A stretch of 64,000 bases of DNA from the NCBI RefSeq assembly GCF_907163125.1, contig NZ_OU015319.1, forward strand, positions 434,001 through 498,000, read 5' to 3'. The stretch is from Cloacibacterium caeni. Its GTDB lineage: Bacteria; Bacteroidota; Bacteroidia; Flavobacteriales; Weeksellaceae. The number at the start of each line of letters is the position of its first letter. The first letter of the stretch is position 1. The notes beneath the pieces are model-generated. The model saw nothing but the letters and a program-made list of their open reading frames with translations. It ran no database searches and was not told the origin of the DNA. Shown here piece by piece: positions 1 to 64,000 of this stretch. The position numbers and the translations under genes were made by a program.

Positions 1-13
1 GAATTCTTGGTTG

Positions 14-98
14 CGGAGGGTAAGGGATTCGAACCCTTGCGACCCTTGCGAGTCGACAGTTTAGCAAACTGCTCCGTTAACCACTCCGGCAACCCTCC
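14..98 (-). tRNA. tRNA-Ser (anticodon GCU)
   Basis: Read on the minus strand, the 85-nt sequence folds as a type II tRNA. The acceptor stem pairs GGAGGGT with ACCCTCC, the T-arm is AAGGG-TTCGAAT-CCCTT, there is a long variable arm CGAC...GTCG, and the anticodon loop TTGCTAA carries GCT. The discriminator base is G and the 3' CCA is not encoded. A TATATTTG box lies 43 nt upstream (141-148). Confidence 0.95.
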
Positions 99-140
99 TT
101 GCAAATTCTTTTAAGAACTTCTCTTCCGTAATTGCGAGTG

Positions 141-148
141 CAAATATA
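141..148 (-). promoter_or_regulatory. -7 promoter box for tRNA-Ser
   Basis: TATATTTG on the minus strand matches the Bacteroidota primary sigma -7 consensus TAnnTTTG and sits 43 nt before the tRNA 5' end. Confidence 0.6.
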
Positions 149-194
149 GGACAGTTTTCCTTAATAACCAAAAAAAAATTGCTAAAAATTTTCG

Positions 195-202
195 TATTTT
201 TG
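195..202 (+). promoter_or_regulatory. -7 promoter box for the amidase gene
   Basis: TATTTTTG (TAnnTTTG consensus) lies 29 nt before the ATG at 232, leaving a short leader. Confidence 0.55.
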
Positions 203-231
203 AATAAATAATCTTTTAAAAAATCAATAAA

Positions 232-1233
232 ATGCGTAATTCATTATATTTCATAGGTTTAGCGTCTTTAATTATTTCTTGCGGTTCGCAAAAAGAAATT
301 GCAAAACCTAATAATTTACCTCAACCCGCAACATCTACGATACCAAATCCTCCCAAATCAGAGATTAAACATGATGTACATGGCGATTATTTTACAGTAA
401 ATATAGCAGACCCAACTAAAAATGATAACACCATCAGTTATGGTTCTTTGGTGGGAGCAAAACCAGAAGGGTATAAAGTAACCAGAAATCATTTTCCTGC
501 CATTGCACAAAATTTCAGACAGAAATATGTGATTTTACATTACACAGCTTTAGATCATGATAAATCTGTGAGGGTTTTAACCACTCAAGCCGTAAGTTCT
601 CACTATTTGGTGAATGATTCTACCGATATAGAAATTTATCAGTTGGTAGACGAAAATAAAAGATCTTATCATGCAGGAATCAGTTCATGGAGAAAAGATG
701 CAACGCTTAATGATACTTCTATCGGCATAGAAATCGTGAATGAAGGTTTTAAAGTAGTTGTCGGAAAAAGAGTTTTCGTTCCGTTTCCTGAACATCAAGT
801 GAAAAAAGTAGCCGCTTTGGTTCAAGATATTGTAACGCGTTACCAAATTCCGCCGACCAATGTTTTAGCACATTCAGACATTGCGCCAACTCGTAAACAA
901 GATCCAGGTCCATTATTTCCTTGGAAAAAATTGTATGACGAATACGGAATAGGAATGTGGTATGATGATGCTACAGTGCAGAGTTTCCAATCTCAAATTA
1001 TTCCAGAAGAATTTAATGCAAAAATCAATGACATGGCTTTTGTGATGAAAGTACAGATTGCCCTAAAACAATTTGGCTATGGAGTTACAGAAACTGGAGT
1101 TTGGGATGATGCTACTAAGAAGACTATTGAGGCTTTCCAATATCATTTTAGACCACAAAATTACGATGGAAAAATAGATATAGAAACGTGGGCGATTTTA
1201 CAGGCTCTCATTCAGAAATATCCCAATAAATAA
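232..1233 (+). CDS. N-acetylmuramoyl-L-alanine amidase, lipoprotein
   Basis: Cleaves the amide bond between muramic acid and the stem peptide of peptidoglycan. The protein has 333 residues. It begins with a lipoprotein signal whose lipobox ends at Cys17 (LIISC), so it is probably membrane anchored on the periplasmic side. Residues about 90-225 form an Amidase_2/AmpD-like domain with the zinc-binding pattern V-I-L-H-Y-T near the start and A-H-S-D-I-A-P-x-R-K-x-D-P-G near the end. Residues about 265-330 look like a peptidoglycan-binding module (PG_binding_1 type: G-V-W-D...T..AI..FQ). A TATTTTTG box upstream supports this start. An M16 protease gene follows after 18 bp, so the two may be cotranscribed. 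Whether it recycles or remodels the wall cannot be read from the sequence. Confidence 0.9.
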   Translation: MRNSLYFIGLASLIISCGSQKEIAKPNNLPQPATSTIPNPPKSEIKHDVHGDYFTVNIADPTKNDNTISYGSLVGAKPEGYKVTRNHFPAIAQNFRQKYVILHYTALDHDKSVRVLTTQAVSSHYLVNDSTDIEIYQLVDENKRSYHAGISSWRKDATLNDTSIGIEIVNEGFKVVVGKRVFVPFPEHQVKKVAALVQDIVTRYQIPPTNVLAHSDIAPTRKQDPGPLFPWKKLYDEYGIGMWYDDATVQSFQSQIIPEEFNAKINDMAFVMKVQIALKQFGYGVTETGVWDDATKKTIEAFQYHFRPQNYDGKIDIETWAILQALIQKYPNK

Positions 1234-1251
1234 TTAAGAAATAAGAAATTA

Positions 1252-4122
1252 ATGCAGACGAAATTAGTATTAAAAACTAAAAATTTTACAGATAAAAACG
1301 GGTACACTTACCAACAAGTAGAAGGAGATGAAACGGGTGTAAGAATTTACAAATTAAACAATGGATTAACGGTTTATTTGGCTCAAAATGACGATGCTCC
1401 TAGAATCCAAACCTATATTCCAGTAAGAACGGGAAGCAATAATGATCCATCAGACAATACAGGATTGGCGCATTATTTAGAGCACATGATGTTCAAAGGA
1501 ACGAGCAAATTAGGAACTCTGGATTGGGAAAAAGAAAAAGTATTATTAGACCAAATTTCTGATTTGTACGAACTGCACAAATCAGAACAAAACCCAGAAA
1601 TAAAGAAGGAAATTTATAGAAAAATAGACGAAATTTCTCAAGAAGCCAGTCAATATGCGATTGCCAATGAATATGACAAAGTCATTTCTTCTTTGGGTGC
1701 AACAGGAACCAATGCGCACACTTGGTTAGACGAAACCGTTTATAAAAATAACATTCCGAATAATGAATTGGAAAAATGGCTCAAAATAGAAAAAGAGCGT
1801 TTTTCTAGTCTAGTTTTAAGGCTTTTTCATACTGAGTTAGAATCGGTTTACGAAGAATTCAATCGTGCGCAAGACAATGATGTGAGGTTGGTAAATTACG
1901 CGCTTATGGAAGCCCTTTTTCCGAAGCATCCTAATGGTCAACAAACCACTCTGGGGAAATCTGAGCATTTGAAAAATCCTTCTATGCAGGCTATTCATCA
2001 ATATTTCAATGATTTTTATGTGCCTAATAATATGGCGATGGTTTTGGTGGGAGATTTAGATTTTGAAGAAACCATTCTTTTGGTCGATCAATATTTTGGA
2101 AAGTTTGAGTACAAAGAACTTCCTAAGAAAGAAAAAATCATAGAAGAACCTCAAACCGAAATTGTAGAAAGAATTGTAAAAAGTCCTTCTGCGCCTAGAT
2201 TAAACATCGCTTGGAGAACAGATTCTTATGGAACAAAAGAAGAGCATTTGGCAGAAATGGTGGCTCAGATTCTCTCCAATTCTGGCGAAGCAGGTTTGCT
2301 GGATTTAAACATTAACCAAAAGCATAAAGCGCTCAGAAGTTATGCTTATGAATTGGGTTTTAAGCAATACGGATTGTTCTCGCTCATGATTGTTCCGAAG
2401 GAAAATCAATCTTTAGAAGAGGCAGAACAACTGCTTTTGGCAGAGATAGAAAAAGTGAAAAATGGTGATTTCCCAGATTGGTTAATTCCTGCGATTATCA
2501 ATGATATGAAATTGCAGAAAATCAGAAATCTAGAAACTGCAGATGGTTTAGCAACAGCGCTTTACGGGATTTATATCAATGACAGAACTTGGGAAGAAGA
2601 ACTTTCGGAAATTGAGAAATTTGAGAAAATTACCAAGCAAGATGTGGTAGATTTTGCACAAAAATTCTTCCAAAAAAATTATGTGATCGTTAAAAAATTG
2701 CGTGGCGAAAACGAAAATCTTATCCGAGTAGAAAATCCGGGAATTACTCCTGTTAAAATCAATAGAGAAGCACAATCTGAGTTTTTGACCGAAATTCTTC
2801 ACCAAAAATCTTCAGAAATTACTCCTAAATTTATTGATTATAAAAATATGATTGAGGAAACTCAAATTGGGGATAAAAAAATCAGTTTTGTTAGAAATAA
2901 ATACAATCATATTGCGCAGTTGCATTTGATTTACAAAATCGGAACAGACCATGATAAAGAGCTTTTCTTAGCGGTACAAGTTTTGCAATATTTGGGAACT
3001 TCTCGTTTTTCGGCGGATCAATTAAGCCAAGAGTTTTTTAAATTGGGAATCAGTAATGATTTTAAAACGTATGACGACCAAATGATTATTTTGCTCACTG
3101 GTTTTGAGGAAAATCTAATCAAAGGTTTTGAACTTTTAAAACATTGGATTACCGAAGTTAAACCAGATGATGAGGTCTATGAAAGTACGATAGAATTGAT
3201 TTTAGAAAGCCGAAATGTCGCTAAAAAAGACAAGTCAAGAATCATGACGGCATTAAGTCATTATGCTAAATTTGGTGAAAATTCCAGATTCAGAGATGTG
3301 ATTCCTGAAGAAAAATTAAGAGCAACGAAAGTAGAACATCTTACTGAAAAAGTGAAGAATTTGACCCAATTACCTTATGAAATTTTCTTCTACGGTAAAG
3401 ATTTTGAGGGGTTCAAAGAAAAAATTCAGCCGTTGTTAGAAAAAGCAACACTCACCATTCCAAAGCCGAAAATTTATCAAGAACTGGAAACTCAAGGAAA
3501 AGTTTTCTTTACCAATTATGATATGGTACAAATGGAAATGAGTAAAATTGGTAGGGCTTCTCAACTGAATACCGAAAATTACGGAAAAATCAATGTTTTT
3601 AATGAATATTTTGGCAGAGGTTTGTCGTCTATTGTTTTTCAGGAACTCAGAGAAAGCAAGAGTTTAGCGTATTCTGCGTATGTAAATTACTCTACTGCGA
3701 CTTATTTGGATAGACATAATTACGTGGTAAGTTACATTGGTACACAAGCCAATAAATTGCATTTAGCAGTAGATGCGATGGCGGATTTAATGCAAGATTT
3801 GCCTCAAATTCCTACGCAATTTAATAATGCTAAAAATTCTGCGCTGAAACAAATTGCATCTACCCGAATAACCAGAACCAATATTTTCTTTAATTTTTTA
3901 AATCTTAAAAAAATAGGAATAGATTATGATATTAGAGAAAAAATTTACCACGAAATAGAAAATCTACAGTTAGAAGATTTAACCCAATTCTACAATCAAG
4001 AAATAAAACCGATCTCTTATAATGTTGCCATCATGGGCAAAAAAGAAAATTTAGACCATTCTGCGATTGAAAACTTAGGAGATTTTCACGAACTGAGTTT
4101 AGAAGAAATTTTTGGATATTAA
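1252..4122 (+). CDS. M16 family zinc metalloprotease (two-lobe)
   Basis: Predicted zinc peptidase of the pitrilysin/insulinase clan, 956 residues. The inverted zinc motif HxxEH is visible as H-Y-L-E-H at residues 74-78 within G-L-A-H-Y-L-E-H-M-M-F-K-G, and the distal glutamate helix as E-S-V-Y-E-E-F. Two M16 halves can be followed: an active N-terminal half with a typical PNN-A-V-GD segment near residue 260 and a C-terminal half beginning near residue 540 that lacks the motif. The length is close to that of flavobacterial M16 proteins with both lobes in one chain. No signal peptide is seen, so it may be cytoplasmic or its start may be misplaced. A hairpin-T-tract terminator at 4236 follows. 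Confidence 0.9.
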   Translation: MQTKLVLKTKNFTDKNGYTYQQVEGDETGVRIYKLNNGLTVYLAQNDDAPRIQTYIPVRTGSNNDPSDNTGLAHYLEHMMFKGTSKLGTLDWEKEKVLLDQISDLYELHKSEQNPEIKKEIYRKIDEISQEASQYAIANEYDKVISSLGATGTNAHTWLDETVYKNNIPNNELEKWLKIEKERFSSLVLRLFHTELESVYEEFNRAQDNDVRLVNYALMEALFPKHPNGQQTTLGKSEHLKNPSMQAIHQYFNDFYVPNNMAMVLVGDLDFEETILLVDQYFGKFEYKELPKKEKIIEEPQTEIVERIVKSPSAPRLNIAWRTDSYGTKEEHLAEMVAQILSNSGEAGLLDLNINQKHKALRSYAYELGFKQYGLFSLMIVPKENQSLEEAEQLLLAEIEKVKNGDFPDWLIPAIINDMKLQKIRNLETADGLATALYGIYINDRTWEEELSEIEKFEKITKQDVVDFAQKFFQKNYVIVKKLRGENENLIRVENPGITPVKINREAQSEFLTEILHQKSSEITPKFIDYKNMIEETQIGDKKISFVRNKYNHIAQLHLIYKIGTDHDKELFLAVQVLQYLGTSRFSADQLSQEFFKLGISNDFKTYDDQMIILLTGFEENLIKGFELLKHWITEVKPDDEVYESTIELILESRNVAKKDKSRIMTALSHYAKFGENSRFRDVIPEEKLRATKVEHLTEKVKNLTQLPYEIFFYGKDFEGFKEKIQPLLEKATLTIPKPKIYQELETQGKVFFTNYDMVQMEMSKIGRASQLNTENYGKINVFNEYFGRGLSSIVFQELRESKSLAYSAYVNYSTATYLDRHNYVVSYIGTQANKLHLAVDAMADLMQDLPQIPTQFNNAKNSALKQIASTRITRTNIFFNFLNLKKIGIDYDIREKIYHEIENLQLEDLTQFYNQEIKPISYNVAIMGKKENLDHSAIENLGDFHELSLEEIFGY

Positions 4123-4182
4123 AACTGAAAATTTTATAAAATAAGGTAGTTATAGTGTAACAAATAAAAAATTTAATAGACT

Positions 4183-4263
4183 TACCTTTGTATTACTCTA
4201 CAGAGGTAAGAGTAAATTTCATCATTTGTGTTTGGCCTCAGAAGAAATTCTGAGGTTTTTTTT
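4183..4263 (+). ncRNA. candidate small RNA with own promoter box and terminator
   Basis: The gap after the M16 gene contains a perfect -7 box TACCTTTG (4183-4190). About 45 nt later comes a perfect 8-bp hairpin (CCTCAGAA-GAAA-TTCTGAGG, 4236-4255) followed by eight T. A transcript starting near 4196 would be about 60-65 nt and has no ORF of note. No convincing -33 element is seen, so the hairpin may simply terminate the M16 transcript. Confidence 0.3.
4236..4263 (+). terminator. Rho-independent terminator after M16 gene
   Basis: Perfect 8-bp stem CCTCAGAA/TTCTGAGG with GAAA tetraloop, then T8. Confidence 0.8.
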
Positions 4264-4276
4264 ATGACTAGATTTT

Positions 4277-4310
4277 AAAAAAAAAAGAACGCACCTTTTG
4301 GCGCGTTCTT
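4277..4310 (-). terminator. terminator of the S46 peptidase gene
   Basis: The 8-bp stem AAGAACGC/GCGTTCTT (4285-4292 with 4303-4310) is followed on the minus strand by a run of T (4284-4277). It lies 22 bp beyond the peptidase stop. Confidence 0.75.
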
Positions 4311-4331
4311 ACTAAAATATTTTATCGAAAA

Positions 4332-6470
4332 TTATTTTACAATTTTCATTTCGTCTAATAACCATCTTGCTCCAGCAAATTTATCGATGATAAATAAAAT
4401 ATACTTGGTCTGAACCATAATATTTCTACTGAATCTAGGGTCAAAATTAATGTCACTCATCGTGCCTTCCCATTGTCTGTCAAAATTTAAACCGATAAGG
4501 TTTCCTTTTTTGTCGAGAGCTGGACTTCCTGAGTTTCCACCAGTGGTATGATTGGTTGCAGTAAATGCTAATGGGATTTTTCCTGCTGCATTTTTGTAAT
4601 CGCCATAATCTTTGGTGTTGTATAACTGAATTAATTTTTGTGGAACATCAAATTCATAATCTCCAGGTACATATTTTTCCATTACACCATCTAAAGTGGT
4701 TTCATAGTGGTAAGAAATCGCATCTGCAGGATTAGAACCTTTCACTTTTCCGTAAGTTACTCTGAGTGTAGAATTCGCATCTGGGAAAAATTTTCTTTCG
4801 GTATCTGTAGCCATCATTTGCGCTAAATATTTCTTTTGCAAAGCGTCTATTTTGCTTTGTAAACCTACATATTGAGCATCTGCTTTATTTACATAAGTTT
4901 CTCTCATTTTGGTTAAAGTCTGATAAATAGGGTCAGCTTTCAGATTTTTTACCAATTCTGGAATATTTGAGAAAACTTGGTCAATATTAGAATAAACGGT
5001 AGCTCCGTTTACCGAATTTCTTCCTGAAATCACAGAATTTCTGCTCCAGTTTTCAAGAACTTGAAGATTTTGGTTCACATCTTTAAATTGAGCAAAACCT
5101 TCTGGTAAAAATTCTGGTGCAGTTTTATTTGCATATAAAGCCAAAAGTTTAGCAGTAACTTTAGCATCTAATTCGCCGTCATAATCTTTGTAGAATCCAG
5201 AAAGTCTGTTTTTAAAACCTTTTACAGCTTTATCATCTACTTTTCCTGCTTCATAATTTTGTACGAAAGCATAAAACTGATTTGCCAACGTTAATGTTTC
5301 AGCATTTCGTAGAATTTCGCTGTAATAAGCATTGTTTAAAGCATAAGGCGCTTGTTGGTCATACAGTTTTTTAAATTCATCAAGAGACGTTTTAATTTCT
5401 GAATTTTTAGCCACTAGAGAACTTTCATAAGCTTGTTTTTTAGCAACAGCGTTTGATTTTTTAAGACCTTTTGTTTCGCCAATCCATTTTTTCCAATAAT
5501 TGGCAACAGAAGCGTATTTAGAAGCATATTTAATTCTGGTAGCATCGTCTGCACGCATTTTTTCGTCTAGCGTTTTCAGCGCGATGTCTCTTACTTCAAT
5601 TCTCGCAGGATTGGTATCTGTGATGATTTTTTCAATCGCTACGCTTGGCAAATATTCATTGGTTCTACCCGGAAATCCGAAAACGAAAGTGAAATCATTT
5701 TCCTTAATGTCTTTTACAGAAATCGGTAAGAAATGTTTTGGCGTAAAAGGAATATTGTCTTTAGAATATTCCGCTGGTTTGTTGTTTTTATCAGCGTAAA
5801 TTCTAAACATAGAAAAATCACCAGTATGTCTTGGCCAAACCCAGTTATCCGTATCAGAACCGAATTTACCAATGCTTTGTGGTGGTGCTCCTACTAATCT
5901 GATGTCTTTATAGGTTTCTACTACAAATGCATAATATTTATTTCCTGCAAACATAGGTCTTACAATAATACTTTGGTAAGATTCTATTTTTTGAGATTTC
6001 TTGTAAGCGTCTATATTTTCATTGATTTTTTTAGTCAATTCTGCTCCACTTAATGAAGAAGTATTGCCTAAAATATCTTGAGTAATTTCTTTAATATCCG
6101 TAACAAAATCTACGGTAACGCCAGGGTTTGGCAATTCTTCCTCCATGTTTTTTGCCCAATATCCATTGGTCAATAAATCATTTTCTACGGTAGAATGGCT
6201 TTGGATATTGTCATAACCGCAGTGGTGATTGGTTAATAATAAACCTTTTGGAGAAATAATTTCTGCGGTACAACCTCCGTCAAACTGAACTACAGCGTCT
6301 TTGATACTCGGTTTTTCAGTGTTCCAAATGTCTTGGGCTTTGATTTTCATTCCCAGAGATTTCATCTCTTTTTCATTAATTTCAGTAGGAATCCACATTC
6401 CTCCGTATTGCTGACAAAAAAAAGCAACAGCCTGAAATAATGTCGCTATAATAAACGTTTTCTTAAGCAT
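4332..6470 (-). CDS. S46 family dipeptidyl-peptidase, DPP11-like
   Basis: Periplasmic serine exopeptidase of the S46 family that removes dipeptides from peptide N-termini; 712 residues, the usual family length. A signal peptide covers about residues 1-20. The catalytic His is in L-T-N-H-H-C-G-Y (residues 79-86), and the nucleophile is Ser647 in G-G-N-S-G-S-P. In the family, the residue after the N-F-D segment separates DPP7 (Gly, hydrophobic P1) from DPP11 (Arg, acidic P1). Here it is Arg665 (N-F-D-R-x-W-E-G-T-M), so specificity for Asp/Glu at P1 is inferred. It is transcribed alone, convergent with the M16 gene, with a good terminator. This enzyme supports amino acid use from peptides in flavobacteria. 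Confidence 0.9.
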   Translation of the reverse strand: MLKKTFIIATLFQAVAFFCQQYGGMWIPTEINEKEMKSLGMKIKAQDIWNTEKPSIKDAVVQFDGGCTAEIISPKGLLLTNHHCGYDNIQSHSTVENDLLTNGYWAKNMEEELPNPGVTVDFVTDIKEITQDILGNTSSLSGAELTKKINENIDAYKKSQKIESYQSIIVRPMFAGNKYYAFVVETYKDIRLVGAPPQSIGKFGSDTDNWVWPRHTGDFSMFRIYADKNNKPAEYSKDNIPFTPKHFLPISVKDIKENDFTFVFGFPGRTNEYLPSVAIEKIITDTNPARIEVRDIALKTLDEKMRADDATRIKYASKYASVANYWKKWIGETKGLKKSNAVAKKQAYESSLVAKNSEIKTSLDEFKKLYDQQAPYALNNAYYSEILRNAETLTLANQFYAFVQNYEAGKVDDKAVKGFKNRLSGFYKDYDGELDAKVTAKLLALYANKTAPEFLPEGFAQFKDVNQNLQVLENWSRNSVISGRNSVNGATVYSNIDQVFSNIPELVKNLKADPIYQTLTKMRETYVNKADAQYVGLQSKIDALQKKYLAQMMATDTERKFFPDANSTLRVTYGKVKGSNPADAISYHYETTLDGVMEKYVPGDYEFDVPQKLIQLYNTKDYGDYKNAAGKIPLAFTATNHTTGGNSGSPALDKKGNLIGLNFDRQWEGTMSDINFDPRFSRNIMVQTKYILFIIDKFAGARWLLDEMKIVK

Positions 6471-6579
6471 TAATTCATATTTTAAAATGAGTGCCTAAAA
6501 TTAATCAAAAAATATCATCATCTCACAATTTTGAAAGCATTTAACATAATTGTATAAAACATTTGGAGACGTATCCATC

Positions 6580-6587
6580 TATCTTTG
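6580..6587 (+). promoter_or_regulatory. -7 box deciding the start at 6617
   Basis: TATCTTTG fits TAnnTTTG. It lies inside the longest reading frame, which could open at a TTG at 6563. Transcription would therefore start after that TTG, and the ATG at 6617 is the likely start. Confidence 0.55.
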
Positions 6588-6616
6588 CCTTAACCAAATC
6601 ACAAAATTTTTATAAA

Positions 6617-7093
6617 ATGACTACACATCACACAGAAGATAGATTACAGCATTATGAATTTGACCAGTATACGGTGACCACCAATTTTGCAACCTATGAA
6701 GATGCGGTAAATTATGCCAATGAACACCAAGGTGAATTGGTAGAAGTAGGTTTTACAGATGGTTCTGATAATCCTACACCCAATGATTCGGCGAAGTTGG
6801 TAGAAAGTAAAAAACCTTTTAAGGTAGAATTACCAGATCATCCCAATTATAGAGTGCTTTATTCTGATGCTGAAGGATTTCAAGAAATGGCAGACCAAAT
6901 TCTTTTTGAAATGAAAAAAGCAGAAAATGACATGCTGCCAGAAGATATTTTGTCTGACCAAAATATTGCACCAGGAGATAGAATCATTATCACAGATGAA
7001 AGCGGTGTAAATACCGTAACTACTAGAGAAAGAATTAAATTTTTAATGCGAGGAAATGTATACGAACTTGCCGTAAAAACAAATAACATTTAA
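6617..7093 (+). CDS. conserved small protein of unknown function (paralog of 9272 gene)
   Basis: A 158-residue acidic soluble protein with no signal peptide or membrane segment. I do not recognise a named family. It is clearly related to the protein at 9272-9700. Both share a segment with Y-A/F-A...G-E-L-x-E, then A-K-L-V-E-x-K-x-P-F-x-V-E-L, a Y-x-V-x-Y-S segment, and the same C-terminus Y-E-L-A-V-K. The two genes flank the SulP transporter. The start at 6617 is chosen because the -7 box at 6580 lies downstream of the alternative TTG. A hairpin at 7139 ends the unit. A sensing or regulatory role is possible but unsupported. Confidence 0.75.
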   Translation: MTTHHTEDRLQHYEFDQYTVTTNFATYEDAVNYANEHQGELVEVGFTDGSDNPTPNDSAKLVESKKPFKVELPDHPNYRVLYSDAEGFQEMADQILFEMKKAENDMLPEDILSDQNIAPGDRIIITDESGVNTVTTRERIKFLMRGNVYELAVKTNNI

Positions 7094-7138
7094 ACAGACA
7101 AATTTACTTCATATTTTCAGTATTTGATTTTTAGACCG

Positions 7139-7169
7139 AAAGCCTTCATAATGTTATGAGGGCTTTTTA
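7139..7169. terminator. bidirectional terminator between converging genes
   Basis: A stem of at least nine pairs (AAAGCCTTCAT with ATGAGGGCTTT, one G-U) with T tract on the plus strand and A tract before it. It overlaps the last codon of the SulP gene and can serve both strands. Confidence 0.65.
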
Positions 7170-8732
7170 ATGAGAAATCGCCGCAGTTTCTACGGTTTCT
7201 ATATTAATCATTTGAAGCTGAATGTGTCTGTCATGTGCTTTATTTTTGAAATCTGAAATAATTTCTAAAACATCATGGTCTATAAAATGAACTTCGGAGC
7301 CGTCAATAGTTAATACGGAATAAGCAGGAACTTTATCCAAAGCATTTTTAATTTTCACTTTATTGATGAAGGTTACATTGCTGTGAAGTTTCAATTTATA
7401 TTGGTTAATCCCTTGAAAATGCGTTTTTTCTATGTCGTAATTTTCTTTGAAATTTTCTTTGATGATGTAATAAATAGAAATCAATAAACCAATAGAAACA
7501 CCTATTAATAAGTCTGTTACAAGGATAATAATAATAGTGGCGATAAATGGAATAAACTGTTTTAAACCGAGTTTAAAGAGATGTTTATAAATCTCAATTC
7601 TTGTCAATCCAAAACCTGTAATAATCAAAATAGCAGATAAAGAAGCATACGGAATCATATTAATCAAAAACGGAATCAGCAATACAGAGAGCAATAAAAA
7701 TATTCCATGCATGAAGGCTGAAACTTTAGTTTTTGCGCCAGCTTCTATATTAGCAGAACCTCTTACAACTACTGCAGTGATGGGAATTGCGCCTACAAGT
7801 CCACAAAGGAAATTACCAATTCCTTGCGCAATTAATTCACGATTTACAGGCGTGATTCTGTTGTGACGGTCTAGTTTATCCATCGCTTCTATACAAAGCA
7901 AAGTTTCTAGTGTAGCCAAAATTCCTATGAGAATTCCGTCTTTCCAGATTTCTTGATTGCTCAGAATTTTAGAAAATTCAGGAAATTTAATTTCTGCAAA
8001 CATATTTTCTGGAATATTCACCAATTGATTAGGTTTCAAAGCATAAGAAGAACCGAAATAATTCATTAAAAAGTTGATTAAAATTCCAAAAATAACCACC
8101 AAAAGTGGAGCAGGAATCTTATTGAATTTTTGAAACTGTGGTTTTTTCATCAGAATTAAAATCGCCAAAGAAATCACAGAAATAAAAACGGCACCTCTGG
8201 TAATATGAGAATTAAATTCAACTAAGTTTCCTAAGAAATTTTTTGAAGTAAAGATTTGTACAAAACCACTCGTCCAAAAATCAGGTTGATTGTAACCTAA
8301 AGCCAATGGAATTTGTTTAGAAATCAAGATAATTCCTATAGCAGCCATCATTCCTTTAATCACCGAACTGGGAAAATAACTGGCAAAAACACCCAGTTTT
8401 AAAACGCCTAATAAAATTTGGAATAGTCCAGCAATAATAACAGTTAATAAAAAAGTTTGAAAATCGCCTAGACTGATGATAGAAGCGGCGACAACCGTAG
8501 TTAAACCAGCAGCAGGACCAGAAACAGCTAAATCTGAACCACTCAAAACTCCTACTACAATTCCACCGATAATTCCTGATAAAATACCCGAATAAAGTGG
8601 AGCTCCAGAAGCTAATGCAACACCCAAACACAAGGGAAGTGCAACTAGAAAAACCGTGAGACCTGCTGATAAATCGTGTCTCTTAAACATTAACCAATAA
8701 TACTTAAACGTTCTATCAAGATGCAAATCCAT
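7167..8732 (-). CDS. SulP family inorganic anion transporter
   Basis: Inner-membrane secondary transporter of the SulP/SLC26 family, 521 residues. Roughly eleven or twelve hydrophobic segments fill residues 20-425. They include the glycine/alanine-rich early helices (V-A-L-P-L-C-L-G-V-A-L-A-S-G and S-G-P-A-A-G-L). A cytoplasmic STAS domain follows at about residues 430-521 (L-T-I-D-G-S-E-V-H-F-I-D). The family carries sulfate, bicarbonate or related anions; the sequence alone does not decide which. A TAAATTTG box sits 18 nt upstream. Related small genes of unknown function lie on both sides, and no carbonic anhydrase gene is next to it. Confidence 0.9.
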   Translation of the reverse strand: MDLHLDRTFKYYWLMFKRHDLSAGLTVFLVALPLCLGVALASGAPLYSGILSGIIGGIVVGVLSGSDLAVSGPAAGLTTVVAASIISLGDFQTFLLTVIIAGLFQILLGVLKLGVFASYFPSSVIKGMMAAIGIILISKQIPLALGYNQPDFWTSGFVQIFTSKNFLGNLVEFNSHITRGAVFISVISLAILILMKKPQFQKFNKIPAPLLVVIFGILINFLMNYFGSSYALKPNQLVNIPENMFAEIKFPEFSKILSNQEIWKDGILIGILATLETLLCIEAMDKLDRHNRITPVNRELIAQGIGNFLCGLVGAIPITAVVVRGSANIEAGAKTKVSAFMHGIFLLLSVLLIPFLINMIPYASLSAILIITGFGLTRIEIYKHLFKLGLKQFIPFIATIIIILVTDLLIGVSIGLLISIYYIIKENFKENYDIEKTHFQGINQYKLKLHSNVTFINKVKIKNALDKVPAYSVLTIDGSEVHFIDHDVLEIISDFKNKAHDRHIQLQMINIETVETAAISH

Positions 8733-8749
8733 TGTTCTAAATTTTAATA

Positions 8750-8757
8750 CAAATTTA
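8750..8757 (-). promoter_or_regulatory. -7 box of the SulP gene
   Basis: TAAATTTG on the minus strand, 17 nt before the ATG at 8732. Confidence 0.55.
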
Positions 8758-8851
8758 TGAAAATTTAAAACTTTGTCCTGAGAAAGTTATAAAATGTTAA
8801 TTCTGTATGAAATCAAGAAAATATTATAAAATACTAAGCGCTTGTTTAATC

Positions 8852-8859
8852 TAATTTTG
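8852..8859 (+). promoter_or_regulatory. -7 box deciding the start at 8872
   Basis: TAATTTTG fits TAnnTTTG and lies inside the longer frame that could begin at 8842, so the ATG at 8872 is preferred. Confidence 0.5.
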
Positions 8860-8871
8860 TACTGTAAAATC

Positions 8872-9264
8872 ATGCTTAGTTTTAATCACATACTGCAACT
8901 GTTTATTTTGGCGATACCTATTGCTTGTATCGCTTGGACAGTTACGCACGAAGAAATTTTCAAAGAACCGCGAGAATATTGTCAAAAAAGAGTAGAAAAC
9001 GCAACTTCACTCTCGGAGAAAAAGTTTTTTTATCTCTTTACCTGTGAGTATTGTTTTAGTCATTATGTGACGATATTTTTCTTATTGATCACAAATTTCA
9101 CCTTGTTCTTTGAAGATTGGCGAGGATATCTCATTGCAGGATTTTCATTAGTTTGGATAGCCAATATTTACATGAGCTTATTTGGTTTCTTGAGACAAAA
9201 CCTAAAAGCCGAAAAAATAGAAGCAAAAATTAAAAATATTGAGTACAACGATTTAAAAAAATAA
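8872..9264 (+). CDS. small membrane protein of unknown function
   Basis: A protein of 130 residues with about three hydrophobic segments (residues 5-22, 57-80 and 85-108) and a charged tail rich in Lys/Glu. A Cys-x-x-Cys pair (T-C-E-Y-C-F-S-H) stands at the mouth of the second membrane segment. It recalls DUF1360-type proteins, which have a C-x-x-C before a helix, but I am not sure of this. It is divergent from the SulP gene and 7 bp upstream of the small gene at 9272, which suggests a two-gene operon. Confidence 0.7.
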   Translation: MLSFNHILQLFILAIPIACIAWTVTHEEIFKEPREYCQKRVENATSLSEKKFFYLFTCEYCFSHYVTIFFLLITNFTLFFEDWRGYLIAGFSLVWIANIYMSLFGFLRQNLKAEKIEAKIKNIEYNDLKK

Positions 9265-9271
9265 AAATTAA

Positions 9272-9700
9272 ATGCACTACGGGAAAAAAATATTAGAATT
9301 TATGGTAGGAAATTTCAAAATCTACACCGGTTTTGGAAACTACAAACAAGCAGAAGAGTTTGCCCAAAAAACCAATGGCGAACTCACAGAGATTGTATAT
9401 CATGACGGAAAAATAGAGCCAGAATTTTCAGATAAAGCCAAATTAGTAGAAAAGAAAATGCCGTTCAATGTAGAACTTTCACAAGACTACACGGTTTTTT
9501 ATTCTAATGATGAGTTTTTTGAAAAATACACTCCAGCCGAACATGAACAAAATTATGAATGTGAAAATCAAAACACACTCAATGCTCAAAACGTGATTAT
9601 TTTTAATGGAGATTATCATAATTCTCCTTGTTTAAAAGAAAGATTAAAGAAACTTGCCAATTCTCATTTTTATGAATTAGCCGTTAAAGTTTCCATTTAA
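9272..9700 (+). CDS. conserved small protein of unknown function (paralog of 6617 gene)
   Basis: A 142-residue soluble protein. The start could also be the second ATG at 9302. It aligns along its length with the 158-residue protein at 6617-7093: G-E-L-T-E-I against G-E-L-V-E-V, A-K-L-V-E-K-K-M-P-F-N-V-E-L against A-K-L-V-E-S-K-K-P-F-K-V-E-L, and the common end Y-E-L-A-V-K. The middle part (about residues 90-115) diverges. It sits 7 bp after a small membrane protein gene and ends at a strong terminator. Function unknown. Confidence 0.75.
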   Translation: MHYGKKILEFMVGNFKIYTGFGNYKQAEEFAQKTNGELTEIVYHDGKIEPEFSDKAKLVEKKMPFNVELSQDYTVFYSNDEFFEKYTPAEHEQNYECENQNTLNAQNVIIFNGDYHNSPCLKERLKKLANSHFYELAVKVSI

Positions 9701-9705
9701 AAGCA

Positions 9706-9734
9706 AAAGCTCAAGAATTTTCTTGAGCTTTTTT
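9706..9734 (+). terminator. terminator after the 9272 gene
   Basis: Ten-bp stem AAAGCTCAAG/CTTGAGCTTT with a six-base loop and T6. Confidence 0.8.
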
Positions 9735-9837
9735 GTTTATTTTCAAAAAACAATTAATTTTTGAATATTAAAAACGGAAAGTTTTTCACAGTTAAAAATA
9801 AAATCAAAGGAAACAAAGAGTAAATTTGCTAGCGAAT

Positions 9838-12295
<2,458 letters not shown>

Positions 12296-12392
12296 TTAGG
12301 TTAAGGAAAAGAGCAAGTGTCCTGCCTTTATCCTGTAAGTATCTAGCAAGTGTCTAGGATTTATAATCCGAATGTTGAAAACATAACCTTTT

Positions 12393-12808
12393 CATTCTGA
12401 ACGAAGCGCAGCAAAGTGAAGAATCTCTTTATGAAGAGAAAGATTTTCTAAAAGTGTAAATAGAAAAAACAGTGTACTTCATAGAACATCTATGATGTTC
12501 CTTAGAGAACTTAAAAACGCAATCATTTCACCAATACTTAGTGAACTTTGTGATAAAAATAAGTTACTTTATAGAGCCCTGTCGTTCTGAATGAAGCGTA
12601 GCAAAGTAAAGAATCTCTTTATGAAGAGAAATATTTTCTAAAAGTGTAAATAGAAAAACCTGTGTACTTCATAGAACATCTATGATGTTCCTTAGAGAAC
12701 TTAAAAACGAAATCATTTCACCAATACTTAGTGAACTTTGTGATAAAAATAATCCGTTTCATAGAGCTCTGTCATTCTGAACGAAGCGCAGCAAAGTGAA
12801 GAATCTCT
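12393..12808. repeat. 190-bp intergenic tandem repeat, locus 1
   Basis: Two full units (12393-12582, 12583-12772) and a third start (12773-12808), period 190 bp. Each unit opens with CATTCTGAACGAAGCGCAGC or a variant, a dispersed sequence familiar from flavobacterial intergenic DNA. It then carries a perfect inverted repeat GAACATC-TAT-GATGTTC (12484, 12674) and a TTAGTGAACTTTGTGATAAA segment. The same unit recurs at 21170. No gene is seen in 12279-12905. Confidence 0.85.
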
Positions 12809-12905
12809 ACATTATGAAACAGATTTTTCGCTTCATTCTTCCGCTCAAAATGACAAAATGTTTTATATGTAATACAAACTTCCAATCCATGAGCATATAA
12901 ATACA

Positions 12906-12932
12906 AGCACAGCAATCTACGCTGTGCTTTTT
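12906..12932 (+). terminator. terminator-like hairpin with no gene before it
   Basis: Perfect 8-bp stem AGCACAGC/GCTGTGCT with a 7-base loop and a T-rich tail, on the plus strand 60 bp before the restriction enzyme ATG. No plus-strand gene lies within the preceding 3 kb. Confidence 0.55.
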
Positions 12933-12992
12933 CTTGTTCTAATAACATTTTTTAAAAACTTTTCATTAATTTTATGCACTTCAATAATAACT

Positions 12993-15900
12993 ATGATTAA
13001 TCAATACCTTTCTAAACTTTCTCAATTATATTTTGCAGGTAATGCAACCGAACATTCTTATCGTGGAGATTTACAAATTCTGCTTCAGGAGATTCTAGGT
13101 AAAGAATTTTCTGTAATTAATGAGCCAACCCGCCAAAAATGTGGCGCTCCAGATTATATTGTTTCCAAAAAAGAAGTGCCTATTGGTTATATAGAAGCCA
13201 AAGATTTAAAATTAGGAATAGACCATAAGAAAAATAAACCACAGTTCGACCGTTATAGAAATGCACTCGAAAATCTAATTATTACCGATTATCTACATTT
13301 TGAATTCTATAAAAATGGCGAACTGAAAACCAAAATCGCTCTTGGCGAAATCTTGATGAACGAAATCGTTCCACATGAGAAAAACTTTGAAACATTCATT
13401 CATCTCATCAAAGATTTTGGGCAAGAAGTCTCGCAAACCATCAAAAATTCTGAAAAACTAGCAGAAATGATGGCTAATAAAGCTTTGTTAATGGCAGATG
13501 TGATACACAATGCTTTAGACGAAGACGATTTGGCGGAAAAAAATACAGAATTGGTACAGCAAAGAACAGCGTTTAAAGATATGCTGATTCATGATATTGA
13601 TAACCAACTTTTTGCAGATCTTTATTCTCAGACCATTGCTTACGGACTTTTCGTGGCACGTTATCACGACCCTACTTTGCCTACGTTTGATAGGATAGAA
13701 GCCGCCAATCTTATCCCGAAATCTAATCCTTTTTTGAGGAAACTTTTTCAGCATATTGCAGGTTTTGATTTAGATATACGTCTCAAATGGATTGTGGAAG
13801 AATTGGTGCAGATTTTCCTCGCTTCTGATGTGAAGGATATTATGAAAAACTTCGGGAAATCTACCAGACAAGAAGACCCCGTTATTCATTTCTACGAAAC
13901 ATTCTTGGGAAAATACAACCCAAAACTCCGTAAATCTCGCGGTGTTTGGTACACGCCACAACCTGTGGTGCAATTTATCGTACGTGCAGTAGATGATTTG
14001 CTGAAATCTGAATTTGGATTGTCTCAAGGTTTGGCAGATACTTCTAAAATCAAAAGCAAAATAGATTTTCACGGCAAAAAAGTAGATAAAGAATTTCACA
14101 GAGTGCAAGTTCTAGACCCTGCAACAGGTACAGGAACCTTTTTAGCCGAAACCATAAAACACATCTACGAAGAAAATTTTAAAAACATCAACGAGGGAAT
14201 TTGGCCTCAATATGTAGAAAAAGATCTCATTCCTAGAATTAATGGTTTTGAGCTCTTGATGGCGAGTTATTCTATGGCACATCTTAAACTAGATATGCTG
14301 CTTTCTGAAACAGGTTACGAAACCAACCAAGACCAGCGTTTTAATATTTTCTTGACCAATTCTCTGGAAGAACACCACAAAGATACAGGTACACTCTTTG
14401 CCAGTTGGCTTTCTGATGAATCTACTCTGGCAAACCAAATTAAACGAGATACACCTGTAATGTGCGTCATTGGAAATCCACCGTATTCAGGAATTTCTTC
14501 TAATAATGGAGAGTGGATTTCTAAATTAATTGATGATTATAAATATGTAGATGGAGTTCATTTTAATGAAAGAAAACATTGGTTGAATGATGATTATGTA
14601 AAATTTATAAGATTTGCTCAATATTTGGTAGAAAAAAATGGAGAGGGAATTGTTGCGTTTATCAATCCTCATGGTTATCTCGATAACCCTACTTTTAGAG
14701 GAATGCGTTGGAATTTATTAAAAACTTTTGATAAAATTTACACCATTGATTTGCATGGCAACAGCAAGAAAAAAGAAACTGCTCCAGATGGAAGTGCAGA
14801 CCAAAATGTGTTTGATATTATGCAAGGTGTTTCTATTAACCTTTTTGTAAAAACCAATAAAAAAGCTAAAAATGAATTAGGAAAAGTTTTTCATTATGAT
14901 TTGTTTGGGAAAAGAAATGATAAATACAATTTTTTACAAGAAAATTCATTAAGAACTATTGATTTTAAAGAATTGAAACCTGAAAAACCGTTTTTACTTT
15001 TTGTTAATAGAATAAATGAGGGAAGTTATTTTAATAATACATTTCAGGTTAATGATTTGTTTTTGAATAATGTAACAGGAACTCAAACAGGAAATGACAA
15101 GTTCTTATTTAATTACAATAAAGAAAATTTAGTTAAAGCTTTAAATGAAATTTCAACTAATGAAATTTCAGATTATATAAAAAGAATTGCATATAGACCT
15201 TTTGATTTTGGGCATATGTTCTTTATTAAAGGTTTGGGAGAAGAAAAATTTGGCATTGAAATTCCTAAATCTTATAGAACAAGATTTTCACTGATGAAAA
15301 ATATGCTTAAAGAAAATGTAAATTTGATTATTGGTAGACAAGGTCAGGTTGTTGGAAATATGCCTTGGAATTTGATTTTTTCTTCAAACGAAGTTGTTGA
15401 TTTGAATATGTTTTATCGTGGTGGAGGAAACGTTTTCCCGCTTTACCTTTACCAAGAACCCACTGCATTTGATGAGCGAGAAAGAATCCCTAATTTCAAT
15501 CCTAAAATTCTGGCAGAGATAGAAGCAAAACTCGGCATGAAATGCGTAGATGATGAGAACTTCGGCAAAGAAAACTTCGGCAAAGAAAACTTCGGCAAAG
15601 AGAACTTCAGCAAAGAGAACTTCGGCAAAGAGAACTTCGGCAAAGAGAACTTCGGGAAAGAGAACTTCGGCAAAGAGAACTTCGGCAAAGAGAACTTCGG
15701 CAAAGAGAACTTCGGCAAAGAGAACTTCGGGAAAGAGAACTTCGGCAAAGAGAACTTCGGCAAAGAGAACTTCGGCAAAGAGAACTTCGGCAAAGTTTTA
15801 AACTTTGCCGAAGTTGAGAACACTCCAGAGGTTGAGAACACTCCAGAGGTTGAGAACACTTCAGAAGTTGAGAACACTTCAGAGGTTGAGAACACTCCAG

Positions 15901-16601
15901 AGGTTGAGAACACTCCTGAAGCTAAGAACGCTTCAAAAGCTGAGAGTAAAAAAACAAACTTTTCTCCACTCAATCTTTTAGATTACATCTACGCCGTTTT
16001 ACATTCCCCAAAATACAGAGAAACCTATAAAGAATTCCTAAAAATAGATTTCCCTAGAGTTCCTTTTCCAGATGCTGTAGGTACAAGTCGTGACTTGTCC
16101 ACTATTCAAAAGAATTTTTGGGATTTGGTACAATTAGGTTCAGAAATCAGAAAACTCCATCTTTTAGAAGAAATTGCGAATAAAGACCTCCAAACCAAAT
16201 ATCCTATTGCTGGAAATAACGTGGTAGCAAAACCTACTTTTGTAAAAACTGAAAACTTTAGCAAAGAGAACTTCGGCAAAGAGAACTTCGGCAAAGAGAA
16301 CTTCAGCAAACAGAACTTCGGCAAAGTTTCAAACTTTGCCGAAGTTAAGAGCGCTCCAGAAGTTGAAAACCTCACAGGAAAAGTCTTCATCAACGAAACC
16401 CAGTATTTCGACAACGTACCAGAAACCGCATGGAATTTCTACATTGGTGGTTATCAACCCGCGCAAAAATGGCTAAAAGACCGTAAAGAAAGAGAACTTT
16501 CTTATGAAGACATTCTTCATTACCAAAAAATCATCTACGCCCTTACCAAAACAGATGAACTGATGAAGAAGATAGATGATATTTGCTTCACCGAAGTTTA
16601 A
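12993..16601 (+). CDS. single-chain restriction-modification enzyme (type IIG-like, type ISP specificity domain) with inserted NFGKE repeats
   Basis: Predicted to combine DNA cleavage, N6-adenine methylation and target recognition in one protein of 1202 residues. N-terminal nuclease: PD-(D/E)xK pattern with Asp54 (A-P-D-Y-I) and Glu68-x-Lys70 (Y-I-E-A-K). A helical connector follows. The methyltransferase has motif [10 protein letters not shown] at 375-383 and catalytic N-P-P-Y at 495-498. The C-terminal third matches type ISP specificity domains (Y-I-Y-A-V-L-H-S-P, then [15 protein letters not shown]). No helicase is present, unlike LlaGI/LlaBIII. Two linkers are filled by repeat-coded sequence: about residues 856-983 (16 NFGKE units plus VENTPE units) and 1088-1124. 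Start chosen at the ATG at 12993, since the longer frame begins with hydrophobic leader-like sequence. No partner genes are adjacent. Activity with the inserts is unknown. Confidence 0.88.
15558..15941 (+). repeat. in-frame repeat module 1 in the restriction enzyme
   Basis: Sixteen direct 15-bp units AACTTCGGCAAAGAG (15558-15797), coding NFGKE, come first. A 3-base spacer and one perfect inverted unit AACTTTGCCGAAGTT (15801-15815) follow. Then come six clear 18-bp units GAGAACACTCCAGAGGTT (15816-15923), coding ENTPEV, and one decayed unit. Units 7-11 and 12-16 have the same variant order (one GGG then four GGC), which points to a recent 75-bp duplication. The sequence after the array starts GAGAGTAAA, as it does at 18401. 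Confidence 0.95.
16254..16364 (+). repeat. in-frame repeat module 2 in the restriction enzyme
   Basis: Five direct 15-mers (16254-16328), spacer TCA, perfect inverted unit (16332-16346) and one 18-bp unit. Same orientation, frame and order as module 1, but at a second linker of the protein. Confidence 0.92.
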
Positions 16602-16610
16602 AACTTAAAT

Positions 16611-16817
16611 AGCTTCAGCAAAGAGAACTTCGGGAAAGAGAACTTCAGCAAAGAGAACTTCGGCAAAGTTTTAAACTTTGCCGAAGTTGAAGAAGTTAAA
16701 AAAGTTCCAAACTTTGCCGAAGTTGAAGAAGTTAAAAAAGTTCTAAACTTTGCCGAAGTTTAAGAAGTTAAAAAAGTTCTAAACTTTGCCGAAGTTTAAG
16801 AAGTTAAAAAAGTTCCA
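16611..16817. repeat. intergenic repeat module A
   Basis: Nine bases after the restriction enzyme stop. Four direct 15-mers (16611-16670, the first degenerate), spacer TTA, then inverted units at 16674, 16710, 16746 and 16782 with a 36-bp period. Each 36-bp unit is the 15-mer plus a GAAGAAGTTAAAAAAG-type spacer. A truncated inverted unit joins a copy of the RAYT gene end at the shared sequence ACTTTG (16818-16823). Confidence 0.9.
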
Positions 16818-17249
16818 ACTTTGCAGACATTGATAATTTTAAATTTTGTCACCAGAGAATTGTGGAAATTTAACTTCGGCAAAGAGAACTTCAGCAAAGA
16901 GAACTTCAGCAAAGGGAACTTCAGCAAAGGGAACTTCGGCAAAGAGAACTTCAGCAAAGGGAACTTCAGGAAAGAGAACTTCGGGAAAGAGAACTTCGGG
17001 AAAGAGAACTTCGGCAAAGTTCCAAACTTTGCCGAAGTTGAAGAAGTTAAAAAAGTTCTAAACTTTGCCGAAGTTGAAAAAGTTCTAAACTTTGCCGAAG
17101 TTGAAGAAGTTAAAAAAAAGTTCTAAACTTTGCCGAAGTTGAAGAAGTTAAAAAAAAGTTCCAACTTTGCCGAAGTTTAAGAAGTTAAAAAAGTTCCAAA
17201 CTTTGCCGAAGTTGAAGAAGTTAAAAAAGTTCCAAACTTTGCCGAAGTT
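16818..17249. repeat. intergenic repeat module B with a copy of the RAYT gene end
   Basis: Begins with a 54-bp copy of the RAYT 3' end (16818-16871, one mismatch to the real gene). Ten direct 15-mers follow (16872-17021), then spacer CCA and seven inverted units (starts 17025, 17061, 17088, 17126, 17163, 17199, 17235). Ends 30 bp before the RAYT start codon. Open frames reading NFGKE or TSAKR here arise from the stop-free repeat and are not taken as genes. Confidence 0.9.
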
Positions 17250-17279
17250 GATTAAAAAAACTAAAATCATATAACTAAA

Positions 17280-17882
17280 ATGGAAATAAGAAGAGACCAT
17301 CTTGAGCCAGAATTTTTTTATCACATCTATAACAGAGGAATTAACAGTGAAGATGTTTATAAAAACAAAGATAATTATTTGTATTTTTTAAAAAAGGCAA
17401 AAGAATTTTTATTGCCAGTTGCTGATATTTATGCTTATTGCCTTATGAAAAATCATTTTCACTTGTTGGTAAGAATAAAACCAGAAGTAGAATTAAAAAC
17501 TTTTTTTGATTCTCAGAATAAAAATACTAAAATAAGAGCTGAGGGGATTCATGCGTTACATTCTATTGTTAGCAAGCAATTTGCAAAATTAATGAGTAGT
17601 TATACACAAGGTTTTAATAAATATTATAATAGACATGGTAGTCTATTTGAGACCCCTTTTAAAAGAATAAGAATAACGGATGAGGTTTATCTTAGAAACT
17701 GTATAATTTATATTCATCAAAATTCTTTAGATATTAATGAGCAATTAGAAAAGTATGATTTTTCTTCCTATAAAATTATTTTATCAAACTCTAAAACAGA
17801 ATTAAAAAGAGAAGAAGTAATTTCATACTTTGAAGACATTGATAATTTTAAATTTTGTCACCAGAGAATTGTGGAAATTTAA
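17280..17882 (+). CDS. REP-associated tyrosine transposase (RAYT, IS200-like HUH/Y1 family)
   Basis: A single-strand DNA transposase-type protein, 200 residues, the normal size for the family. The HUH motif is at residues 58-63 (N-H-F-H-L-L, His59 and His61). The likely catalytic tyrosine is Tyr108 in S-Y-T-Q-G-F-N-K-Y-Y-N-R-H-G, followed by the typical G-S-L-F...F-K-R and Y-I-H-Q-N-S. Proteins of this type are known in other bacteria to bind and nick palindromic REP sequences. The gene is bracketed by repeat arrays: seven inverted units end 30 bp upstream, and its own stop codon overlaps the first 15-mer of module C. Two further copies of its last 54 bp lie at 16818 and 18207. No flanking insertion-sequence ends are evident. 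The frame is intact, so the protein may be active. Confidence 0.9.
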   Translation: MEIRRDHLEPEFFYHIYNRGINSEDVYKNKDNYLYFLKKAKEFLLPVADIYAYCLMKNHFHLLVRIKPEVELKTFFDSQNKNTKIRAEGIHALHSIVSKQFAKLMSSYTQGFNKYYNRHGSLFETPFKRIRITDEVYLRNCIIYIHQNSLDINEQLEKYDFSSYKIILSNSKTELKREEVISYFEDIDNFKFCHQRIVEI

Positions 17883-18206
17883 CTTCAGCAAAGAGAACTT
17901 CGGTAAAGAGAACTTCGGCAAAGAGAACTTCAGCAAAGAGAACTTCAGCAAAGAGAACTTTGGGAAAGAGAACTTCGGGAAAGAGAACTTCGGGAAAGAG
18001 AACTTCGGGAAAGAGAATTTCAACAAAGAGAACTTCAGCAAAGGGAACTTCAGCAAAGGGAACTTCGGGAAAGAGAACTTCGGGAAAGAGAACTTCGGGA
18101 AAGAGAACTTCAGCAAACAGAACTTCAGCAAAGAGAACTTCAGCAAAGAGAACTTCGGCAAAGTTTTAAACTTTGCCGAAGTTGAAGAAGTTAAAAAAGA
18201 GTTCCA
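17827..18206. repeat. intergenic repeat module C (follows the intact RAYT gene)
   Basis: The native RAYT 3' end (17827-17880) runs directly into nineteen direct 15-mers (17881-18165). Spacer TTA and one inverted unit (18169-18183) follow, then a truncated unit that joins the next RAYT tail copy at ACTTTG. Units vary mainly in the third codon-like triplet (GGC, AGC, GGG) and in GAG/GGG/CAG. Confidence 0.92.
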
Positions 18207-18409
18207 ACTTTGAAGACATTGATAATTTTAAATTTTGTCACCAGAGAATTGTGGAAATTTAACTTCAGCAAAGAGAACTCCGGGAAAGAGAACTCCGGGA
18301 AAGAGAACTTCGGCAAAGTTTAAAACTTTGCCGAAGTTGAAAAGCTCCAAACTTTGCCGAAGTTGAAGAAGTTAAAAAAGCTCCAAACTTTGCCGAAGTT
18401 GAGAGTAAA
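18207..18409. repeat. intergenic repeat module D with a copy of the RAYT gene end
   Basis: A 54-bp RAYT tail copy (18207-18260) identical to the gene is followed by four direct 15-mers (18261-18320). Spacer TAA and inverted units at 18324, 18350 and 18386 follow, ending in GAGAGTAAA. Confidence 0.9.
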
Positions 18410-18481
18410 CACATCACCCGATCTCCCGGATTTGTAATCCGTGAGCTCACGCCAAAAAAACACACCCCATAAAAAATAAAA

Positions 18482-18506
18482 AAAGCACGAACCTCGTGCT
18501 TTTTAT
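18482..18506. terminator. hairpin terminator downstream of repeat modules
   Basis: Nine-bp perfect stem AAAGCACGA/TCGTGCTTT with an ACC loop, T tract after and A tract before. It could end RAYT/array transcription on the plus strand. Confidence 0.65.
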
Positions 18507-18536
18507 GGTTAATAATTTCCACCCAAAAATACCAAG

Positions 18537-18684
18537 AAAAATCTCTCCCTTTAGGGTCGGGGTAAAAGATTTTTTATTTATAGGCAGAGAAAAAGGTTTT
18601 CTAGGCTCGCAAAAGAAACCCCTCATCATTTAGATCATTATAAAAAATCTCTCCCTTTAGGGTCGGGGTAAAAGATTTTTTATT
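18537..18684. repeat. pair of 42-bp hairpin repeats
   Basis: Two near-identical copies (18537-18578 and 18643-18684) containing CTCCCTTTAGGGTCGGGG, each closed by an AAAAATCT/AGATTTTT inverted pair. The stretch from 18410 to 18857 has no gene. It also contains GGATTTGTAATCCG (18430-18443), a short palindromic sequence with relatives at 12358 and 21134. Confidence 0.75.
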
Positions 18685-18785
18685 TCCAACTCCTTGCCTG
18701 AGCACAGGCCAAAGGTCTGCGAACGTAGTTCACGAAGCCCAGTGCCTGAACTTGTAGAACGCAGGGAAAAGAAAGTTATGATCTC

Positions 18786-18813
18786 ACAAAAAAAGCAGAC
18801 CTATGGTCTGCTT
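18786..18813 (-). terminator. terminator of the 18858 gene
   Basis: Perfect 9-bp stem AAGCAGACC/GGTCTGCTT with a 3-base loop, followed on the minus strand by T7. Confidence 0.8.
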
Positions 18814-18857
18814 AATTCATTTTATTTAATTCGTTATGAAAAATCTTACAGATAGGT

Positions 18858-19607
18858 TTATACTACCTTTATAAGATTCAGCGCATTGTAAGTACCATTT
18901 TTCAAAGGATACAATTGCCCATTTATTTTCTGCATCAGTTCTACCAATAATAGGTAAAATAAAGTTCCTTCTAGGGTAGGAAGATTTTCTAATCCTATTT
19001 CCAGAGGGGCGGCATCTGCATCTATCGCTATGGTATGCACTTCACTATACGCTACTTCAGATTGTTGCAGTTCAAAATCTAAACTCGCACAAGCGATGCT
19101 TAAGGAAACATGTGTTGCATACTCAGGGAGTAATAAATGCTCTTTAGGATTAAAAAGGGCTATATTTACACTGCCAGCCTCTACATCTAGCGTGTAGGGA
19201 GCTTTAAATAAAATGCCAAGAGGTGAGTTTTTATTAAAATCAAAACCTTCTAAAACCCTTTTTCCTTCTACGCTTTTTATCCCCTCAGCAACTTTTCGTT
19301 GTCCTCTTAGAGATTGGTTGTCTAAATTTTTTATAGTAGACATTAGACTTACAATTCTATTACTGGTTCTGGTATCTTTTGCACGATTCATCAGTATAGA
19401 AATACTGTTTCTTAGTAATTTACCACTACTGGCTATAGTGCCAAATTCACTCATGTTTTCCCTCGTTCTTTCATAGTTAGGGTCATTCATGATTCTGTTG
19501 CGTTCTACGCCACCTTTCGCTCTTACAAAGTGGCCTTCTGAGTTCTTGTAGAAACTCATTCCATCGAGTTTCCCTCGAAGTTTTAAAATGGACATTTCTC
19601 TTGCCAT
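18858..19607 (-). CDS. conserved Bacteroidota protein of unknown function
   Basis: A soluble, basic protein of 249 residues with no signal peptide. Its opening resembles a recurring flavobacterial family of unknown role: I-L-K-L-x-G-K-L-x-G-M-S-F-Y-K, then R-A-K-G-G-V and N-D-P-x-Y-x-R-T-R-E-N. I recognise the pattern but not a function. The gene stands alone between repeat-rich, gene-poor DNA, with its own -7 box (19670-19677) and terminator. That setting suggests an accessory, possibly horizontally moved cassette. Its leader holds a perfect palindrome CATTGGCCAATG (19649-19660), a possible operator. Confidence 0.7.
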   Translation of the reverse strand: MAREMSILKLRGKLDGMSFYKNSEGHFVRAKGGVERNRIMNDPNYERTRENMSEFGTIASSGKLLRNSISILMNRAKDTRTSNRIVSLMSTIKNLDNQSLRGQRKVAEGIKSVEGKRVLEGFDFNKNSPLGILFKAPYTLDVEAGSVNIALFNPKEHLLLPEYATHVSLSIACASLDFELQQSEVAYSEVHTIAIDADAAPLEIGLENLPTLEGTLFYLLLVELMQKINGQLYPLKNGTYNALNLIKVV

Positions 19608-19669
19608 AATACTTGTTTTTTGGGTGTTAATAAATGATTTGGGTAACCATTGGCCAATGCATTACTCCA

Positions 19670-19677
19670 CAAAGATA
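19670..19677 (-). promoter_or_regulatory. -7 box of the 18858 gene
   Basis: TATCTTTG on the minus strand, 62 nt before the ATG. The leader between them includes the palindrome CATTGGCCAATG. Confidence 0.5.
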
Positions 19678-19884
19678 GATAAGCAATAAACCCTCTCCAA
19701 ATGCCATGTTTCGTTTGGTTCGTCTTTGTTTTTTTTGATTCTTTTTATTCTAATAAGTGCATTTTGTGCAAATAAAAACTTATAGTTCGTTTTGTTTCAA
19801 AATGTTCGTTTAAGTCTGTTTTGTCTCATAACCTAACAAGACAATAGGCTAGATAAAAAACACTTCAATTCTTCCTTATTCTAG

Positions 19885-19939
19885 TCTCGTGTCAGTCCCG
19901 TGTCAATCCCGTGTCAATCCCGTGTCAATCTCGTGTCAA
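19885..19939. repeat. five 11-bp tandem repeats
   Basis: Five head-to-tail units of TCCCGTGTCAA (first and last with TCTCG, the first ending CAG). They lie about 210 bp upstream of the 18858 gene promoter. Confidence 0.9.
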
Positions 19940-20419
19940 AAAAATAGAATATGGTGAAGTTTTTAATGAGCATGGATTCGTCATTTTTACAAGGACTAAA
20001 AATTGGGGTATAGAACCAGTGGTTTTATAAGAATATCTTGTCACTATGGGGGATATTTCTTTAGCTTAAAAATTGTTGATTGGGGCATCCTTACTTTAGA
20101 GAAAGAATAAGTAGAAAAGAAGTCTTCTTCTATGAAAATAGAGGCTGTAAATAGGGTTTTTTTGCATCATTTTACGGAGTGCTCATTTTTCGAGTAATCC
20201 TTTATCCATAGGGGTTTAAACGGTGTGTTTAAACAGTAGTTTAATTAATTGATGGTGAGGTCTTTTATCGTGGTTTGCCCAGTGTTTATCGTGGTTTACA
20301 GAGATTTGTAAAGTGCTGTAAAGCAATCAGCTTTTATCCTAATTTTTAGAAAACCCTTTATTCATGAGGTTTCTATGTAATTGTGGAAAAATACATCGCC
20401 ATTTTTAGATTTTTCTTTT
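19940..20419. other. gene-poor accessory stretch
   Basis: No credible complete gene. An open run of 28 codons (19943-20029) ending in TAA may be a remnant of a lost gene; I do not recognise it. Two GTTTAAAC palindromes (20214-20221, 20227-20234) are 13 bp apart, and TTTATCGTGGTTT occurs twice near 20265 and 20287. These could be binding sites, but nothing in the sequence proves it. Confidence 0.4.
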
Positions 20420-20427
20420 TACCTTTG
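20420..20427 (+). promoter_or_regulatory. -7 box of a long leader
   Basis: TACCTTTG, a perfect TAnnTTTG match, 413 nt before the small gene at 20840. The leader has a hairpin CGTGCA...TGCACG with an inner GTATT/AATAC stem (20507-20536) and a perfect palindrome ATGTCTATAGACAT (20647-20660). Confidence 0.5.
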
Positions 20428-20669
20428 AAAGAACAGTAGAGAATGTACTGTAGTATAAGTTCTTTGAGGTAACGGAAATAAAACAAATTGTAGATTTTTA
20501 ATAAATCGTGCAAGTATTCTAAAATACCTATGCACGGAAAAGATTATGCACTAATTTATTTTTATAAAACTTAATAATTTATACTACCCGTTGTAGAAAA
20601 ATGTGTACAACAAAGAGCAGGTGATACATAATCCTTAAAACCTTTTATGTCTATAGACATATATTATAA

Positions 20670-20747
20670 ATGAAAAATTTAATTATGAAAAACACTAACT
20701 ATAAACCTCTTTCTACTGCTTCGTTTTATTTCTTGCTTACTTCTTAG
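20670..20747 (+). CDS. possible 25-residue leader peptide
   Basis: A short frame of 25 codons with Lys-rich start and hydrophobic end (F-Y-F-L-L-T-S), located in the long leader before the 20840 gene. A second ATG in the same frame is at 20685. It may be a regulatory leader peptide or chance; codon content alone does not decide. Confidence 0.25.
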   Translation: MKNLIMKNTNYKPLSTASFYFLLTS

Positions 20748-20839
20748 CATTTAGCCTATTTTATTTTCTTAACTGTCATCACGGAATATCAACCGCTCCA
20801 TTATGTAAATATTAGAGCTTAATAGCCATGTAGAGCACA

Positions 20840-21040
20840 ATGAAAGTAAAATTAATTATGAACGCTAATGACGTTCAAGCAATTACTGATTACAGTATCG
20901 GGCATTGCAGAAGAATCTTGAGGGAAATAAGAAAATCCAAGAGAAAACTCAAGCATCAGAAAGTAACCGTAGAAGAAGTAGGTGCATATCTTGGCATAAA
21001 CGCCGATGATATTAGAAAGATTTTTTCTAAAGACCATTAA
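20840..21040 (+). CDS. small putative DNA-binding protein
   Basis: A 66-residue basic protein, or 60 residues from the in-frame ATG at 20858. It reads N-A-N-D-V-Q-A-I-T-D-Y-S-I-G-H-C-R-R-I-L-like, which suggests a helix-turn-helix of the excisionase/MerR type. A second helical segment V-T-V-E-E-V-G-A-Y-L-G-I follows. Similar short proteins recur in flavobacteria without a set function; this is recognition by pattern only. It follows a 413-nt leader with hairpins and ends at a strong terminator. Confidence 0.6.
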   Translation: MKVKLIMNANDVQAITDYSIGHCRRILREIRKSKRKLKHQKVTVEEVGAYLGINADDIRKIFSKDH

Positions 21041-21066
21041 CCTTCTTTCTATTAGATGCGATTCAC

Positions 21067-21109
21067 AAAGCCACAACGCTTTCTTTACAGGAAGTGTTGT
21101 GGCTTTTTT
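21067..21109 (+). terminator. terminator after the 20840 gene
   Basis: Long stem AAAGCCACAACGCTTTC with GAAGTGTTGTGGCTTT (one G-U, one bulge), then T6. Confidence 0.85.
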
Positions 21110-21169
21110 ATGTAGACATTATTCTGTACTCGTAGATTTATAATCCATAATTACAAAACATAACCCTGT

Positions 21170-21590
21170 CATTCTGAACGAAGCGCAGCAAAGTGAAGAA
21201 TCTCTTTATGAAGAGAAAGATTTTCTAAAAGTGTAAATAGAAAAACCTGTGTACTTCATAGAACATCTATGATGTTCCTTTGAGAACTTAAAAACGAAAT
21301 TATTTCACCAATACTTAGTGAACTTTGTGATAAAAATAATCCGTTTCATAGACCCCTGTCATTCTGAACGAAGCGCATCATAGTGAAGAATCTTTTCATG
21401 AAGAAAAAGATTTTTCTAAAAGTGTAAATAGAAAAACCTGTGTACTTCATAGAACATCTATGATGTTCCTTTGAGAACTTAAAAACGAAATTATTTCACC
21501 ATTACTTAGTGAACTTTGTGATAAAAATAAGCCACTTCAAAGAACCTTGTCGTTCTGAATGAAGCGCAGCAAAGCCAAGAATCTTTTTAT
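21170..21590. repeat. 190-bp intergenic tandem repeat, locus 2
   Basis: Same unit as at 12393: full units 21170-21359 and 21360-21550 and a partial third to about 21590. Inverted repeat GAACATC-TAT-GATGTTC at 21261 and 21452. As at locus 1, a GATTTATAATCC-like sequence and AAACATAACC precede the first unit. Confidence 0.85.
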
Positions 21591-21718
21591 AAAGAAAAAT
21601 ATTTTTCTTGTGATATTATTATTGGGGTGTTATAAGTTGAAACTATATAAATTTAAAATATTTATATAAAAATATAGGGGTTGTGTTTCAAAAAATATAT
21701 TTTTTTAAATAAAATGTT

Positions 21719-21726
21719 TACATTTG
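21719..21726 (+). promoter_or_regulatory. -7 box deciding the amt start
   Basis: TACATTTG fits TAnnTTTG. It lies inside the longer frame opening at 21681 and overlaps codons after the ATG at 21714, so the ATG at 21747 is the likely start. Confidence 0.6.
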
Positions 21727-21746
21727 TAGGGGTTAAAACAGAAAAT

Positions 21747-23093
21747 ATGTTATTGAAAGTAGAAAAACGTTGGGTTATTGCTTTTATCATCACAGCGATA
21801 GTAGCAATGGTAAGTTTATTCTGGCCAACAAAGTTGCCAGATGCTAGTTCGGGAGTTTTTTTAGAAGAAAATAATTTAGTTGGAGCAGATATTGCTTGGT
21901 TATTGGCTTCATCGGGTTTAGTCCTTCTCATGACGCCGGGTTTATCTTTCTTCTATGGCGGAATGGTGGGCAAAAAAAATATAATTTCTACCATGTTGCA
22001 GAGTTTTATTGCATTGGGAGTCATCAGTTTGGTTTGGGTAGTGGTTGGTTTTTCGCTCTCTTTCGGAGATTCTCTAGGATTTTATATTGGCAAAGAACAT
22101 TACGGAATCATAGGCAATCCTTTTAGTTTTACTTTTTTTAACCAAGTAGGCGTTTTGCCACATTCTAAAATGGCTTCTACCGTTCCTTTTATCCTTTTTG
22201 CATTGTTCCAAATGAAATTTGCAGTGATTACTCCTGCCATTATCACGGGAAGTTTTGCAGAGAGAGTAAGATTTGTAAGTTACCTTTTATTTATCGTACT
22301 GTTTTCACTGTTCATTTATGCACCTTTGGCTCACATGGTTTGGAGCGGAGACGGATTCTTGGTTAAATTTTTTGGAATTAAAGATTTTGCAGGTGGAACT
22401 GTAGTTCACATGAGTGCTGGTTTTGCAGCTTTAGCAGGTGCTTTGATGATTGGGAAAAGAAAAAATGACCATCACGAACCTTCCAATATTACGTATGTGA
22501 TTTTAGGAACAGGAATGTTGTGGTTTGGTTGGTTCGGATTTAATTCGGGTTCAGCTTTAGCTGCCAATGCCACTGCAGCGATGGCTTTTGGAACTACAAC
22601 GATAGCTTCTGCTTCAGCGATGATGACTTGGATATTTTTCGATAGAATAAATGGAAGAAAGATTTCAGCATTAGGAGCATGTATTGGAGCGGTAGTAGGA
22701 TTGGTGGCGATTACACCGGGTTGTGGTTACGTAAGCATTGCAGAAAGTATATTTATCGGTTTTATCTCGGCAATTGTTTCTAATATGGCGGTCAACTGGA
22801 AAAAACTGAAAAGCGTAGATGATACGTTAGATGTTTTTGCCTGTCACGGAATCGGAGGGATTATGGGAATGATACTCACCGCTATTTTTGCTCGAGGCGA
22901 AAATGCCAGTCTTCTGCACGGTGGAATAGGCGTTTTTGCACATCACATGACTGCGCTACTTTTGGTGTCTGTGTTTACCTTTTTTGGAGCTTTGGTTATT
23001 TATAAGATTACAGATTTTATTATTCCACTTCGAGTAGAAGAAACCTCCGAAGAATTAGGGTTGGATATATCGCAACACAATGAATCTATATAA
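21747..23093 (+). CDS. amt: ammonium transporter, Amt family
   Basis: Inner-membrane channel for ammonium/ammonia, 448 residues from the chosen ATG. About eleven membrane segments follow a first hydrophobic anchor. Family signatures are visible: M-T-P-G-L-S-F-F-Y-G-G-M-V near residue 65, the D-F-A-G-G-T-V-V-H-M-S-A-G segment with the first pore histidine, and the second pore histidine in D-V-F-A-C-H-G-I-G-G. No P-II gene (glnK) is adjacent. The start is moved to 21747 because a -7 box lies at 21719. A perfect 13-bp terminator follows the stop. Confidence 0.95.
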   Translation: MLLKVEKRWVIAFIITAIVAMVSLFWPTKLPDASSGVFLEENNLVGADIAWLLASSGLVLLMTPGLSFFYGGMVGKKNIISTMLQSFIALGVISLVWVVVGFSLSFGDSLGFYIGKEHYGIIGNPFSFTFFNQVGVLPHSKMASTVPFILFALFQMKFAVITPAIITGSFAERVRFVSYLLFIVLFSLFIYAPLAHMVWSGDGFLVKFFGIKDFAGGTVVHMSAGFAALAGALMIGKRKNDHHEPSNITYVILGTGMLWFGWFGFNSGSALAANATAAMAFGTTTIASASAMMTWIFFDRINGRKISALGACIGAVVGLVAITPGCGYVSIAESIFIGFISAIVSNMAVNWKKLKSVDDTLDVFACHGIGGIMGMILTAIFARGENASLLHGGIGVFAHHMTALLLVSVFTFFGALVIYKITDFIIPLRVEETSEELGLDISQHNESI

Positions 23094-23095
23094 AT

Positions 23096-23134
23096 AAAGA
23101 AAGCCTTCCGTTAATCTAGAAGGCTTTCTTTTTA
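23096..23134. terminator. bidirectional terminator between amt and the Crp-type gene
   Basis: Perfect 13-bp stem AAAGAAAGCCTTC/GAAGGCTTTCTTT with a 10-base loop, A tract before and T tract after. Confidence 0.85.
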
Positions 23135-23209
23135 AGGCAATTTTCATTCATTTGTGTTTTTCCTTTATGCAAATATATTGTATAATGTTTTAATGAAAAT
23201 TAACATTTG

Positions 23210-23785
23210 TTAATTTTCTAATCTTTTTTTAATTCTACTCAAAGAAACTGGAATAATTCCCAAAAATGAAGCTAAATGCTTATCGGGAATTCTTTCACAT
23301 AAATCGTGGTAAGTGCTTTTGAGTTGCACAAATCTTTCCTCAGGAGTTAATATAATAAAACTTTCTAATCTCTCGTATAATCTGTACGATAATTTTTGAT
23401 TAGTGGCGATTCTTAATCTGAGTAATGCACCGTTTCTTTTACTTAATTCTTCAAATTTTAGCATGTCAATCTCTATAATCTCACTGTCTTCTATGGCGGT
23501 CCAAGTAAGTCTGGAGGTTTTTTTATGAATTAAACAATCTGGGTCTGCGCAAAATTCTTTTTCCCAACGGAAGAAAATGGTTTTTTCTTCTCCTTTTGAA
23601 TCTGTGTAAAATCCTCTTAATAATCCTTTTTTGATATAGAATATTTTGAAGTGTTGCTTTCCTTCACTAAAATATACTTCATTTTTTTTTATTTTAACTT
23701 TCTTGAATAATCCAAAAAAATTGGTCAAATCTGTTTTGGGTATGTCTTTTATAAGGTCAATTAAAAAATTATCTAAAATTTCCAT
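23210..23785 (-). CDS. Crp/Fnr family transcriptional regulator
   Basis: A regulator of 191 residues with an N-terminal cyclic-nucleotide-binding-type beta barrel (about residues 20-120; Y-I-K-K-G-L-L-R-G-F-Y pattern). The C-terminal helix-turn-helix is short (I-P-D-K-H-L-A-S-F-L-G-I-x-x-V-S-L-S-R-I). The usual cAMP phosphate-binding Arg-Ser pair is not evident, so the ligand is unknown. It starts 3 bp after the stop of the E1 dehydrogenase gene on the same strand and is probably cotranscribed with it. It may sense a state linked to branched-chain keto acid use, which is inference. Confidence 0.85.
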   Translation of the reverse strand: MEILDNFLIDLIKDIPKTDLTNFFGLFKKVKIKKNEVYFSEGKQHFKIFYIKKGLLRGFYTDSKGEEKTIFFRWEKEFCADPDCLIHKKTSRLTWTAIEDSEIIEIDMLKFEELSKRNGALLRLRIATNQKLSYRLYERLESFIILTPEERFVQLKSTYHDLCERIPDKHLASFLGIIPVSLSRIKKRLEN

Positions 23786-23788
23786 GCT

Positions 23789-25867
23789 TTAATTGTTGAG
23801 AAGTTCATTGATTTTAAGGCTTAATTTTTCTGCATTGGGAAGCATTTCTTTTTCTAAAATCAAATTGATAGGAACAGCTGGTAAATCCAGCGAACCCATG
23901 ATTTCTACAGCTGCATCGAGGTATTTAAAGCAATTTTTAGAAATTCTTGCCCCGAAAGCTTCCATCATGGAGTTGTTTAGTGCTTCTTCCGTTAAAAGAA
24001 TACATTTCCCGTGTAATTTAACCCTTTCAAAAACCAATTCTTCATCTATCGGCTTGATGGTTCTTAAATCTATAATTTCTACCCTTCCTTCAAAATTTTT
24101 AGCCGCTTCTTTGGCCCAATAAACACCCATTCCATAAGTAACGACAACTAGAGTTCGACCTTTTTGGACTTCTTCTTCATTGGCAAATTTTACAATATTG
24201 GCTTTCCCGAAAGGTAATATGTAATCTTCTGCAGGTTCTACAGTTTTTGCCTCTTCTGTTCCTGGAACTTTACTCCAATAAAGACCTTTGTGTTCTAAGA
24301 AAATGACAGGATTTGGGTCGTAAAAAGCAGCTTTAAATAAGCCTTTAAAATCTGCAGCATTGCTTGGATAAGCGATTTTAATTCCTTTGATTTGAGCCAA
24401 CATGGTTTCTACGCTTCCGCTGTGATAAGGACCGCCACCTCCATAAGCTCCAATCGGAACTCTAATGATGCTCGAAACAGGATATTTTCCGTTGCTGAGG
24501 TAGCAAGATTTAGAAACTTCTGTTACCAATTGATTGATCCCTGGATAAATATAATCGGCAAATTGTACCTCTACAATAGGTTTAAGACCTACTGCGCTCA
24601 TTCCTACAGTAGAACCAATGATGTACGCCTCTTGAATGGCGGTGTTAAAAACTCTTTTATTTCCAAATTTTTGTTGAAGCGTTACCGCTTCTCTGAAAAC
24701 GCCCCCAATTCTTCCGCCTACATCTTGACCATAAAGCAATGCTTCAGGATGTTTGTGCATCAATTCTTGTATGGCGTGAATTCCAGCATCTACCATTGGG
24801 ATTTTTTCTCCATTTTCTGGAATTCTAGTTCCTTTTTCTTCTGTGATAGGAGTAGGAGCGTAAACATGCTCTTTTACGGTTTCAGGCTTTGGGTCTGGAG
24901 CGAGAATGGCTTTGTTAAAGTCTTCTTCTATTTGTTTTCTGGCTTCAATTTCTATTTGAGATAAGGTCTCTTCGTTAAAACCTTCTTCTAATAAATATTT
25001 TTTGAGAATAATTCCCGGGTCTTTTGCTCTATGTTTGGCTAAATCTGCTTCGTCACGATAAAATTCTCTTCTTACGCCAGAAGTATGATGCCCAATCAAT
25101 ACGGTTTTAGCGCAAACTAAAAGAGGTTTTCTTTCTTCTCTTACAAAATGTACCGCTTTTTGTATCTGAATGAAACTTTCTACAAAATCAGTTCCATCAA
25201 TTCTCATTCTATTTAGCCCTACGAATCCAGTCGCATAATCATAAGCATCAGAAGTTCTGGCTTCTTCCTTGGTTACGCTAATACCCCATTCATTATCTTG
25301 AACCAAAAAGATAATGGGAAGTTGATGAAGTGCTGCAAATTGAAAAGCTTCGGCTACTTCTCCTTCTGTAACAGAATTATCGCCTAAACTACAAATGACA
25401 ACAGGATTTTTTTCAAAATTTTGAAGTTTAAAATCTTCAATATATCTTATTCCTTGAGCAACACCAGTGGTGGGAATGGCTTGCATTCCTGTAGCAGAAC
25501 TCTGATGAATAATTTTAGGAAATTCTTCTGATTTACTTGAAGGATGAGAATAATAAGAACGACCACCTGAAAATGGGTCTTCTGCTTTTGCTAATAATTG
25601 AAGCATTAATTGATAAGGAGTGAAGCCTATTCCCAATAATAAAGATTCGTCTCTGTAATAAGGAGATACCCAATCTTCTTTGGATAATTGATAAGCCGTA
25701 GCCAATTGTATGGCTTCGTGGCCTCTAGAAGTACTGTGTACGTACTTGCAAATATTTCTGTTTTCTTCGTAAATATCGGCCATTGATTTTGCCAACATCA
25801 TTTGAGTGTATGCCTTGAGCAAAATTTCTTTTGAAATAATTTCTTTTGTTGTAAAGTCAGATTCCAT
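23789..25867 (-). CDS. branched-chain 2-oxoacid dehydrogenase E1, alpha and beta fused
   Basis: Thiamine-diphosphate decarboxylase component of a 2-oxoacid dehydrogenase complex, probably 2-oxoisovalerate type, giving branched acyl groups for catabolism or fatty-acid priming. About 692 residues. The N-terminal half is E1-alpha, with the ThDP motif around G-D-N-S-V-T-E-G...N-E-W-G-I-S. The second half, from about residue 365, is E1-beta (G-Q-D-V-G...G-V-F-R, then V-E-V-Q-F-A-D-Y-I-Y and I-R-V-P-I-G). This single-chain form is common in Bacteroidota. E2 and E3 are not in the window. The start is the ATG at 25867; a longer frame begins with TTG, which is the end of the -7 box TATATTTG, so the mRNA is nearly leaderless. 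Confidence 0.92.
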   Translation of the reverse strand: MESDFTTKEIISKEILLKAYTQMMLAKSMADIYEENRNICKYVHSTSRGHEAIQLATAYQLSKEDWVSPYYRDESLLLGIGFTPYQLMLQLLAKAEDPFSGGRSYYSHPSSKSEEFPKIIHQSSATGMQAIPTTGVAQGIRYIEDFKLQNFEKNPVVICSLGDNSVTEGEVAEAFQFAALHQLPIIFLVQDNEWGISVTKEEARTSDAYDYATGFVGLNRMRIDGTDFVESFIQIQKAVHFVREERKPLLVCAKTVLIGHHTSGVRREFYRDEADLAKHRAKDPGIILKKYLLEEGFNEETLSQIEIEARKQIEEDFNKAILAPDPKPETVKEHVYAPTPITEEKGTRIPENGEKIPMVDAGIHAIQELMHKHPEALLYGQDVGGRIGGVFREAVTLQQKFGNKRVFNTAIQEAYIIGSTVGMSAVGLKPIVEVQFADYIYPGINQLVTEVSKSCYLSNGKYPVSSIIRVPIGAYGGGGPYHSGSVETMLAQIKGIKIAYPSNAADFKGLFKAAFYDPNPVIFLEHKGLYWSKVPGTEEAKTVEPAEDYILPFGKANIVKFANEEEVQKGRTLVVVTYGMGVYWAKEAAKNFEGRVEIIDLRTIKPIDEELVFERVKLHGKCILLTEEALNNSMMEAFGARISKNCFKYLDAAVEIMGSLDLPAVPINLILEKEMLPNAEKLSLKINELLNN

Positions 25868-25873
25868 AGAAAA

Positions 25874-25881
25874 CAAATATA
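25874..25881 (-). promoter_or_regulatory. -7 box of the E1-Crp operon
   Basis: TATATTTG on the minus strand ends only 6 nt before the ATG at 25867, so transcription should start at or next to the start codon. Confidence 0.6.
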
Positions 25882-25902
25882 AGCATTCTCTCTTTTGATT
25901 GA

Positions 25903-25937
25903 AAATAAAAAACGCTAACTCGTAAAGTTAGCGTTTT
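25903..25937 (-). terminator. terminator of the subtilase gene
   Basis: Perfect 11-bp stem AAAACGCTAAC/GTTAGCGTTTT with a 7-base loop and T6 on the minus strand. Confidence 0.85.
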
Positions 25938-25967
25938 CAATGATTTAGAAGGTTTTTAATCCTCGAA

Positions 25968-28097
25968 TTATTCTTTAATAAACTTGTGAGAGCTTACATT
26001 TTTATCGGTCTTCACATTGATAATGTAAGTACCTTTTGGTAATTGGCTTACATCAATGGTTTGGAAACTTTTCGCTTCTGTTTTCAGAACTGATTTTCCT
26101 GATAAATCAAAAATATCTATTGTTTTAGCACCTTTTGGAATGAGTACGTTTACAAAATCTTTAGTTTTGGTAGGATAAATAGTCACTAATTTCTCTGCGG
26201 AAATTTCTGCGGTTCCTAGAGAAGATTCTTCTACACCTGTAATGATAAGTGCATAATCTTGTGGTACAGTTGCAGGAACTGGAGTGGCACCATTATTAAG
26301 TGTTCCTTTGTTAGAAACTTCAATTCTGTAAGCTCTACCTGCTATAGGAGTTTCAAGAAGTATTTGTTCTACATTGTCTACAGTATTATCACCCTTAGTT
26401 GCGTTATCCATAGGAGAAGCTACATTAAGTTTCCAAGGGTAATATATCGTGTTTGTGGTGGTGTCAATAATTCTTAAGTCTAAGTCATTTACTAATCTGG
26501 AAGAAGTATTGTTTTGCAAGTCATTATCTGTAGTAAATGGAACAGCTGCTGGATCAATCCAAGAAATGGTAGCTTTTAATGGTTCTCCAGCTTTAGCGGT
26601 AATAGTTTTGGTGAATTTTACTCCAGAAGTGAGTTTATTTCTTTCAAAATATGCTTTTTTATTTTTCTTATCAATAACTAACTGGGCTGCTTTAGTAGCA
26701 TCAGCAAATCCCCAGCCATACCAAACGTCTGGTCCCGGATTACCTGCTTCATTTGCAGTATGTGTTAATAATGCTTTTATTTCGTCTGCTTTAAACATAA
26801 ATCCACTATCATTATTAATAACCCTACTTACTTGTGTTAATGCACCAATAATTCCAGAAATCATTGGAGCAGAAAAAGACGTTCCTGTAGATTTTGTATA
26901 ATATCCATTGTTAGTGGGGTAAGTTGAACTATAAGTTGGAGCTAAAAGTTCAACTCCTACAGCGGTAATGTCTGGCTTTATTGCACCGTCTTTTCTTGGT
27001 CCCGCACTGCTAAAACTTGCTTTAATAACATCATTTGCTGAAGTATAGGTGTTATCTATAGTTCCAATTTGTTGAGTTGCTCCTACTACAATTATGTTTT
27101 TAGCAAGAGAACCCCAGCCAATACAATTATATCCTAAGCTACAATTAGGTTCTGGGATGATATTGTTGGCGGCAAATGGGACATAGCTTTTAGTATTGTT
27201 GTCGTATTTAAATTTAGCTTTTGAGGGGTCATTGTTTGGATGTGTTCCGTAGTAATTTCCTGCAGATTTTACAACGATTTGATAAGGATTGCTGTAAACA
27301 ATTTTGTCAAAATTTGCATCTTGAGTATAATAGCTGCCATTATATGTGTCTCTTGTATTTAAATCATAATTACCAATCCAATAAAATCCAACTTGAGGAT
27401 AGGTAGAGCTTGCACTACTAGCGTAAGTCCAACCTAAATTAATTCCATAGGAATGATTGGAAATATTTTGAGAATACCATTCTAATTTTTGGTAATTAGT
27501 ACCCAAATCAGTATTGTCAAAGGCGTAATTTGTTGTAGTTGCATTTCTAATTATTCCTCTTACATCAGAAACATTAGAAGATGTTCCATTACTCCAATTA
27601 ATAATTCCTGAATATGATCCCGAGGCTAAGATTACTCCTGTAACATTAGTTGCGTGTGATGATTTTAAAACAGATTCAGCTTCTGCATTAGTTACTTGGA
27701 AGGTACCATCAGAATAAGATTTAAATTCTTGATGGGTATTATGTGCTCTGCCTCCATCCATGACTAGAATATTAATCCCAGTGCCATTAATTTCTGTTCC
27801 ATTAAGCCCTAAAAGGGTACCATTTTGTAAAGCAGTTAAATTTGCACTTCGGTTAGAAGGTTGATCATCCGTTTGTAGAAATACAGGAATGTTTCCAGCA
27901 AATCCAGCAATTTTTGCTTGCATTTCTTTTATTTGCTCATTGGTAAATTTTCCTTTATTTTGGTTTAAATATTTCTCAAGTTTTTTTTCGTTTTCAACTC
28001 TTTCTGTTGAGAATTTTTTTTGTAATTCATTGTTTTTTTGACCAAAAACAAAGTTAAGAGCGGATATACTCAATAAAAATATAAATGTTTTTCTCAT
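25968..28097 (-). CDS. secreted S8 (subtilisin-like) serine peptidase with type IX secretion tail
   Basis: Predicted extracellular or surface protease, 709 residues. A signal peptide is at about residues 1-19. The peptidase domain shows the catalytic Asp in L-V-M-D-G-G, the His in S-H-A-T-N-V-T-G, and the Ser in G-T-S-F-S-A-P-M. A beta-rich domain follows at about residues 490-625. The last 75 residues form a type A type IX sorting domain (I-Y-P-T ... I-D-I-F-D-L-S-G-K ... L-P-K-G-T-Y-I-I-N-V). The catalytic Asp context (D-G-G rather than D-T-G) departs slightly from the usual motif. Single gene, with a TATATTTG box and its own terminator. Role: nutrient protein breakdown, by family. Confidence 0.9.
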   Translation of the reverse strand: MRKTFIFLLSISALNFVFGQKNNELQKKFSTERVENEKKLEKYLNQNKGKFTNEQIKEMQAKIAGFAGNIPVFLQTDDQPSNRSANLTALQNGTLLGLNGTEINGTGINILVMDGGRAHNTHQEFKSYSDGTFQVTNAEAESVLKSSHATNVTGVILASGSYSGIINWSNGTSSNVSDVRGIIRNATTTNYAFDNTDLGTNYQKLEWYSQNISNHSYGINLGWTYASSASSTYPQVGFYWIGNYDLNTRDTYNGSYYTQDANFDKIVYSNPYQIVVKSAGNYYGTHPNNDPSKAKFKYDNNTKSYVPFAANNIIPEPNCSLGYNCIGWGSLAKNIIVVGATQQIGTIDNTYTSANDVIKASFSSAGPRKDGAIKPDITAVGVELLAPTYSSTYPTNNGYYTKSTGTSFSAPMISGIIGALTQVSRVINNDSGFMFKADEIKALLTHTANEAGNPGPDVWYGWGFADATKAAQLVIDKKNKKAYFERNKLTSGVKFTKTITAKAGEPLKATISWIDPAAVPFTTDNDLQNNTSSRLVNDLDLRIIDTTTNTIYYPWKLNVASPMDNATKGDNTVDNVEQILLETPIAGRAYRIEVSNKGTLNNGATPVPATVPQDYALIITGVEESSLGTAEISAEKLVTIYPTKTKDFVNVLIPKGAKTIDIFDLSGKSVLKTEAKSFQTIDVSQLPKGTYIINVKTDKNVSSHKFIKE

Positions 28098-28114
28098 ATC
28101 AAATTAATTTTCAA

Positions 28115-28122
28115 CAAATATA
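28115..28122 (-). promoter_or_regulatory. -7 box of the subtilase gene
   Basis: TATATTTG on the minus strand, 17 nt before the ATG at 28097. Confidence 0.55.
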
Positions 28123-28197
28123 AAAAAAGAGATACTAATAGCTTAAAGAAAATATAAAATATTAAATAGATTAATTAAATTTTAATTTTTTTTCGAT

Positions 28198-28205
28198 TAA
28201 ATTTG
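28198..28205 (+). promoter_or_regulatory. -7 box of dnaE
   Basis: TAAATTTG, 17 nt before the ATG at 28223. Confidence 0.55.
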
Positions 28206-28222
28206 AACAAATTTTCTAAAGA

Positions 28223-31200
28223 ATGTACTTGATTTTTGATACGGAAACTACTGGTTTACCCCAAAATTTTAACGCACCCATCACAGATTCAAACAATTGG
28301 CCCAGAATGGTGCAGATTGCGTGGCAATTGCATGATGACGAAGGTAAATTAATTGAAAATCAGGATTATATCATCAAACCTGAAGGGTATGATATTCCTT
28401 TTAACGTGACCAGAATTCACGGGATTTCTACCAAAATGGCCAAAGAAGAAGGAAAGGATTTGGCATGGGTTTTAGAAGAATTTAAAAAAGCATTAGAGAA
28501 GACAAAAGTTGGTGTTGGTCACAATATTGATTTTGATTATAAAATTGTAGGTGCAGAATTTTTTAGAAAAGAAATCGAAAATAATCTTCAAGAAATTCCC
28601 AAAGCTGATACCATGGATTTGGGAACCGATTTCTGTGCTTTGCCAGGAGGAAGAGGAGGAAGATTTAAATCTCCAAAACTAGGTGAGCTTTTCGAAAAAT
28701 TATACGGTTACCAATTTGATGAAGCGCACAATGCTGCGGCAGACGTAAATGCGACGGCGCAGATTTTCTTCGAAATGGCGAGACAACGCATTATTCCTGC
28801 AGAGAAAATGCTATGGACTGATGCTCAGTTTCAGCAATTTCAGAAAATTTGGAGTGAGCCGATTAAACCGTTTGATATTGTTATTAGAAGGCAAGTTGCA
28901 GATTCTAAGAAAAAGAAATCTACTGTAGATTTTGGCGATACCAAAGAAGTAGAAATTGGCGATTATTTCCATTTTCATAATCATACCATTTATTCTACAC
29001 TTGCCGCTACTTCTCATTTTAATGAACTGATAAAAGTAGCTGCCGAAAACGATTTTAAGGCAGTTGGAATGGTAGATTTAGGAAATTTGATGGGTGCTTT
29101 CAAGTTTGTTTCCGAAGTTGAAAAATACAACGGCGACCTCAAAAAAAAGAAAGCAGAAGCTGAAGAAAAAGGTGAAGAGTTTACTAAAACGCCTTTGGTT
29201 CCAGTTTTGGGATGTGAATTTTATATTTCAGAAAGACCAGAGCAGAAACAATTTACCAAAGATGATCCAGATAGAAGAACAAACATGGTTCTTTTGGCTA
29301 AAAATTTTCAAGGATATAAAAATCTCGCAAAACTTTCGAGTTTAGGATATACAAATGGTTATTATGCTGGTGTACCAAGGATTTCTAAGAAACAAATTGC
29401 CGAATATAAAGAAAATCTTATTGCTGTTACAGCAGGGATTTACGGAGATGTTCCAAATGCGATTTTGAACTTCGGGGAACAAAAAGGAGAGGAAGTTTTT
29501 CTTTGGTGGAAAGAGCAGTTTGGAGACGATTTCTATGTGCAAATTCAGAATCATGACATTGAAGAAGAAGAGCACTTAAACGAAGTTTTATTAGAACTAG
29601 CCGATAAACATGAGGTGAAAATTTTAGCACAGAATGAAACTTTTTATACCAAAAAAGAAGATGCTAAAATTCAGGATATTATTACTTGTATCAAAGACGG
29701 AGAAAGAGTTTCTACGCCTATTGGTAAAGGTTTTGGGAAACGAAAAGGTTTAGCTAATGACCATTATTTTGTTCAAAATGCAGAAGAATTGAAACAAACT
29801 TTTCGTCAGTTTCCAGATGCTTTCGAAGCTTATTCTGAATTTTTACAAAAATTTGAACCTTATACTTTAAAGCGTGATGTTTTGCTTCCGAAATTTGATA
29901 TTCCCGAAGAGTTTCAAAGTGAAGAAGATGAAAAAGACGGGGGAAAACGTGGTGAAAATGCCTATTTAAGACATCTAACTTATGAAGGTGCTAGAAAAAA
30001 ATATGATGAAATTACTCCAGAAATTGCTGAACGTTTAGATTTTGAACTTGAAGTTATTGCAAATACAGGTTATCCTGGTTACTTTTTGATTGTTCAGGAT
30101 TTCTGTAATGAAGCCCGAAAAATGGGCGTTTCAGTTGGGCCTGGTCGAGGTTCTGCAGCAGGTTCTGCAGTTGCGTATTGCATCGGAATTACCAATGTAG
30201 ATCCGATTAAATATGATTTACTTTTTGAGCGTTTCTTGAATCCTGAACGTATTTCAATGCCCGATATTGATATCGATTTTGATGATGAAGGTAGAGATGC
30301 CATCATAAAATGGGTAATTGAAAAATACGGACAAATGAACGTGGCGCAGATTATTACTTACTCCGTTTTGGGAGGAAAATCAGCGATTAAAGATGCGGGA
30401 AGAGTTTTGGATGTTTCGATTCCTGATACGAATGCGATTGCGAAATTAATTCCTGAAACTCCGGGAATGAATATTGCAAAAGCACTCAATAAACCAGAAA
30501 AATTAAAACCAGAAGATAAACCTTTAGCTGAAGAAATGAAGGCGATTTTGGCCAATCCTAATGATTCTAGACATCAAGTTTTGGCTTCGGCACAGAAAAT
30601 GGAAGGTTGCATCAGAAATACTGGAATTCACGCTTGTGGTGTGATTATTACGCCAGAAGATATTTCAAATTTAGTCCCGATTTCCATCGCTGCAAAAGAT
30701 GCAGGAATTTTGGTTTCTCAGTTTGATAACTCTGTAGCAGAAAGTGCAGGTTTGTTGAAAATGGACTTTTTAGGTTTAAGAACTTTAACCATTATCAAAG
30801 ATGCAATAAAACTCATTAAACAACGTCACGGAATTGAAATCAATACGGATGAAATTCCTCTTGATGATAAAAAAACCTACGAACTTTTCAAAGAAGGAAG
30901 AACGATTGGGATTTTCCAGTATGAAAGTGCGGGAATGCAAAAATACATGCGCGAACTGAAACCTACGGTTTTTGCGGATTTAATTGCGATGAACGCTTTG
31001 TACAGACCTGGTCCGATTAAATACATTCCGAATTTCATCAACAGAAAACACGGTTTAGAAGAAATTGTGTATGACTTACCAGAAACCGAAGAATATTTAA
31101 AAGAAACCTACGGAATTACGGTTTATCAGGAGCAGGTAATGTTGCTTTCTCAGAAATTGGCAAATTTCACCAAAGGTGAAGCCGATACGCTAAGAAAAGC

Positions 31201-32827
31201 AATGGGGAAAAAACAGAAAGACGTTCTGGATAAAATGTACCCGAAATTTATAGAAGGCGGTAAGAAAAATAATTTGGATGAGGTGAAACTCAATAAAATT
31301 TGGAAAGACTGGGAAGCGTTTGCAGAATATGCATTTAACAAATCTCACTCCACTTGTTATGCCTTAATTGCTTACCATACTGCTTATCTCAAAGCCAATT
31401 ATCCTGCGGAATATATGGCGAGTGTGATGAGTAATAACATCAACAATACCAAGCAAATTACGCTCTTTATGGAAGACTGTAGAGCGATTGGTGTAGATGT
31501 TTTAGGGCCAGATGTTAATGAATCTCAATTCCAGTTTGCTGTGAACGAAAAAGGACAAATCAGATTTGGTTTGGGAGCGATTAAAGGAATGGGAGAAGCG
31601 CCTTCTGAAGCCATTTATATGGAAAGACAAAACGGAAGATTCAAAGATATTTATGATTTTTTTGAAAGAATGCCTTCTTCGCAAGTCAATAAAAGAGTGG
31701 TAGAAAGTTTGGTGATTGCAGGTGCTTTTGATGAATTAGATTCTTATCACAGAGCACAATATTTCGATGTAGATAATGCAGGAAGAACCAATATTGAAAA
31801 GCTTTTGCGTTACGGACAATCCTTCCAAGACAATAAAAACTCGGTGGAAAATTCACTTTTTGCTGATTTTGCAGATGAGGTTCAGATAGAAAGGCCGAAG
31901 CTTTTGCCTTGTGCAGAATGGCAAAATATGCATAAACTGAATCGTGAGAAAGAAATCATCGGTTTCTATCTTTCGGCGCATCCTTTAGATGAATATAAAT
32001 TCCAGTATAAGTTTATCAATGGAGAATTTTCTAAAAATTTCGTTTTAGAAGACAACAAAAAAGATGAAATTGCTCCAAATGATTTGTCTGCCAAGATTTT
32101 AGATGAGGAAACAGACGATGATGAAAGCATTGATATAAGTTTAGATGTTTCAGAAGATGAAGAATTGGTAGAAGAATCTTCTGCGAAAAAAGCTGAACCA
32201 AAAGGAAACTTCAATTTCTTGAATTTAGACGAAATTGATGCGTTTAAAGAGCAATTATTTCCTGCAGGAAGTCTTTTTGAAGCGCCAAAAGATTGGAAGG
32301 AAAGACAAAAAATGTTTGATAATGCTAGAGAATACACGGTTTCTGGCTTGATTACCGAAATGATTTTGCGAGATGGGAAAAATTCTGGTGAAAAGATTTG
32401 TTTCTTGACTTTAGAAGATTACACGGGAAGTTACAGTTTCAGATTAGGGGATAGAGATTACATGAAGTTGCGTGAAAAAATTGCCAAAGACCGATTTGTC
32501 ATCTTAAAAATGAAATTTACACAAGGAAGCGAAGGCAGAGTTTTTACCAATGTTACAGATATTATGGATTTGAAAGATGCTTTCGAAAAGTATGCAAAAT
32601 CCTTGTCACTAATAATTCCTGTAAATGAACTGAATAAAACCGATATAGAATTTTTCAAAACGCAATTGTTGGCAGAAAAAGGAGAACATAAATTGAATGT
32701 TTTTCTCCAGAATCCTTTAGACAATACTTTTGTGGAAGCGAGAGCCTTGCATCAAACGATTAATATTAATAATCAATTGCTTGAAAAAATTCATGAATTT
32801 GGAAAATTTGAAATTTATTTAAACTAA
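28223..32827 (+). CDS. dnaE: DNA polymerase III alpha subunit with fused DnaQ-like exonuclease
   Basis: Replicative DNA polymerase of 1534 residues, about 350 longer than E. coli DnaE. The extra N-terminus (about residues 1-195) is a DEDD 3'-5' exonuclease: D-T-E-T-T-G-L-P at 6-13 (ExoI), H-N-I-D-F-D (ExoII), and H-N-A-A-A-D (ExoIIIe), all intact. Then follow a PHP domain (F-H-F-H-N-H-T near residue 250) and the polymerase core with P-D-I-D-I-D-F-D-D near residue 680. Next come a helix-hairpin-helix region and a C-terminal OB fold. An acidic, low-complexity linker lies near residues 1290-1330. The fusion places proofreading on the polymerase chain itself, a layout seen in related flavobacteria. 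Transcribed alone. Confidence 0.95.
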   Translation: MYLIFDTETTGLPQNFNAPITDSNNWPRMVQIAWQLHDDEGKLIENQDYIIKPEGYDIPFNVTRIHGISTKMAKEEGKDLAWVLEEFKKALEKTKVGVGHNIDFDYKIVGAEFFRKEIENNLQEIPKADTMDLGTDFCALPGGRGGRFKSPKLGELFEKLYGYQFDEAHNAAADVNATAQIFFEMARQRIIPAEKMLWTDAQFQQFQKIWSEPIKPFDIVIRRQVADSKKKKSTVDFGDTKEVEIGDYFHFHNHTIYSTLAATSHFNELIKVAAENDFKAVGMVDLGNLMGAFKFVSEVEKYNGDLKKKKAEAEEKGEEFTKTPLVPVLGCEFYISERPEQKQFTKDDPDRRTNMVLLAKNFQGYKNLAKLSSLGYTNGYYAGVPRISKKQIAEYKENLIAVTAGIYGDVPNAILNFGEQKGEEVFLWWKEQFGDDFYVQIQNHDIEEEEHLNEVLLELADKHEVKILAQNETFYTKKEDAKIQDIITCIKDGERVSTPIGKGFGKRKGLANDHYFVQNAEELKQTFRQFPDAFEAYSEFLQKFEPYTLKRDVLLPKFDIPEEFQSEEDEKDGGKRGENAYLRHLTYEGARKKYDEITPEIAERLDFELEVIANTGYPGYFLIVQDFCNEARKMGVSVGPGRGSAAGSAVAYCIGITNVDPIKYDLLFERFLNPERISMPDIDIDFDDEGRDAIIKWVIEKYGQMNVAQIITYSVLGGKSAIKDAGRVLDVSIPDTNAIAKLIPETPGMNIAKALNKPEKLKPEDKPLAEEMKAILANPNDSRHQVLASAQKMEGCIRNTGIHACGVIITPEDISNLVPISIAAKDAGILVSQFDNSVAESAGLLKMDFLGLRTLTIIKDAIKLIKQRHGIEINTDEIPLDDKKTYELFKEGRTIGIFQYESAGMQKYMRELKPTVFADLIAMNALYRPGPIKYIPNFINRKHGLEEIVYDLPETEEYLKETYGITVYQEQVMLLSQKLANFTKGEADTLRKAMGKKQKDVLDKMYPKFIEGGKKNNLDEVKLNKIWKDWEAFAEYAFNKSHSTCYALIAYHTAYLKANYPAEYMASVMSNNINNTKQITLFMEDCRAIGVDVLGPDVNESQFQFAVNEKGQIRFGLGAIKGMGEAPSEAIYMERQNGRFKDIYDFFERMPSSQVNKRVVESLVIAGAFDELDSYHRAQYFDVDNAGRTNIEKLLRYGQSFQDNKNSVENSLFADFADEVQIERPKLLPCAEWQNMHKLNREKEIIGFYLSAHPLDEYKFQYKFINGEFSKNFVLEDNKKDEIAPNDLSAKILDEETDDDESIDISLDVSEDEELVEESSAKKAEPKGNFNFLNLDEIDAFKEQLFPAGSLFEAPKDWKERQKMFDNAREYTVSGLITEMILRDGKNSGEKICFLTLEDYTGSYSFRLGDRDYMKLREKIAKDRFVILKMKFTQGSEGRVFTNVTDIMDLKDAFEKYAKSLSLIIPVNELNKTDIEFFKTQLLAEKGEHKLNVFLQNPLDNTFVEARALHQTININNQLLEKIHEFGKFEIYLN

Positions 32828-32833
32828 CATAAA

Positions 32834-32862
32834 GCCGAGATTTTGTCTCAGTTTTTTTTGTG
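32834..32862 (+). terminator. weak terminator after dnaE
   Basis: Short stem GAGA/TCTC with mismatched extension followed by T8. Confidence 0.4.
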
Positions 32863-32907
32863 ATTGATTTTATCTAAAACGAAATAGATAAAAACTTGGA
32901 AACTTTT

Positions 32908-32937
32908 TTTGTTTTAAAGTTTTCTTTTGTATATTTG
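32908..32937 (+). promoter_or_regulatory. promoter of the tetR-efflux operon
   Basis: A -33 element TTTG (32908-32911), 18-bp spacer and -7 box TATATTTG (32930-32937). This is the best full match to the Bacteroidota promoter in the window. It lies inside a longer frame opening at 32896 and so fixes the start at 32947. Confidence 0.7.
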
Positions 32938-32946
32938 CACCCAATT

Positions 32947-33576
32947 ATGGATGATAAAAAATATTTTTTAGAAAAATTGTTTGAGTTGTTTCATGTTTAT
33001 GGCGTGAAAACATTAACAATGGATGATATTGCAAAAGAGTTTTCTATATCAAAGAAAACTCTGTACCAGAAGTATAAAAATAAGGAAGACCTTATCCACG
33101 AAGTTCTGGAATTTATTTCGAATGAAGCAATAGATGCGGTAAAAGAAGTGCAAAAAAAGTATGATTGCCCTTTAGAAGTTCTATTTGTTTCGGGGAGTAG
33201 AATAGACGAAATTACTTGCCAAGAGAAAAACGCTTTCGTTTTTCAGTTGATTAAGTATTATCCAGATATTTTCCACGCGCATCAGAAATCAATCTCAGGA
33301 AAAGTATCTGTAACGGTTAAAAATAATTACGAGAAAGGAGTTGAGTTGGGGTATTTCCGAACAGACGTTCCGATTAATCTTTACATTAAATTTTTAATCT
33401 CTTTATTATTTGCGGTAGATGTATCGCCTATTTTTGAAGACGAAAAAGATAAGTTTCCTATTTCTATTGCGATGAAGATTTTTTATCTGGAAGCTATAGT
33501 TACTGATAAAGGTAAAAAAAGACTTAATGAGTTGAGAGAAAAGTTCCAAAAAACAGAATTTTTGAAAACCATTTAA
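32947..33576 (+). CDS. TetR/AcrR family transcriptional regulator
   Basis: A regulator of 209 residues. The N-terminal helix-turn-helix is at about residues 20-50 (T-M-D-D-I-A-K-E-F-S-I-S-K-K-T-L-Y-Q-K-Y), with a divergent ligand-binding domain after it. It is first in an operon with a TolC-like channel, membrane-fusion adaptor and RND pump (35, 12 and 8 bp gaps). It probably represses its own operon and responds to a pump substrate; no clear operator palindrome was found near the promoter. The ATG at 32947 is chosen because the -7 box at 32930 is inside the longer frame. Confidence 0.9.
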   Translation: MDDKKYFLEKLFELFHVYGVKTLTMDDIAKEFSISKKTLYQKYKNKEDLIHEVLEFISNEAIDAVKEVQKKYDCPLEVLFVSGSRIDEITCQEKNAFVFQLIKYYPDIFHAHQKSISGKVSVTVKNNYEKGVELGYFRTDVPINLYIKFLISLLFAVDVSPIFEDEKDKFPISIAMKIFYLEAIVTDKGKKRLNELREKFQKTEFLKTI

Positions 33577-33611
33577 TTGAATTTAAAAACTTAAAAAGAA
33601 AAATATATTTT

Positions 33612-34970
33612 ATGAATAGAAAACCTTTTAAAGCAAGTCGCCTGAAAGTAGGCATTACTGTTGCTCTTATGGTTTTCGGCAGTGCTTCTGCAGACGCTCA
33701 GCAAGTAATATCTTTGCAAGATGCAATTTCGCAAGCACTTAATAACAAAGCGGAAGCGAAAAAAGCAGCTTTGGAAATTCAAAAAGCCGAATACAAAATA
33801 ACAGAAGCAAAAGCAGGTGCATTACCACGCGTAAGTGTTGGGAGTAACCTAACTTATAATCCGATAATTCAGCAATCTGTAATTGAGTTTGGAGGACAGA
33901 AAACAGTAGTGAAAATGGGGCAACCGTGGACTTCTAATATTTCTGCAACGGTAAATCAGGCACTTTTCGATCAAAAAGTATTTATTGGTTTAAAGGCAGC
34001 AAAATCTACCAGAGAGTTTTATGTCCTTAATGCACAACTTACAAATGAGCAGATTATTACCAACGTTGCTACTGCTTATTACAACGTTTTTGTGCAACAA
34101 GAAAACCTTAAAACGCTAGAAGCAAGTTACCAAAATACCGAAAAAGTTAGAAATATTATTAAAAGTTTAACGGAAAACGGTTTGGCAAAACAGATTGATT
34201 TAGATAGAACCAATGTTCAGTTAACCAATATTGGTGCTTCTAAGCAAAAAGTAGTGAATGCGGTAGAATTAACCAAAAATGCTCTGAAATTCTATATGGG
34301 AATTCCTATTGAAACGCCTATCGTTTTAGAAGAAAAAAGCATTGAACCGAGACCAGAAATTATTTCGAGTTTAGCTAATCTTGATGAAAGATCAGAAATA
34401 AAAGTCTTAGAAAAACAAAAAGAGCTTTTGCAATATAATAAAAAAGCTACAGAAGCTGCACTTTACCCTACAGTTGGTTTACAAGGGCAATATGGTTGGG
34501 CTGGTTTAGGGACTAAATTCCCATGGACAAATGGTTCTAGCAATGGTGTAAATTGGAGCGATTTTGCAGCGGTTGCACTAAATATTAATATTCCTATTTT
34601 CACAGGAGGTGCTACAAAATCTAAAATTCAACAAGCGCAAATTGATATTGAAAGTGTAGAACAAGATATAGAAAATACTAAGCAAGGTTTAAACTTAGAT
34701 TATAGAAACTCTATCACAAATATAGAAAATGCACTCATCAATTTAGAAACCATGAAGGAAAATGTGAAGTTGGCAGAGAAAGTACAGAAAAATTCTCAGT
34801 CGAATTATCAGTACGGATTGGCTAATTTAACAGAGCTTCTGGATGCAGAAAATGCTTTAACCCAAGCAAAACAAAATTATGCTACAGCATTGTTAGATTA
34901 TAAACAAGCTGAAATACAGCTTATTAAAGCTAAAGGAGAACTTAATACATTACAAAACCCTTCAAAATAA
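33612..34970 (+). CDS. TolC family outer-membrane efflux protein
   Basis: Outer-membrane channel of a tripartite pump, 452 residues. A signal peptide ends at about residue 29 (S-A-D-A-Q). Two OEP repeats follow, each with long coiled-coil helices rich in Gln/Asn/Ala/Lys (Y-N-V-F-V-Q-Q-E-N-L and Y-Q-Y-G-L-A-N-L-T-E-L-L-D-A-E). It precedes its adaptor and RND pump by 12 bp and belongs to the same operon as the TetR gene. Confidence 0.92.
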   Translation: MNRKPFKASRLKVGITVALMVFGSASADAQQVISLQDAISQALNNKAEAKKAALEIQKAEYKITEAKAGALPRVSVGSNLTYNPIIQQSVIEFGGQKTVVKMGQPWTSNISATVNQALFDQKVFIGLKAAKSTREFYVLNAQLTNEQIITNVATAYYNVFVQQENLKTLEASYQNTEKVRNIIKSLTENGLAKQIDLDRTNVQLTNIGASKQKVVNAVELTKNALKFYMGIPIETPIVLEEKSIEPRPEIISSLANLDERSEIKVLEKQKELLQYNKKATEAALYPTVGLQGQYGWAGLGTKFPWTNGSSNGVNWSDFAAVALNINIPIFTGGATKSKIQQAQIDIESVEQDIENTKQGLNLDYRNSITNIENALINLETMKENVKLAEKVQKNSQSNYQYGLANLTELLDAENALTQAKQNYATALLDYKQAEIQLIKAKGELNTLQNPSK

Positions 34971-34982
34971 ACGTATTTTAAA

Positions 34983-36047
34983 ATGAAAAAATCTTTAATA
35001 TATATTGTCATAGCTCTATTATTCGCAGGTTTTGCTGCTTATAAAATTGTAGATAATAAGAAACAGCAAACGGCTAAAGTACAAGAAGTTGCTAAGCAAG
35101 TAGATAAAATAAATGTAAATGTTGAAACAGTAAAGTTTGATCATATCGATACAGATTATACCGCAAACGGTACATTTTTGCCAAAAGCAGAAACCAATCT
35201 TTCTTCTGAAATTTCTGGGAAAGTAGTAAGCGTTTTGGTTAAAGAAGGTTCTAGAGTAGGAGCCGGACAAGTGGTGGCAACCATCAAAAAAGACGCAATT
35301 GAGGTAGATATGTCTCAAGCGCAAAATAATTTACAAAACGCAATTATTGATAACCAACGTTACGAAAACGCCTTTAAAACTGGTGGTGTAACTAAGCAGC
35401 AGTTAGACAACTCTAGATTGCAACTTAGAAATGCGCAAGCTGCTGTACGTGCGCAAAGCGTTCGTGTAAACAATGCTGCTGTTCGTACTGGTATCAGCGG
35501 GACTATTAATAAGAAAATGGTAGAACCAGGTGCTGTGGTTTCGCCAGGAACACCAATGTTTGAGATTGTGAATATCAACACGCTAAAACTTTCTGTTTTG
35601 GTTGATGAAAGTCAGGTAAGCAAACTTCAGTTGGGTCAAGTAGTGCCAATTTCGGTAAGTGTTTATCCTGAAGATTCTTTCAGTGGTAGAATTTCTTTCA
35701 TTGCACCGAAAAGTGATGCGTCTCTTAACTTTCCTGTAGAAATAGAAGTTTCTAATAACGGTAAATTAAAAGCAGGGATGTATGCAAGTGCTGTTTTCAA
35801 GACAAATAATGGTGCTTCTAATCAAAATCTTTTAACTGTACCTGTTGAAGCCTTTGTAAATGGGGTAACTTCTGGTCAATTATTTATTGTTGATAATAAC
35901 GGAACTGCAAAATTGATAAAAGTAACCATTGGAAAAGTTTATGGAAATAGAGTACACATTATTAGTGGCTTAAAAGAAGGTGAGCAAGTTATTACCAGTG
36001 GGCAAATTAACTTAGATAACGGTTCCAAAATTAATATTGTAAAATAA
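34983..36047 (+). CDS. RND efflux periplasmic adaptor (MFP)
   Basis: Membrane-fusion protein of 354 residues linking pump and TolC. One N-terminal membrane anchor or signal (about residues 4-22). Then a biotinyl-lipoyl-like half motif (E-I-S-G-K-V-V-S-V-L-V-K-E-G-S-R-V), a short coiled-coil hairpin (about 100-155), the second lipoyl half (G-I-S-G-T-I-N-K-K-M-V-E-P-G), and beta-barrel and membrane-proximal domains. The coiled coil is short, as in many Bacteroidota adaptors. Sits between the tolC and RND genes. Confidence 0.92.
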   Translation: MKKSLIYIVIALLFAGFAAYKIVDNKKQQTAKVQEVAKQVDKINVNVETVKFDHIDTDYTANGTFLPKAETNLSSEISGKVVSVLVKEGSRVGAGQVVATIKKDAIEVDMSQAQNNLQNAIIDNQRYENAFKTGGVTKQQLDNSRLQLRNAQAAVRAQSVRVNNAAVRTGISGTINKKMVEPGAVVSPGTPMFEIVNINTLKLSVLVDESQVSKLQLGQVVPISVSVYPEDSFSGRISFIAPKSDASLNFPVEIEVSNNGKLKAGMYASAVFKTNNGASNQNLLTVPVEAFVNGVTSGQLFIVDNNGTAKLIKVTIGKVYGNRVHIISGLKEGEQVITSGQINLDNGSKINIVK

Positions 36048-36055
36048 GGTTGTAG

Positions 36056-39000
36056 ATGAAATTAGCAGAAATATCAATCAAAAGGCCTTCCATAGTCATT
36101 GTATTATTTACATTGCTTACTTTAGGAGGCTTGCTCAGTTACTCTTTAATGGGTTACGAGCTTATTCCAAAATTTGAAACCAACATTGTAACCATTTCTA
36201 CAGTATATCCTGGTGCTTCTCCAAGCGAGGTTGAAACATCCGTTACTAGAAAAATAGAAGATGCTGTTGGTGCTTTAGAAAACGTAAAGAAAGTAGAAGC
36301 TTCATCCTACGAAAATCTTTCAGTGGTAATGGTAGTGCTTAATGCTGGTACAGATGTAGATTATTCTCTAAATGATGCACAGCGTAGAGTAAATGCTATT
36401 CTTTCTAAATTACCAGATGGTGCAGATGCGCCTTCGCTTAATAAATTTTCACTAGATGATTTGCCTATTATTACAATGAGTATTTCTAGTGATAAACTTA
36501 ATAGTAAAGAGCTTTATGATCTTTTAGATAAAAAAATAGAGCCTATTTTCTCTCGTGTGAACGGTGTTGCACAAGTAAACCTCATTGGTGGACAAGAGAG
36601 AGAAATACAGGTGAATATTGATGATAAAAAATTACAGGGTTACGGACTTTCCATTGGTGAAGTTCAACAAGCTATCCTAACTTCTAATATGGATTTCCCA
36701 ACGGGTAATATAAAGACCAGAACGTCTAAATCTACTATCCGTTTGTCTGGAAAATACAAATCTGTAGAAGAAATGAGCAACCTTGTGATTTCTAACAAAA
36801 ATGGAGCGCAAGTTCGTTTGTCTGATGTAGCAGTGGTAATGGATGCACAAAAAGATGTAGAAAAAATAGCACGTTTTAATGAGCGTCCTACTATTTTAAT
36901 GCAAGTAAAAAAACAGTCTGATGCCAATGCAGTAGCAGTTTCTTCAAGCGTCCAAAAAACAATTGAAAAAGTAGCAAAAGATTACTCTGTGCAAGGGATA
37001 AATCTTAAGATTGTGAATGATACCACGACATTTACTTTAGAGTCAGCGAACCATGTAATTTTCGATTTGTTCTTAGCGATTATTCTCGTGGCAATTGTGA
37101 TGTTATTGTTCTTACACAGTGTTCGTAACGCCTTTATTGTAATGGTTTCTATCCCAATGTCGCTTATTGCTTCATTTATTGGTATGTATCTAATGGGTTA
37201 CACGTTGAATTTAATGTCACTCCTTGGTTTATCCTTAGTAGTTGGTATTTTGGTGGATGATGCGATTGTTGTATTAGAAAATATCTACCGACATATGGAA
37301 ATGGGTAAATCAAAAATTAGAGCAGCTTATGATGGAGCCGCAGAAATTGGATTTACCGTTGCTGCTATTACTTTAGTTATAGTTGTAGTATTTATACCAA
37401 TAGCAATGAGTAGTGGATTGGTGGCAAATATCTTGGGACAATTTTGTGTTACGGTAGCTATTGCAACATTGTTCTCATTGTTGGCTTCATTTACGATTAT
37501 ACCGTGGCTTTCTTCAAGATTTGGAAAGTTACAACATTTAACGGGTAAAAATTATTTTGAAAAATTCATTCTTTGGTTCGAAAAAGAATTAGACTTATTC
37601 ACTCATTGGATTACGGGCATCTTAGAATGGTGTCTTAAAACAGCTACAAGAAGAATATTGACTGTAGTTGCAACATTTATGGTTCTAATTGCTTCATTTT
37701 CTTTGGTCGGTTTAGGATATATTGGAACAGACTTTTTCCCTAAAATAGACAGAGGACAGTTTTTGTTACAGATGGAATTGCCTAAAGATGCTACTGTTGA
37801 AAAAATGAACCAAACTACTTTAAGCATTGAGAAATTCTTGAGACAAAAACCAGAAGTGGTAGATATGATTACTACTGTTGGTCAGCAATCTACAGGGATG
37901 GGAGGTGCGCAATCAACAGCTTATCAGTCAGAAATTCAGGTGATTTTAACAGATAAATCAGAACGTTCAGAAAGTACAGACATCTTAGCAGCTAAATTAA
38001 AAAGAGAGCTCGAAGAAAAATATACAGGTGTAGAATTTAAATCAGCTCCAATTGGTTTAATGGGTGCAGAAGGTTCTCCAATAGAAATGGTGGTTACAGG
38101 GCCAGATGTTCAGACAGCAAATAAAGAAGCAACTAGAATTTTAGAATTACTTAAAAAAGTACCTGGTGCAGTAGATCCAGAATTATCAACTGATACTGGT
38201 AATCCAGAGGTTAGAGTTAGTTTTGATCGTGATAAAATGGCTGCTCTCGGACTTAATCTTGCTTCTGTGGGGCAAGTAATGCAAACAGCATTTAATGGAA
38301 ATACTGATGGTAAATTTAAAGCTGGTGAATATGAGTATGATATCAATATTAGACTTGATGAAAGCAATAGAAATTCTATTGAAAATGTAAGGAATATCTT
38401 GTTTAAAAACGCTAAAGGCGAGCAAATTCGCTTGAGTCAGTTTGCAGATGTAGATATGTCATCTGGGCCAAGTTTATTACAACGTCGTGATAAATCTCCT
38501 GCTGTAAAAGTACTTTCTAAGGTGGTTGGTCGTCCTGTGGGTGATGTTGCTAAAGAATGGTCTAATCAATTCATGAATAGCAAAGACAAACCTGCGGGGG
38601 TAGATTACATTTGGGGAGGAACAATGGAAAACCAAAGCGAAGGTTTCGGTACATTAGGATATGCCTTATTGGCAGCTATGATATTGGTTTATTTGGTAAT
38701 GGTATCTTTATATGATAGTTTCATACATCCATTTGTAGTGTTATTTTCTATTCCGTTAGCATTAATTGGGGTAATGTTGATTTTGGCTATTACAGGCAAT
38801 TCACTCAATATTTTCACCTTGTTAGGGATGATTATGTTAATTGGTCTCGTTGCGAAAAACGCAATCTTATTGGTAGATTTTACCAATATGAGAAAAGCTG
38901 CTGGTGAATCTACTCATGATGCATTAATACAAGCCAACCACGCGCGTCTTCGTCCTATCTTAATGACGACAATTGCGATGATCTTCGGAATGTTGCCAAT

Positions 39001-39241
39001 TGCTTTAGCTAATGGTGCTGGTGCTGAAATGAACCAAGGACTTGCTTGGGTAATTATTGGTGGTTTAACATCATCTTTATTCCTTACATTAATTATTGTG
39101 CCAGTAGTATATTCCATTTTTGATTCAATTCTTAGAAGGTTGGGTAAAGATGAAAAAATAGATTACGAAGCAGAAATGAAAGCTGATTATGATCATAAAG
39201 AACTCAGTGAAGACGGTTTTACACCAAAACATTTAGATTAA
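36056..39241 (+). CDS. RND family efflux transporter permease (AcrB-like)
   Basis: Proton-driven inner-membrane pump, 1061 residues. It has the duplicated RND layout: one membrane segment, a large periplasmic loop, a cluster of helices near residues 335-545, a second loop, and final helices near 860-1030. The TM4 proton-relay pair is visible as G-I-L-V-D-D-A-I-V-V. The start S-I-K-R-P-S and the porter-domain pattern Y-P-G-A-S-P-S-E-V-E are typical of hydrophobic/amphiphilic exporters. Substrates cannot be read from sequence. Last gene of the operon, followed by a perfect 12-bp terminator. Confidence 0.93.
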   Translation: MKLAEISIKRPSIVIVLFTLLTLGGLLSYSLMGYELIPKFETNIVTISTVYPGASPSEVETSVTRKIEDAVGALENVKKVEASSYENLSVVMVVLNAGTDVDYSLNDAQRRVNAILSKLPDGADAPSLNKFSLDDLPIITMSISSDKLNSKELYDLLDKKIEPIFSRVNGVAQVNLIGGQEREIQVNIDDKKLQGYGLSIGEVQQAILTSNMDFPTGNIKTRTSKSTIRLSGKYKSVEEMSNLVISNKNGAQVRLSDVAVVMDAQKDVEKIARFNERPTILMQVKKQSDANAVAVSSSVQKTIEKVAKDYSVQGINLKIVNDTTTFTLESANHVIFDLFLAIILVAIVMLLFLHSVRNAFIVMVSIPMSLIASFIGMYLMGYTLNLMSLLGLSLVVGILVDDAIVVLENIYRHMEMGKSKIRAAYDGAAEIGFTVAAITLVIVVVFIPIAMSSGLVANILGQFCVTVAIATLFSLLASFTIIPWLSSRFGKLQHLTGKNYFEKFILWFEKELDLFTHWITGILEWCLKTATRRILTVVATFMVLIASFSLVGLGYIGTDFFPKIDRGQFLLQMELPKDATVEKMNQTTLSIEKFLRQKPEVVDMITTVGQQSTGMGGAQSTAYQSEIQVILTDKSERSESTDILAAKLKRELEEKYTGVEFKSAPIGLMGAEGSPIEMVVTGPDVQTANKEATRILELLKKVPGAVDPELSTDTGNPEVRVSFDRDKMAALGLNLASVGQVMQTAFNGNTDGKFKAGEYEYDINIRLDESNRNSIENVRNILFKNAKGEQIRLSQFADVDMSSGPSLLQRRDKSPAVKVLSKVVGRPVGDVAKEWSNQFMNSKDKPAGVDYIWGGTMENQSEGFGTLGYALLAAMILVYLVMVSLYDSFIHPFVVLFSIPLALIGVMLILAITGNSLNIFTLLGMIMLIGLVAKNAILLVDFTNMRKAAGESTHDALIQANHARLRPILMTTIAMIFGMLPIALANGAGAEMNQGLAWVIIGGLTSSLFLTLIIVPVVYSIFDSILRRLGKDEKIDYEAEMKADYDHKELSEDGFTPKHLD

Positions 39242-39320
39242 AAATATACAGATAAAGAATTGAAGATTAAATTCTGAAAATTCTTACTGTCATAGTTTTG
39301 TTTTAATAGTTTATTTTGAG

Positions 39321-39358
39321 AATTCTCACTCCTAAATATTGGAGTGAGAATTTTTTTT
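39321..39358 (+). terminator. terminator of the RND operon
   Basis: Perfect 12-bp stem AATTCTCACTCC/GGAGTGAGAATT with an 8-base loop and T7. Confidence 0.9.
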
Positions 39359-39393
39359 ACGAAATTTACGCTTATTATGAAGATAGTGTTATT

Positions 39394-40812
39394 ATGAAAA
39401 AATATTTTTTATTAATCTTGTTACTATATCAGAGTTTTTTCTCTCAAAATACTACAGGAGTTTTTAATGATGGTTTTATATTTACCAATGCTGTACAAGG
39501 AAATCCATCATCTTTTTTACAAAGTTCTAATCCTTGGGAATTAAATATTATTTCTACTGATGTGTTTTTGAACAATAATTATGGATATATCTCTAAACAG
39601 AACGTTTTAGGTGTTTTGGGAGAAAAGGATTTTGTTGTGAATGATGATAAAAGTTCACCAGATTTACCTAAGAATACTATCGGTTTTGGTGTGTATAAAA
39701 AATTTGATGGTCACTTTCAAGCAGACGTTCTAGGTCCCGCAATTGCCGTAAAATTCAAAATTAAAGACCAAGATTTTGCAGCAGGATTTTATACCAGATT
39801 AAGAACTTTTGGTAATTCCTTTAATTTAGACGGAAATTATAAATATGATAATTTTGTTCATCAACCATCATTTGCCTTAGATTTTAAACCCTTTTCAGGA
39901 AGTTTGGCCACCTTGCAAGAAAATAATTTTTTTATTTCTAAGTCTTTTTTTCAAACAAAGTCTTCTGAGTTTAATATTGGATTAAATTTTAAACACTCTA
40001 AAGTTTGGGATGCATTAATAGTTAAAGAGAAAAATTCATTTGATTTCAAATATGATAAAGCTTCCGCAACTTTTGAATACAATCATTATGATGTAGAAGC
40101 TTTGGTTACTACTTCTGTCAACTTTGATAATAATAGTTATAAACCCAAAGATTATGGACACTCTATAGGTGGCGATATTGGTTTTACATATGTAGATTAC
40201 GGAGATTATGACAAAGAAAAAGGGGAGTATCTTCAAAAATTGGCATTTTCTGTTACAGACATAGGTTTTATTAAAGTCAATGGAGAAAAGCATATCTTTA
40301 AAGGCGATCCATTTTTGATTGATAGAACTAACGATTTTCAACACTTAACAAGCATCTCTGATTTTTTACAAGAACTAAGTTCGCATGTTTATGGTGATCC
40401 AAACGCTTCTCTTGTTGGAACTCAGTTTACAGTTGCTTTACCTACAGCTTTGCATTTATCTTATAGTGGAAATCTACGCAGAAATAGATATTTAACTCTT
40501 GGAGTTAATCAAAGAGTGCCATTGTATAAGTATGCTTTTAAAACGCCTAATCTGTTTTATGTTAATTTAGCTAAAACACACCATTTAATAACCTACTCAG
40601 CACAATTATCTTTATTTGAGTATAAAAAACCTCAATTGGGCGCATATCTTAGATTTGGACCATTTTTTATAGGAAGCGATAATATTTTGCCCGTTTTTTT
40701 TAGACAAGATAAGTTTAATTCTTTTGATGTCTATTTTGGATTTAAAATTTATCCTTTTTGGGACAGTTCAGAATCTCGAAGATCTAGAAAGGAATGTTAT
40801 TGTGATAAATAA
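39394..40812 (+). CDS. outer-membrane beta-barrel protein, DUF5723-like
   Basis: A protein of 472 residues with a signal peptide ending at about residue 18 (Q-S-F-F-S-Q). The rest consists of alternating beta segments with aromatic girdles and ends in a strand like an outer-membrane barrel. It resembles the DUF5723 family of Bacteroidota surface proteins, whose function is not established. A longer frame opens at 39316, but that start lies inside the RND operon terminator, so the ATG at 39394 is chosen. Single gene with its own terminator at 40830. Confidence 0.75.
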   Translation: MKKYFLLILLLYQSFFSQNTTGVFNDGFIFTNAVQGNPSSFLQSSNPWELNIISTDVFLNNNYGYISKQNVLGVLGEKDFVVNDDKSSPDLPKNTIGFGVYKKFDGHFQADVLGPAIAVKFKIKDQDFAAGFYTRLRTFGNSFNLDGNYKYDNFVHQPSFALDFKPFSGSLATLQENNFFISKSFFQTKSSEFNIGLNFKHSKVWDALIVKEKNSFDFKYDKASATFEYNHYDVEALVTTSVNFDNNSYKPKDYGHSIGGDIGFTYVDYGDYDKEKGEYLQKLAFSVTDIGFIKVNGEKHIFKGDPFLIDRTNDFQHLTSISDFLQELSSHVYGDPNASLVGTQFTVALPTALHLSYSGNLRRNRYLTLGVNQRVPLYKYAFKTPNLFYVNLAKTHHLITYSAQLSLFEYKKPQLGAYLRFGPFFIGSDNILPVFFRQDKFNSFDVYFGFKIYPFWDSSESRRSRKECYCDK

Positions 40813-40829
40813 AATTAGAATATAAAAAT

Positions 40830-40859
40830 AGTTGCAATGAAAATTGCAACTGTTTTTTT
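40830..40859 (+). terminator. terminator after the barrel protein gene
   Basis: Perfect 9-bp stem AGTTGCAAT/ATTGCAACT with GAAA loop, then T7 after one G. Confidence 0.85.
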
Positions 40860-40907
40860 ATGATATAAAATAGGTTTAAATTTTAATCTTTTCGTTTTAG
40901 GAATTCC

Positions 40908-40915
40908 TAACTTTG
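40908..40915 (+). promoter_or_regulatory. -7 box of the ThrE pair
   Basis: TAACTTTG. Its last three bases are the TTG that opens the longer frame at 40913, so the ATG at 40934 is the start. Confidence 0.6.
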
Positions 40916-40933
40916 CGCAGTAAAAACTTAAAG

Positions 40934-41728
40934 ATGAAATCAGAAATGTTGCAAGAGAAACCTTTAATCGAAAAATATAATGATTTACTCTTAGATATAG
41001 GCTCTACATTGATGGTTGCAGGTGCGCATTGTGGTAGAATAGACCGGAATATAAAGCGTATTGCAGATGTTTTCGGGGTAGATATAGAAATCTTTTATTC
41101 TTTCAATGGAATTATTCTCACCACTAAAATGAGAAACAACCCTTCGGAAACCGCCACTCATTATAAAAGATTACCAAGTCATGGTGTACATTTCGGGATT
41201 CTCAATGAAATAAGTTTGCTTTCTTGGAAGGTGGTGAGTGATCATCTAGATTATCCACATGTGAAAAGAGAGTTCGAAAAAATTAAGAAACTTTCTCATC
41301 ATAAACGAATTCAAATTGTTATAGGAGTGGGAATTGCTTGTGCATCTCTTTGTATTTTAGCTAAAGGAGATTTCATAGATGCCACTTTTGCATTTTTTGC
41401 TTCTATGCTAGGAATACTTGCGAGACAAGAAATTTCAAAAAGAAAATTTAATGTAATGTTAGCGATTAGTGGTGGAGCATTTGTTACCAGTTTTATCGCT
41501 TCCATTAATGTTTTTTATGGAATAGGAGCGCTCCCCGAAAAAGCATTGGCTACTTCAGTGCTGTATTTGGTTCCGGGTGTTCAATTGGTGAATGCCGTTA
41601 TAGATTTAATCGAAGGATACGTCGCTACTGCTATTGCAAGAGGTTTTTATTCGGGATTTCTTTTATTATGTATTGCTGCAGGAATGGCTTTGAGTATTCT
41701 AATTTTTGGAATTAATAATTTTTACTAA
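40934..41728 (+). CDS. threonine/serine exporter, N-terminal part (DUF1212/ThrE)
   Basis: Membrane protein of 264 residues. A cytoplasmic N-terminal region (about 1-115, with the family segment G-A-H-C-G-R-I-D-R-N) precedes five hydrophobic segments. It matches the first half of ThrE-type threonine/serine exporters. The second half is encoded by the next gene, whose ATG is 1 bp after this stop, so the two chains probably form one transporter. Substrate by family; not proven here. Confidence 0.88.
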   Translation: MKSEMLQEKPLIEKYNDLLLDIGSTLMVAGAHCGRIDRNIKRIADVFGVDIEIFYSFNGIILTTKMRNNPSETATHYKRLPSHGVHFGILNEISLLSWKVVSDHLDYPHVKREFEKIKKLSHHKRIQIVIGVGIACASLCILAKGDFIDATFAFFASMLGILARQEISKRKFNVMLAISGGAFVTSFIASINVFYGIGALPEKALATSVLYLVPGVQLVNAVIDLIEGYVATAIARGFYSGFLLLCIAAGMALSILIFGINNFY

Positions 41729-41729
41729 A

Positions 41730-42242
41730 ATGGATTTTTTTCTACTGATCATAAAAGATTTTAGCTTCGCATTTTGTGTAGCCATTGGTTTTGGAAGTTT
41801 GTTTAACACGCCAAACAGAGTTTTATTAATCGCAGGATTATTAGGTGGTTTAGGTCACGCTTTGCGTTTTACTTTGTACGAAGGAGTTGGTTTAGGATTA
41901 ATAACTTCTACACTTTCGGGAACTGTTCTTATTGGTTTATTAGGAATAGTTTTGGCACATAGAGTTCACACTCCGCCTATTGTTTTCACCATGCCAGCTT
42001 GTATTACCATGATTCCCGGAATGTACGCCTACAAAACCATGTTGGGTTTCATTCGATTGACAGACGAAAGCGGATTAGTCAGAAATCCTCAAGATTTAGA
42101 CAATACTTTTCACAATTTGGTTCTTACCGCTTCTTTATTGTTTTGTTTGGCAGTCGGAATTTCCATCGGAGTATTGCTTTTCAGACAGTCGAGTGTGAAA
42201 ATGCTGAAATTTGCACACAAAAGAAAAATAGAAAACGATTAG
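41730..42242 (+). CDS. threonine/serine exporter, C-terminal part (DUF3815/ThrE_2)
   Basis: Membrane protein of 170 residues with about five hydrophobic segments and the P-x-x-x-x-M-P-A-C-I-T-M-I-P-G-M signature of the ThrE second half. Cotranscribed with the preceding gene. Its stop codon overlaps, tail to tail by 4 bp, the stop of the GldA-like gene on the other strand, leaving no space for an intergenic terminator. Confidence 0.88.
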   Translation: MDFFLLIIKDFSFAFCVAIGFGSLFNTPNRVLLIAGLLGGLGHALRFTLYEGVGLGLITSTLSGTVLIGLLGIVLAHRVHTPPIVFTMPACITMIPGMYAYKTMLGFIRLTDESGLVRNPQDLDNTFHNLVLTASLLFCLAVGISIGVLLFRQSSVKMLKFAHKRKIEND

Positions 42243-42949
42243 TCTTCTATTTTTACGCTGGTATAATGAGCAAAAGCTTCTTCTAAATTATTGAATTTCC
42301 CTTTGAAATCTGCAATATCAGCATCTTGAATAATGTTTCCTTGATGAATCAAAATCACTCTGGTACAGAGCGCTTCTACTTCTTGCATAATGTGAGTAGA
42401 GAGAATTACGGTTTTTTCTTTGCCAATTTCTTTAATTACATTTCTAATTTCTAGAATTTGATTTGGGTCAAGACCATTGGTAGGTTCATCTAGAATCAAT
42501 AAATCTGGAGCATGAAGAATCGCTTGAGCCAAGCCAACACGCTGTTTGTAACCTTTCGATAACTGAGAAATTTTCTTTGATTTTTCGGGAGTAATACCTA
42601 CTAAATCTATGATTTCATCTACTTTTTCTTTAGAAATCTGGTGAATATCTGCCACGAATTGCAAATATTCTTTCACATACATTTCCAAATAAAGTGGATT
42701 ATTTTCTGGCAAAAAACCGATGTTTTTCTTTACTTCTGTTTCGTTTTCGGTAATGTTTTTTCCATCAAAAATAATTTCTCCTTCATCTATTTTTAGAGCA
42801 CCCACAATAGATTTCATCAAGGTAGATTTTCCCGCACCATTCGGTCCTAAAAGTCCTATGATTTCATTTTTGTCAATATCTAAATTGATGTTGTGAAGCG
42901 CTGTTTGTTCACCAAATTTTTTTGTAAGATTTTTGATTTCTAAAGACAT
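42239..42949 (-). CDS. ABC transporter ATP-binding protein, GldA-like
   Basis: Cytoplasmic ABC ATPase of 236 residues. Walker A is G-P-N-G-A-G-K-S-T, the Q-loop is replaced by the L-P-E-N-N-P-L-Y-L region, the signature is L-S-K-G-Y-K-Q-R, Walker B is L-L-I-L-D-E-P-T, and the H-loop is S-T-H-I-M-Q-E-V. The pattern N-P-L-Y-L-x-M-Y-V-x-E-Y-L is like gliding protein GldA, but GldA is usually about 60 residues longer. No permease gene is adjacent, so a gliding role is only possible. TATTTTTG box at 42986. Confidence 0.85.
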   Translation of the reverse strand: MSLEIKNLTKKFGEQTALHNINLDIDKNEIIGLLGPNGAGKSTLMKSIVGALKIDEGEIIFDGKNITENETEVKKNIGFLPENNPLYLEMYVKEYLQFVADIHQISKEKVDEIIDLVGITPEKSKKISQLSKGYKQRVGLAQAILHAPDLLILDEPTNGLDPNQILEIRNVIKEIGKEKTVILSTHIMQEVEALCTRVILIHQGNIIQDADIADFKGKFNNLEEAFAHYTSVKIED

Positions 42950-42985
42950 AAGTAATCCGTAATAAGAAATAGTAATTTGTTAACG

Positions 42986-42993
42986 CAAAAATA
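42986..42993 (-). promoter_or_regulatory. -7 box of the GldA-like gene
   Basis: TATTTTTG on the minus strand, 36 nt before the ATG. Confidence 0.5.
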
Positions 42994-43064
42994 GAGATAA
43001 TATTTTGAAAATAGAGTTCCGTAAGAACGATTGATTTTATAAAATTGGAATTTCTTCCAAAAAG

Positions 43065-43092
43065 AAAATCCCAAGAAAATTCTTGGGATTTT
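43065..43092 (-). terminator. terminator of tRNA-Arg
   Basis: Perfect 12-bp stem AAAATCCCAAGA/TCTTGGGATTTT with a 4-base loop, 2 nt past the tRNA 3' end on the minus strand, followed by a T-rich tail. Confidence 0.8.
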
Positions 43093-43094
43093 TG

Positions 43095-43168
43095 TGACCT
43101 CGACAGGATTCAAACCTGTAACCTTCTGAGCCGTAATCAGATGCGCTATTCAGTTGCGCCACGAGGCC
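43095..43168 (-). tRNA. tRNA-Arg (anticodon ACG)
   Basis: 74 nt on the minus strand. Acceptor GGCCTCG/CGAGGTC (one G-U), anticodon arm TCTGA-TTACGGC-TCAGA with anticodon ACG, T-arm ACAGG-TTTGAAT-CCTGT. The 3' CCA is not encoded. TATATTTG box 13 nt upstream. Confidence 0.95.
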
Positions 43169-43181
43169 GAAATTCGGTTTG

Positions 43182-43189
43182 CAAATATA
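43182..43189 (-). promoter_or_regulatory. -7 box of tRNA-Arg
   Basis: TATATTTG on the minus strand, 13 nt before the tRNA 5' end. Confidence 0.6.
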
Positions 43190-43213
43190 ATGTTTTTTTG
43201 CTTTCTTTGAAGA

Positions 43214-44260
43214 ATGAAATCATATTTTTTTGCTTTTTTTTCGTTATTGGTGGTAATTTCTTGTAAAAAAGAAACTTATCAATCATCCACAGATTGGATT
43301 GTTATTTCTAAAAACATTCAGTTCAAAGAAAATGGCGATTTTTTACTCTTAAAATCAGGAAAACTTCAGTATAAAATTCCTCATTCTAAATTGCCGTACC
43401 AAAAAATTATGTTGCTCAACGCAAGTTTAGTGGGGTACATTACAGAATTAGGCGCAGAAGAAAAAATCATTGGCGTTTCCAGTCCAGAATATATTTTTTC
43501 AGAGAAAATACAGAAATCAATCCAAGAAAATAAAATTCAAAACATCGGAAACGAACAGAAATACAACGTAGAAAAAATCATCGCGTATCAACCAGATGCT
43601 ATTTTCACCAATTACGTTGCCAGTTTCGAGAATACTTATGAAGTTTTAAAGAAAAACGGAATAGAAATTATCTTTATTGATGAATATTTAGAAGAGAAAC
43701 CCCTCGAAAAAGCAAAAATAATAGAGGTTTTCGGTAAACTTCTCGGTAAAGAAAAAGAAGCATTAGAAAAATATTCAGAAATTGAAAAAAATTATAATTC
43801 GTATAAGAATTTAGCAGCAAAATCTACGAATAAACCGCAAGTTTTGACCAATGAAATCTACGGAAATCAATGGTTTGTAGCTGGTGGAAACTCTCACATC
43901 GCACATTTTATAAAAGATGCAAATGCCCAATATATTTTTGGAGACAATTCAGAATCTAAATCTACCCCGAAAAGTTTCGAAGAAGTCTTTTTTAGAGCCG
44001 AAAATGCAGAATTTTGGGTAAATGTAGGAAATCATAAAAACAAGAAAGATTTACTTCAAATCAATCCTAATTATGCAAAGATGAAAGTCTACCAAAAAGG
44101 CGATATTTACACGATTTCTGGTAGAGAAAAAGGCTCTGCCAATGATTATTTCGAAAGTGGAGTAGTAAGAGGAGATTTAGTTTTGAAAGATTATATAAAA
44201 ATTTTTCATCCAGAGATTTTTCCAAAAGATTCATTATTGTATATGAAAAAACTGAATTAG
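43214..44260 (+). CDS. ABC transporter substrate-binding lipoprotein (siderophore/cobalamin type)
   Basis: Lipid-anchored binding protein of 348 residues with lipobox V-V-I-S-C ending at Cys17. Two lobes joined by a long helix follow the BtuF/FepB class: L-N-A-S-L-V-G-Y-I-x-E-L-G near residue 75, I-A-Y-Q-P-D-A-I-F-T-N near 125, and F-I-D-E-Y then a helix. No permease or ATPase is next to it, so its partner and ligand (ferric siderophore, haem or cobalamin) are undetermined. mtgA follows after 45 bp but has its own -7 box. Confidence 0.85.
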   Translation: MKSYFFAFFSLLVVISCKKETYQSSTDWIVISKNIQFKENGDFLLLKSGKLQYKIPHSKLPYQKIMLLNASLVGYITELGAEEKIIGVSSPEYIFSEKIQKSIQENKIQNIGNEQKYNVEKIIAYQPDAIFTNYVASFENTYEVLKKNGIEIIFIDEYLEEKPLEKAKIIEVFGKLLGKEKEALEKYSEIEKNYNSYKNLAAKSTNKPQVLTNEIYGNQWFVAGGNSHIAHFIKDANAQYIFGDNSESKSTPKSFEEVFFRAENAEFWVNVGNHKNKKDLLQINPNYAKMKVYQKGDIYTISGREKGSANDYFESGVVRGDLVLKDYIKIFHPEIFPKDSLLYMKKLN

Positions 44261-44264
44261 TCGT

Positions 44265-44272
44265 TATTTTTG
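44265..44272 (+). promoter_or_regulatory. -7 box of mtgA
   Basis: TATTTTTG, 33 nt before the ATG at 44306. Confidence 0.5.
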
Positions 44273-44305
44273 CAACTTAAATAAACTATTATAGATTACA
44301 TTTTT

Positions 44306-44950
44306 ATGTGGAAATTTATTAAGAAACTATTTTATACCATTGCCATCATCAGCATTTTTTCTATTATTTGGGGAAGATTTTTTAATCCTATTATTACCAT
44401 TACGCAAATAGAAGGTTTGGTGAAATATCAAAAACTAGACAGAGATTACATCAGCTTTGATGAAATGGGAAGAAACATAAAAAAGGCGGTCATTGCTAGC
44501 GAAGATCAGAATTTTTACAGACATAATGGTTTTGATTTTCAAGCCATCCAAAAAGCATTTGCAGATAATCAAAAAGGAAAAAAATTAAAAGGAGGAAGTA
44601 CCATTTCTCAACAAACCGCTAAAAATATTTTCCTTTGGAACGGTAGAAGTTATGTAAGAAAAGGTCTGGAAGCTATTTTCACATTTATCATAGAAAAAGT
44701 TTGGAGCAAAGACATTATTTTAGAACGCTACCTGAATTCCATAGAAATGGGACAAGGTGTTTTCGGGGTAGAAGCAGCAAGTCACTACTATTTTGGGAAA
44801 TCTGCAGCAGATTTAACCAAATCGGAAGCAGCTTGGATTGCAGTTTGTCTCCCAAATCCTAAAAAATATGACCCGAAAAATCCGAGTTCTTATCTTTCTA
44901 GAAAACATTCTTGGGTGATGAGACAAATGAATTACGTAAATTTGGAGTAA
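44306..44950 (+). CDS. mtgA: monofunctional peptidoglycan glycosyltransferase
   Basis: Polymerises lipid II into glycan strands at the inner membrane. 214 residues: one N-terminal membrane anchor (about 8-27) and a family 51 glycosyltransferase domain. The catalytic glutamate is Glu66 in A-S-E-D-Q-N-F-Y-R-H, with the further motifs G-G-S-T-I-S-Q-Q-T-A-K-N and Y-L-N-S-I-E-M-G. No transpeptidase domain, as expected for MtgA. A Gcr-like membrane protein gene follows after 13 bp. Confidence 0.95.
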   Translation: MWKFIKKLFYTIAIISIFSIIWGRFFNPIITITQIEGLVKYQKLDRDYISFDEMGRNIKKAVIASEDQNFYRHNGFDFQAIQKAFADNQKGKKLKGGSTISQQTAKNIFLWNGRSYVRKGLEAIFTFIIEKVWSKDIILERYLNSIEMGQGVFGVEAASHYYFGKSAADLTKSEAAWIAVCLPNPKKYDPKNPSSYLSRKHSWVMRQMNYVNLE

Positions 44951-44963
44951 ATAAAGACAATTC

Positions 44964-46991
44964 GTGAGGTTTCAATTCAATACATCGCAAAGTTCAGCAG
45001 AGATTCTTGATAAATATTTTTCTATCAAGAACGAAACGCGTGATTTAAAACCTCTTACAGAGCTTTTTCATTCTTTACAAAAAGAAAATTTCTCTGATTT
45101 TTTAACTTTTCTTAAAGAGCACGAAGAAATAAGACAAAACTTGGTGTATTACATCAATACAGTCTTTATGGGAAGAGCTTTTAACCTTTCTCTTACCGAA
45201 GCCAATATTCTTTCAGAAGACGCTTTTTTTCCGGAATTAAGAAAAAGAATTTTGTCAAAATTTCTACCACCAGTAGAAGATGATAATACTATTTCTAACA
45301 TTATTTCAAACGTCTTTTTTAGAGATAATGCTGATTTTAAATTCATCAAAAAAGTTTCTAGACAAGAATCTGACGAACTTTTCAGAATGTTAGAAATCGA
45401 CCGCATGATTCTACAGCCAAAAGTGAAAAAAGAACTTCTTTTTTCGATGAATATTTTGGCGTGGAGAGCTATTGGAAACGCCTTAGATGTAGATGTGCTA
45501 AAAATGGCTCCAGAATATAAAAATTTCGACAATCCATTTTTGGCATTACAAGATGAGCTAGACATTCTTATCAGCGATTTCAAAAAGAATCAAGCCATCG
45601 TTCTTACCTCTAAAGACAGTCATTATAAGCAAATTAAAATTTATCTTCAACAATGTTTTGCTTTCATCAGCAAAGCGTTCAAAAATGCTTCTAAATACGG
45701 CATTTCAGGTAAAACCAATCAATCTTTATTGAAAATTCGTCAACAATTACAGCGCATTTCAGAAATTTTAGAACTTCTAGTCATTGATGATGAAAAAGAT
45801 GTGATAAGAAAGTCTAAAAATTTGGTTATCAATATTTTAGATTATAAATCTCACCGTAATAACATCAGAGATTTATTCAATGATAGCACCACATTGCTTT
45901 CGCATCTCATTACTACACATACCGCAGAAACAGGAACCAATTACATTACGACTTCGCCAAAAGAATATTTTAAAATGTTCAAAAAAGCAAGTGGTGGTGG
46001 AATTATCGTAGGTGCGCTTTGTGTCATAAAAATGCTATATGCTTATGTTCCAGGCAGTGAATTTTACCACGCATTTTTATACTCTTTTAATTATGCTATG
46101 GGTTTCATTATGATTTATTTAATGAATTTCACATTGGCTACAAAACAACCAGCCATGACCGCTGCAACGATGGCAAAAGTGCTTTCTGAAGGAAAAAATA
46201 ATTCTAAAAATTATCTAGATTTTGCCCATTTGGTTTCCAAATTATTCAGGAGTCAGTTCATTGCGTTTGTAGGAAATGTATTGCTGAGTTTCCCGATTGC
46301 TTTGGCCATTATTTATGGTTTAGAAATTCTTTTCGGACAGAATTTTGCCATTGAAAAATCTTCTACCTTACTCAAAGATTTAGACCCATTTCATTCTAAA
46401 GCCTTATTACATGCCGCTTTAGCGGGAGTTTATCTTTTCATTTCGGGGATTATTGCAGGAAATGTAGGAAACACTTCTGTTTTTTATAAAATTCCAGAGA
46501 GAATTGCCAAAAATCCTTATATCCATTACCTTTTCGGAAGAAATTTTGCCGAAAATCTTTCACAATATTATTCTAAAAATTGGGCGGGAATTATGTCTAA
46601 CCTTTGGTTAGGGATTTTCTTAGGTTCTACAGCCACCATCGGTAAGTTTTTTGGACTGGATTTAGATATTCGTCACATAACTTTCGCGGCAGGAAATTTT
46701 GCATTAGGATTATACGGAAAAGAATTTTCCATCGATACCCAAACGTTTATTATTGCTTTTGTCACGGTATTTTTGATTGGATTCTTAAACTTTATAGTAA
46801 GCTTTGGATTGTCGATGGTTTTAGCATTCCGTTCTAGAAAAGTGAACTTTGGTGAGGTGAGAAACCTTAACCGAAGCATCATTAAATATTTCTTTAAAAA
46901 TCCGCTGATTTTCTTTTTCCCAATTCGTTCTGTGTTAGACGAAAGAGCCAAAAAATTAATTTCAGACACTACAAAACATACACATCCATAA
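44964..46991 (+). CDS. Gcr-like membrane protein annotated as site-specific recombinase
   Basis: Protein of 675 residues. An acidic, helical N-terminal half (1-335) is followed by about seven membrane segments from residue 345 onward. It matches the family labelled site-specific recombinase (PF10136), named after a gonococcal gene. The many membrane helices and lack of a known recombinase active site make the label doubtful. Starts with GTG 13 bp after mtgA, so likely cotranscribed. Its 3' end overlaps the oppositely oriented DUF721 gene by 23 bp. Confidence 0.75.
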   Translation: MRFQFNTSQSSAEILDKYFSIKNETRDLKPLTELFHSLQKENFSDFLTFLKEHEEIRQNLVYYINTVFMGRAFNLSLTEANILSEDAFFPELRKRILSKFLPPVEDDNTISNIISNVFFRDNADFKFIKKVSRQESDELFRMLEIDRMILQPKVKKELLFSMNILAWRAIGNALDVDVLKMAPEYKNFDNPFLALQDELDILISDFKKNQAIVLTSKDSHYKQIKIYLQQCFAFISKAFKNASKYGISGKTNQSLLKIRQQLQRISEILELLVIDDEKDVIRKSKNLVINILDYKSHRNNIRDLFNDSTTLLSHLITTHTAETGTNYITTSPKEYFKMFKKASGGGIIVGALCVIKMLYAYVPGSEFYHAFLYSFNYAMGFIMIYLMNFTLATKQPAMTAATMAKVLSEGKNNSKNYLDFAHLVSKLFRSQFIAFVGNVLLSFPIALAIIYGLEILFGQNFAIEKSSTLLKDLDPFHSKALLHAALAGVYLFISGIIAGNVGNTSVFYKIPERIAKNPYIHYLFGRNFAENLSQYYSKNWAGIMSNLWLGIFLGSTATIGKFFGLDLDIRHITFAAGNFALGLYGKEFSIDTQTFIIAFVTVFLIGFLNFIVSFGLSMVLAFRSRKVNFGEVRNLNRSIIKYFFKNPLIFFFPIRSVLDERAKKLISDTTKHTHP

Positions 46992-47259
46992 ATTGGTCTT
47001 CGCCAAATTCTTCTTGAAATTTCTTGAGGAAAAATGACTTTTTCATTCTAAAATCATTTCTGAAAAGTGGAGATTTTATTCTGATTTCTAGAATTTTTTC
47101 ATTCAGATTTACACTTTCTATTTCTTTGAAAAATGCTTCGTCTAAATAGTTTTTTAGAAAATCCTTGACTTGTAAAGCCAATAATTTATCCTCAAAACCA
47201 TACAACTTGGCAAAACTTTTCACCAATTCAGAACTTTGATATTCTCTTTTCTTTTTCAT
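46969..47259 (-). CDS. DUF721 domain protein (DciA-like)
   Basis: Basic protein of 96 residues containing a DUF721 fold (V-N-L-N-E-K-I-L-E-I-R-I-K-S-P-L-F-R). The family includes DciA, a replicative helicase loader; a link to replication fits the nearby recF but is inference. The start is the ATG at 47259; the longer frame opens with a TTG. Convergent 23-bp overlap with the Gcr-like gene. Confidence 0.8.
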   Translation of the reverse strand: MKKKREYQSSELVKSFAKLYGFEDKLLALQVKDFLKNYLDEAFFKEIESVNLNEKILEIRIKSPLFRNDFRMKKSFFLKKFQEEFGEDQFMDVYVL

Positions 47260-47351
47260 GTATTTGCGAGCGCAGCGAAGCAATTTGTTTTTATTTTCCC
47301 ACAGATTTCACAAATTTTTATCAGCAAAATTAGCTCAATCAGTGCGAAATT

Positions 47352-47591
47352 TTATTTTTTAATATGTTTTTCAATTTCCAAAAAAGCAAAATTTACAGCT
47401 TCTTTTTCAGTTCTAAAATAGTGTAAGTTTTCTTTATTTCCTCTTTCATAGTTAAACCAAACATATAAACTTCCAAATTTTTCCAAACCAAAGCCTTCAT
47501 TTCCATATTTTCCGAAATTGCCAATTAAGTAAAAATCTAATTCAGGATAATTAATTTTTAGATAATTTTCAAGTTTTATTATAGTCTTCAT
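47352..47591 (-). CDS. small protein of unknown function
   Basis: Soluble protein of 79 residues, rich in aromatic residues (Y-L-I-G-N-F-G-K-Y-G, Y-V-W-F-N-Y-E-R). Not recognised. It lies 33 bp after recF on the same strand and before the DUF721 gene, so it is probably in their operon. Confidence 0.65.
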   Translation of the reverse strand: MKTIIKLENYLKINYPELDFYLIGNFGKYGNEGFGLEKFGSLYVWFNYERGNKENLHYFRTEKEAVNFAFLEIEKHIKK

Positions 47592-47624
47592 ATTACTTGG
47601 CTCTTTTTACTTTTTACTTGGCTC

Positions 47625-48704
47625 TTAAATCTGAAAGATTTTCGATTCTTCATTAATTCTTTTCACCACAGATTCTGTACGTTCTCTATGCGTGTCTGTA
47701 ATGAATATCTGTCCGAAATTCTGTTGGTTCACCAATTCTATCAACTGAGAAACTCTATTGTCATCTAATTTATCAAAAATGTCATCCAAAAGTAGAATAG
47801 GATTTTTATTCGTGATGTCTTTAATTCTTTTGATTTGAGCCAATTTCAGAGCGATGAGGAAAGATTTTTGTTGACCTTGACTTCCGAATTTTTTAATCAA
47901 ATTTCCGTTCATTTCGAAGCGCAAATCATCCTTATGAATTCCTCGTGAAGTATAAGTAAGAACTCTGTCTTTTTCGAGGTTTTCGCTTAAGATTTCTTCG
48001 AAATTTTGTTCATTCAAATTACTTTCATAAATAACAGTAACTTTTTCATTTCCTTTTGAAATAATCTCATAGAAATGTTGAATTGTTGGCAAAATAGACG
48101 CTACAAATCGTTGTCTTTTTTCAAAAATTTGAGTTCCAAATTTGGTCAAAGGTTCGTTGTATATTTCAAGCGAATCAAGGTCGAAAGTTCTGTTTTTAGC
48201 AAAATATTTGAGCAAAGCATTTCTTTGTTGAAGCGTTTTTTGGTATTGAATCAAAGCAAAAAGATAATCAGAATCGGTCTGCGAAATCATGGCATCTAGA
48301 AACTTTCTTCTGCTTTCGCTGCCATCAGAAATGAGGTTCGAATCGTAAGGAGAAATCATCACACTTGGCAAAAAACCAATGTGGTCGGCGATTCTTTCGT
48401 AGGTTTTATCATTTTTTTTAATGATTTTTTTACCTTCTTTGGGCAATTGCACTTTGATGATGTCGTTTTTTTCTTCTCCTTGAATTTCTGCTTCTATCGC
48501 AAAAAAATCACTGTCGTGTAAAATGTTTTGAGCATCAAGATTTCCCAGAAAACTTTTTGCCATCGAAAGATAATGAAGCGCATCTAGAATATTGGTTTTT
48601 CCAGCGCCGTTATTTCCCACGAAACAATTGATTTCTGGCGAAAAATCGAATGATTTTTCACTGTGATTTTTGAAATTGAATATTTTCAGATTTTTGATGA
48701 TCAT
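47625..48704 (-). CDS. recF: DNA replication and repair protein RecF
   Basis: SMC-like ATPase that helps load RecA at single-strand gaps; 359 residues, normal length. Walker A G-N-N-G-A-G-K-T-N at about residues 30-38, signature S-Q-G-Q-Q-K near 275, Walker B L-L-L-D-D-I-F-D-K-L-D near 305. A TAATTTTG box at 48709 within the end of the upstream gene could give it its own promoter in addition to operon transcription. Confidence 0.93.
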   Translation of the reverse strand: MIIKNLKIFNFKNHSEKSFDFSPEINCFVGNNGAGKTNILDALHYLSMAKSFLGNLDAQNILHDSDFFAIEAEIQGEEKNDIIKVQLPKEGKKIIKKNDKTYERIADHIGFLPSVMISPYDSNLISDGSESRRKFLDAMISQTDSDYLFALIQYQKTLQQRNALLKYFAKNRTFDLDSLEIYNEPLTKFGTQIFEKRQRFVASILPTIQHFYEIISKGNEKVTVIYESNLNEQNFEEILSENLEKDRVLTYTSRGIHKDDLRFEMNGNLIKKFGSQGQQKSFLIALKLAQIKRIKDITNKNPILLLDDIFDKLDDNRVSQLIELVNQQNFGQIFITDTHRERTESVVKRINEESKIFQI

Positions 48705-48708
48705 GTAG

Positions 48709-48716
48709 CAAAATTA
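48709..48716 (-). promoter_or_regulatory. possible internal -7 box of recF
   Basis: TAATTTTG on the minus strand, 4 nt before the recF ATG and overlapping the upstream stop region. It would yield a nearly leaderless mRNA. Confidence 0.35.
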
Positions 48717-49454
48717 CTTCAATAAAACGAGAATTAAAAACGGCATTGCGCTTAAACTCTCCATTAAAAAAGAATAATACCAATCTGCACGTTTTTGATG
48801 AGAAAAATAAACCAAAATAGCCGCTAAAATTGCATTGATAGAAAAAGCCAAAGCATAATCCAGTTTCAAAAATTTTATCGCCAGAACTGAACTGATAAAA
48901 AGAAATAGATAACTTAAATATTTTGTGTTTTGAATGCCAATTTTCATAGGCAAAGTTGTAAAATCATCTCGTTTTAAATCTCTAATTTCGAATGGAAAAG
49001 TAATGGCAGAAGTATAGAAGAAAATAATAAAAAACCACGCCCAATTCATTTCTTTCAGAGGAAACCAAACCAAACTCAGCGCCCAAATAAATCCCACATA
49101 AAAAGTTTTGACCAAAGAAAATTGTCGAAGATTAATGTTCAAAAAATCTGCGTTGTAAATAAAACCAAGAATTAAAACAATCAGCCATTTCAAGTAAAAA
49201 TTCAGGTCAAAATATTTCAAAAGAATGGAACTGATAAGAACAAATCCTAAAATATTCCAAATTTTTGCAAATTTTCTTTTGTGATAAACGGTGAAAAAAT
49301 ATCCGTTCCAAAACGTAAGGAAAAGGACGAATGCTAAAGTATTTTGGTAAGATTCTTGCTCTTGCAAGATGAAAACGCCTAATAGCGTTGCGCACAGAGA
49401 AACATAAATCTGCGATTTTAGTAGAATATTTTTTAGTAAATTTATAACGTTCAT
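48714..49454 (-). CDS. UbiA-like membrane protein
   Basis: Integral membrane protein of 246 residues with about eight hydrophobic segments. The loop F-P-F-E-I-R-D-L-K-R-D-D...T-L-P-M-K-I-G resembles the second aspartate-rich motif of UbiA prenyltransferases. The first motif (NDxxD) is reduced to a Y-N-A-D-F-L-like sequence, so catalytic activity is uncertain. Begins at the ATG at 49454; the longer frame starts upstream of the -7 box. recF follows after 9 bp. Confidence 0.7.
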   Translation of the reverse strand: MNVINLLKNILLKSQIYVSLCATLLGVFILQEQESYQNTLAFVLFLTFWNGYFFTVYHKRKFAKIWNILGFVLISSILLKYFDLNFYLKWLIVLILGFIYNADFLNINLRQFSLVKTFYVGFIWALSLVWFPLKEMNWAWFFIIFFYTSAITFPFEIRDLKRDDFTTLPMKIGIQNTKYLSYLFLFISSVLAIKFLKLDYALAFSINAILAAILVYFSHQKRADWYYSFLMESLSAMPFLILVLLK

Positions 49455-49458
49455 TAAG

Positions 49459-49466
49459 CAAATATA
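49459..49466 (-). promoter_or_regulatory. -7 box of the UbiA-like/recF operon
   Basis: TATATTTG on the minus strand ends 4 nt before the ATG at 49454, predicting a leaderless or nearly leaderless transcript. Confidence 0.55.
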
Positions 49467-49478
49467 AAAACACTTTGT

Positions 49479-49511
49479 CATTCTGAATGAAGCAAAGCGA
49501 AATGAAGAATC
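49479..49511. repeat. solitary copy of the CATTCTGAA... dispersed repeat
   Basis: A single copy related to the start of the 190-bp units at 12393 and 21170, placed in the short divergent promoter region before the alpha-2-macroglobulin gene. Confidence 0.75.
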
Positions 49512-49567
49512 TATTTTTTGATTTTTCGTGACATTTTATTCTAATGCAATAAAAATCTTTTTTGATT

Positions 49568-52500
49568 ATGAAAAAACTAACCCAAATCTTCATTTTACTA
49601 TTCCTCATTTGGAATATTACTCCTATGAAAGCTCAAAAATACTATGACCAACAATGGAAGAAAATTTCTGAAAATTATAAGAAAGGAACTTATAAATCTA
49701 ATCTTCCGCTCATTTTAGACATTCAGAAACGTGCAATTTCAGAAGACAACGCGATTCAATTGATTAAATCTTTGAAAGCGGAATTAAGTGTGATAGACCT
49801 TACCGAAGATGATACTCAAAATGATACTGCTTCTCAATTTTTCAAAAAATTACAATCTTTTGACCAAAAATTAAAAGGCGAACAAAAATTGGTTTTTCAA
49901 GTATTGTTGGGAGACTTTTTTCAAGATTATTACGATGAAAATCAATGGAAAATTAACCAAAAAACGAATGTAAACACTGGCGAAAAACAAGATTTTTCTC
50001 AAATCGAAACATGGAGCAAATTAGATTTTAAAAATTATTTTGCCCAACATTTTTCTGAAATTTCAAAACAAGATGCAGCGTTACAAAAAATCACCATTTC
50101 AAAATATGCAGAGATTTTTGATGAAGTAGAAGATATCGTTTATTTTCCTAGCTTCTTTGATTATAAATCAATGCAATATGTTGATTATCTTCAAAGTAAT
50201 TATTATTTTACTAAAAATGAACTGAAAGAAAATCAGCCTAAAATTTTAGGAATTTATGATGCGTTGATTGCTAAAAATTCAGGAAATGCGCAATTGTACT
50301 TCAAGCATCAAAAACTGAATGATGAATGTGCTTTTACCAACTGTAAAAACAAGCAAGAACATTTAATTTCTCTTTATAATTCTGCAACAGAAGGCGATTA
50401 TAAAGTTTTAATCGCTCAAGAAATTATTTCCAGTCTTCAAGGAGAACAAAAATTTGATGAAGCGCTTTCTTGGATTGAAAAAGTGAAAAAAGCCTATCCA
50501 AAATCCAAATTTTTAGAAAACATCAAAAATCAGGAAAATCAAATCAAACAGCCTTTTGTCAATATAAAATTTGAAACGTCCACTTTGCCGAATCAACCGA
50601 TTCATTTGATTGCAGAATACAAAAATACTTCACAGTTCTCTCTCAATATCTATGAAGTGAAATCTGATTATCAAGGCTTTTTGAAGTATATTTATAATTC
50701 TTGGAACAAAGATTATTTTTCTCAACTCAAGAAAACTTTGGTAAAAAAAGAAACTTTTCCTTTGAAAAATTTCAAAGATTACACTTCTCATAAAACTTCG
50801 CTGGAAATTGCGCCACTTCCTTCGGGAATTTACGTGGGAGAATATTTGGTAGATGGGAATGTTCAAGACCATTTTTACTTTATTGCCGCTAATTCTAGAA
50901 TTATTTTTAAGAATAAATCAGACCAACAAATTTTCGAAAACGAATTGCAATTGGTACTCAGAAATAATGGGAAAATTTTACCAAAAGAAAACTTAGAGTT
51001 TTATGAATATGTTGCTCAACAAAATATAGAAAAATCTGCGGGAGTTACAGATGCTAAAGCTGGTTTCAAAATTCCAGAAAATGATAAAAAACGCTATTAT
51101 CGCTATGTTTTGGTGCGTCAACCTTCTACCAATGATGTGAATCTTTTGCAAGTCTATGGCAATCAGTATGATACTTCTTTTAACACTAGAAATGAAGTAG
51201 AACAAGCGCAAATTTTCTTAGATAGAGCAATTTACAGACCTGGACAAACCGTTTATTTTAAAGTGATTGGAACCGCTTTTAGCAGTGAAACCAACAAAGA
51301 AAAAGTAACGCCAAAAGTGAAGTTGAATATCACTTTGAAAGATACAAATGGCGAGGAAATTTCTACGCAAACATTGACTACTAATGAATTTGGTTCTGTG
51401 AACGGAAGTTTTACGCTTCCACAAGGAAAACTGAACGGACAATTTTCTATAGAAGTTGATAATGACGATGATGAAGTCACAGATTATGTGATGGACGGCT
51501 ATAAAAGTTTCCGAGTGGAGGATTATAAACGTCCGAAATTTGAAGTAAGTTTTGAACCGGTAAAACAAGAATATCAGTACGGACAAACCATTGAATTGCA
51601 AGGAAAAGCCATGATGTTTTCGGGAGTTCCGCTCAATAATGCTACCGTAAATTATGAAATCAAAAAACAGAATATTCGTTGGAGATATTTCTGGTGGTAT
51701 CCTCGTGGAAATGATAACGAGAACTCAATTCTTGGCGAAGTAAAAACCAATGAAAAAGGTGAATTTACCATAAAAATTGACCTTAAAAAAGATGAAACTT
51801 TAGAAGGAATTCAGATTGATAATTATCAAATCAATGCTTCTGTTACCGATATTAACGGAGAAACGCAATCTGACCAAACCAATCTGAAAGTGGCTTCGGT
51901 TTCGCATTATATTTCACTTTCAGAAGCGAACACTTCGACTCCGCTCAGTGTGACAGATTATTTTACGGATGAAAATATAAAATTTAAAGTTGAAACTAAA
52001 AATTACAACGACCAGATTTTAAAGAAAAGTTACACCGCAAAATTGTCAAAATTATCACCTCAAGAAAGAGTTTTTAGAACCAATTTTGAGAGTGAAATTC
52101 AGAATGCCCCTTTCTTTAGTAAAGAAGTTTTTGTGCAAAAATTCCCACATGATTATTTTGATAAATCGGAGAAAGAAAATAGAATAGAAAAAGTAATTTT
52201 TGAAAAAACTCCAGATTCTAAAATTATTAGAATGACAAGTGTTAATTCTGAACTAATTAATCAGCAAGGAACTGCAACTGACTTTGAAATAGGGAAATTA
52301 TCAGCAGGAAAATACAAACTAGAGCTTTTCAACATCGAAGGAAAAGATACCATCAAAACGGAGAAAATTTTTGAAGTTTTTGATAAAGCTAAACTTTCTG
52401 AAAATCAAAAGCCTTTCTTAAAAGTAATTCCTGAAAAATCTGAATACAATAGAACTGAAAAGGCTAAATTCTACGTTTATTCAGCCATTCCAGATGCTTT

Positions 52501-55500
52501 GGTCAATGTATATGTTCAAAACGGTGATGGGAAAACACAGTTTGAGCAATTGCCGATTAAAAACGGAATTTTAGTTTACGAAGTTCCACTTCCGAAAGAT
52601 GAAAGCATAGAAAATCTGAATGTTCAGTTTCAAATGATTGCTTTCAATGATGTGCAAACTGTTTCGCAAGATGTGAAAATTTCTTCGGATAAAAAGCCTT
52701 TGAAAATAGAATTGGTAACATTTAGAGATAAATTACAACCGAATTCCAAAGAAAAATGGAGTGTGAAAATTTCTGGTAGTTCGACTTCGCTCACCGACCA
52801 GATTACTGCCGAAGTTCTAGCGAATATGTATGATAAATCTTTAGACCAATTTGCGGTAAATACTTATTCTTGGCAAAGTCTTTACAGCAAACCTTATTGG
52901 ATTTCTCAATACGGAATTAATGAAAATTTAGACCAAAAATATTACAGTAAAAGACTGAAATATTTTAATAATTTCGGCGTGAATAGACCGGATTTTGATT
53001 GGTTTGATGGAGGAATTACTTACCAATTAAGAGGAAGAGCTAATGGCCTTATTATTACTGAAAGTGCAGTTCCTTCCGCAAATGTCAAAATTAGAGGAAT
53101 GGCTTCAATGAAGGCAGAAGCTGTAACAGATTCCGTAAAAACTAAGAATATTGAAGAAGTAGTAACAGTAGCATATGGAAGGAAAAAAGAAAATTTAGAA
53201 AAAATTCCAGTTCGTCAAAATCTCAACGAAACTGCATTTTTCTATCCTAATTTAATGACAGACAAAGACGGAAATGTATCGTTTGAATTTACATCTCCAG
53301 AAGCACTTACACAATGGAAATTGATGTTTCTAGCACATACCAAAAATGCACAAGTTGCCACTTTAGAAAAAACGGTGGTTACACAAAAAGAATTTTCGGT
53401 AACACCTAATTATCCTAGATTTTTGAGAGAAGGCGATGAATTGGTTTTCAAATCTAAATTGAGCAATTTAACGACTCAACAACTCAAAGGTTTTGCGAAA
53501 TTGCAAATATTAGACGCTTTCACCAATGAAGATATTACTGAAAAATTTGGAATTAACCAGTTAAATGCAGCTGCTGGTTACAACGTAGAACAATCATTTA
53601 CACTCAATGCAAATGGAAGCACAACCGTTCAATGGAATGTAAAAGTTCCGAATGGTGTTTCTTCTATTATCATTAAAAACGTAGCCACTTCGACTTCGCT
53701 CAGTGGACAAGGAAAATTTTCTGATGGTGAACAAAAAGCAATCGCAGTTTTGCCAAATAGAATGTTGGTAACAGATGCAGTTCCGGTTTTTGTGAAAGAA
53801 GGACAGACCAAAACATTTGTTTTACAAAATTTGAAAAATAATCAATCTAAAACAGCGACAAATGTATCCAATACTTTAGAATTGACGACCAATCCAATTT
53901 GGGAAGTGATTTTTGCGTTGCCAAGTCTTAAAAATGACAATAATCTTTCTGCGGATGTGGTTTTCAATAAATGGTTTGCAGATGTTTTGGCGTCTGAAAT
54001 TTTCAAAGCCAATCCAAAACTGAAAACCGTTTTTGATGAATATCAATCTAAAGGTTTACTCAATTCAAATTTGGAGAAAAATCAAGAGTTGAAACAATTA
54101 TTGTTGGAAGAAACACCTTGGGTTTTAGATGCTAAAAACGAAACCGAACAAATGGCGAAATTGGCAAGATTGTTCGATGCGAATAATATGCGAAATTCCA
54201 TCAACGACGATTGGAGCGAACTGAAAAAATTGCAAAATCCTGATGGCGGTTTTTCTTGGTATGCCGGTTACCCAAGTTCATACTATAATTCATTGTATAT
54301 TTTGAAAAATTTAGGCAGAATTAATGAATGGTTGAAAGGAAATTTAGCAGATTATCAATCTTCTGAACAAAAAGAAATGGTTTCTCAATTGGTGAAATAT
54401 GTGGACAATGAAGTAAGCAGATATTTCGATGTAAAGGCGGTTGCTGAGCGTAGTCGAAGCAATGTTTGGAGTAATTATGCGTTGGATTATCTGGACACTC
54501 GTCATTATTGGGAAAAAGAATATCCGTTAAAAGGTGATGGCAAGAAAATGAAAGATTTAGTGATTTCAAAAGCGAAAACTGCAAAAATAACCGACTTCAC
54601 TTTCTTTGGTTTACATAGAGCAGCATTACTTTTTGATGCGTACAATTTGAAAGATGTTTCTAAAAAATTAATGACTTATCTGAAAGAAACTTCTGTACAA
54701 AGCGAAACACAAGGCGTTTATTGGAAACAAAATCTCAACGATTGGGGTTGGTATTCTTCTAAAACTGTAAATCACGCTGGTGCTTTGGAAGCGTTTAATA
54801 AATTAACTACTGACCAAAATTTTGTAGAAGAAATGAAAATTTGGCTCATCACACAGAAAGAAGTTTCCAATTGGGATACTTCCAGAAGTACAGCAGAAGT
54901 GATTTACACGATTCTCAATTCTGGAAAATCTTGGACTTCAGCGGAAAGCGATAAAGCCACCATCATTTGGGGCGGAAAAGAACTTACCAATCCTGATACA
55001 AAAGCAACGGGTTATGTGAAATCAGCAGTGAATTCAGATAAAATAGATAAAAATTTAGCCACAGTAACCATTACAAAACCAGGAGCTGGAATTGTTCAAG
55101 GTGGTTTATTCTGGCAATATTATGAGGATTTAGATAAAATTAAATCTTCGGAAACTTATATTTCTATTACCAAAGAATTGTACAAAAAAGTGAAAACGGT
55201 AAACGGTGAAGAATTGCAGAAAATTACAGAAAATGCTCCTCTTAAAATTGGGGATAAAGTTACGGTCAGAATGATTCTGAACACCGATAGAAACATGGAA
55301 TTTATTCATCTGAAAGATATGAGAGCGGCAGGTTTTGAACCAGTTGACGTACTTTCTGGCTATCAATGGAAGAATAATTTGGGTTATTATCAAGTCACCA
55401 AAGATGCTTCCACTAATTTCTACATCGAATACATGCCGAAAGGAAAATACGTTTTTGAGTATGATTATATTTGTAATGTAGCAGGAACGTTCAGCAACGG

Positions 55501-55579
55501 AATTACAACGATGCAGAACTATTATGCTCCGCAAATGAACGCTCATACACAAGGAACGCAAGTTTCTATTTCAGAATAA
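49568..55579 (+). CDS. alpha-2-macroglobulin family protein
   Basis: Very large secreted or surface protein, 2003 residues, with a signal peptide ending at about residue 22. An N-terminal helical region (25-330) is followed by macroglobulin-type beta domains (MG2 near 550-650: I-Y-R-P-G-Q-T-V-Y-F-K) and the A2M signature near 1230-1290 (L-T-Q-W-K-L-M-F-L-A-H). A terpenoid-cyclase-like alpha barrel (about 1500-1830) comes next. The thioester motif CGEQ is absent, as in many Bacteroidota members. Near residue 1195 a segment I-E-E-V-V-T-V-A-Y-G resembles the TonB-linked plug signature. Four stretches match an intergenic repeat (51931, 52779, 53686, 54443). Probably binds proteases or peptides at the surface; by family only. 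Confidence 0.87.
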   Translation: MKKLTQIFILLFLIWNITPMKAQKYYDQQWKKISENYKKGTYKSNLPLILDIQKRAISEDNAIQLIKSLKAELSVIDLTEDDTQNDTASQFFKKLQSFDQKLKGEQKLVFQVLLGDFFQDYYDENQWKINQKTNVNTGEKQDFSQIETWSKLDFKNYFAQHFSEISKQDAALQKITISKYAEIFDEVEDIVYFPSFFDYKSMQYVDYLQSNYYFTKNELKENQPKILGIYDALIAKNSGNAQLYFKHQKLNDECAFTNCKNKQEHLISLYNSATEGDYKVLIAQEIISSLQGEQKFDEALSWIEKVKKAYPKSKFLENIKNQENQIKQPFVNIKFETSTLPNQPIHLIAEYKNTSQFSLNIYEVKSDYQGFLKYIYNSWNKDYFSQLKKTLVKKETFPLKNFKDYTSHKTSLEIAPLPSGIYVGEYLVDGNVQDHFYFIAANSRIIFKNKSDQQIFENELQLVLRNNGKILPKENLEFYEYVAQQNIEKSAGVTDAKAGFKIPENDKKRYYRYVLVRQPSTNDVNLLQVYGNQYDTSFNTRNEVEQAQIFLDRAIYRPGQTVYFKVIGTAFSSETNKEKVTPKVKLNITLKDTNGEEISTQTLTTNEFGSVNGSFTLPQGKLNGQFSIEVDNDDDEVTDYVMDGYKSFRVEDYKRPKFEVSFEPVKQEYQYGQTIELQGKAMMFSGVPLNNATVNYEIKKQNIRWRYFWWYPRGNDNENSILGEVKTNEKGEFTIKIDLKKDETLEGIQIDNYQINASVTDINGETQSDQTNLKVASVSHYISLSEANTSTPLSVTDYFTDENIKFKVETKNYNDQILKKSYTAKLSKLSPQERVFRTNFESEIQNAPFFSKEVFVQKFPHDYFDKSEKENRIEKVIFEKTPDSKIIRMTSVNSELINQQGTATDFEIGKLSAGKYKLELFNIEGKDTIKTEKIFEVFDKAKLSENQKPFLKVIPEKSEYNRTEKAKFYVYSAIPDALVNVYVQNGDGKTQFEQLPIKNGILVYEVPLPKDESIENLNVQFQMIAFNDVQTVSQDVKISSDKKPLKIELVTFRDKLQPNSKEKWSVKISGSSTSLTDQITAEVLANMYDKSLDQFAVNTYSWQSLYSKPYWISQYGINENLDQKYYSKRLKYFNNFGVNRPDFDWFDGGITYQLRGRANGLIITESAVPSANVKIRGMASMKAEAVTDSVKTKNIEEVVTVAYGRKKENLEKIPVRQNLNETAFFYPNLMTDKDGNVSFEFTSPEALTQWKLMFLAHTKNAQVATLEKTVVTQKEFSVTPNYPRFLREGDELVFKSKLSNLTTQQLKGFAKLQILDAFTNEDITEKFGINQLNAAAGYNVEQSFTLNANGSTTVQWNVKVPNGVSSIIIKNVATSTSLSGQGKFSDGEQKAIAVLPNRMLVTDAVPVFVKEGQTKTFVLQNLKNNQSKTATNVSNTLELTTNPIWEVIFALPSLKNDNNLSADVVFNKWFADVLASEIFKANPKLKTVFDEYQSKGLLNSNLEKNQELKQLLLEETPWVLDAKNETEQMAKLARLFDANNMRNSINDDWSELKKLQNPDGGFSWYAGYPSSYYNSLYILKNLGRINEWLKGNLADYQSSEQKEMVSQLVKYVDNEVSRYFDVKAVAERSRSNVWSNYALDYLDTRHYWEKEYPLKGDGKKMKDLVISKAKTAKITDFTFFGLHRAALLFDAYNLKDVSKKLMTYLKETSVQSETQGVYWKQNLNDWGWYSSKTVNHAGALEAFNKLTTDQNFVEEMKIWLITQKEVSNWDTSRSTAEVIYTILNSGKSWTSAESDKATIIWGGKELTNPDTKATGYVKSAVNSDKIDKNLATVTITKPGAGIVQGGLFWQYYEDLDKIKSSETYISITKELYKKVKTVNGEELQKITENAPLKIGDKVTVRMILNTDRNMEFIHLKDMRAAGFEPVDVLSGYQWKNNLGYYQVTKDASTNFYIEYMPKGKYVFEYDYICNVAGTFSNGITTMQNYYAPQMNAHTQGTQVSISE
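51931..51955 (+). repeat. dispersed repeat copy 1 inside the macroglobulin gene
   Basis: CACTTCGACTCCGCTCAGTG followed by TGACA, which is a typical flavobacterial intergenic repeat (from memory). It is read in frame as T-S-T-P-L-S-V. Confidence 0.65.
52779..52793 (+). repeat. dispersed repeat copy 2 inside the macroglobulin gene
   Basis: GTTCGACTTCGCTCA, read as S-S-T-S-L-T. Confidence 0.55.
53686..53709 (+). repeat. dispersed repeat copy 3 inside the macroglobulin gene
   Basis: CACTTCGACTTCGCTCAGTG followed by GACA, read as T-S-T-S-L-S-G. Confidence 0.65.
54443..54460 (-). repeat. dispersed repeat copy 4, reversed, inside the macroglobulin gene
   Basis: GCTGAGCGTAGTCGAAGC on the plus strand is the reverse complement form of copies 1-3, read as A-E-R-S-R-S. 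Confidence 0.6.
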
Positions 55580-55605
55580 TTTTTTGAAATAAGAAACATA
55601 AGTAG

Positions 55606-55632
55606 AGTCGGGATTTAGCCCGACTTTTTCCT
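55606..55632 (+). terminator. terminator of the macroglobulin gene
   Basis: Perfect 7-bp stem AGTCGGG/CCCGACT with a 6-base loop and T tract. Confidence 0.85.
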
Positions 55633-55714
55633 TCAAGGATTTACAGAAATAATGCTTTTCAAAATTTTTAGTTAAAACTTTCTGTATTTGTTTTTATGAG
55701 AAAATATAATTTTT

Positions 55715-55722
55715 TACCTTTG
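55715..55722 (+). promoter_or_regulatory. -7 box of the SWIM protein gene
   Basis: TACCTTTG, 14 nt before the ATG; a TTTG at 55687-55690 could be the -33 element with a 24-bp spacer. Confidence 0.55.
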
Positions 55723-55736
55723 AAAAAAAGCCGGGA

Positions 55737-57383
55737 ATGCTCAATATTATAGATTTAGAAACTCAGTTTTCAAAGCAAAAAATTAATAAAGCTAAAAAAC
55801 TTTCTTTACGAGAGATTGAAGAAGATAAAAAAAACCATTTCATTTGTTTTGTAGATGAAGGTGAAGAAAGCTATGATGCACAAATTTCTATCAGCGAAAA
55901 ATTAGAAATCATAGATTCTTCTTGTGATTGTTCAGAGAAAGGTTTTTGCAATCATTTATTAGCTTTGGCAATTCATATTTTTGAAATAAAGAATAATAAA
56001 CCAACCAAAAAATCAAAATTAAAAGCAAAAAAAATTTCGGAAGCAGAATTAGCAATAGAAAATCTAAATTCTGAAGAAATTAAAGGGTGGATTTTAGAAT
56101 TTTTCAAAAAAAATAAAGAGGCAGAAATTCAATTTTTATTAGAATTTGGAGAAAAAAAGACTGATTTTTCTGATCATGAAATCAAGAGTATTATTGACAA
56201 AAGCATACAATCTGTAGTAGGAAAAAAGAAAAATATTACCGCACCAGAAATTAAAAAAATAGTAGATATTCTCACGAAAAGTTTGGAGCCTGTAGAAGAA
56301 TTTATGTGGCAGAATATTACAAAAAATATTGCTTTGGAAACATACAATCTCATCTGTGATCATTTATTGAGTTTTCAGATGAATATTTATACTACCAGCA
56401 ATAGAATTGAGAGTTTTATAGATAAATTTAGAACGAAATTTGCCATCAATTTCAATCAAATAAAAGACCAATCGGTATGGGAAATATTGGCACAGGAATA
56501 TTGGAATTATTATTTGAAAGGCACAGGAAGTATTCCGTATACTTTATACCATTTGTTGTTTGATATTTATAAATATGCAGATATTCCTCAGAAAAAATTT
56601 ATAGCAAAATTAGTAAAAGAGAAAATCGATATTTGGATTAAAAATGATGTGGGATTACGAACGGAACTTCGAGAACATTTGTTGGATATTATGATAGAGA
56701 ATGAGATGTTTTTTTCTGTAAAATCCTATTTTCCTATTGCTTTTTACAAAAATTCTTATAATATTAAAATTTTAAATGAATTATTGAAATTTGATAAAAA
56801 TCTAGTCGAAAAATATTGTAATGAGATTATCAACAGAAATTCTAATGAAAAATACAATTATCCTTACTACGAAATTTTAGAAAAATTGTATCTTGAAAAT
56901 AATGATTTAGGAAAGTTAGCAATTATTAAAAAATTAAAATTTCAAGGGAACCCTACTTTAGAAGATTATATTTTTATTGAGCAAAATGAAATAGATAATG
57001 GAGAATTTAAAAAATTCAGAACCAAGATTTTAGCAAATTTGCGTAGAGGTTTTTACCAATATCCCGAAAATGCAGAAATATATTTTCAGATTTTAGAATA
57101 CGAAAAAAACTATACTAAAATGCTAGATGTGATAGATGAAAACCTTCCTACATTCGTTATTAATCAATACTCTGAAAAACTTTATTTAATTGATAAAGAA
57201 AAATTTTTAGTTAAGGTAAGTCGAAGATCTAGTTGGAATTCTGTAGGAAGTGAAGATGAAAAATTGGCAGATTTTTTAGTTTCAAAATACGATAATGCTC
57301 ATCTAAAATCATATTTTAGTAAAAATTCATTTGGATTTGGTAGCTATGGCTTTTCTTCTTTGGTTTTAAAAAAATTGAAATAA
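55737..57383 (+). CDS. SWIM zinc-finger protein
   Basis: Cytoplasmic protein of 548 residues. The N-terminus carries a SWIM zinc motif CxCx5CxH: Cys63, Cys65, Cys71, His73 (S-C-D-C-S-E-K-G-F-C-N-H). The rest is helical and lysine-rich, without a recognised domain. SWIM proteins often bind DNA or proteins, but this one has no neighbour that suggests a task. Single gene with a TACCTTTG box and a following hairpin. Confidence 0.82.
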   Translation: MLNIIDLETQFSKQKINKAKKLSLREIEEDKKNHFICFVDEGEESYDAQISISEKLEIIDSSCDCSEKGFCNHLLALAIHIFEIKNNKPTKKSKLKAKKISEAELAIENLNSEEIKGWILEFFKKNKEAEIQFLLEFGEKKTDFSDHEIKSIIDKSIQSVVGKKKNITAPEIKKIVDILTKSLEPVEEFMWQNITKNIALETYNLICDHLLSFQMNIYTTSNRIESFIDKFRTKFAINFNQIKDQSVWEILAQEYWNYYLKGTGSIPYTLYHLLFDIYKYADIPQKKFIAKLVKEKIDIWIKNDVGLRTELREHLLDIMIENEMFFSVKSYFPIAFYKNSYNIKILNELLKFDKNLVEKYCNEIINRNSNEKYNYPYYEILEKLYLENNDLGKLAIIKKLKFQGNPTLEDYIFIEQNEIDNGEFKKFRTKILANLRRGFYQYPENAEIYFQILEYEKNYTKMLDVIDENLPTFVINQYSEKLYLIDKEKFLVKVSRRSSWNSVGSEDEKLADFLVSKYDNAHLKSYFSKNSFGFGSYGFSSLVLKKLK

Positions 57384-57406
57384 AAATTGAAAATGAAACA
57401 TCAATA

Positions 57407-57431
57407 GAGTCGGGCTTTAGCCCAACTTTTT
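57407..57431 (+). terminator. terminator after the SWIM protein gene
   Basis: Stem AGTCGGGC/GCCCAACT with one C-A mismatch, then T6. It looks like a variant of the terminator at 55606. Confidence 0.7.
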
Positions 57432-57478
57432 TAGTTGAAAATTTCAAGGCTTTAGCCAAAACATAAATCTATATCTCT

Positions 57479-57497
57479 CCCACAAATTTTTTGTGGG
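57479..57497 (+). terminator. second hairpin before the export operon
   Basis: Perfect 8-bp stem CCCACAAA/TTTGTGGG with a TTT loop, followed by a T-rich stretch. Confidence 0.5.
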
Positions 57498-57575
57498 CGA
57501 TTTTATTTTTTGACAAATGTCAAAGGAATATTTTTTCAATCGTCGCAACTTTGCATCTGTAAACAAACATTAAAA

Positions 57576-58982
57576 ATGAAAAACTATAAAACATTAATTT
57601 TTACAGCAATGATGGGCTTTCCTTTGTCCTTCTCTGCGCAAACAGCTCCTTCACTCAAGGAATTGGTAGACGCAGCGATGAGTAAAGATGCTGCCATAGA
57701 ACAACAAAACTTAGAGTCTAAAGCAAATGGATTAGACCAACAAAAATTAAAAGACATTTTCTTACCCAAAGTTGAAATTTCAGGAAAAGGAGAATATTTA
57801 AATGCTACGGCAAAATTCCTTTCACCAGAAATTGCCATTCCTGCGATTAAACCTATTTTTCCGGGTGCGGTTTTTCCAGAAGGAACTTTTAACAATAATT
57901 TTACTTTGTCAGGTTTTGATGCAGCCGCAAAAGTTGAAGCAAAAGCGCTTCTTTATTCTGGCGGAAAAGTAAAATATCTGAAACAAGCTTTGACCGAGAA
58001 AAATAATGCGACTCAAGCTTTACAAGTCAAAAATCAAGACGAAGTCATTACTCAAATTTCTAAAGCGTATGATCAATTTGCACTTGTAATAGAATCTAAA
58101 AAAGTTTTAGATGAAAGCAAAAAACGTCTCGATGCCAATAAAAAAACAGCAGAAAAAGCTTTAGGTTATGGCTTAATCACTCCTTATGATTACAAAAAAA
58201 TAGAATTGGCACAAGCTACTTTGGATTCTAAAATGGTAGAATACGAAGGCAAAAAGGAGTTGCTGATTACGCAGTTAAATGTTTTAACGGGAATTGAAAA
58301 AGAGAGAATTGCTCTCATTCATCCTGATTTAGAAAAAATAGATTATTTGCTTACCAATGAAACCATCGAAAATAGAGCAGAATTGAAAGCTTTGGATTTC
58401 GGGATTAAAGCCATTGATGCCAAAATAAAAGCAGAAAAAACCTGGTGGATTCCGAAAGTTCAGGCTTCTACATCGCTTTCTTATATGGGATTTTACAACA
58501 CCAATCTTTCTTCATCTAAAGAATTAATGCCGGGAACTGGCGCAAAGTTAGATTATGATTTGACTAATCTTAATTTATTGCCCATTTTTCAAGCGGGAAT
58601 TGGTTTTAAATGGGATGTTTTTGATGGTAATGAAGGAAAGCATGAAGTAGAAAAAGCAAAAATAGAAAGAGAGATTTTAGAAAGTAAAAAATCTGATACC
58701 GAAAGAAAATTACAACTCAATTTAGCCAATAATCAAACCAATTATAACATCGCAAATGCCCAAGTTGATCTAAAAGCGACGGCGAAACAAATTGCTAAAA
58801 ATGCATTGACACAAGCCGAAAAAGAATTCAGATATGGTTTGATTAAAGCGACGCAATTGATTGAAGCGGAAAACGATTTGGAAGTTGCAGAATTAGATTA
58901 TCAAACCGCTATCTTCAACCAAAGAAGGGCAGCGATTGAACTGATGAAGTCCACTCAAAATTTAAACTTAGAAAAACTATAA
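57576..58982 (+). CDS. TolC family outer-membrane efflux protein
   Basis: Outer-membrane channel of 468 residues with a signal peptide (about 1-22, ending F-S-A-Q) and two OEP coiled-coil repeats (Y-D-Q-F-A-L-V-I-E-S-K-K and F-R-Y-G-L-I-K-A-T-Q-L-I-E-A-E). It opens an operon with an HlyD adaptor (36-bp gap) and an ABC-2 permease. The ATG at 57576 is chosen because a CAACTTTG sequence, one base off the -7 consensus, lies at 57546 inside the longer frame. Confidence 0.9.
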   Translation: MKNYKTLIFTAMMGFPLSFSAQTAPSLKELVDAAMSKDAAIEQQNLESKANGLDQQKLKDIFLPKVEISGKGEYLNATAKFLSPEIAIPAIKPIFPGAVFPEGTFNNNFTLSGFDAAAKVEAKALLYSGGKVKYLKQALTEKNNATQALQVKNQDEVITQISKAYDQFALVIESKKVLDESKKRLDANKKTAEKALGYGLITPYDYKKIELAQATLDSKMVEYEGKKELLITQLNVLTGIEKERIALIHPDLEKIDYLLTNETIENRAELKALDFGIKAIDAKIKAEKTWWIPKVQASTSLSYMGFYNTNLSSSKELMPGTGAKLDYDLTNLNLLPIFQAGIGFKWDVFDGNEGKHEVEKAKIEREILESKKSDTERKLQLNLANNQTNYNIANAQVDLKATAKQIAKNALTQAEKEFRYGLIKATQLIEAENDLEVAELDYQTAIFNQRRAAIELMKSTQNLNLEKL

Positions 58983-59018
58983 AACGATAAACATTAATCA
59001 ATTAAATATTTTAATCCA

Positions 59019-59978
59019 ATGAAAAACTATATTGTAATATCTTTATTTTTAGTAACCTTACTTTCTCTCGGAGCTTGTAAAAATGAAACTCCACAAAAAT
59101 TAACCGAAGGAAAAACCAAAAAAGAAATTGTTTCTTTTGCGCCAAAAGTTACAGGTAGAATTTTAAAAATTTATGTAGAAGAAGGACAAACTGTAAAAGC
59201 AGGAGATACGCTCGCAATGTTAGACGTTCCAGAAGTTTCTGCGAAAATTGCTCAAGCAAAAGGAGCAACTGCCGCTGCCGCCGCACAAGCACAAATGGCA
59301 AAAAATGGAGCAACTGCAGATCAACTTCGTCAGTTACGAGCCAAACAAAAGGGTTTAGCGGAACAATATCAGTACGCTCAAAAATCCTTTAGAAGAGCGC
59401 AAAATATGTACAAAGACAGTCTGCTTTCTCCACAAAATTATGATGAGGCTTTCGCAAAATTACAAGCCGCAAAAGCTCAATATGAAGCTGCAAACGCAGA
59501 ATTGCGCGATGTGGAAATCGGTACAAGATTAGAAAAAATAGAAATGGCGATAGGTCAAGAAAATCAAGCGAGAGGTGTTCTTCAGGAAGCTAATGTTGCC
59601 TATTCTGAAAGATATATTATCGCAACCAATGATATGGAAATTGAAACTATTTCTCTAAATGTAGGCGAATTGGCAACTGCTGGTTATGCACTTTTCAACG
59701 GTTATATTCCGAATTCGACTTATTTCCGTTTTACCATTCCAGAAAGTAAAATTTCTAAATATCAAAAAGGAATGACCGTGAATATGAAATCTACATACGG
59801 AAATCAAGAGTTTTCAGGGAAAATAGTTTCTATCAAGCAATTGACAAAATATGCAGATATTACCACTGCTTTCCCAGATTATCAACCAGATGATGCGGTT
59901 TACGAAATTAAAGTAATTCCTACAGATAGAGCAAAAGTGAATAATATTTTGGTGAATTCTAGCGTAACTTTAAAATAA
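59019..59978 (+). CDS. HlyD family efflux adaptor, lipoprotein
   Basis: Periplasmic adaptor of 319 residues with a lipobox ending at Cys20 (S-L-G-A-C). First lipoyl-like half K-V-T-G-R-I-L-K-I-Y-V-E-E-G-Q-T-V-K-A-G-D, then a coiled-coil hairpin (about 80-185, Ala/Gln-rich), then a second beta half and a C-terminal barrel. The layout is like YbhG/HlyD adaptors of ABC exporters. It links the TolC protein upstream to the permease downstream. Confidence 0.9.
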   Translation: MKNYIVISLFLVTLLSLGACKNETPQKLTEGKTKKEIVSFAPKVTGRILKIYVEEGQTVKAGDTLAMLDVPEVSAKIAQAKGATAAAAAQAQMAKNGATADQLRQLRAKQKGLAEQYQYAQKSFRRAQNMYKDSLLSPQNYDEAFAKLQAAKAQYEAANAELRDVEIGTRLEKIEMAIGQENQARGVLQEANVAYSERYIIATNDMEIETISLNVGELATAGYALFNGYIPNSTYFRFTIPESKISKYQKGMTVNMKSTYGNQEFSGKIVSIKQLTKYADITTAFPDYQPDDAVYEIKVIPTDRAKVNNILVNSSVTLK

Positions 59979-59989
59979 TCTTAACTAAA

Positions 59990-60101
59990 AACCGCAAAAG
60001 CTCCAAAAGAAATGTTTGAAAATAAGCAATTCAAAAGTAAAAAAAGTTTTTTTTCTTTTGGAAAACTTTAAAACGGAAAAGCTTTTGTCTCTTTTGTGGT
60101 T
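59990..60101 (+). promoter_or_regulatory. long intercistronic inverted repeat
   Basis: The arms 59990-60009 (starts AACCGCAAAAG) and 60082-60101 (ends CTTTTGTGGTT) pair over 20 positions with few mismatches, enclosing about 70 nt. This fills most of the 146-bp gap between the adaptor and permease genes. It could be an RNA structure that adjusts expression or stability; that is inference. Confidence 0.5.
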
Positions 60102-60124
60102 AAAAAAAATAAAATTTAGAAAAA

Positions 60125-61321
60125 ATGAAACAGTTAAGATACCTTTTAAAAAGAGAGTTTCATTTGTTCTTCACGAACAAAACCATGCTTTCTGTATTTT
60201 TTATGGCTCCCATTTTCTACGCGCTTTTGTTAGGTTTTACCTACAAAAAGGGAAAAGTAACGGATATTCCTGTGATTGTAATTAATCATGACCAAACTCC
60301 TTTGTCTAACCAAATTGTAGACATGTTAGAGGATAATCAAACGCTGAAAGTGCTGAATTATGTAGAAGAACCAGCGATATTGAAAGATGAGGTCATCAAA
60401 ACAGAAGCAGGAGCAGTAGTGATTATTCCTGAACGTTTCGAGGCGAATATGTTGCAAAAGAAATATCCAGAAATTAACGTCTATCTCAATACTTCGAATG
60501 TGTTGACCGCTAATTTTGCTTCAAAAGCGATTCAATTAACCTTAGGCACTTTTTCAGCAGGTGCCGAAATGAAAGCTTTGCAGAAAAAAGGGATGAATGC
60601 AGACCAAGCAAAAGCCAATATAGAACCCTATAAAGCCAATTATATTACGCTTTTTAACACCACGAGTAATTACCTGATTTTCATGTGGCCAGCAATGATG
60701 GCGGTGGTTTTACAGCAAGTTATTCTTTTGGCGATGGCAGTTACGTTTTCCGAGGAATTTAAAAGAGATTCTTTCATAAAAGATTTTGCAGGGAAACACA
60801 AATATGCGATTTTGGTAATGGCGATTAAATGTTTACCCGTTTGGATTTTCTCCAATTTAAATATTTTATTCTTTTACTTGTGTAGCTTGTATTTTAAAAT
60901 TCCAGTTCCAGAAAACGCTATGAATTTCTTCTTGATAACAGCAATTTTTGTAGTAGCAGCAACCAATTTAGGCGTTTTGGTGAGTATTATGGTTCCAGAT
61001 GCGCTCAAAGCGACTCAGATTTTAATGGTAATTGCTTCGCCTGCGTTTATCATCAGTGGATTTACTTGGCCAAATTATGCGATGCCAGATTTCATTACTT
61101 ATTTCACTAAAATTATTCCTTTAACACCATATTTAGAAGCTTTGAAAATTATGGTGGTAGAAAAAGGTTCCGATTATTTAACCCAAAAATATTTCTGGCA
61201 CTTGTTTATTCTAGGTTGGGTTTATTTCCTTTTAGGTTGGATAGCTTTGAAAATCAAAATCAAAATGCTGTTCAAAGAATATCATCTCTCCGAAGATTAT
61301 GACGACCAAGGGTTCGTTTAA
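60125..61321 (+). CDS. ABC-2 type transporter permease
   Basis: Inner-membrane permease of 398 residues. One membrane segment near residues 20-40, a large extracytoplasmic region (about 45-175), then five segments to the end. It resembles YhhJ/YbhS-type permeases that work with an HlyD adaptor. The adaptor and TolC genes precede it, but no ATP-binding gene lies in the operon or just after it. The next gene is a regulator, so the ATPase must be elsewhere, or the system is altered. A 12-bp terminator follows. Confidence 0.9.
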   Translation: MKQLRYLLKREFHLFFTNKTMLSVFFMAPIFYALLLGFTYKKGKVTDIPVIVINHDQTPLSNQIVDMLEDNQTLKVLNYVEEPAILKDEVIKTEAGAVVIIPERFEANMLQKKYPEINVYLNTSNVLTANFASKAIQLTLGTFSAGAEMKALQKKGMNADQAKANIEPYKANYITLFNTTSNYLIFMWPAMMAVVLQQVILLAMAVTFSEEFKRDSFIKDFAGKHKYAILVMAIKCLPVWIFSNLNILFFYLCSLYFKIPVPENAMNFFLITAIFVVAATNLGVLVSIMVPDALKATQILMVIASPAFIISGFTWPNYAMPDFITYFTKIIPLTPYLEALKIMVVEKGSDYLTQKYFWHLFILGWVYFLLGWIALKIKIKMLFKEYHLSEDYDDQGFV

Positions 61322-61352
61322 TCCATATAGTTTTTTTATTAATGTTTATTCG

Positions 61353-61384
61353 AAGGCGTTTCAGTTTACTGAAACGCCTTTTTT
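61353..61384 (+). terminator. terminator of the TolC-HlyD-permease operon
   Basis: Perfect 12-bp stem AAGGCGTTTCAG/CTGAAACGCCTT with TTTA loop and T6. The next gene's -7 box starts 4 bp later. Confidence 0.9.
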
Positions 61385-61387
61385 GTG

Positions 61388-61395
61388 TATTTTTG
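61388..61395 (+). promoter_or_regulatory. -7 box of the Crp-type gene
   Basis: TATTTTTG right after the preceding terminator and inside the longer frame opening at 61299; it fixes the start at 61413. Confidence 0.6.
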
Positions 61396-61412
61396 CCAGA
61401 AATTTAGTTTTC

Positions 61413-61973
61413 ATGAAATTAATTCAAGAACTTAATAAGCACATTAAGGTAGATGCAGAAATAGAGCGTTTTTTAAATGAAGAATGTGAAACAAAAGTCT
61501 TTGAAAAAGGTGAAATATTGAGCAAGCAGAATCAATACAATCATACTGTTTTCTTTGTAGATGAAGGTTTGCTGAGAATGTTTTACTACGAAAACGGAAA
61601 AGATATCACTACCAATTTTTATTCTGAAGGCAAGATTACAGCCAATATCGATACGCTTTTTAAGAATCAACCTACTCGAAATAACATTGAAACTTTAGAA
61701 AAATCGGTAATTACCACTTGTAATTTCAATAAATTAGAGGAATTATGTTCGGTTTCGCTAACTGCGGCAAATTTCAGCAGATATATTCTAGGAAACTTAA
61801 TGATAGAGATGTCGCGCAGAATTTCTTCGCTGCAATATATGACGGCAAAAGAAAAGTACATTCAATTGCTTGAAGAAAATCCTAATATCATTCTCAGAGC
61901 TCCACTCGGAATGATTGCTACTTATCTGGGAATTTCTCAGGAGACTTTAAGCCGTATCAGAAGTGATATTTAA
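61413..61973 (+). CDS. Crp/Fnr family transcriptional regulator
   Basis: Regulator of 186 residues. Cyclic-nucleotide-binding-type barrel in the N-terminal two thirds (V-F-F-V-D-E-G-L-L-R-M-F-Y) and a short helix-turn-helix at the end (P-L-G-M-I-A-T-Y-L-G-I-S-Q-E-T-L-S-R-I). It is related in layout to the regulator at 23210. Being placed right after the export operon, it might control it, but nothing shows this directly. Confidence 0.87.
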   Translation: MKLIQELNKHIKVDAEIERFLNEECETKVFEKGEILSKQNQYNHTVFFVDEGLLRMFYYENGKDITTNFYSEGKITANIDTLFKNQPTRNNIETLEKSVITTCNFNKLEELCSVSLTAANFSRYILGNLMIEMSRRISSLQYMTAKEKYIQLLEENPNIILRAPLGMIATYLGISQETLSRIRSDI

Positions 61974-62050
61974 AGTCAAAAACGGTTTTTATTTTCTAAA
62001 TTTTATCATATTTTTAAGATTCTTTTGGTAGGCGTTTTAGAAATTTCAAT

Positions 62051-62058
62051 TAACTTTG
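62051..62058 (+). promoter_or_regulatory. -7 box of the four-gene small-enzyme cluster
   Basis: TAACTTTG, 22 nt before the ATG at 62081. Confidence 0.55.
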
Positions 62059-62080
62059 AGATTCTTTAAAAATAAAATCC

Positions 62081-62536
62081 ATGCAAAACGTTTTTGATGC
62101 ACAAGATGCGCAAGAGTACATCAATAGAATCAATAATTTAACACCAGAAACCCCAAGAAAATGGGGTAAAATGAGTGTAGACCAAGTTTTAGCACATTTA
62201 AATGTAGCCTATGACCTAACTTTTACGTCAGAAAAATTTCCAAAGCCTAGTTTTATTGCCAAATTTTTACTTTCGAGGTTTGTAAAGCCTAAAATCACCA
62301 ACGAAATTCCTTATAAACAGAGTTTGCCAACAAGTCCAGCTTTTATCATTGCCGATGAAAGAAACTTTGAAGAAGAAAAAGCCAAATTAATTGGCAATAT
62401 TCAGCGTGTGCAACAATTGGGAAGAGAAGCTTTTGAAGGAAAAGAAAATATTAATTTCGGAAAAATGACGGCTCAATGTTGGAATAATATGTTTGCGAAA
62501 CATCTCAATCACCATTTAGAGCAATTTGGAGTTTAA
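62081..62536 (+). CDS. DUF1569 protein (DinB-like fold)
   Basis: Soluble protein of 151 residues. P-R-K-W-G-K-M-S-V-D-Q-V-L-A-H-L-N near residue 30 and a C-terminal K-H-L-N-H-H-L-E-Q-F-G agree with DUF1569, a relative of the DinB/YfiT metal-binding four-helix fold. The histidines could hold a metal ion. Function not established. First of four closely spaced genes (gaps of 2, 3 and 18 bp). Confidence 0.82.
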   Translation: MQNVFDAQDAQEYINRINNLTPETPRKWGKMSVDQVLAHLNVAYDLTFTSEKFPKPSFIAKFLLSRFVKPKITNEIPYKQSLPTSPAFIIADERNFEEEKAKLIGNIQRVQQLGREAFEGKENINFGKMTAQCWNNMFAKHLNHHLEQFGV

Positions 62537-62538
62537 AC

Positions 62539-62991
62539 ATGAAAAAAATATTATTTAGTTTTCTGTTGCTTTCGCAATTAATTTTTGCTCAAGAAAATAA
62601 TACTTCAAATCAAAAAAATATGGAATTAGGAGCATTTTCAATAAGTCTTAAAGTAAAAGATATTAAAAAATCTGTTGAATTTTACGAAAAACTGGGTTTC
62701 ACTTACAAAGCTGGAAACATAGATCAAAATTGGATTGTTCTTAAAAACGGAAATACAGTTATCGGACTTTTTCAAGGGTTTATAGAAGAAAATACACTTA
62801 CTTTTAATCCAGGTTGGGACCAACAAGCGCAAAATCTTCCTGAATTTAACGATGTAAGAGAAATTCAAAAAAAATTGAAAGCGAAAGATGTAAAATTAGA
62901 CAGAGAAGCTGATGAGAAAACTTCTGGTCCAGAATACATCATCTTGAAAGATCCAGACGGAAATCCTATTTTAATAGACCAACACAGATAA
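62539..62991 (+). CDS. VOC family protein with signal peptide
   Basis: Protein of 150 residues. A signal peptide (about 1-18, ending I-F-A-Q) precedes one glyoxalase/bleomycin-resistance (VOC) fold: S-L-K-V-K-D-I-K-K-S-V-E-F-Y-E-K-L-G-F near residue 35 and I-L-K-D-P-D-G-N-P-I near 137. Export is unusual for the family and suggests a periplasmic task, or an alternative internal start at the second Met (62620). Substrate unknown. Confidence 0.8.
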   Translation: MKKILFSFLLLSQLIFAQENNTSNQKNMELGAFSISLKVKDIKKSVEFYEKLGFTYKAGNIDQNWIVLKNGNTVIGLFQGFIEENTLTFNPGWDQQAQNLPEFNDVREIQKKLKAKDVKLDREADEKTSGPEYIILKDPDGNPILIDQHR

Positions 62992-62994
62992 GCT

Positions 62995-63450
62995 ATGAAT
63001 ATTGAAATTATTGATTTTGAACCGAAATATCGTGATGATTTTAAAAATCTAAATGTAGAGTGGCTAGATAAATATTTTGAAGTAGAACCTTATGATAAAG
63101 AGGTTTTATCTAATCCTGAAAAATATATTTTAGAAAAAGGCGGAAAAATTTTTTTTGCAAAACTTGAGGATAAAATTATAGGAACTGTAGCTTTAATGCC
63201 GAAAAATAGTTCTTTTGAATTGACCAAAATGGCTGTTACAGAAAAAATTCAATCAAAAGGAATAGGAAGTCTGCTCATGCAAAAATGTATTGATGAAGCT
63301 AAAAATCTAGGCTTGAAAGAAATCTTTCTTTTTTCTAATACCAAATTGGATAAAGCCATTAATCTTTATAAAAAAGTAGGTTTTTTAGAAGAACATTTTG
63401 ATAGTTCAGATTACAAAAGAGCAAATATTTATATGACTTTAAAACTATAA
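62995..63450 (+). CDS. GNAT family N-acetyltransferase
   Basis: Acetyl-CoA-dependent transferase of 151 residues. The acetyl-CoA site is seen as K-M-A-V-T-E-K-I-Q-S-K-G-I-G-S-L-L-M near residue 80 and the terminal Y-K-K-V-G-F motif near 125. The acceptor is unknown. Member of the small-enzyme cluster. Confidence 0.87.
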   Translation: MNIEIIDFEPKYRDDFKNLNVEWLDKYFEVEPYDKEVLSNPEKYILEKGGKIFFAKLEDKIIGTVALMPKNSSFELTKMAVTEKIQSKGIGSLLMQKCIDEAKNLGLKEIFLFSNTKLDKAINLYKKVGFLEEHFDSSDYKRANIYMTLKL

Positions 63451-63468
63451 ACATAAAAATTTAAAAAT

Positions 63469-63915
63469 ATGGCTACAGCAAACATTTATCTTACTTTTGA
63501 TGGAGAATGCGAAGCAGCATTCAAGTTTTATCAATCGGTTTTAGGTGGAGAAATTCCTATGTGGAACAGATTCGGCGAAATGCCTCCACAAGAAGGAATG
63601 CCACCACTTTCTGAAGAACATAAAAACAGAATTATGCACGTTACACTTCCTATTTCTACAGAAACTGTTTTGATGGGAAGCGATTCTATGCCAGGAATTC
63701 ATAAGATTACCAAAGGAAATAATTTTGCAATTTCACTCAATGCACAATCTAGAGCTGAAGCAGAAAAATTATTTAACGGTCTTTCAGAAGGAGGAAATGT
63801 AACGATGCCATTACAAGATACTTTTTGGGGAGCATATTTCGGAATGTGGGAAGACAAGTTTGGGATTCAATGGATGGTGAACTATGATGCCCCTGATAAA
63901 ATTCAGCAACATTAA
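63469..63915 (+). CDS. VOC family protein, PhnB-like
   Basis: Cytoplasmic protein of 148 residues with the PhnB/3-demethylubiquinone-type VOC pattern: Y-L-T-F-D-G-E-C-E-A-A-F-K-F-Y near residue 5 and W-G-A-Y-F-G-M-W-E-D-K-F-G-I-Q-W near 120. Such proteins often sit beside other small stress or resistance enzymes. Exact reaction unknown. Confidence 0.87.
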   Translation: MATANIYLTFDGECEAAFKFYQSVLGGEIPMWNRFGEMPPQEGMPPLSEEHKNRIMHVTLPISTETVLMGSDSMPGIHKITKGNNFAISLNAQSRAEAEKLFNGLSEGGNVTMPLQDTFWGAYFGMWEDKFGIQWMVNYDAPDKIQQH

Positions 63916-63976
63916 TCAAGATATTTTTTGTAAATTCGAGTATAAATAATTGTTCAATCTTAAAAATGATAACGCT

Positions 63977-64000
63977 ATGCACGATAATGTTAAAATCAGC
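63977..64000 (+). CDS. possible start of a gene cut by the window edge
   Basis: An ATG at 63977 opens eight codons to the edge (M-H-D-N-V-K-I-S). Another ATG at 63967 is in a different frame. Too short to identify. Confidence 0.25.

Follow-up and report, generated by a model that had tools for sequence, protein, structure and literature searches.

In EcoR124I HsdS, the number of in-frame spacer repeats varies and sets target spacing. Palindromes that are read in frame within genes have been described as intragenic REPs and Rickettsia palindromic elements, with some genes hit twice, and recB of two Xanthomonas species holds different REPs at about the same site (available text of PMC3733652). 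PARCEL elements, which have links to mobile DNA, are palindromic coding repeats in tandem; they encode a 25-residue amphipathic motif and in some taxa reside in surface proteins (PMC2996958, in the part available). For the Bacteroidetes RAYTs of subclass 2.6, the flanking structures were described as atypical (PMC6006769, available part). In the Type ISP enzymes LlaGI and LlaBIII, the guide is reported to take no part in target recognition, and that of LlaGI contains a helical bundle that was compared to the Type I spacer (excerpted text of PMC4872093).

Here we analysed a 64,000-nucleotide stretch of Cloacibacterium caeni DNA (the window), in which a predicted restriction-modification (R-M) gene carries repeats in frame at two sites, next to a gene for a RAYT-like protein. 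We consider it probable that permissive linkers in horizontally moving R-M genes repeatedly capture palindromic mobile elements, which are kept in a stop-free phase.

Two repeat modules in a predicted Type IIG gene

The R-M gene contains the following features:

12993-16601, + strand: predicted Type IIG restriction-modification enzyme (Pfam, PADLOC)
14880-15491 (limits approximate), + strand: target-recognition part, replaced between sibling species
15555-15795, + strand: module 1 at site 1, 16 copies of a 15-bp NFGKE unit (Tandem Repeats Finder), predicted disordered
15783-15815, no strand assigned: module 1 hinge, 33-bp REP-like palindrome
15813-15935, + strand: module 1 tail, 18-bp VENTPE units that decay toward the 3' end (Tandem Repeats Finder)
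15960-16253, + strand: conserved block (YIYAVLHSP ...), which separates site 1 from site 2
16251-16370, + strand: module 2 at site 2, five NFGKE-type units, hinge and short tail, predicted disordered
16314-16346, no strand assigned: module 2 hinge, 33-bp REP-like palindrome

The encoded protein is 1202 aa long when counted from the ATG (the opening GTG of the ORF lies at 12924), and matches Pfam Type_ISP_C (2.1e-58) and N6_Mtase (9.6e-14) as well as the PADLOC model REase_MTase_IIG (1025 bits). As a single chain is predicted to hold both an N6-adenine methyltransferase and a specificity domain, the enzyme is of Type IIG by its domain composition. Pfam, at E values up to 0.01, found no SF2 helicase-like ATPase of Type ISP in the 1202-aa protein. 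When an insert-free homolog was compared to known structures, LlaBIII, DrdV and LlaGI were the best matches (Z 23-25 over ~580 residues, rmsd 14). In a weak profile alignment, site 1 falls immediately ahead of LlaBIII residue 1404, toward the end of the core subdomain, and site 2 maps to the guide.

A preliminary description of this DNA had placed two modules of the same design in one gene, in the same frame and orientation, in the C-terminal specificity region. Place, frame and orientation were all confirmed: site 1 precedes YIYAVLHSP, site 2 precedes a second conserved block, and each module consists of 15-bp NFGKE units, the 33-bp hinge and short tail units. Tandem Repeats Finder reported 16.1 copies of GAGAACTTCGGCAAA with 96% match at 15555-15795, followed by the 18-bp VENTPE unit in 5.8 copies (15813-15916); in module 2, it counted the 15-mer 4.4 times (16261-16326). 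The hinge palindrome has 16-bp arms around a 1-bp spacer and reads NFGKVxNFAEV, and the 15-mer unit is free of stops in all six frames.

To compare the gene with its homologs we used an alignment of 64 rows, made up of 63 homologous loci and the window, in which an insertion was defined as at least 12 aa relative to columns filled in 60% of rows. The preliminary description had proposed a check for continuity in repeat-free homologs, and these are continuous across both sites. The site 1 stretch spans 148 aa in the window, where 29 rows have 20 aa and 15 rows have 8-9 aa. The site 2 stretch spans 60 aa, compared to 17 aa in 28 rows. Judged from this alignment, the modules are insertions relative to the homologs. 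In an AlphaFold2 model of the window protein (mean pLDDT 66.8, pTM 0.61), both inserts have pLDDT below 50 (model residues 593-723 and 833-860) and lie between better-predicted parts. The modules thus look like disordered linkers in the model, in keeping with the earlier suggestion that they act as peptide linkers.

Downstream arrays, a RAYT-like gene and sibling species

The DNA immediately downstream of the R-M gene contains related repeats around a second gene:

16613-16824, + strand: intergenic array A, 15-mers, palindrome at 16656-16688 and 36-bp units
16827-16877, + strand: 51-bp copy of the RAYT-like gene end plus the first array bases, with others at 17836-17886 (the gene itself) and 18216-18266
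16872-17265, + strand: intergenic array B, 15-mers, palindrome at 17007-17039 and 36-bp units with frame breaks
17280-17882, + strand: RAYT-like HUH/Y1 protein of 200 aa (Pfam Y1_Tnp)
17881-18183, + strand: intergenic array C with palindrome at 18151-18183
18261-18408, + strand: intergenic array D with palindrome at 18306-18338, its far end near the deletion endpoint of sibling genome G002

The in-gene 15-mers also fill 16613-16668, 16872-17019 and 17881-18163 around the ORF at 17280-17882, and the hinge palindrome recurs in four downstream copies, starting at 16656, 17007, 18151 and 18306, with all arrays oriented like the in-gene modules. The units that follow the hinge differ, being 18-bp VENTPE units in the gene and 36-bp NFAEVEEVKKVP units in the intergenic DNA, where 36 bp is usual and some units are 26, 27, 37 or 38 bp. 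The earlier observation of the same 15-mers downstream around a RAYT gene holds, with the one correction that these post-hinge units differ. In the NFGKE frame, both in-gene modules are free of stops, compared to 2, 3, 0 and 1 stops in the four intergenic arrays. The RAYT-like protein contains a Y1 HUH transposase domain (Pfam Y1_Tnp, 23.5 bits at a cut-off of 23) and scores 27.6 bits against NCBIfam REP_Tyr_transpos, for which the cut-off is 80; its motifs NHFH and YIHQNS are near, though not identical to, those printed for subclass 2.6 in the available part of PMC6006769.

Genome-wide spread of the 15-mers was considered and rejected. All 36 genomic matches to an exact 21-base array pattern fall at the window locus and the reversed control gave 0, which excludes chance as the origin of the array. 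With one mismatch allowed, the array was found in 3 of 296 family genomes (G000, the window genome, and its siblings G002 and G006, all of one genus), its positions in each being known among the matches listed. The 33-bp palindrome has six copies at the locus and one elsewhere, between two convergent genes (C1:1787556), and so lacks the many genome copies of a canonical REP; the array is likewise absent from unrelated genes of the genome, unlike the multi-gene pattern of Rickettsia palindromic elements. As the array matches are confined to the locus, they indicate local amplification and no genome-wide repeat. This runs against the preliminary description, which had expected the repeats at other loci and had named their absence there as evidence against its reading: apart from the one palindrome, they occur only in the R-M gene and the DNA immediately downstream. 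Plasmid sequences gave no match to the array or to the site 2 element of homolog G067, and viral sequences none to the array, the G067 element or the double unit of homolog G174.

Relatives of the RAYT-like protein were matched in 133 of 296 family genomes. We surveyed the flanks of the best 30 loci, 28 after the G000 and G006 copies were excluded, and found a hairpin with arms of at least 12 bp no more than 350 bp away in 23 of 28, on both sides in 11. Such hairpins occurred in 34/56 flank windows versus 2/60 control windows, the latter taken 800-1150 bp away at all 30 loci. The 33-mer can be written as AAC[CT]T[TC]GNC[AG]A[AG]GTT, three bases and the reverse complement, and its 15-base motif was counted 44 times across the 28 RAYT loci (100,443 bp) versus 19 times across R-M loci (1,162,050 bp). 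Together with the palindromes around the window gene, these hairpins show cognate palindromes flanking the RAYT. By these counts the RAYT-palindrome link is real, with relatives in other genera flanked by the same kind of 33-bp hairpin. Inspection by eye of the 12 bases before each hairpin of the RAYT relatives revealed no common GT[AG]G foot of the canonical REP. Of the earlier proposal that a RAYT-linked repeat enters genes, the link to the RAYT thus stands, and the spread through genes and intergenic DNA does not, the array being found at this locus only. We also rejected tandem arrays as a general trait of RAYT relatives, a tandem-repeat row being present at 7 of 28 other loci and none being window-like. 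An ordinary terminator was considered for the hinge, one similar palindrome lying between convergent genes, yet the RAYT association fits better.

We then compared the window gene with those of G006 and G002, using the residue numbers of the longer ORF. Over residues 31-390 both share 99% identity with the window protein, and over 391-500 95-100%, with a second, milder dip to 84% and 67% in the methyltransferase part (501-620). Identity falls to ~30% in the middle of the recognition part (701-825), with edges at 50-62%, and returns to 95-100% over 864-884, resuming ~34 codons ahead of module 1. Beyond that module, the conserved parts of G006 show 100% identity. On this alignment, the target-recognition domain is replaced between sibling species. 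Module 1 has 16, 7 and 4 NFGKE-type units in G000, G006 and G002, and module 2 has 5 in G000 and 8 in G006, all differences being whole 15-mers. No empty linker was seen within the genus of the window. In G002, module 1 continues into the distal end of array D and the sequence that follows it, so that the conserved C-terminal part and the RAYT gene are missing, a junction best explained, from its sequence, by a deletion between arrays.

It is possible that the arrays change specificity or serve recombination. The return of identity before module 1 in the three genomes and the G002 junction both favour a reading in which the arrays serve recombination along with exchange of the recognition domain. 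However, recognition domains are commonly replaced in R-M genes that lack repeats, the border of the exchange falls within ordinary conserved sequence ahead of the array, and the single array-linked event seen is a gene truncation. We therefore regard this reading as unlikely, and return to the capture of palindromic elements by permissive linkers, on which the wider enzyme family bears.

Insertions across the enzyme family

Of the 64 aligned rows, 7 have an insertion of at least 12 aa at site 1 and 17 have one at site 2, while six other positions, two of which are adjacent to each other, have one in a single row each; the inserts of G067 and G401 stand outside these counts, as the ORF aligned for each covers only the N-terminal part. 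Among 60 named homologs, a set biased by search ranking to insert-poor genes, a third position held 73-85 aa in 3 rows. Repeat-like inserts of roughly ten kinds (classified partly by eye) are present at the two sites in about 14 genes, and the inserts have no common sequence or length. These include three TTCGACAAGCTCAGT units at site 1 and 21-bp tandem units at site 2 in G174, GTCAT...ATGAC palindromic elements at site 2 in G788, G839, G691b and G723, a palindrome with 16-bp arms at site 2 in G754, a short repeat at site 1 in G012, and repeat-like peptides, called by eye, in G820, G813b and G691. The long site 2 inserts of G722, G660, G733 and G767 resemble native lineage-specific extensions. 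Since a test for perfect palindromes against other stretches of the same gene separated 5/21 inserts at p<0.05 (8/21 at p<0.1), the classification is partly by eye, the remaining inserts having been classed by eye, tandem structure or DUF559. The preliminary description had missed the unrelated repeats at the same two sites in other homologs.

Inserts of other homologs matched DNA outside R-M genes in 4/19 cases (G723, G788, G691b and G754) compared to 2/45 controls; many of the contigs matched by G788, G691b and G754 had been collected with those patterns, and the independent matches among those listed are L247, L305 and L221 for these three inserts taken together and L347 and L355 for G723. 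Viral contigs match the patterns of five elements (7, 10, 3, 28 and 43 stretches), and tblastn, over 20 loci in one search and 69 in another, detected no window-type R-M gene in these contigs. Using strict patterns, which miss diverged copies and count non-independent copies within one gene, we found three of four G174 repeat copies in site 1 and one intergenic, the single G012 copy in site 1, and all four exact matches of TCCCCTCCNNNGGAGGGGTG in G067 inside the window-type R-M gene. All four exact palindrome copies of G401 are likewise inside methylase genes: the Type IIG gene contains three, of which one is in its methyltransferase part, outside sites 1 and 2, and a second ORF, matching Pfam N6_N4_Mtase, contains the fourth. 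Among 16 carriers (the 14 genes plus G002 and G006), four are truncated, interrupted or frame-broken, namely G006 with an in-frame TAA, G002 with its 3' end lost, G067 split by another ORF and G401 with a frame change, so the inserts may not be harmless.

Three homologs carry a DUF559 nuclease domain in frame according to Pfam, G067 (1e-29) and G752 (9.7e-33) at site 1 and G401 (2.5e-25) at site 2. The domains are bounded by inverted repeats of ~45, 33 and 39 bp in G067, G752 and G401, with repeat-to-repeat spans of 587, 440 and 519 bp; only one of these lengths is divisible by three, so the reading frame must also depend on flanking bases. All three homologs have CCCCTCC...GGAGGGG repeats, which occur with or without DUF559, and G067 holds a single repeat at site 2 besides its site 1 domain. 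No self-splicing (intein) domain was detected in the three inserts, for which Pfam gives DUF559 and MTES_1575 alone.

Beyond the enzyme family, 46 plasmid and 2 phage records matched DUF559, of which we examined 8 places. Hairpins with 8-bp arms were present in 8/16 flank windows versus 1/15 control windows. On a plasmid of the cyanobacterium Pseudanabaena galeata, an in-frame DUF559 occupies residues 373-474 of a protein of 1621 aa that matches Pfam Eco57I (2.7e-25) and MmeI_Mtase (9.9e-13), with a hairpin on each side and three more of the same form farther along the gene. One of the eight places is in frame within an R-M gene, and the other seven are not, by annotation (two phage records are unannotated). 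As one DUF559 lies between sufB and sufC, R-M genes are not the sole home of these elements. We suggest only tentatively that coding-transparent mobile elements, REP-DUF559-REP or RAYT-adjacent, have a favoured refuge in R-M genes, with which they would be translated unspliced and ride between hosts.

Origin of the inserts and relation to known systems

The recurrence of insertions suggests that sites 1 and 2 are landing sites for mobile DNA. Under the proposed capture by linkers, the two sites would be linkers of the specificity region that accept extra peptide of very varied length, where palindromic mobile or dispersed elements would be kept if in a stop-free phase, and would be lost from most of the rest of the gene. 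Hairpins of the RAYT-family type would have entered both linkers in the window, and 15-mers, each half a hairpin, would have been amplified in tandem within these linkers and in the downstream DNA. The RAYT likely placed the window hairpins, although entry may have been either RAYT-catalysed or recombinational; the arrays may have grown by slippage or unequal exchange, and the added peptide would be near-neutral.

Confinement of the array to the R-M gene and adjacent DNA, and the shared orientation of the intergenic arrays, could also reflect slippage of a low-complexity linker in the gene followed by recombination into the downstream DNA, with the RAYT a bystander. We find this improbable, as the 33-mer is shaped like the hairpins that flank RAYT relatives in array-free genomes, and slippage would not explain why these sites in other homologs hold unrelated palindromes and DUF559 genes. 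That the inserts tune or add a function, such as recognition-domain spacing or a second nuclease activity from DUF559, is very improbable: the sites do lie within the specificity region, the LlaGI guide bundle was likened to a Type I spacer and DUF559 scores are well above the Pfam cut-off, but the LlaGI/LlaBIII guide is described as outside target recognition (PMC4872093, excerpted text), the window inserts are predicted to be disordered, and the inserts share neither sequence nor length. The specific proposal that repeat number tunes target spacing is unsupported, since by the weak alignment the sites lie off the base-reading loops of LlaGI/LlaBIII (as given in the excerpted PMC4872093) and the recognition domain itself is replaced between siblings. 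The capture of palindromic elements by permissive linkers accordingly remains our preferred reading.

Most known in-frame palindromic elements are scattered cases, and here two positions of one enzyme family were hit many times by unrelated elements. The family offers a natural experiment on which parts of proteins tolerate foreign peptide and on the survival of repeats in compact genomes, and its map of tolerated insertion sites would be useful for restriction enzyme engineering. The hairpins also provide a consensus for a set of Bacteroidetes RAYTs resembling those described as having atypical palindromes, and nuclease genes between inverted repeats are predicted to be read through by host R-M genes in two phyla. 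In-frame REPs in genes, and different REPs near the same site of recB, were already published (PMC3733652, available text). We found no report of repeats in these R-M linkers in the open-access literature; as far as that literature shows, the two-site R-M hotspot, the variety of elements and the apparent in-frame read-through of DUF559 are new, as are the half-palindrome arrays present both in a gene and at a RAYT locus.

The window locus shares features with several described systems. Like LlaGI and LlaBIII (Type ISP) and DrdV, the enzyme has a methyltransferase and a C-terminal specificity fold, as judged from the insert-free homolog; unlike LlaGI and LlaBIII, it has no detected helicase part and two linkers expanded by repeats. 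As in EcoR124I HsdS, in-frame repeats vary in number in a specificity protein, but target spacing finds no support in the window enzyme. PARCEL elements are similar in being tandem palindromic coding repeats, and differ in that the available part of PMC2996958 mentions neither a RAYT nor an R-M gene. Like the RAYT/TnpA-REP systems of subclass 2.6, the locus encodes a Y1 protein between atypical palindromes that lack a GT[AG]G foot (PMC6006769, available part); unlike them, the palindrome and 15-mers of the window lie inside a neighbouring gene, with copies elsewhere nearly nil. The locus also resembles Rickettsia palindromic elements and intragenic REPs, which are in-frame palindromic repeats within genes. 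Those elements occupy several genes per genome (available text of PMC3733652), whereas here one enzyme family has received unrelated elements in two linkers, with a tandem array of half-palindromes at a single locus.

Repeats around the R-M gene and the RAYT-like gene

The end of the RAYT-like gene together with the start of an array forms a 51-bp sequence, which is present in three copies in the window, and at each of these copies an array begins with the copy at its head:

16827-16877, 51-bp sequence
17836-17886, 51-bp sequence
18216-18266, 51-bp sequence

A 43-bp sequence (start AAAAATCTCTCCCTTTAGGGTCGGGG) occurs twice in identical form at 18537-18685, on the 3' side of array D, and has related copies in the sibling species G002. 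An 11-bp unit, CGTGTCAATCC, is tandemly repeated 4.7 times at 19888-19939. A 190-bp unit (start TCATTCTGAACGAAGCGCAGC; 2.2 copies, 12392-12808) lies 5' of the Type IIG restriction-modification (R-M) gene, and DNA resembling it also occurs elsewhere in the stretches from G002 and a second sibling species, G006.

Further insertions in methylase genes

We observed a third insertion position in the Type IIG family, located after residue 853 in the longer ORF reading and occupied in the homologs L171, L208 and L161 by charged inserts of 73-85 aa that look related to one another. In genome G067, an ORF for a YhcG/DUF1016 PDDEXK nuclease (L290, 1719-2759) lies within the Type IIG gene, with the methyltransferase part on one side and the recognition part on the other. 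Genome G401 carries a second methylase gene, N6_N4_Mtase (L433, 52-1758), in which the CCCCTCC palindrome is also in frame (SPPLEGCPKDGVV).

DUF559 in cyanobacterial plasmids

An Eco57I/MmeI-type R-M gene on a Pseudanabaena galeata plasmid (L447, 1-4866; NZ_CP112876.1, 151946-156811) contains a hairpin-flanked DUF559 nuclease domain that is read through, as is each of three additional hairpins, CCCCTTCTCCC, in the same gene. In two cyanobacterial plasmids (L439, 834-1953; L440, 1471-3312), a DUF559 gene adjoins a gene annotated as DUF1156.
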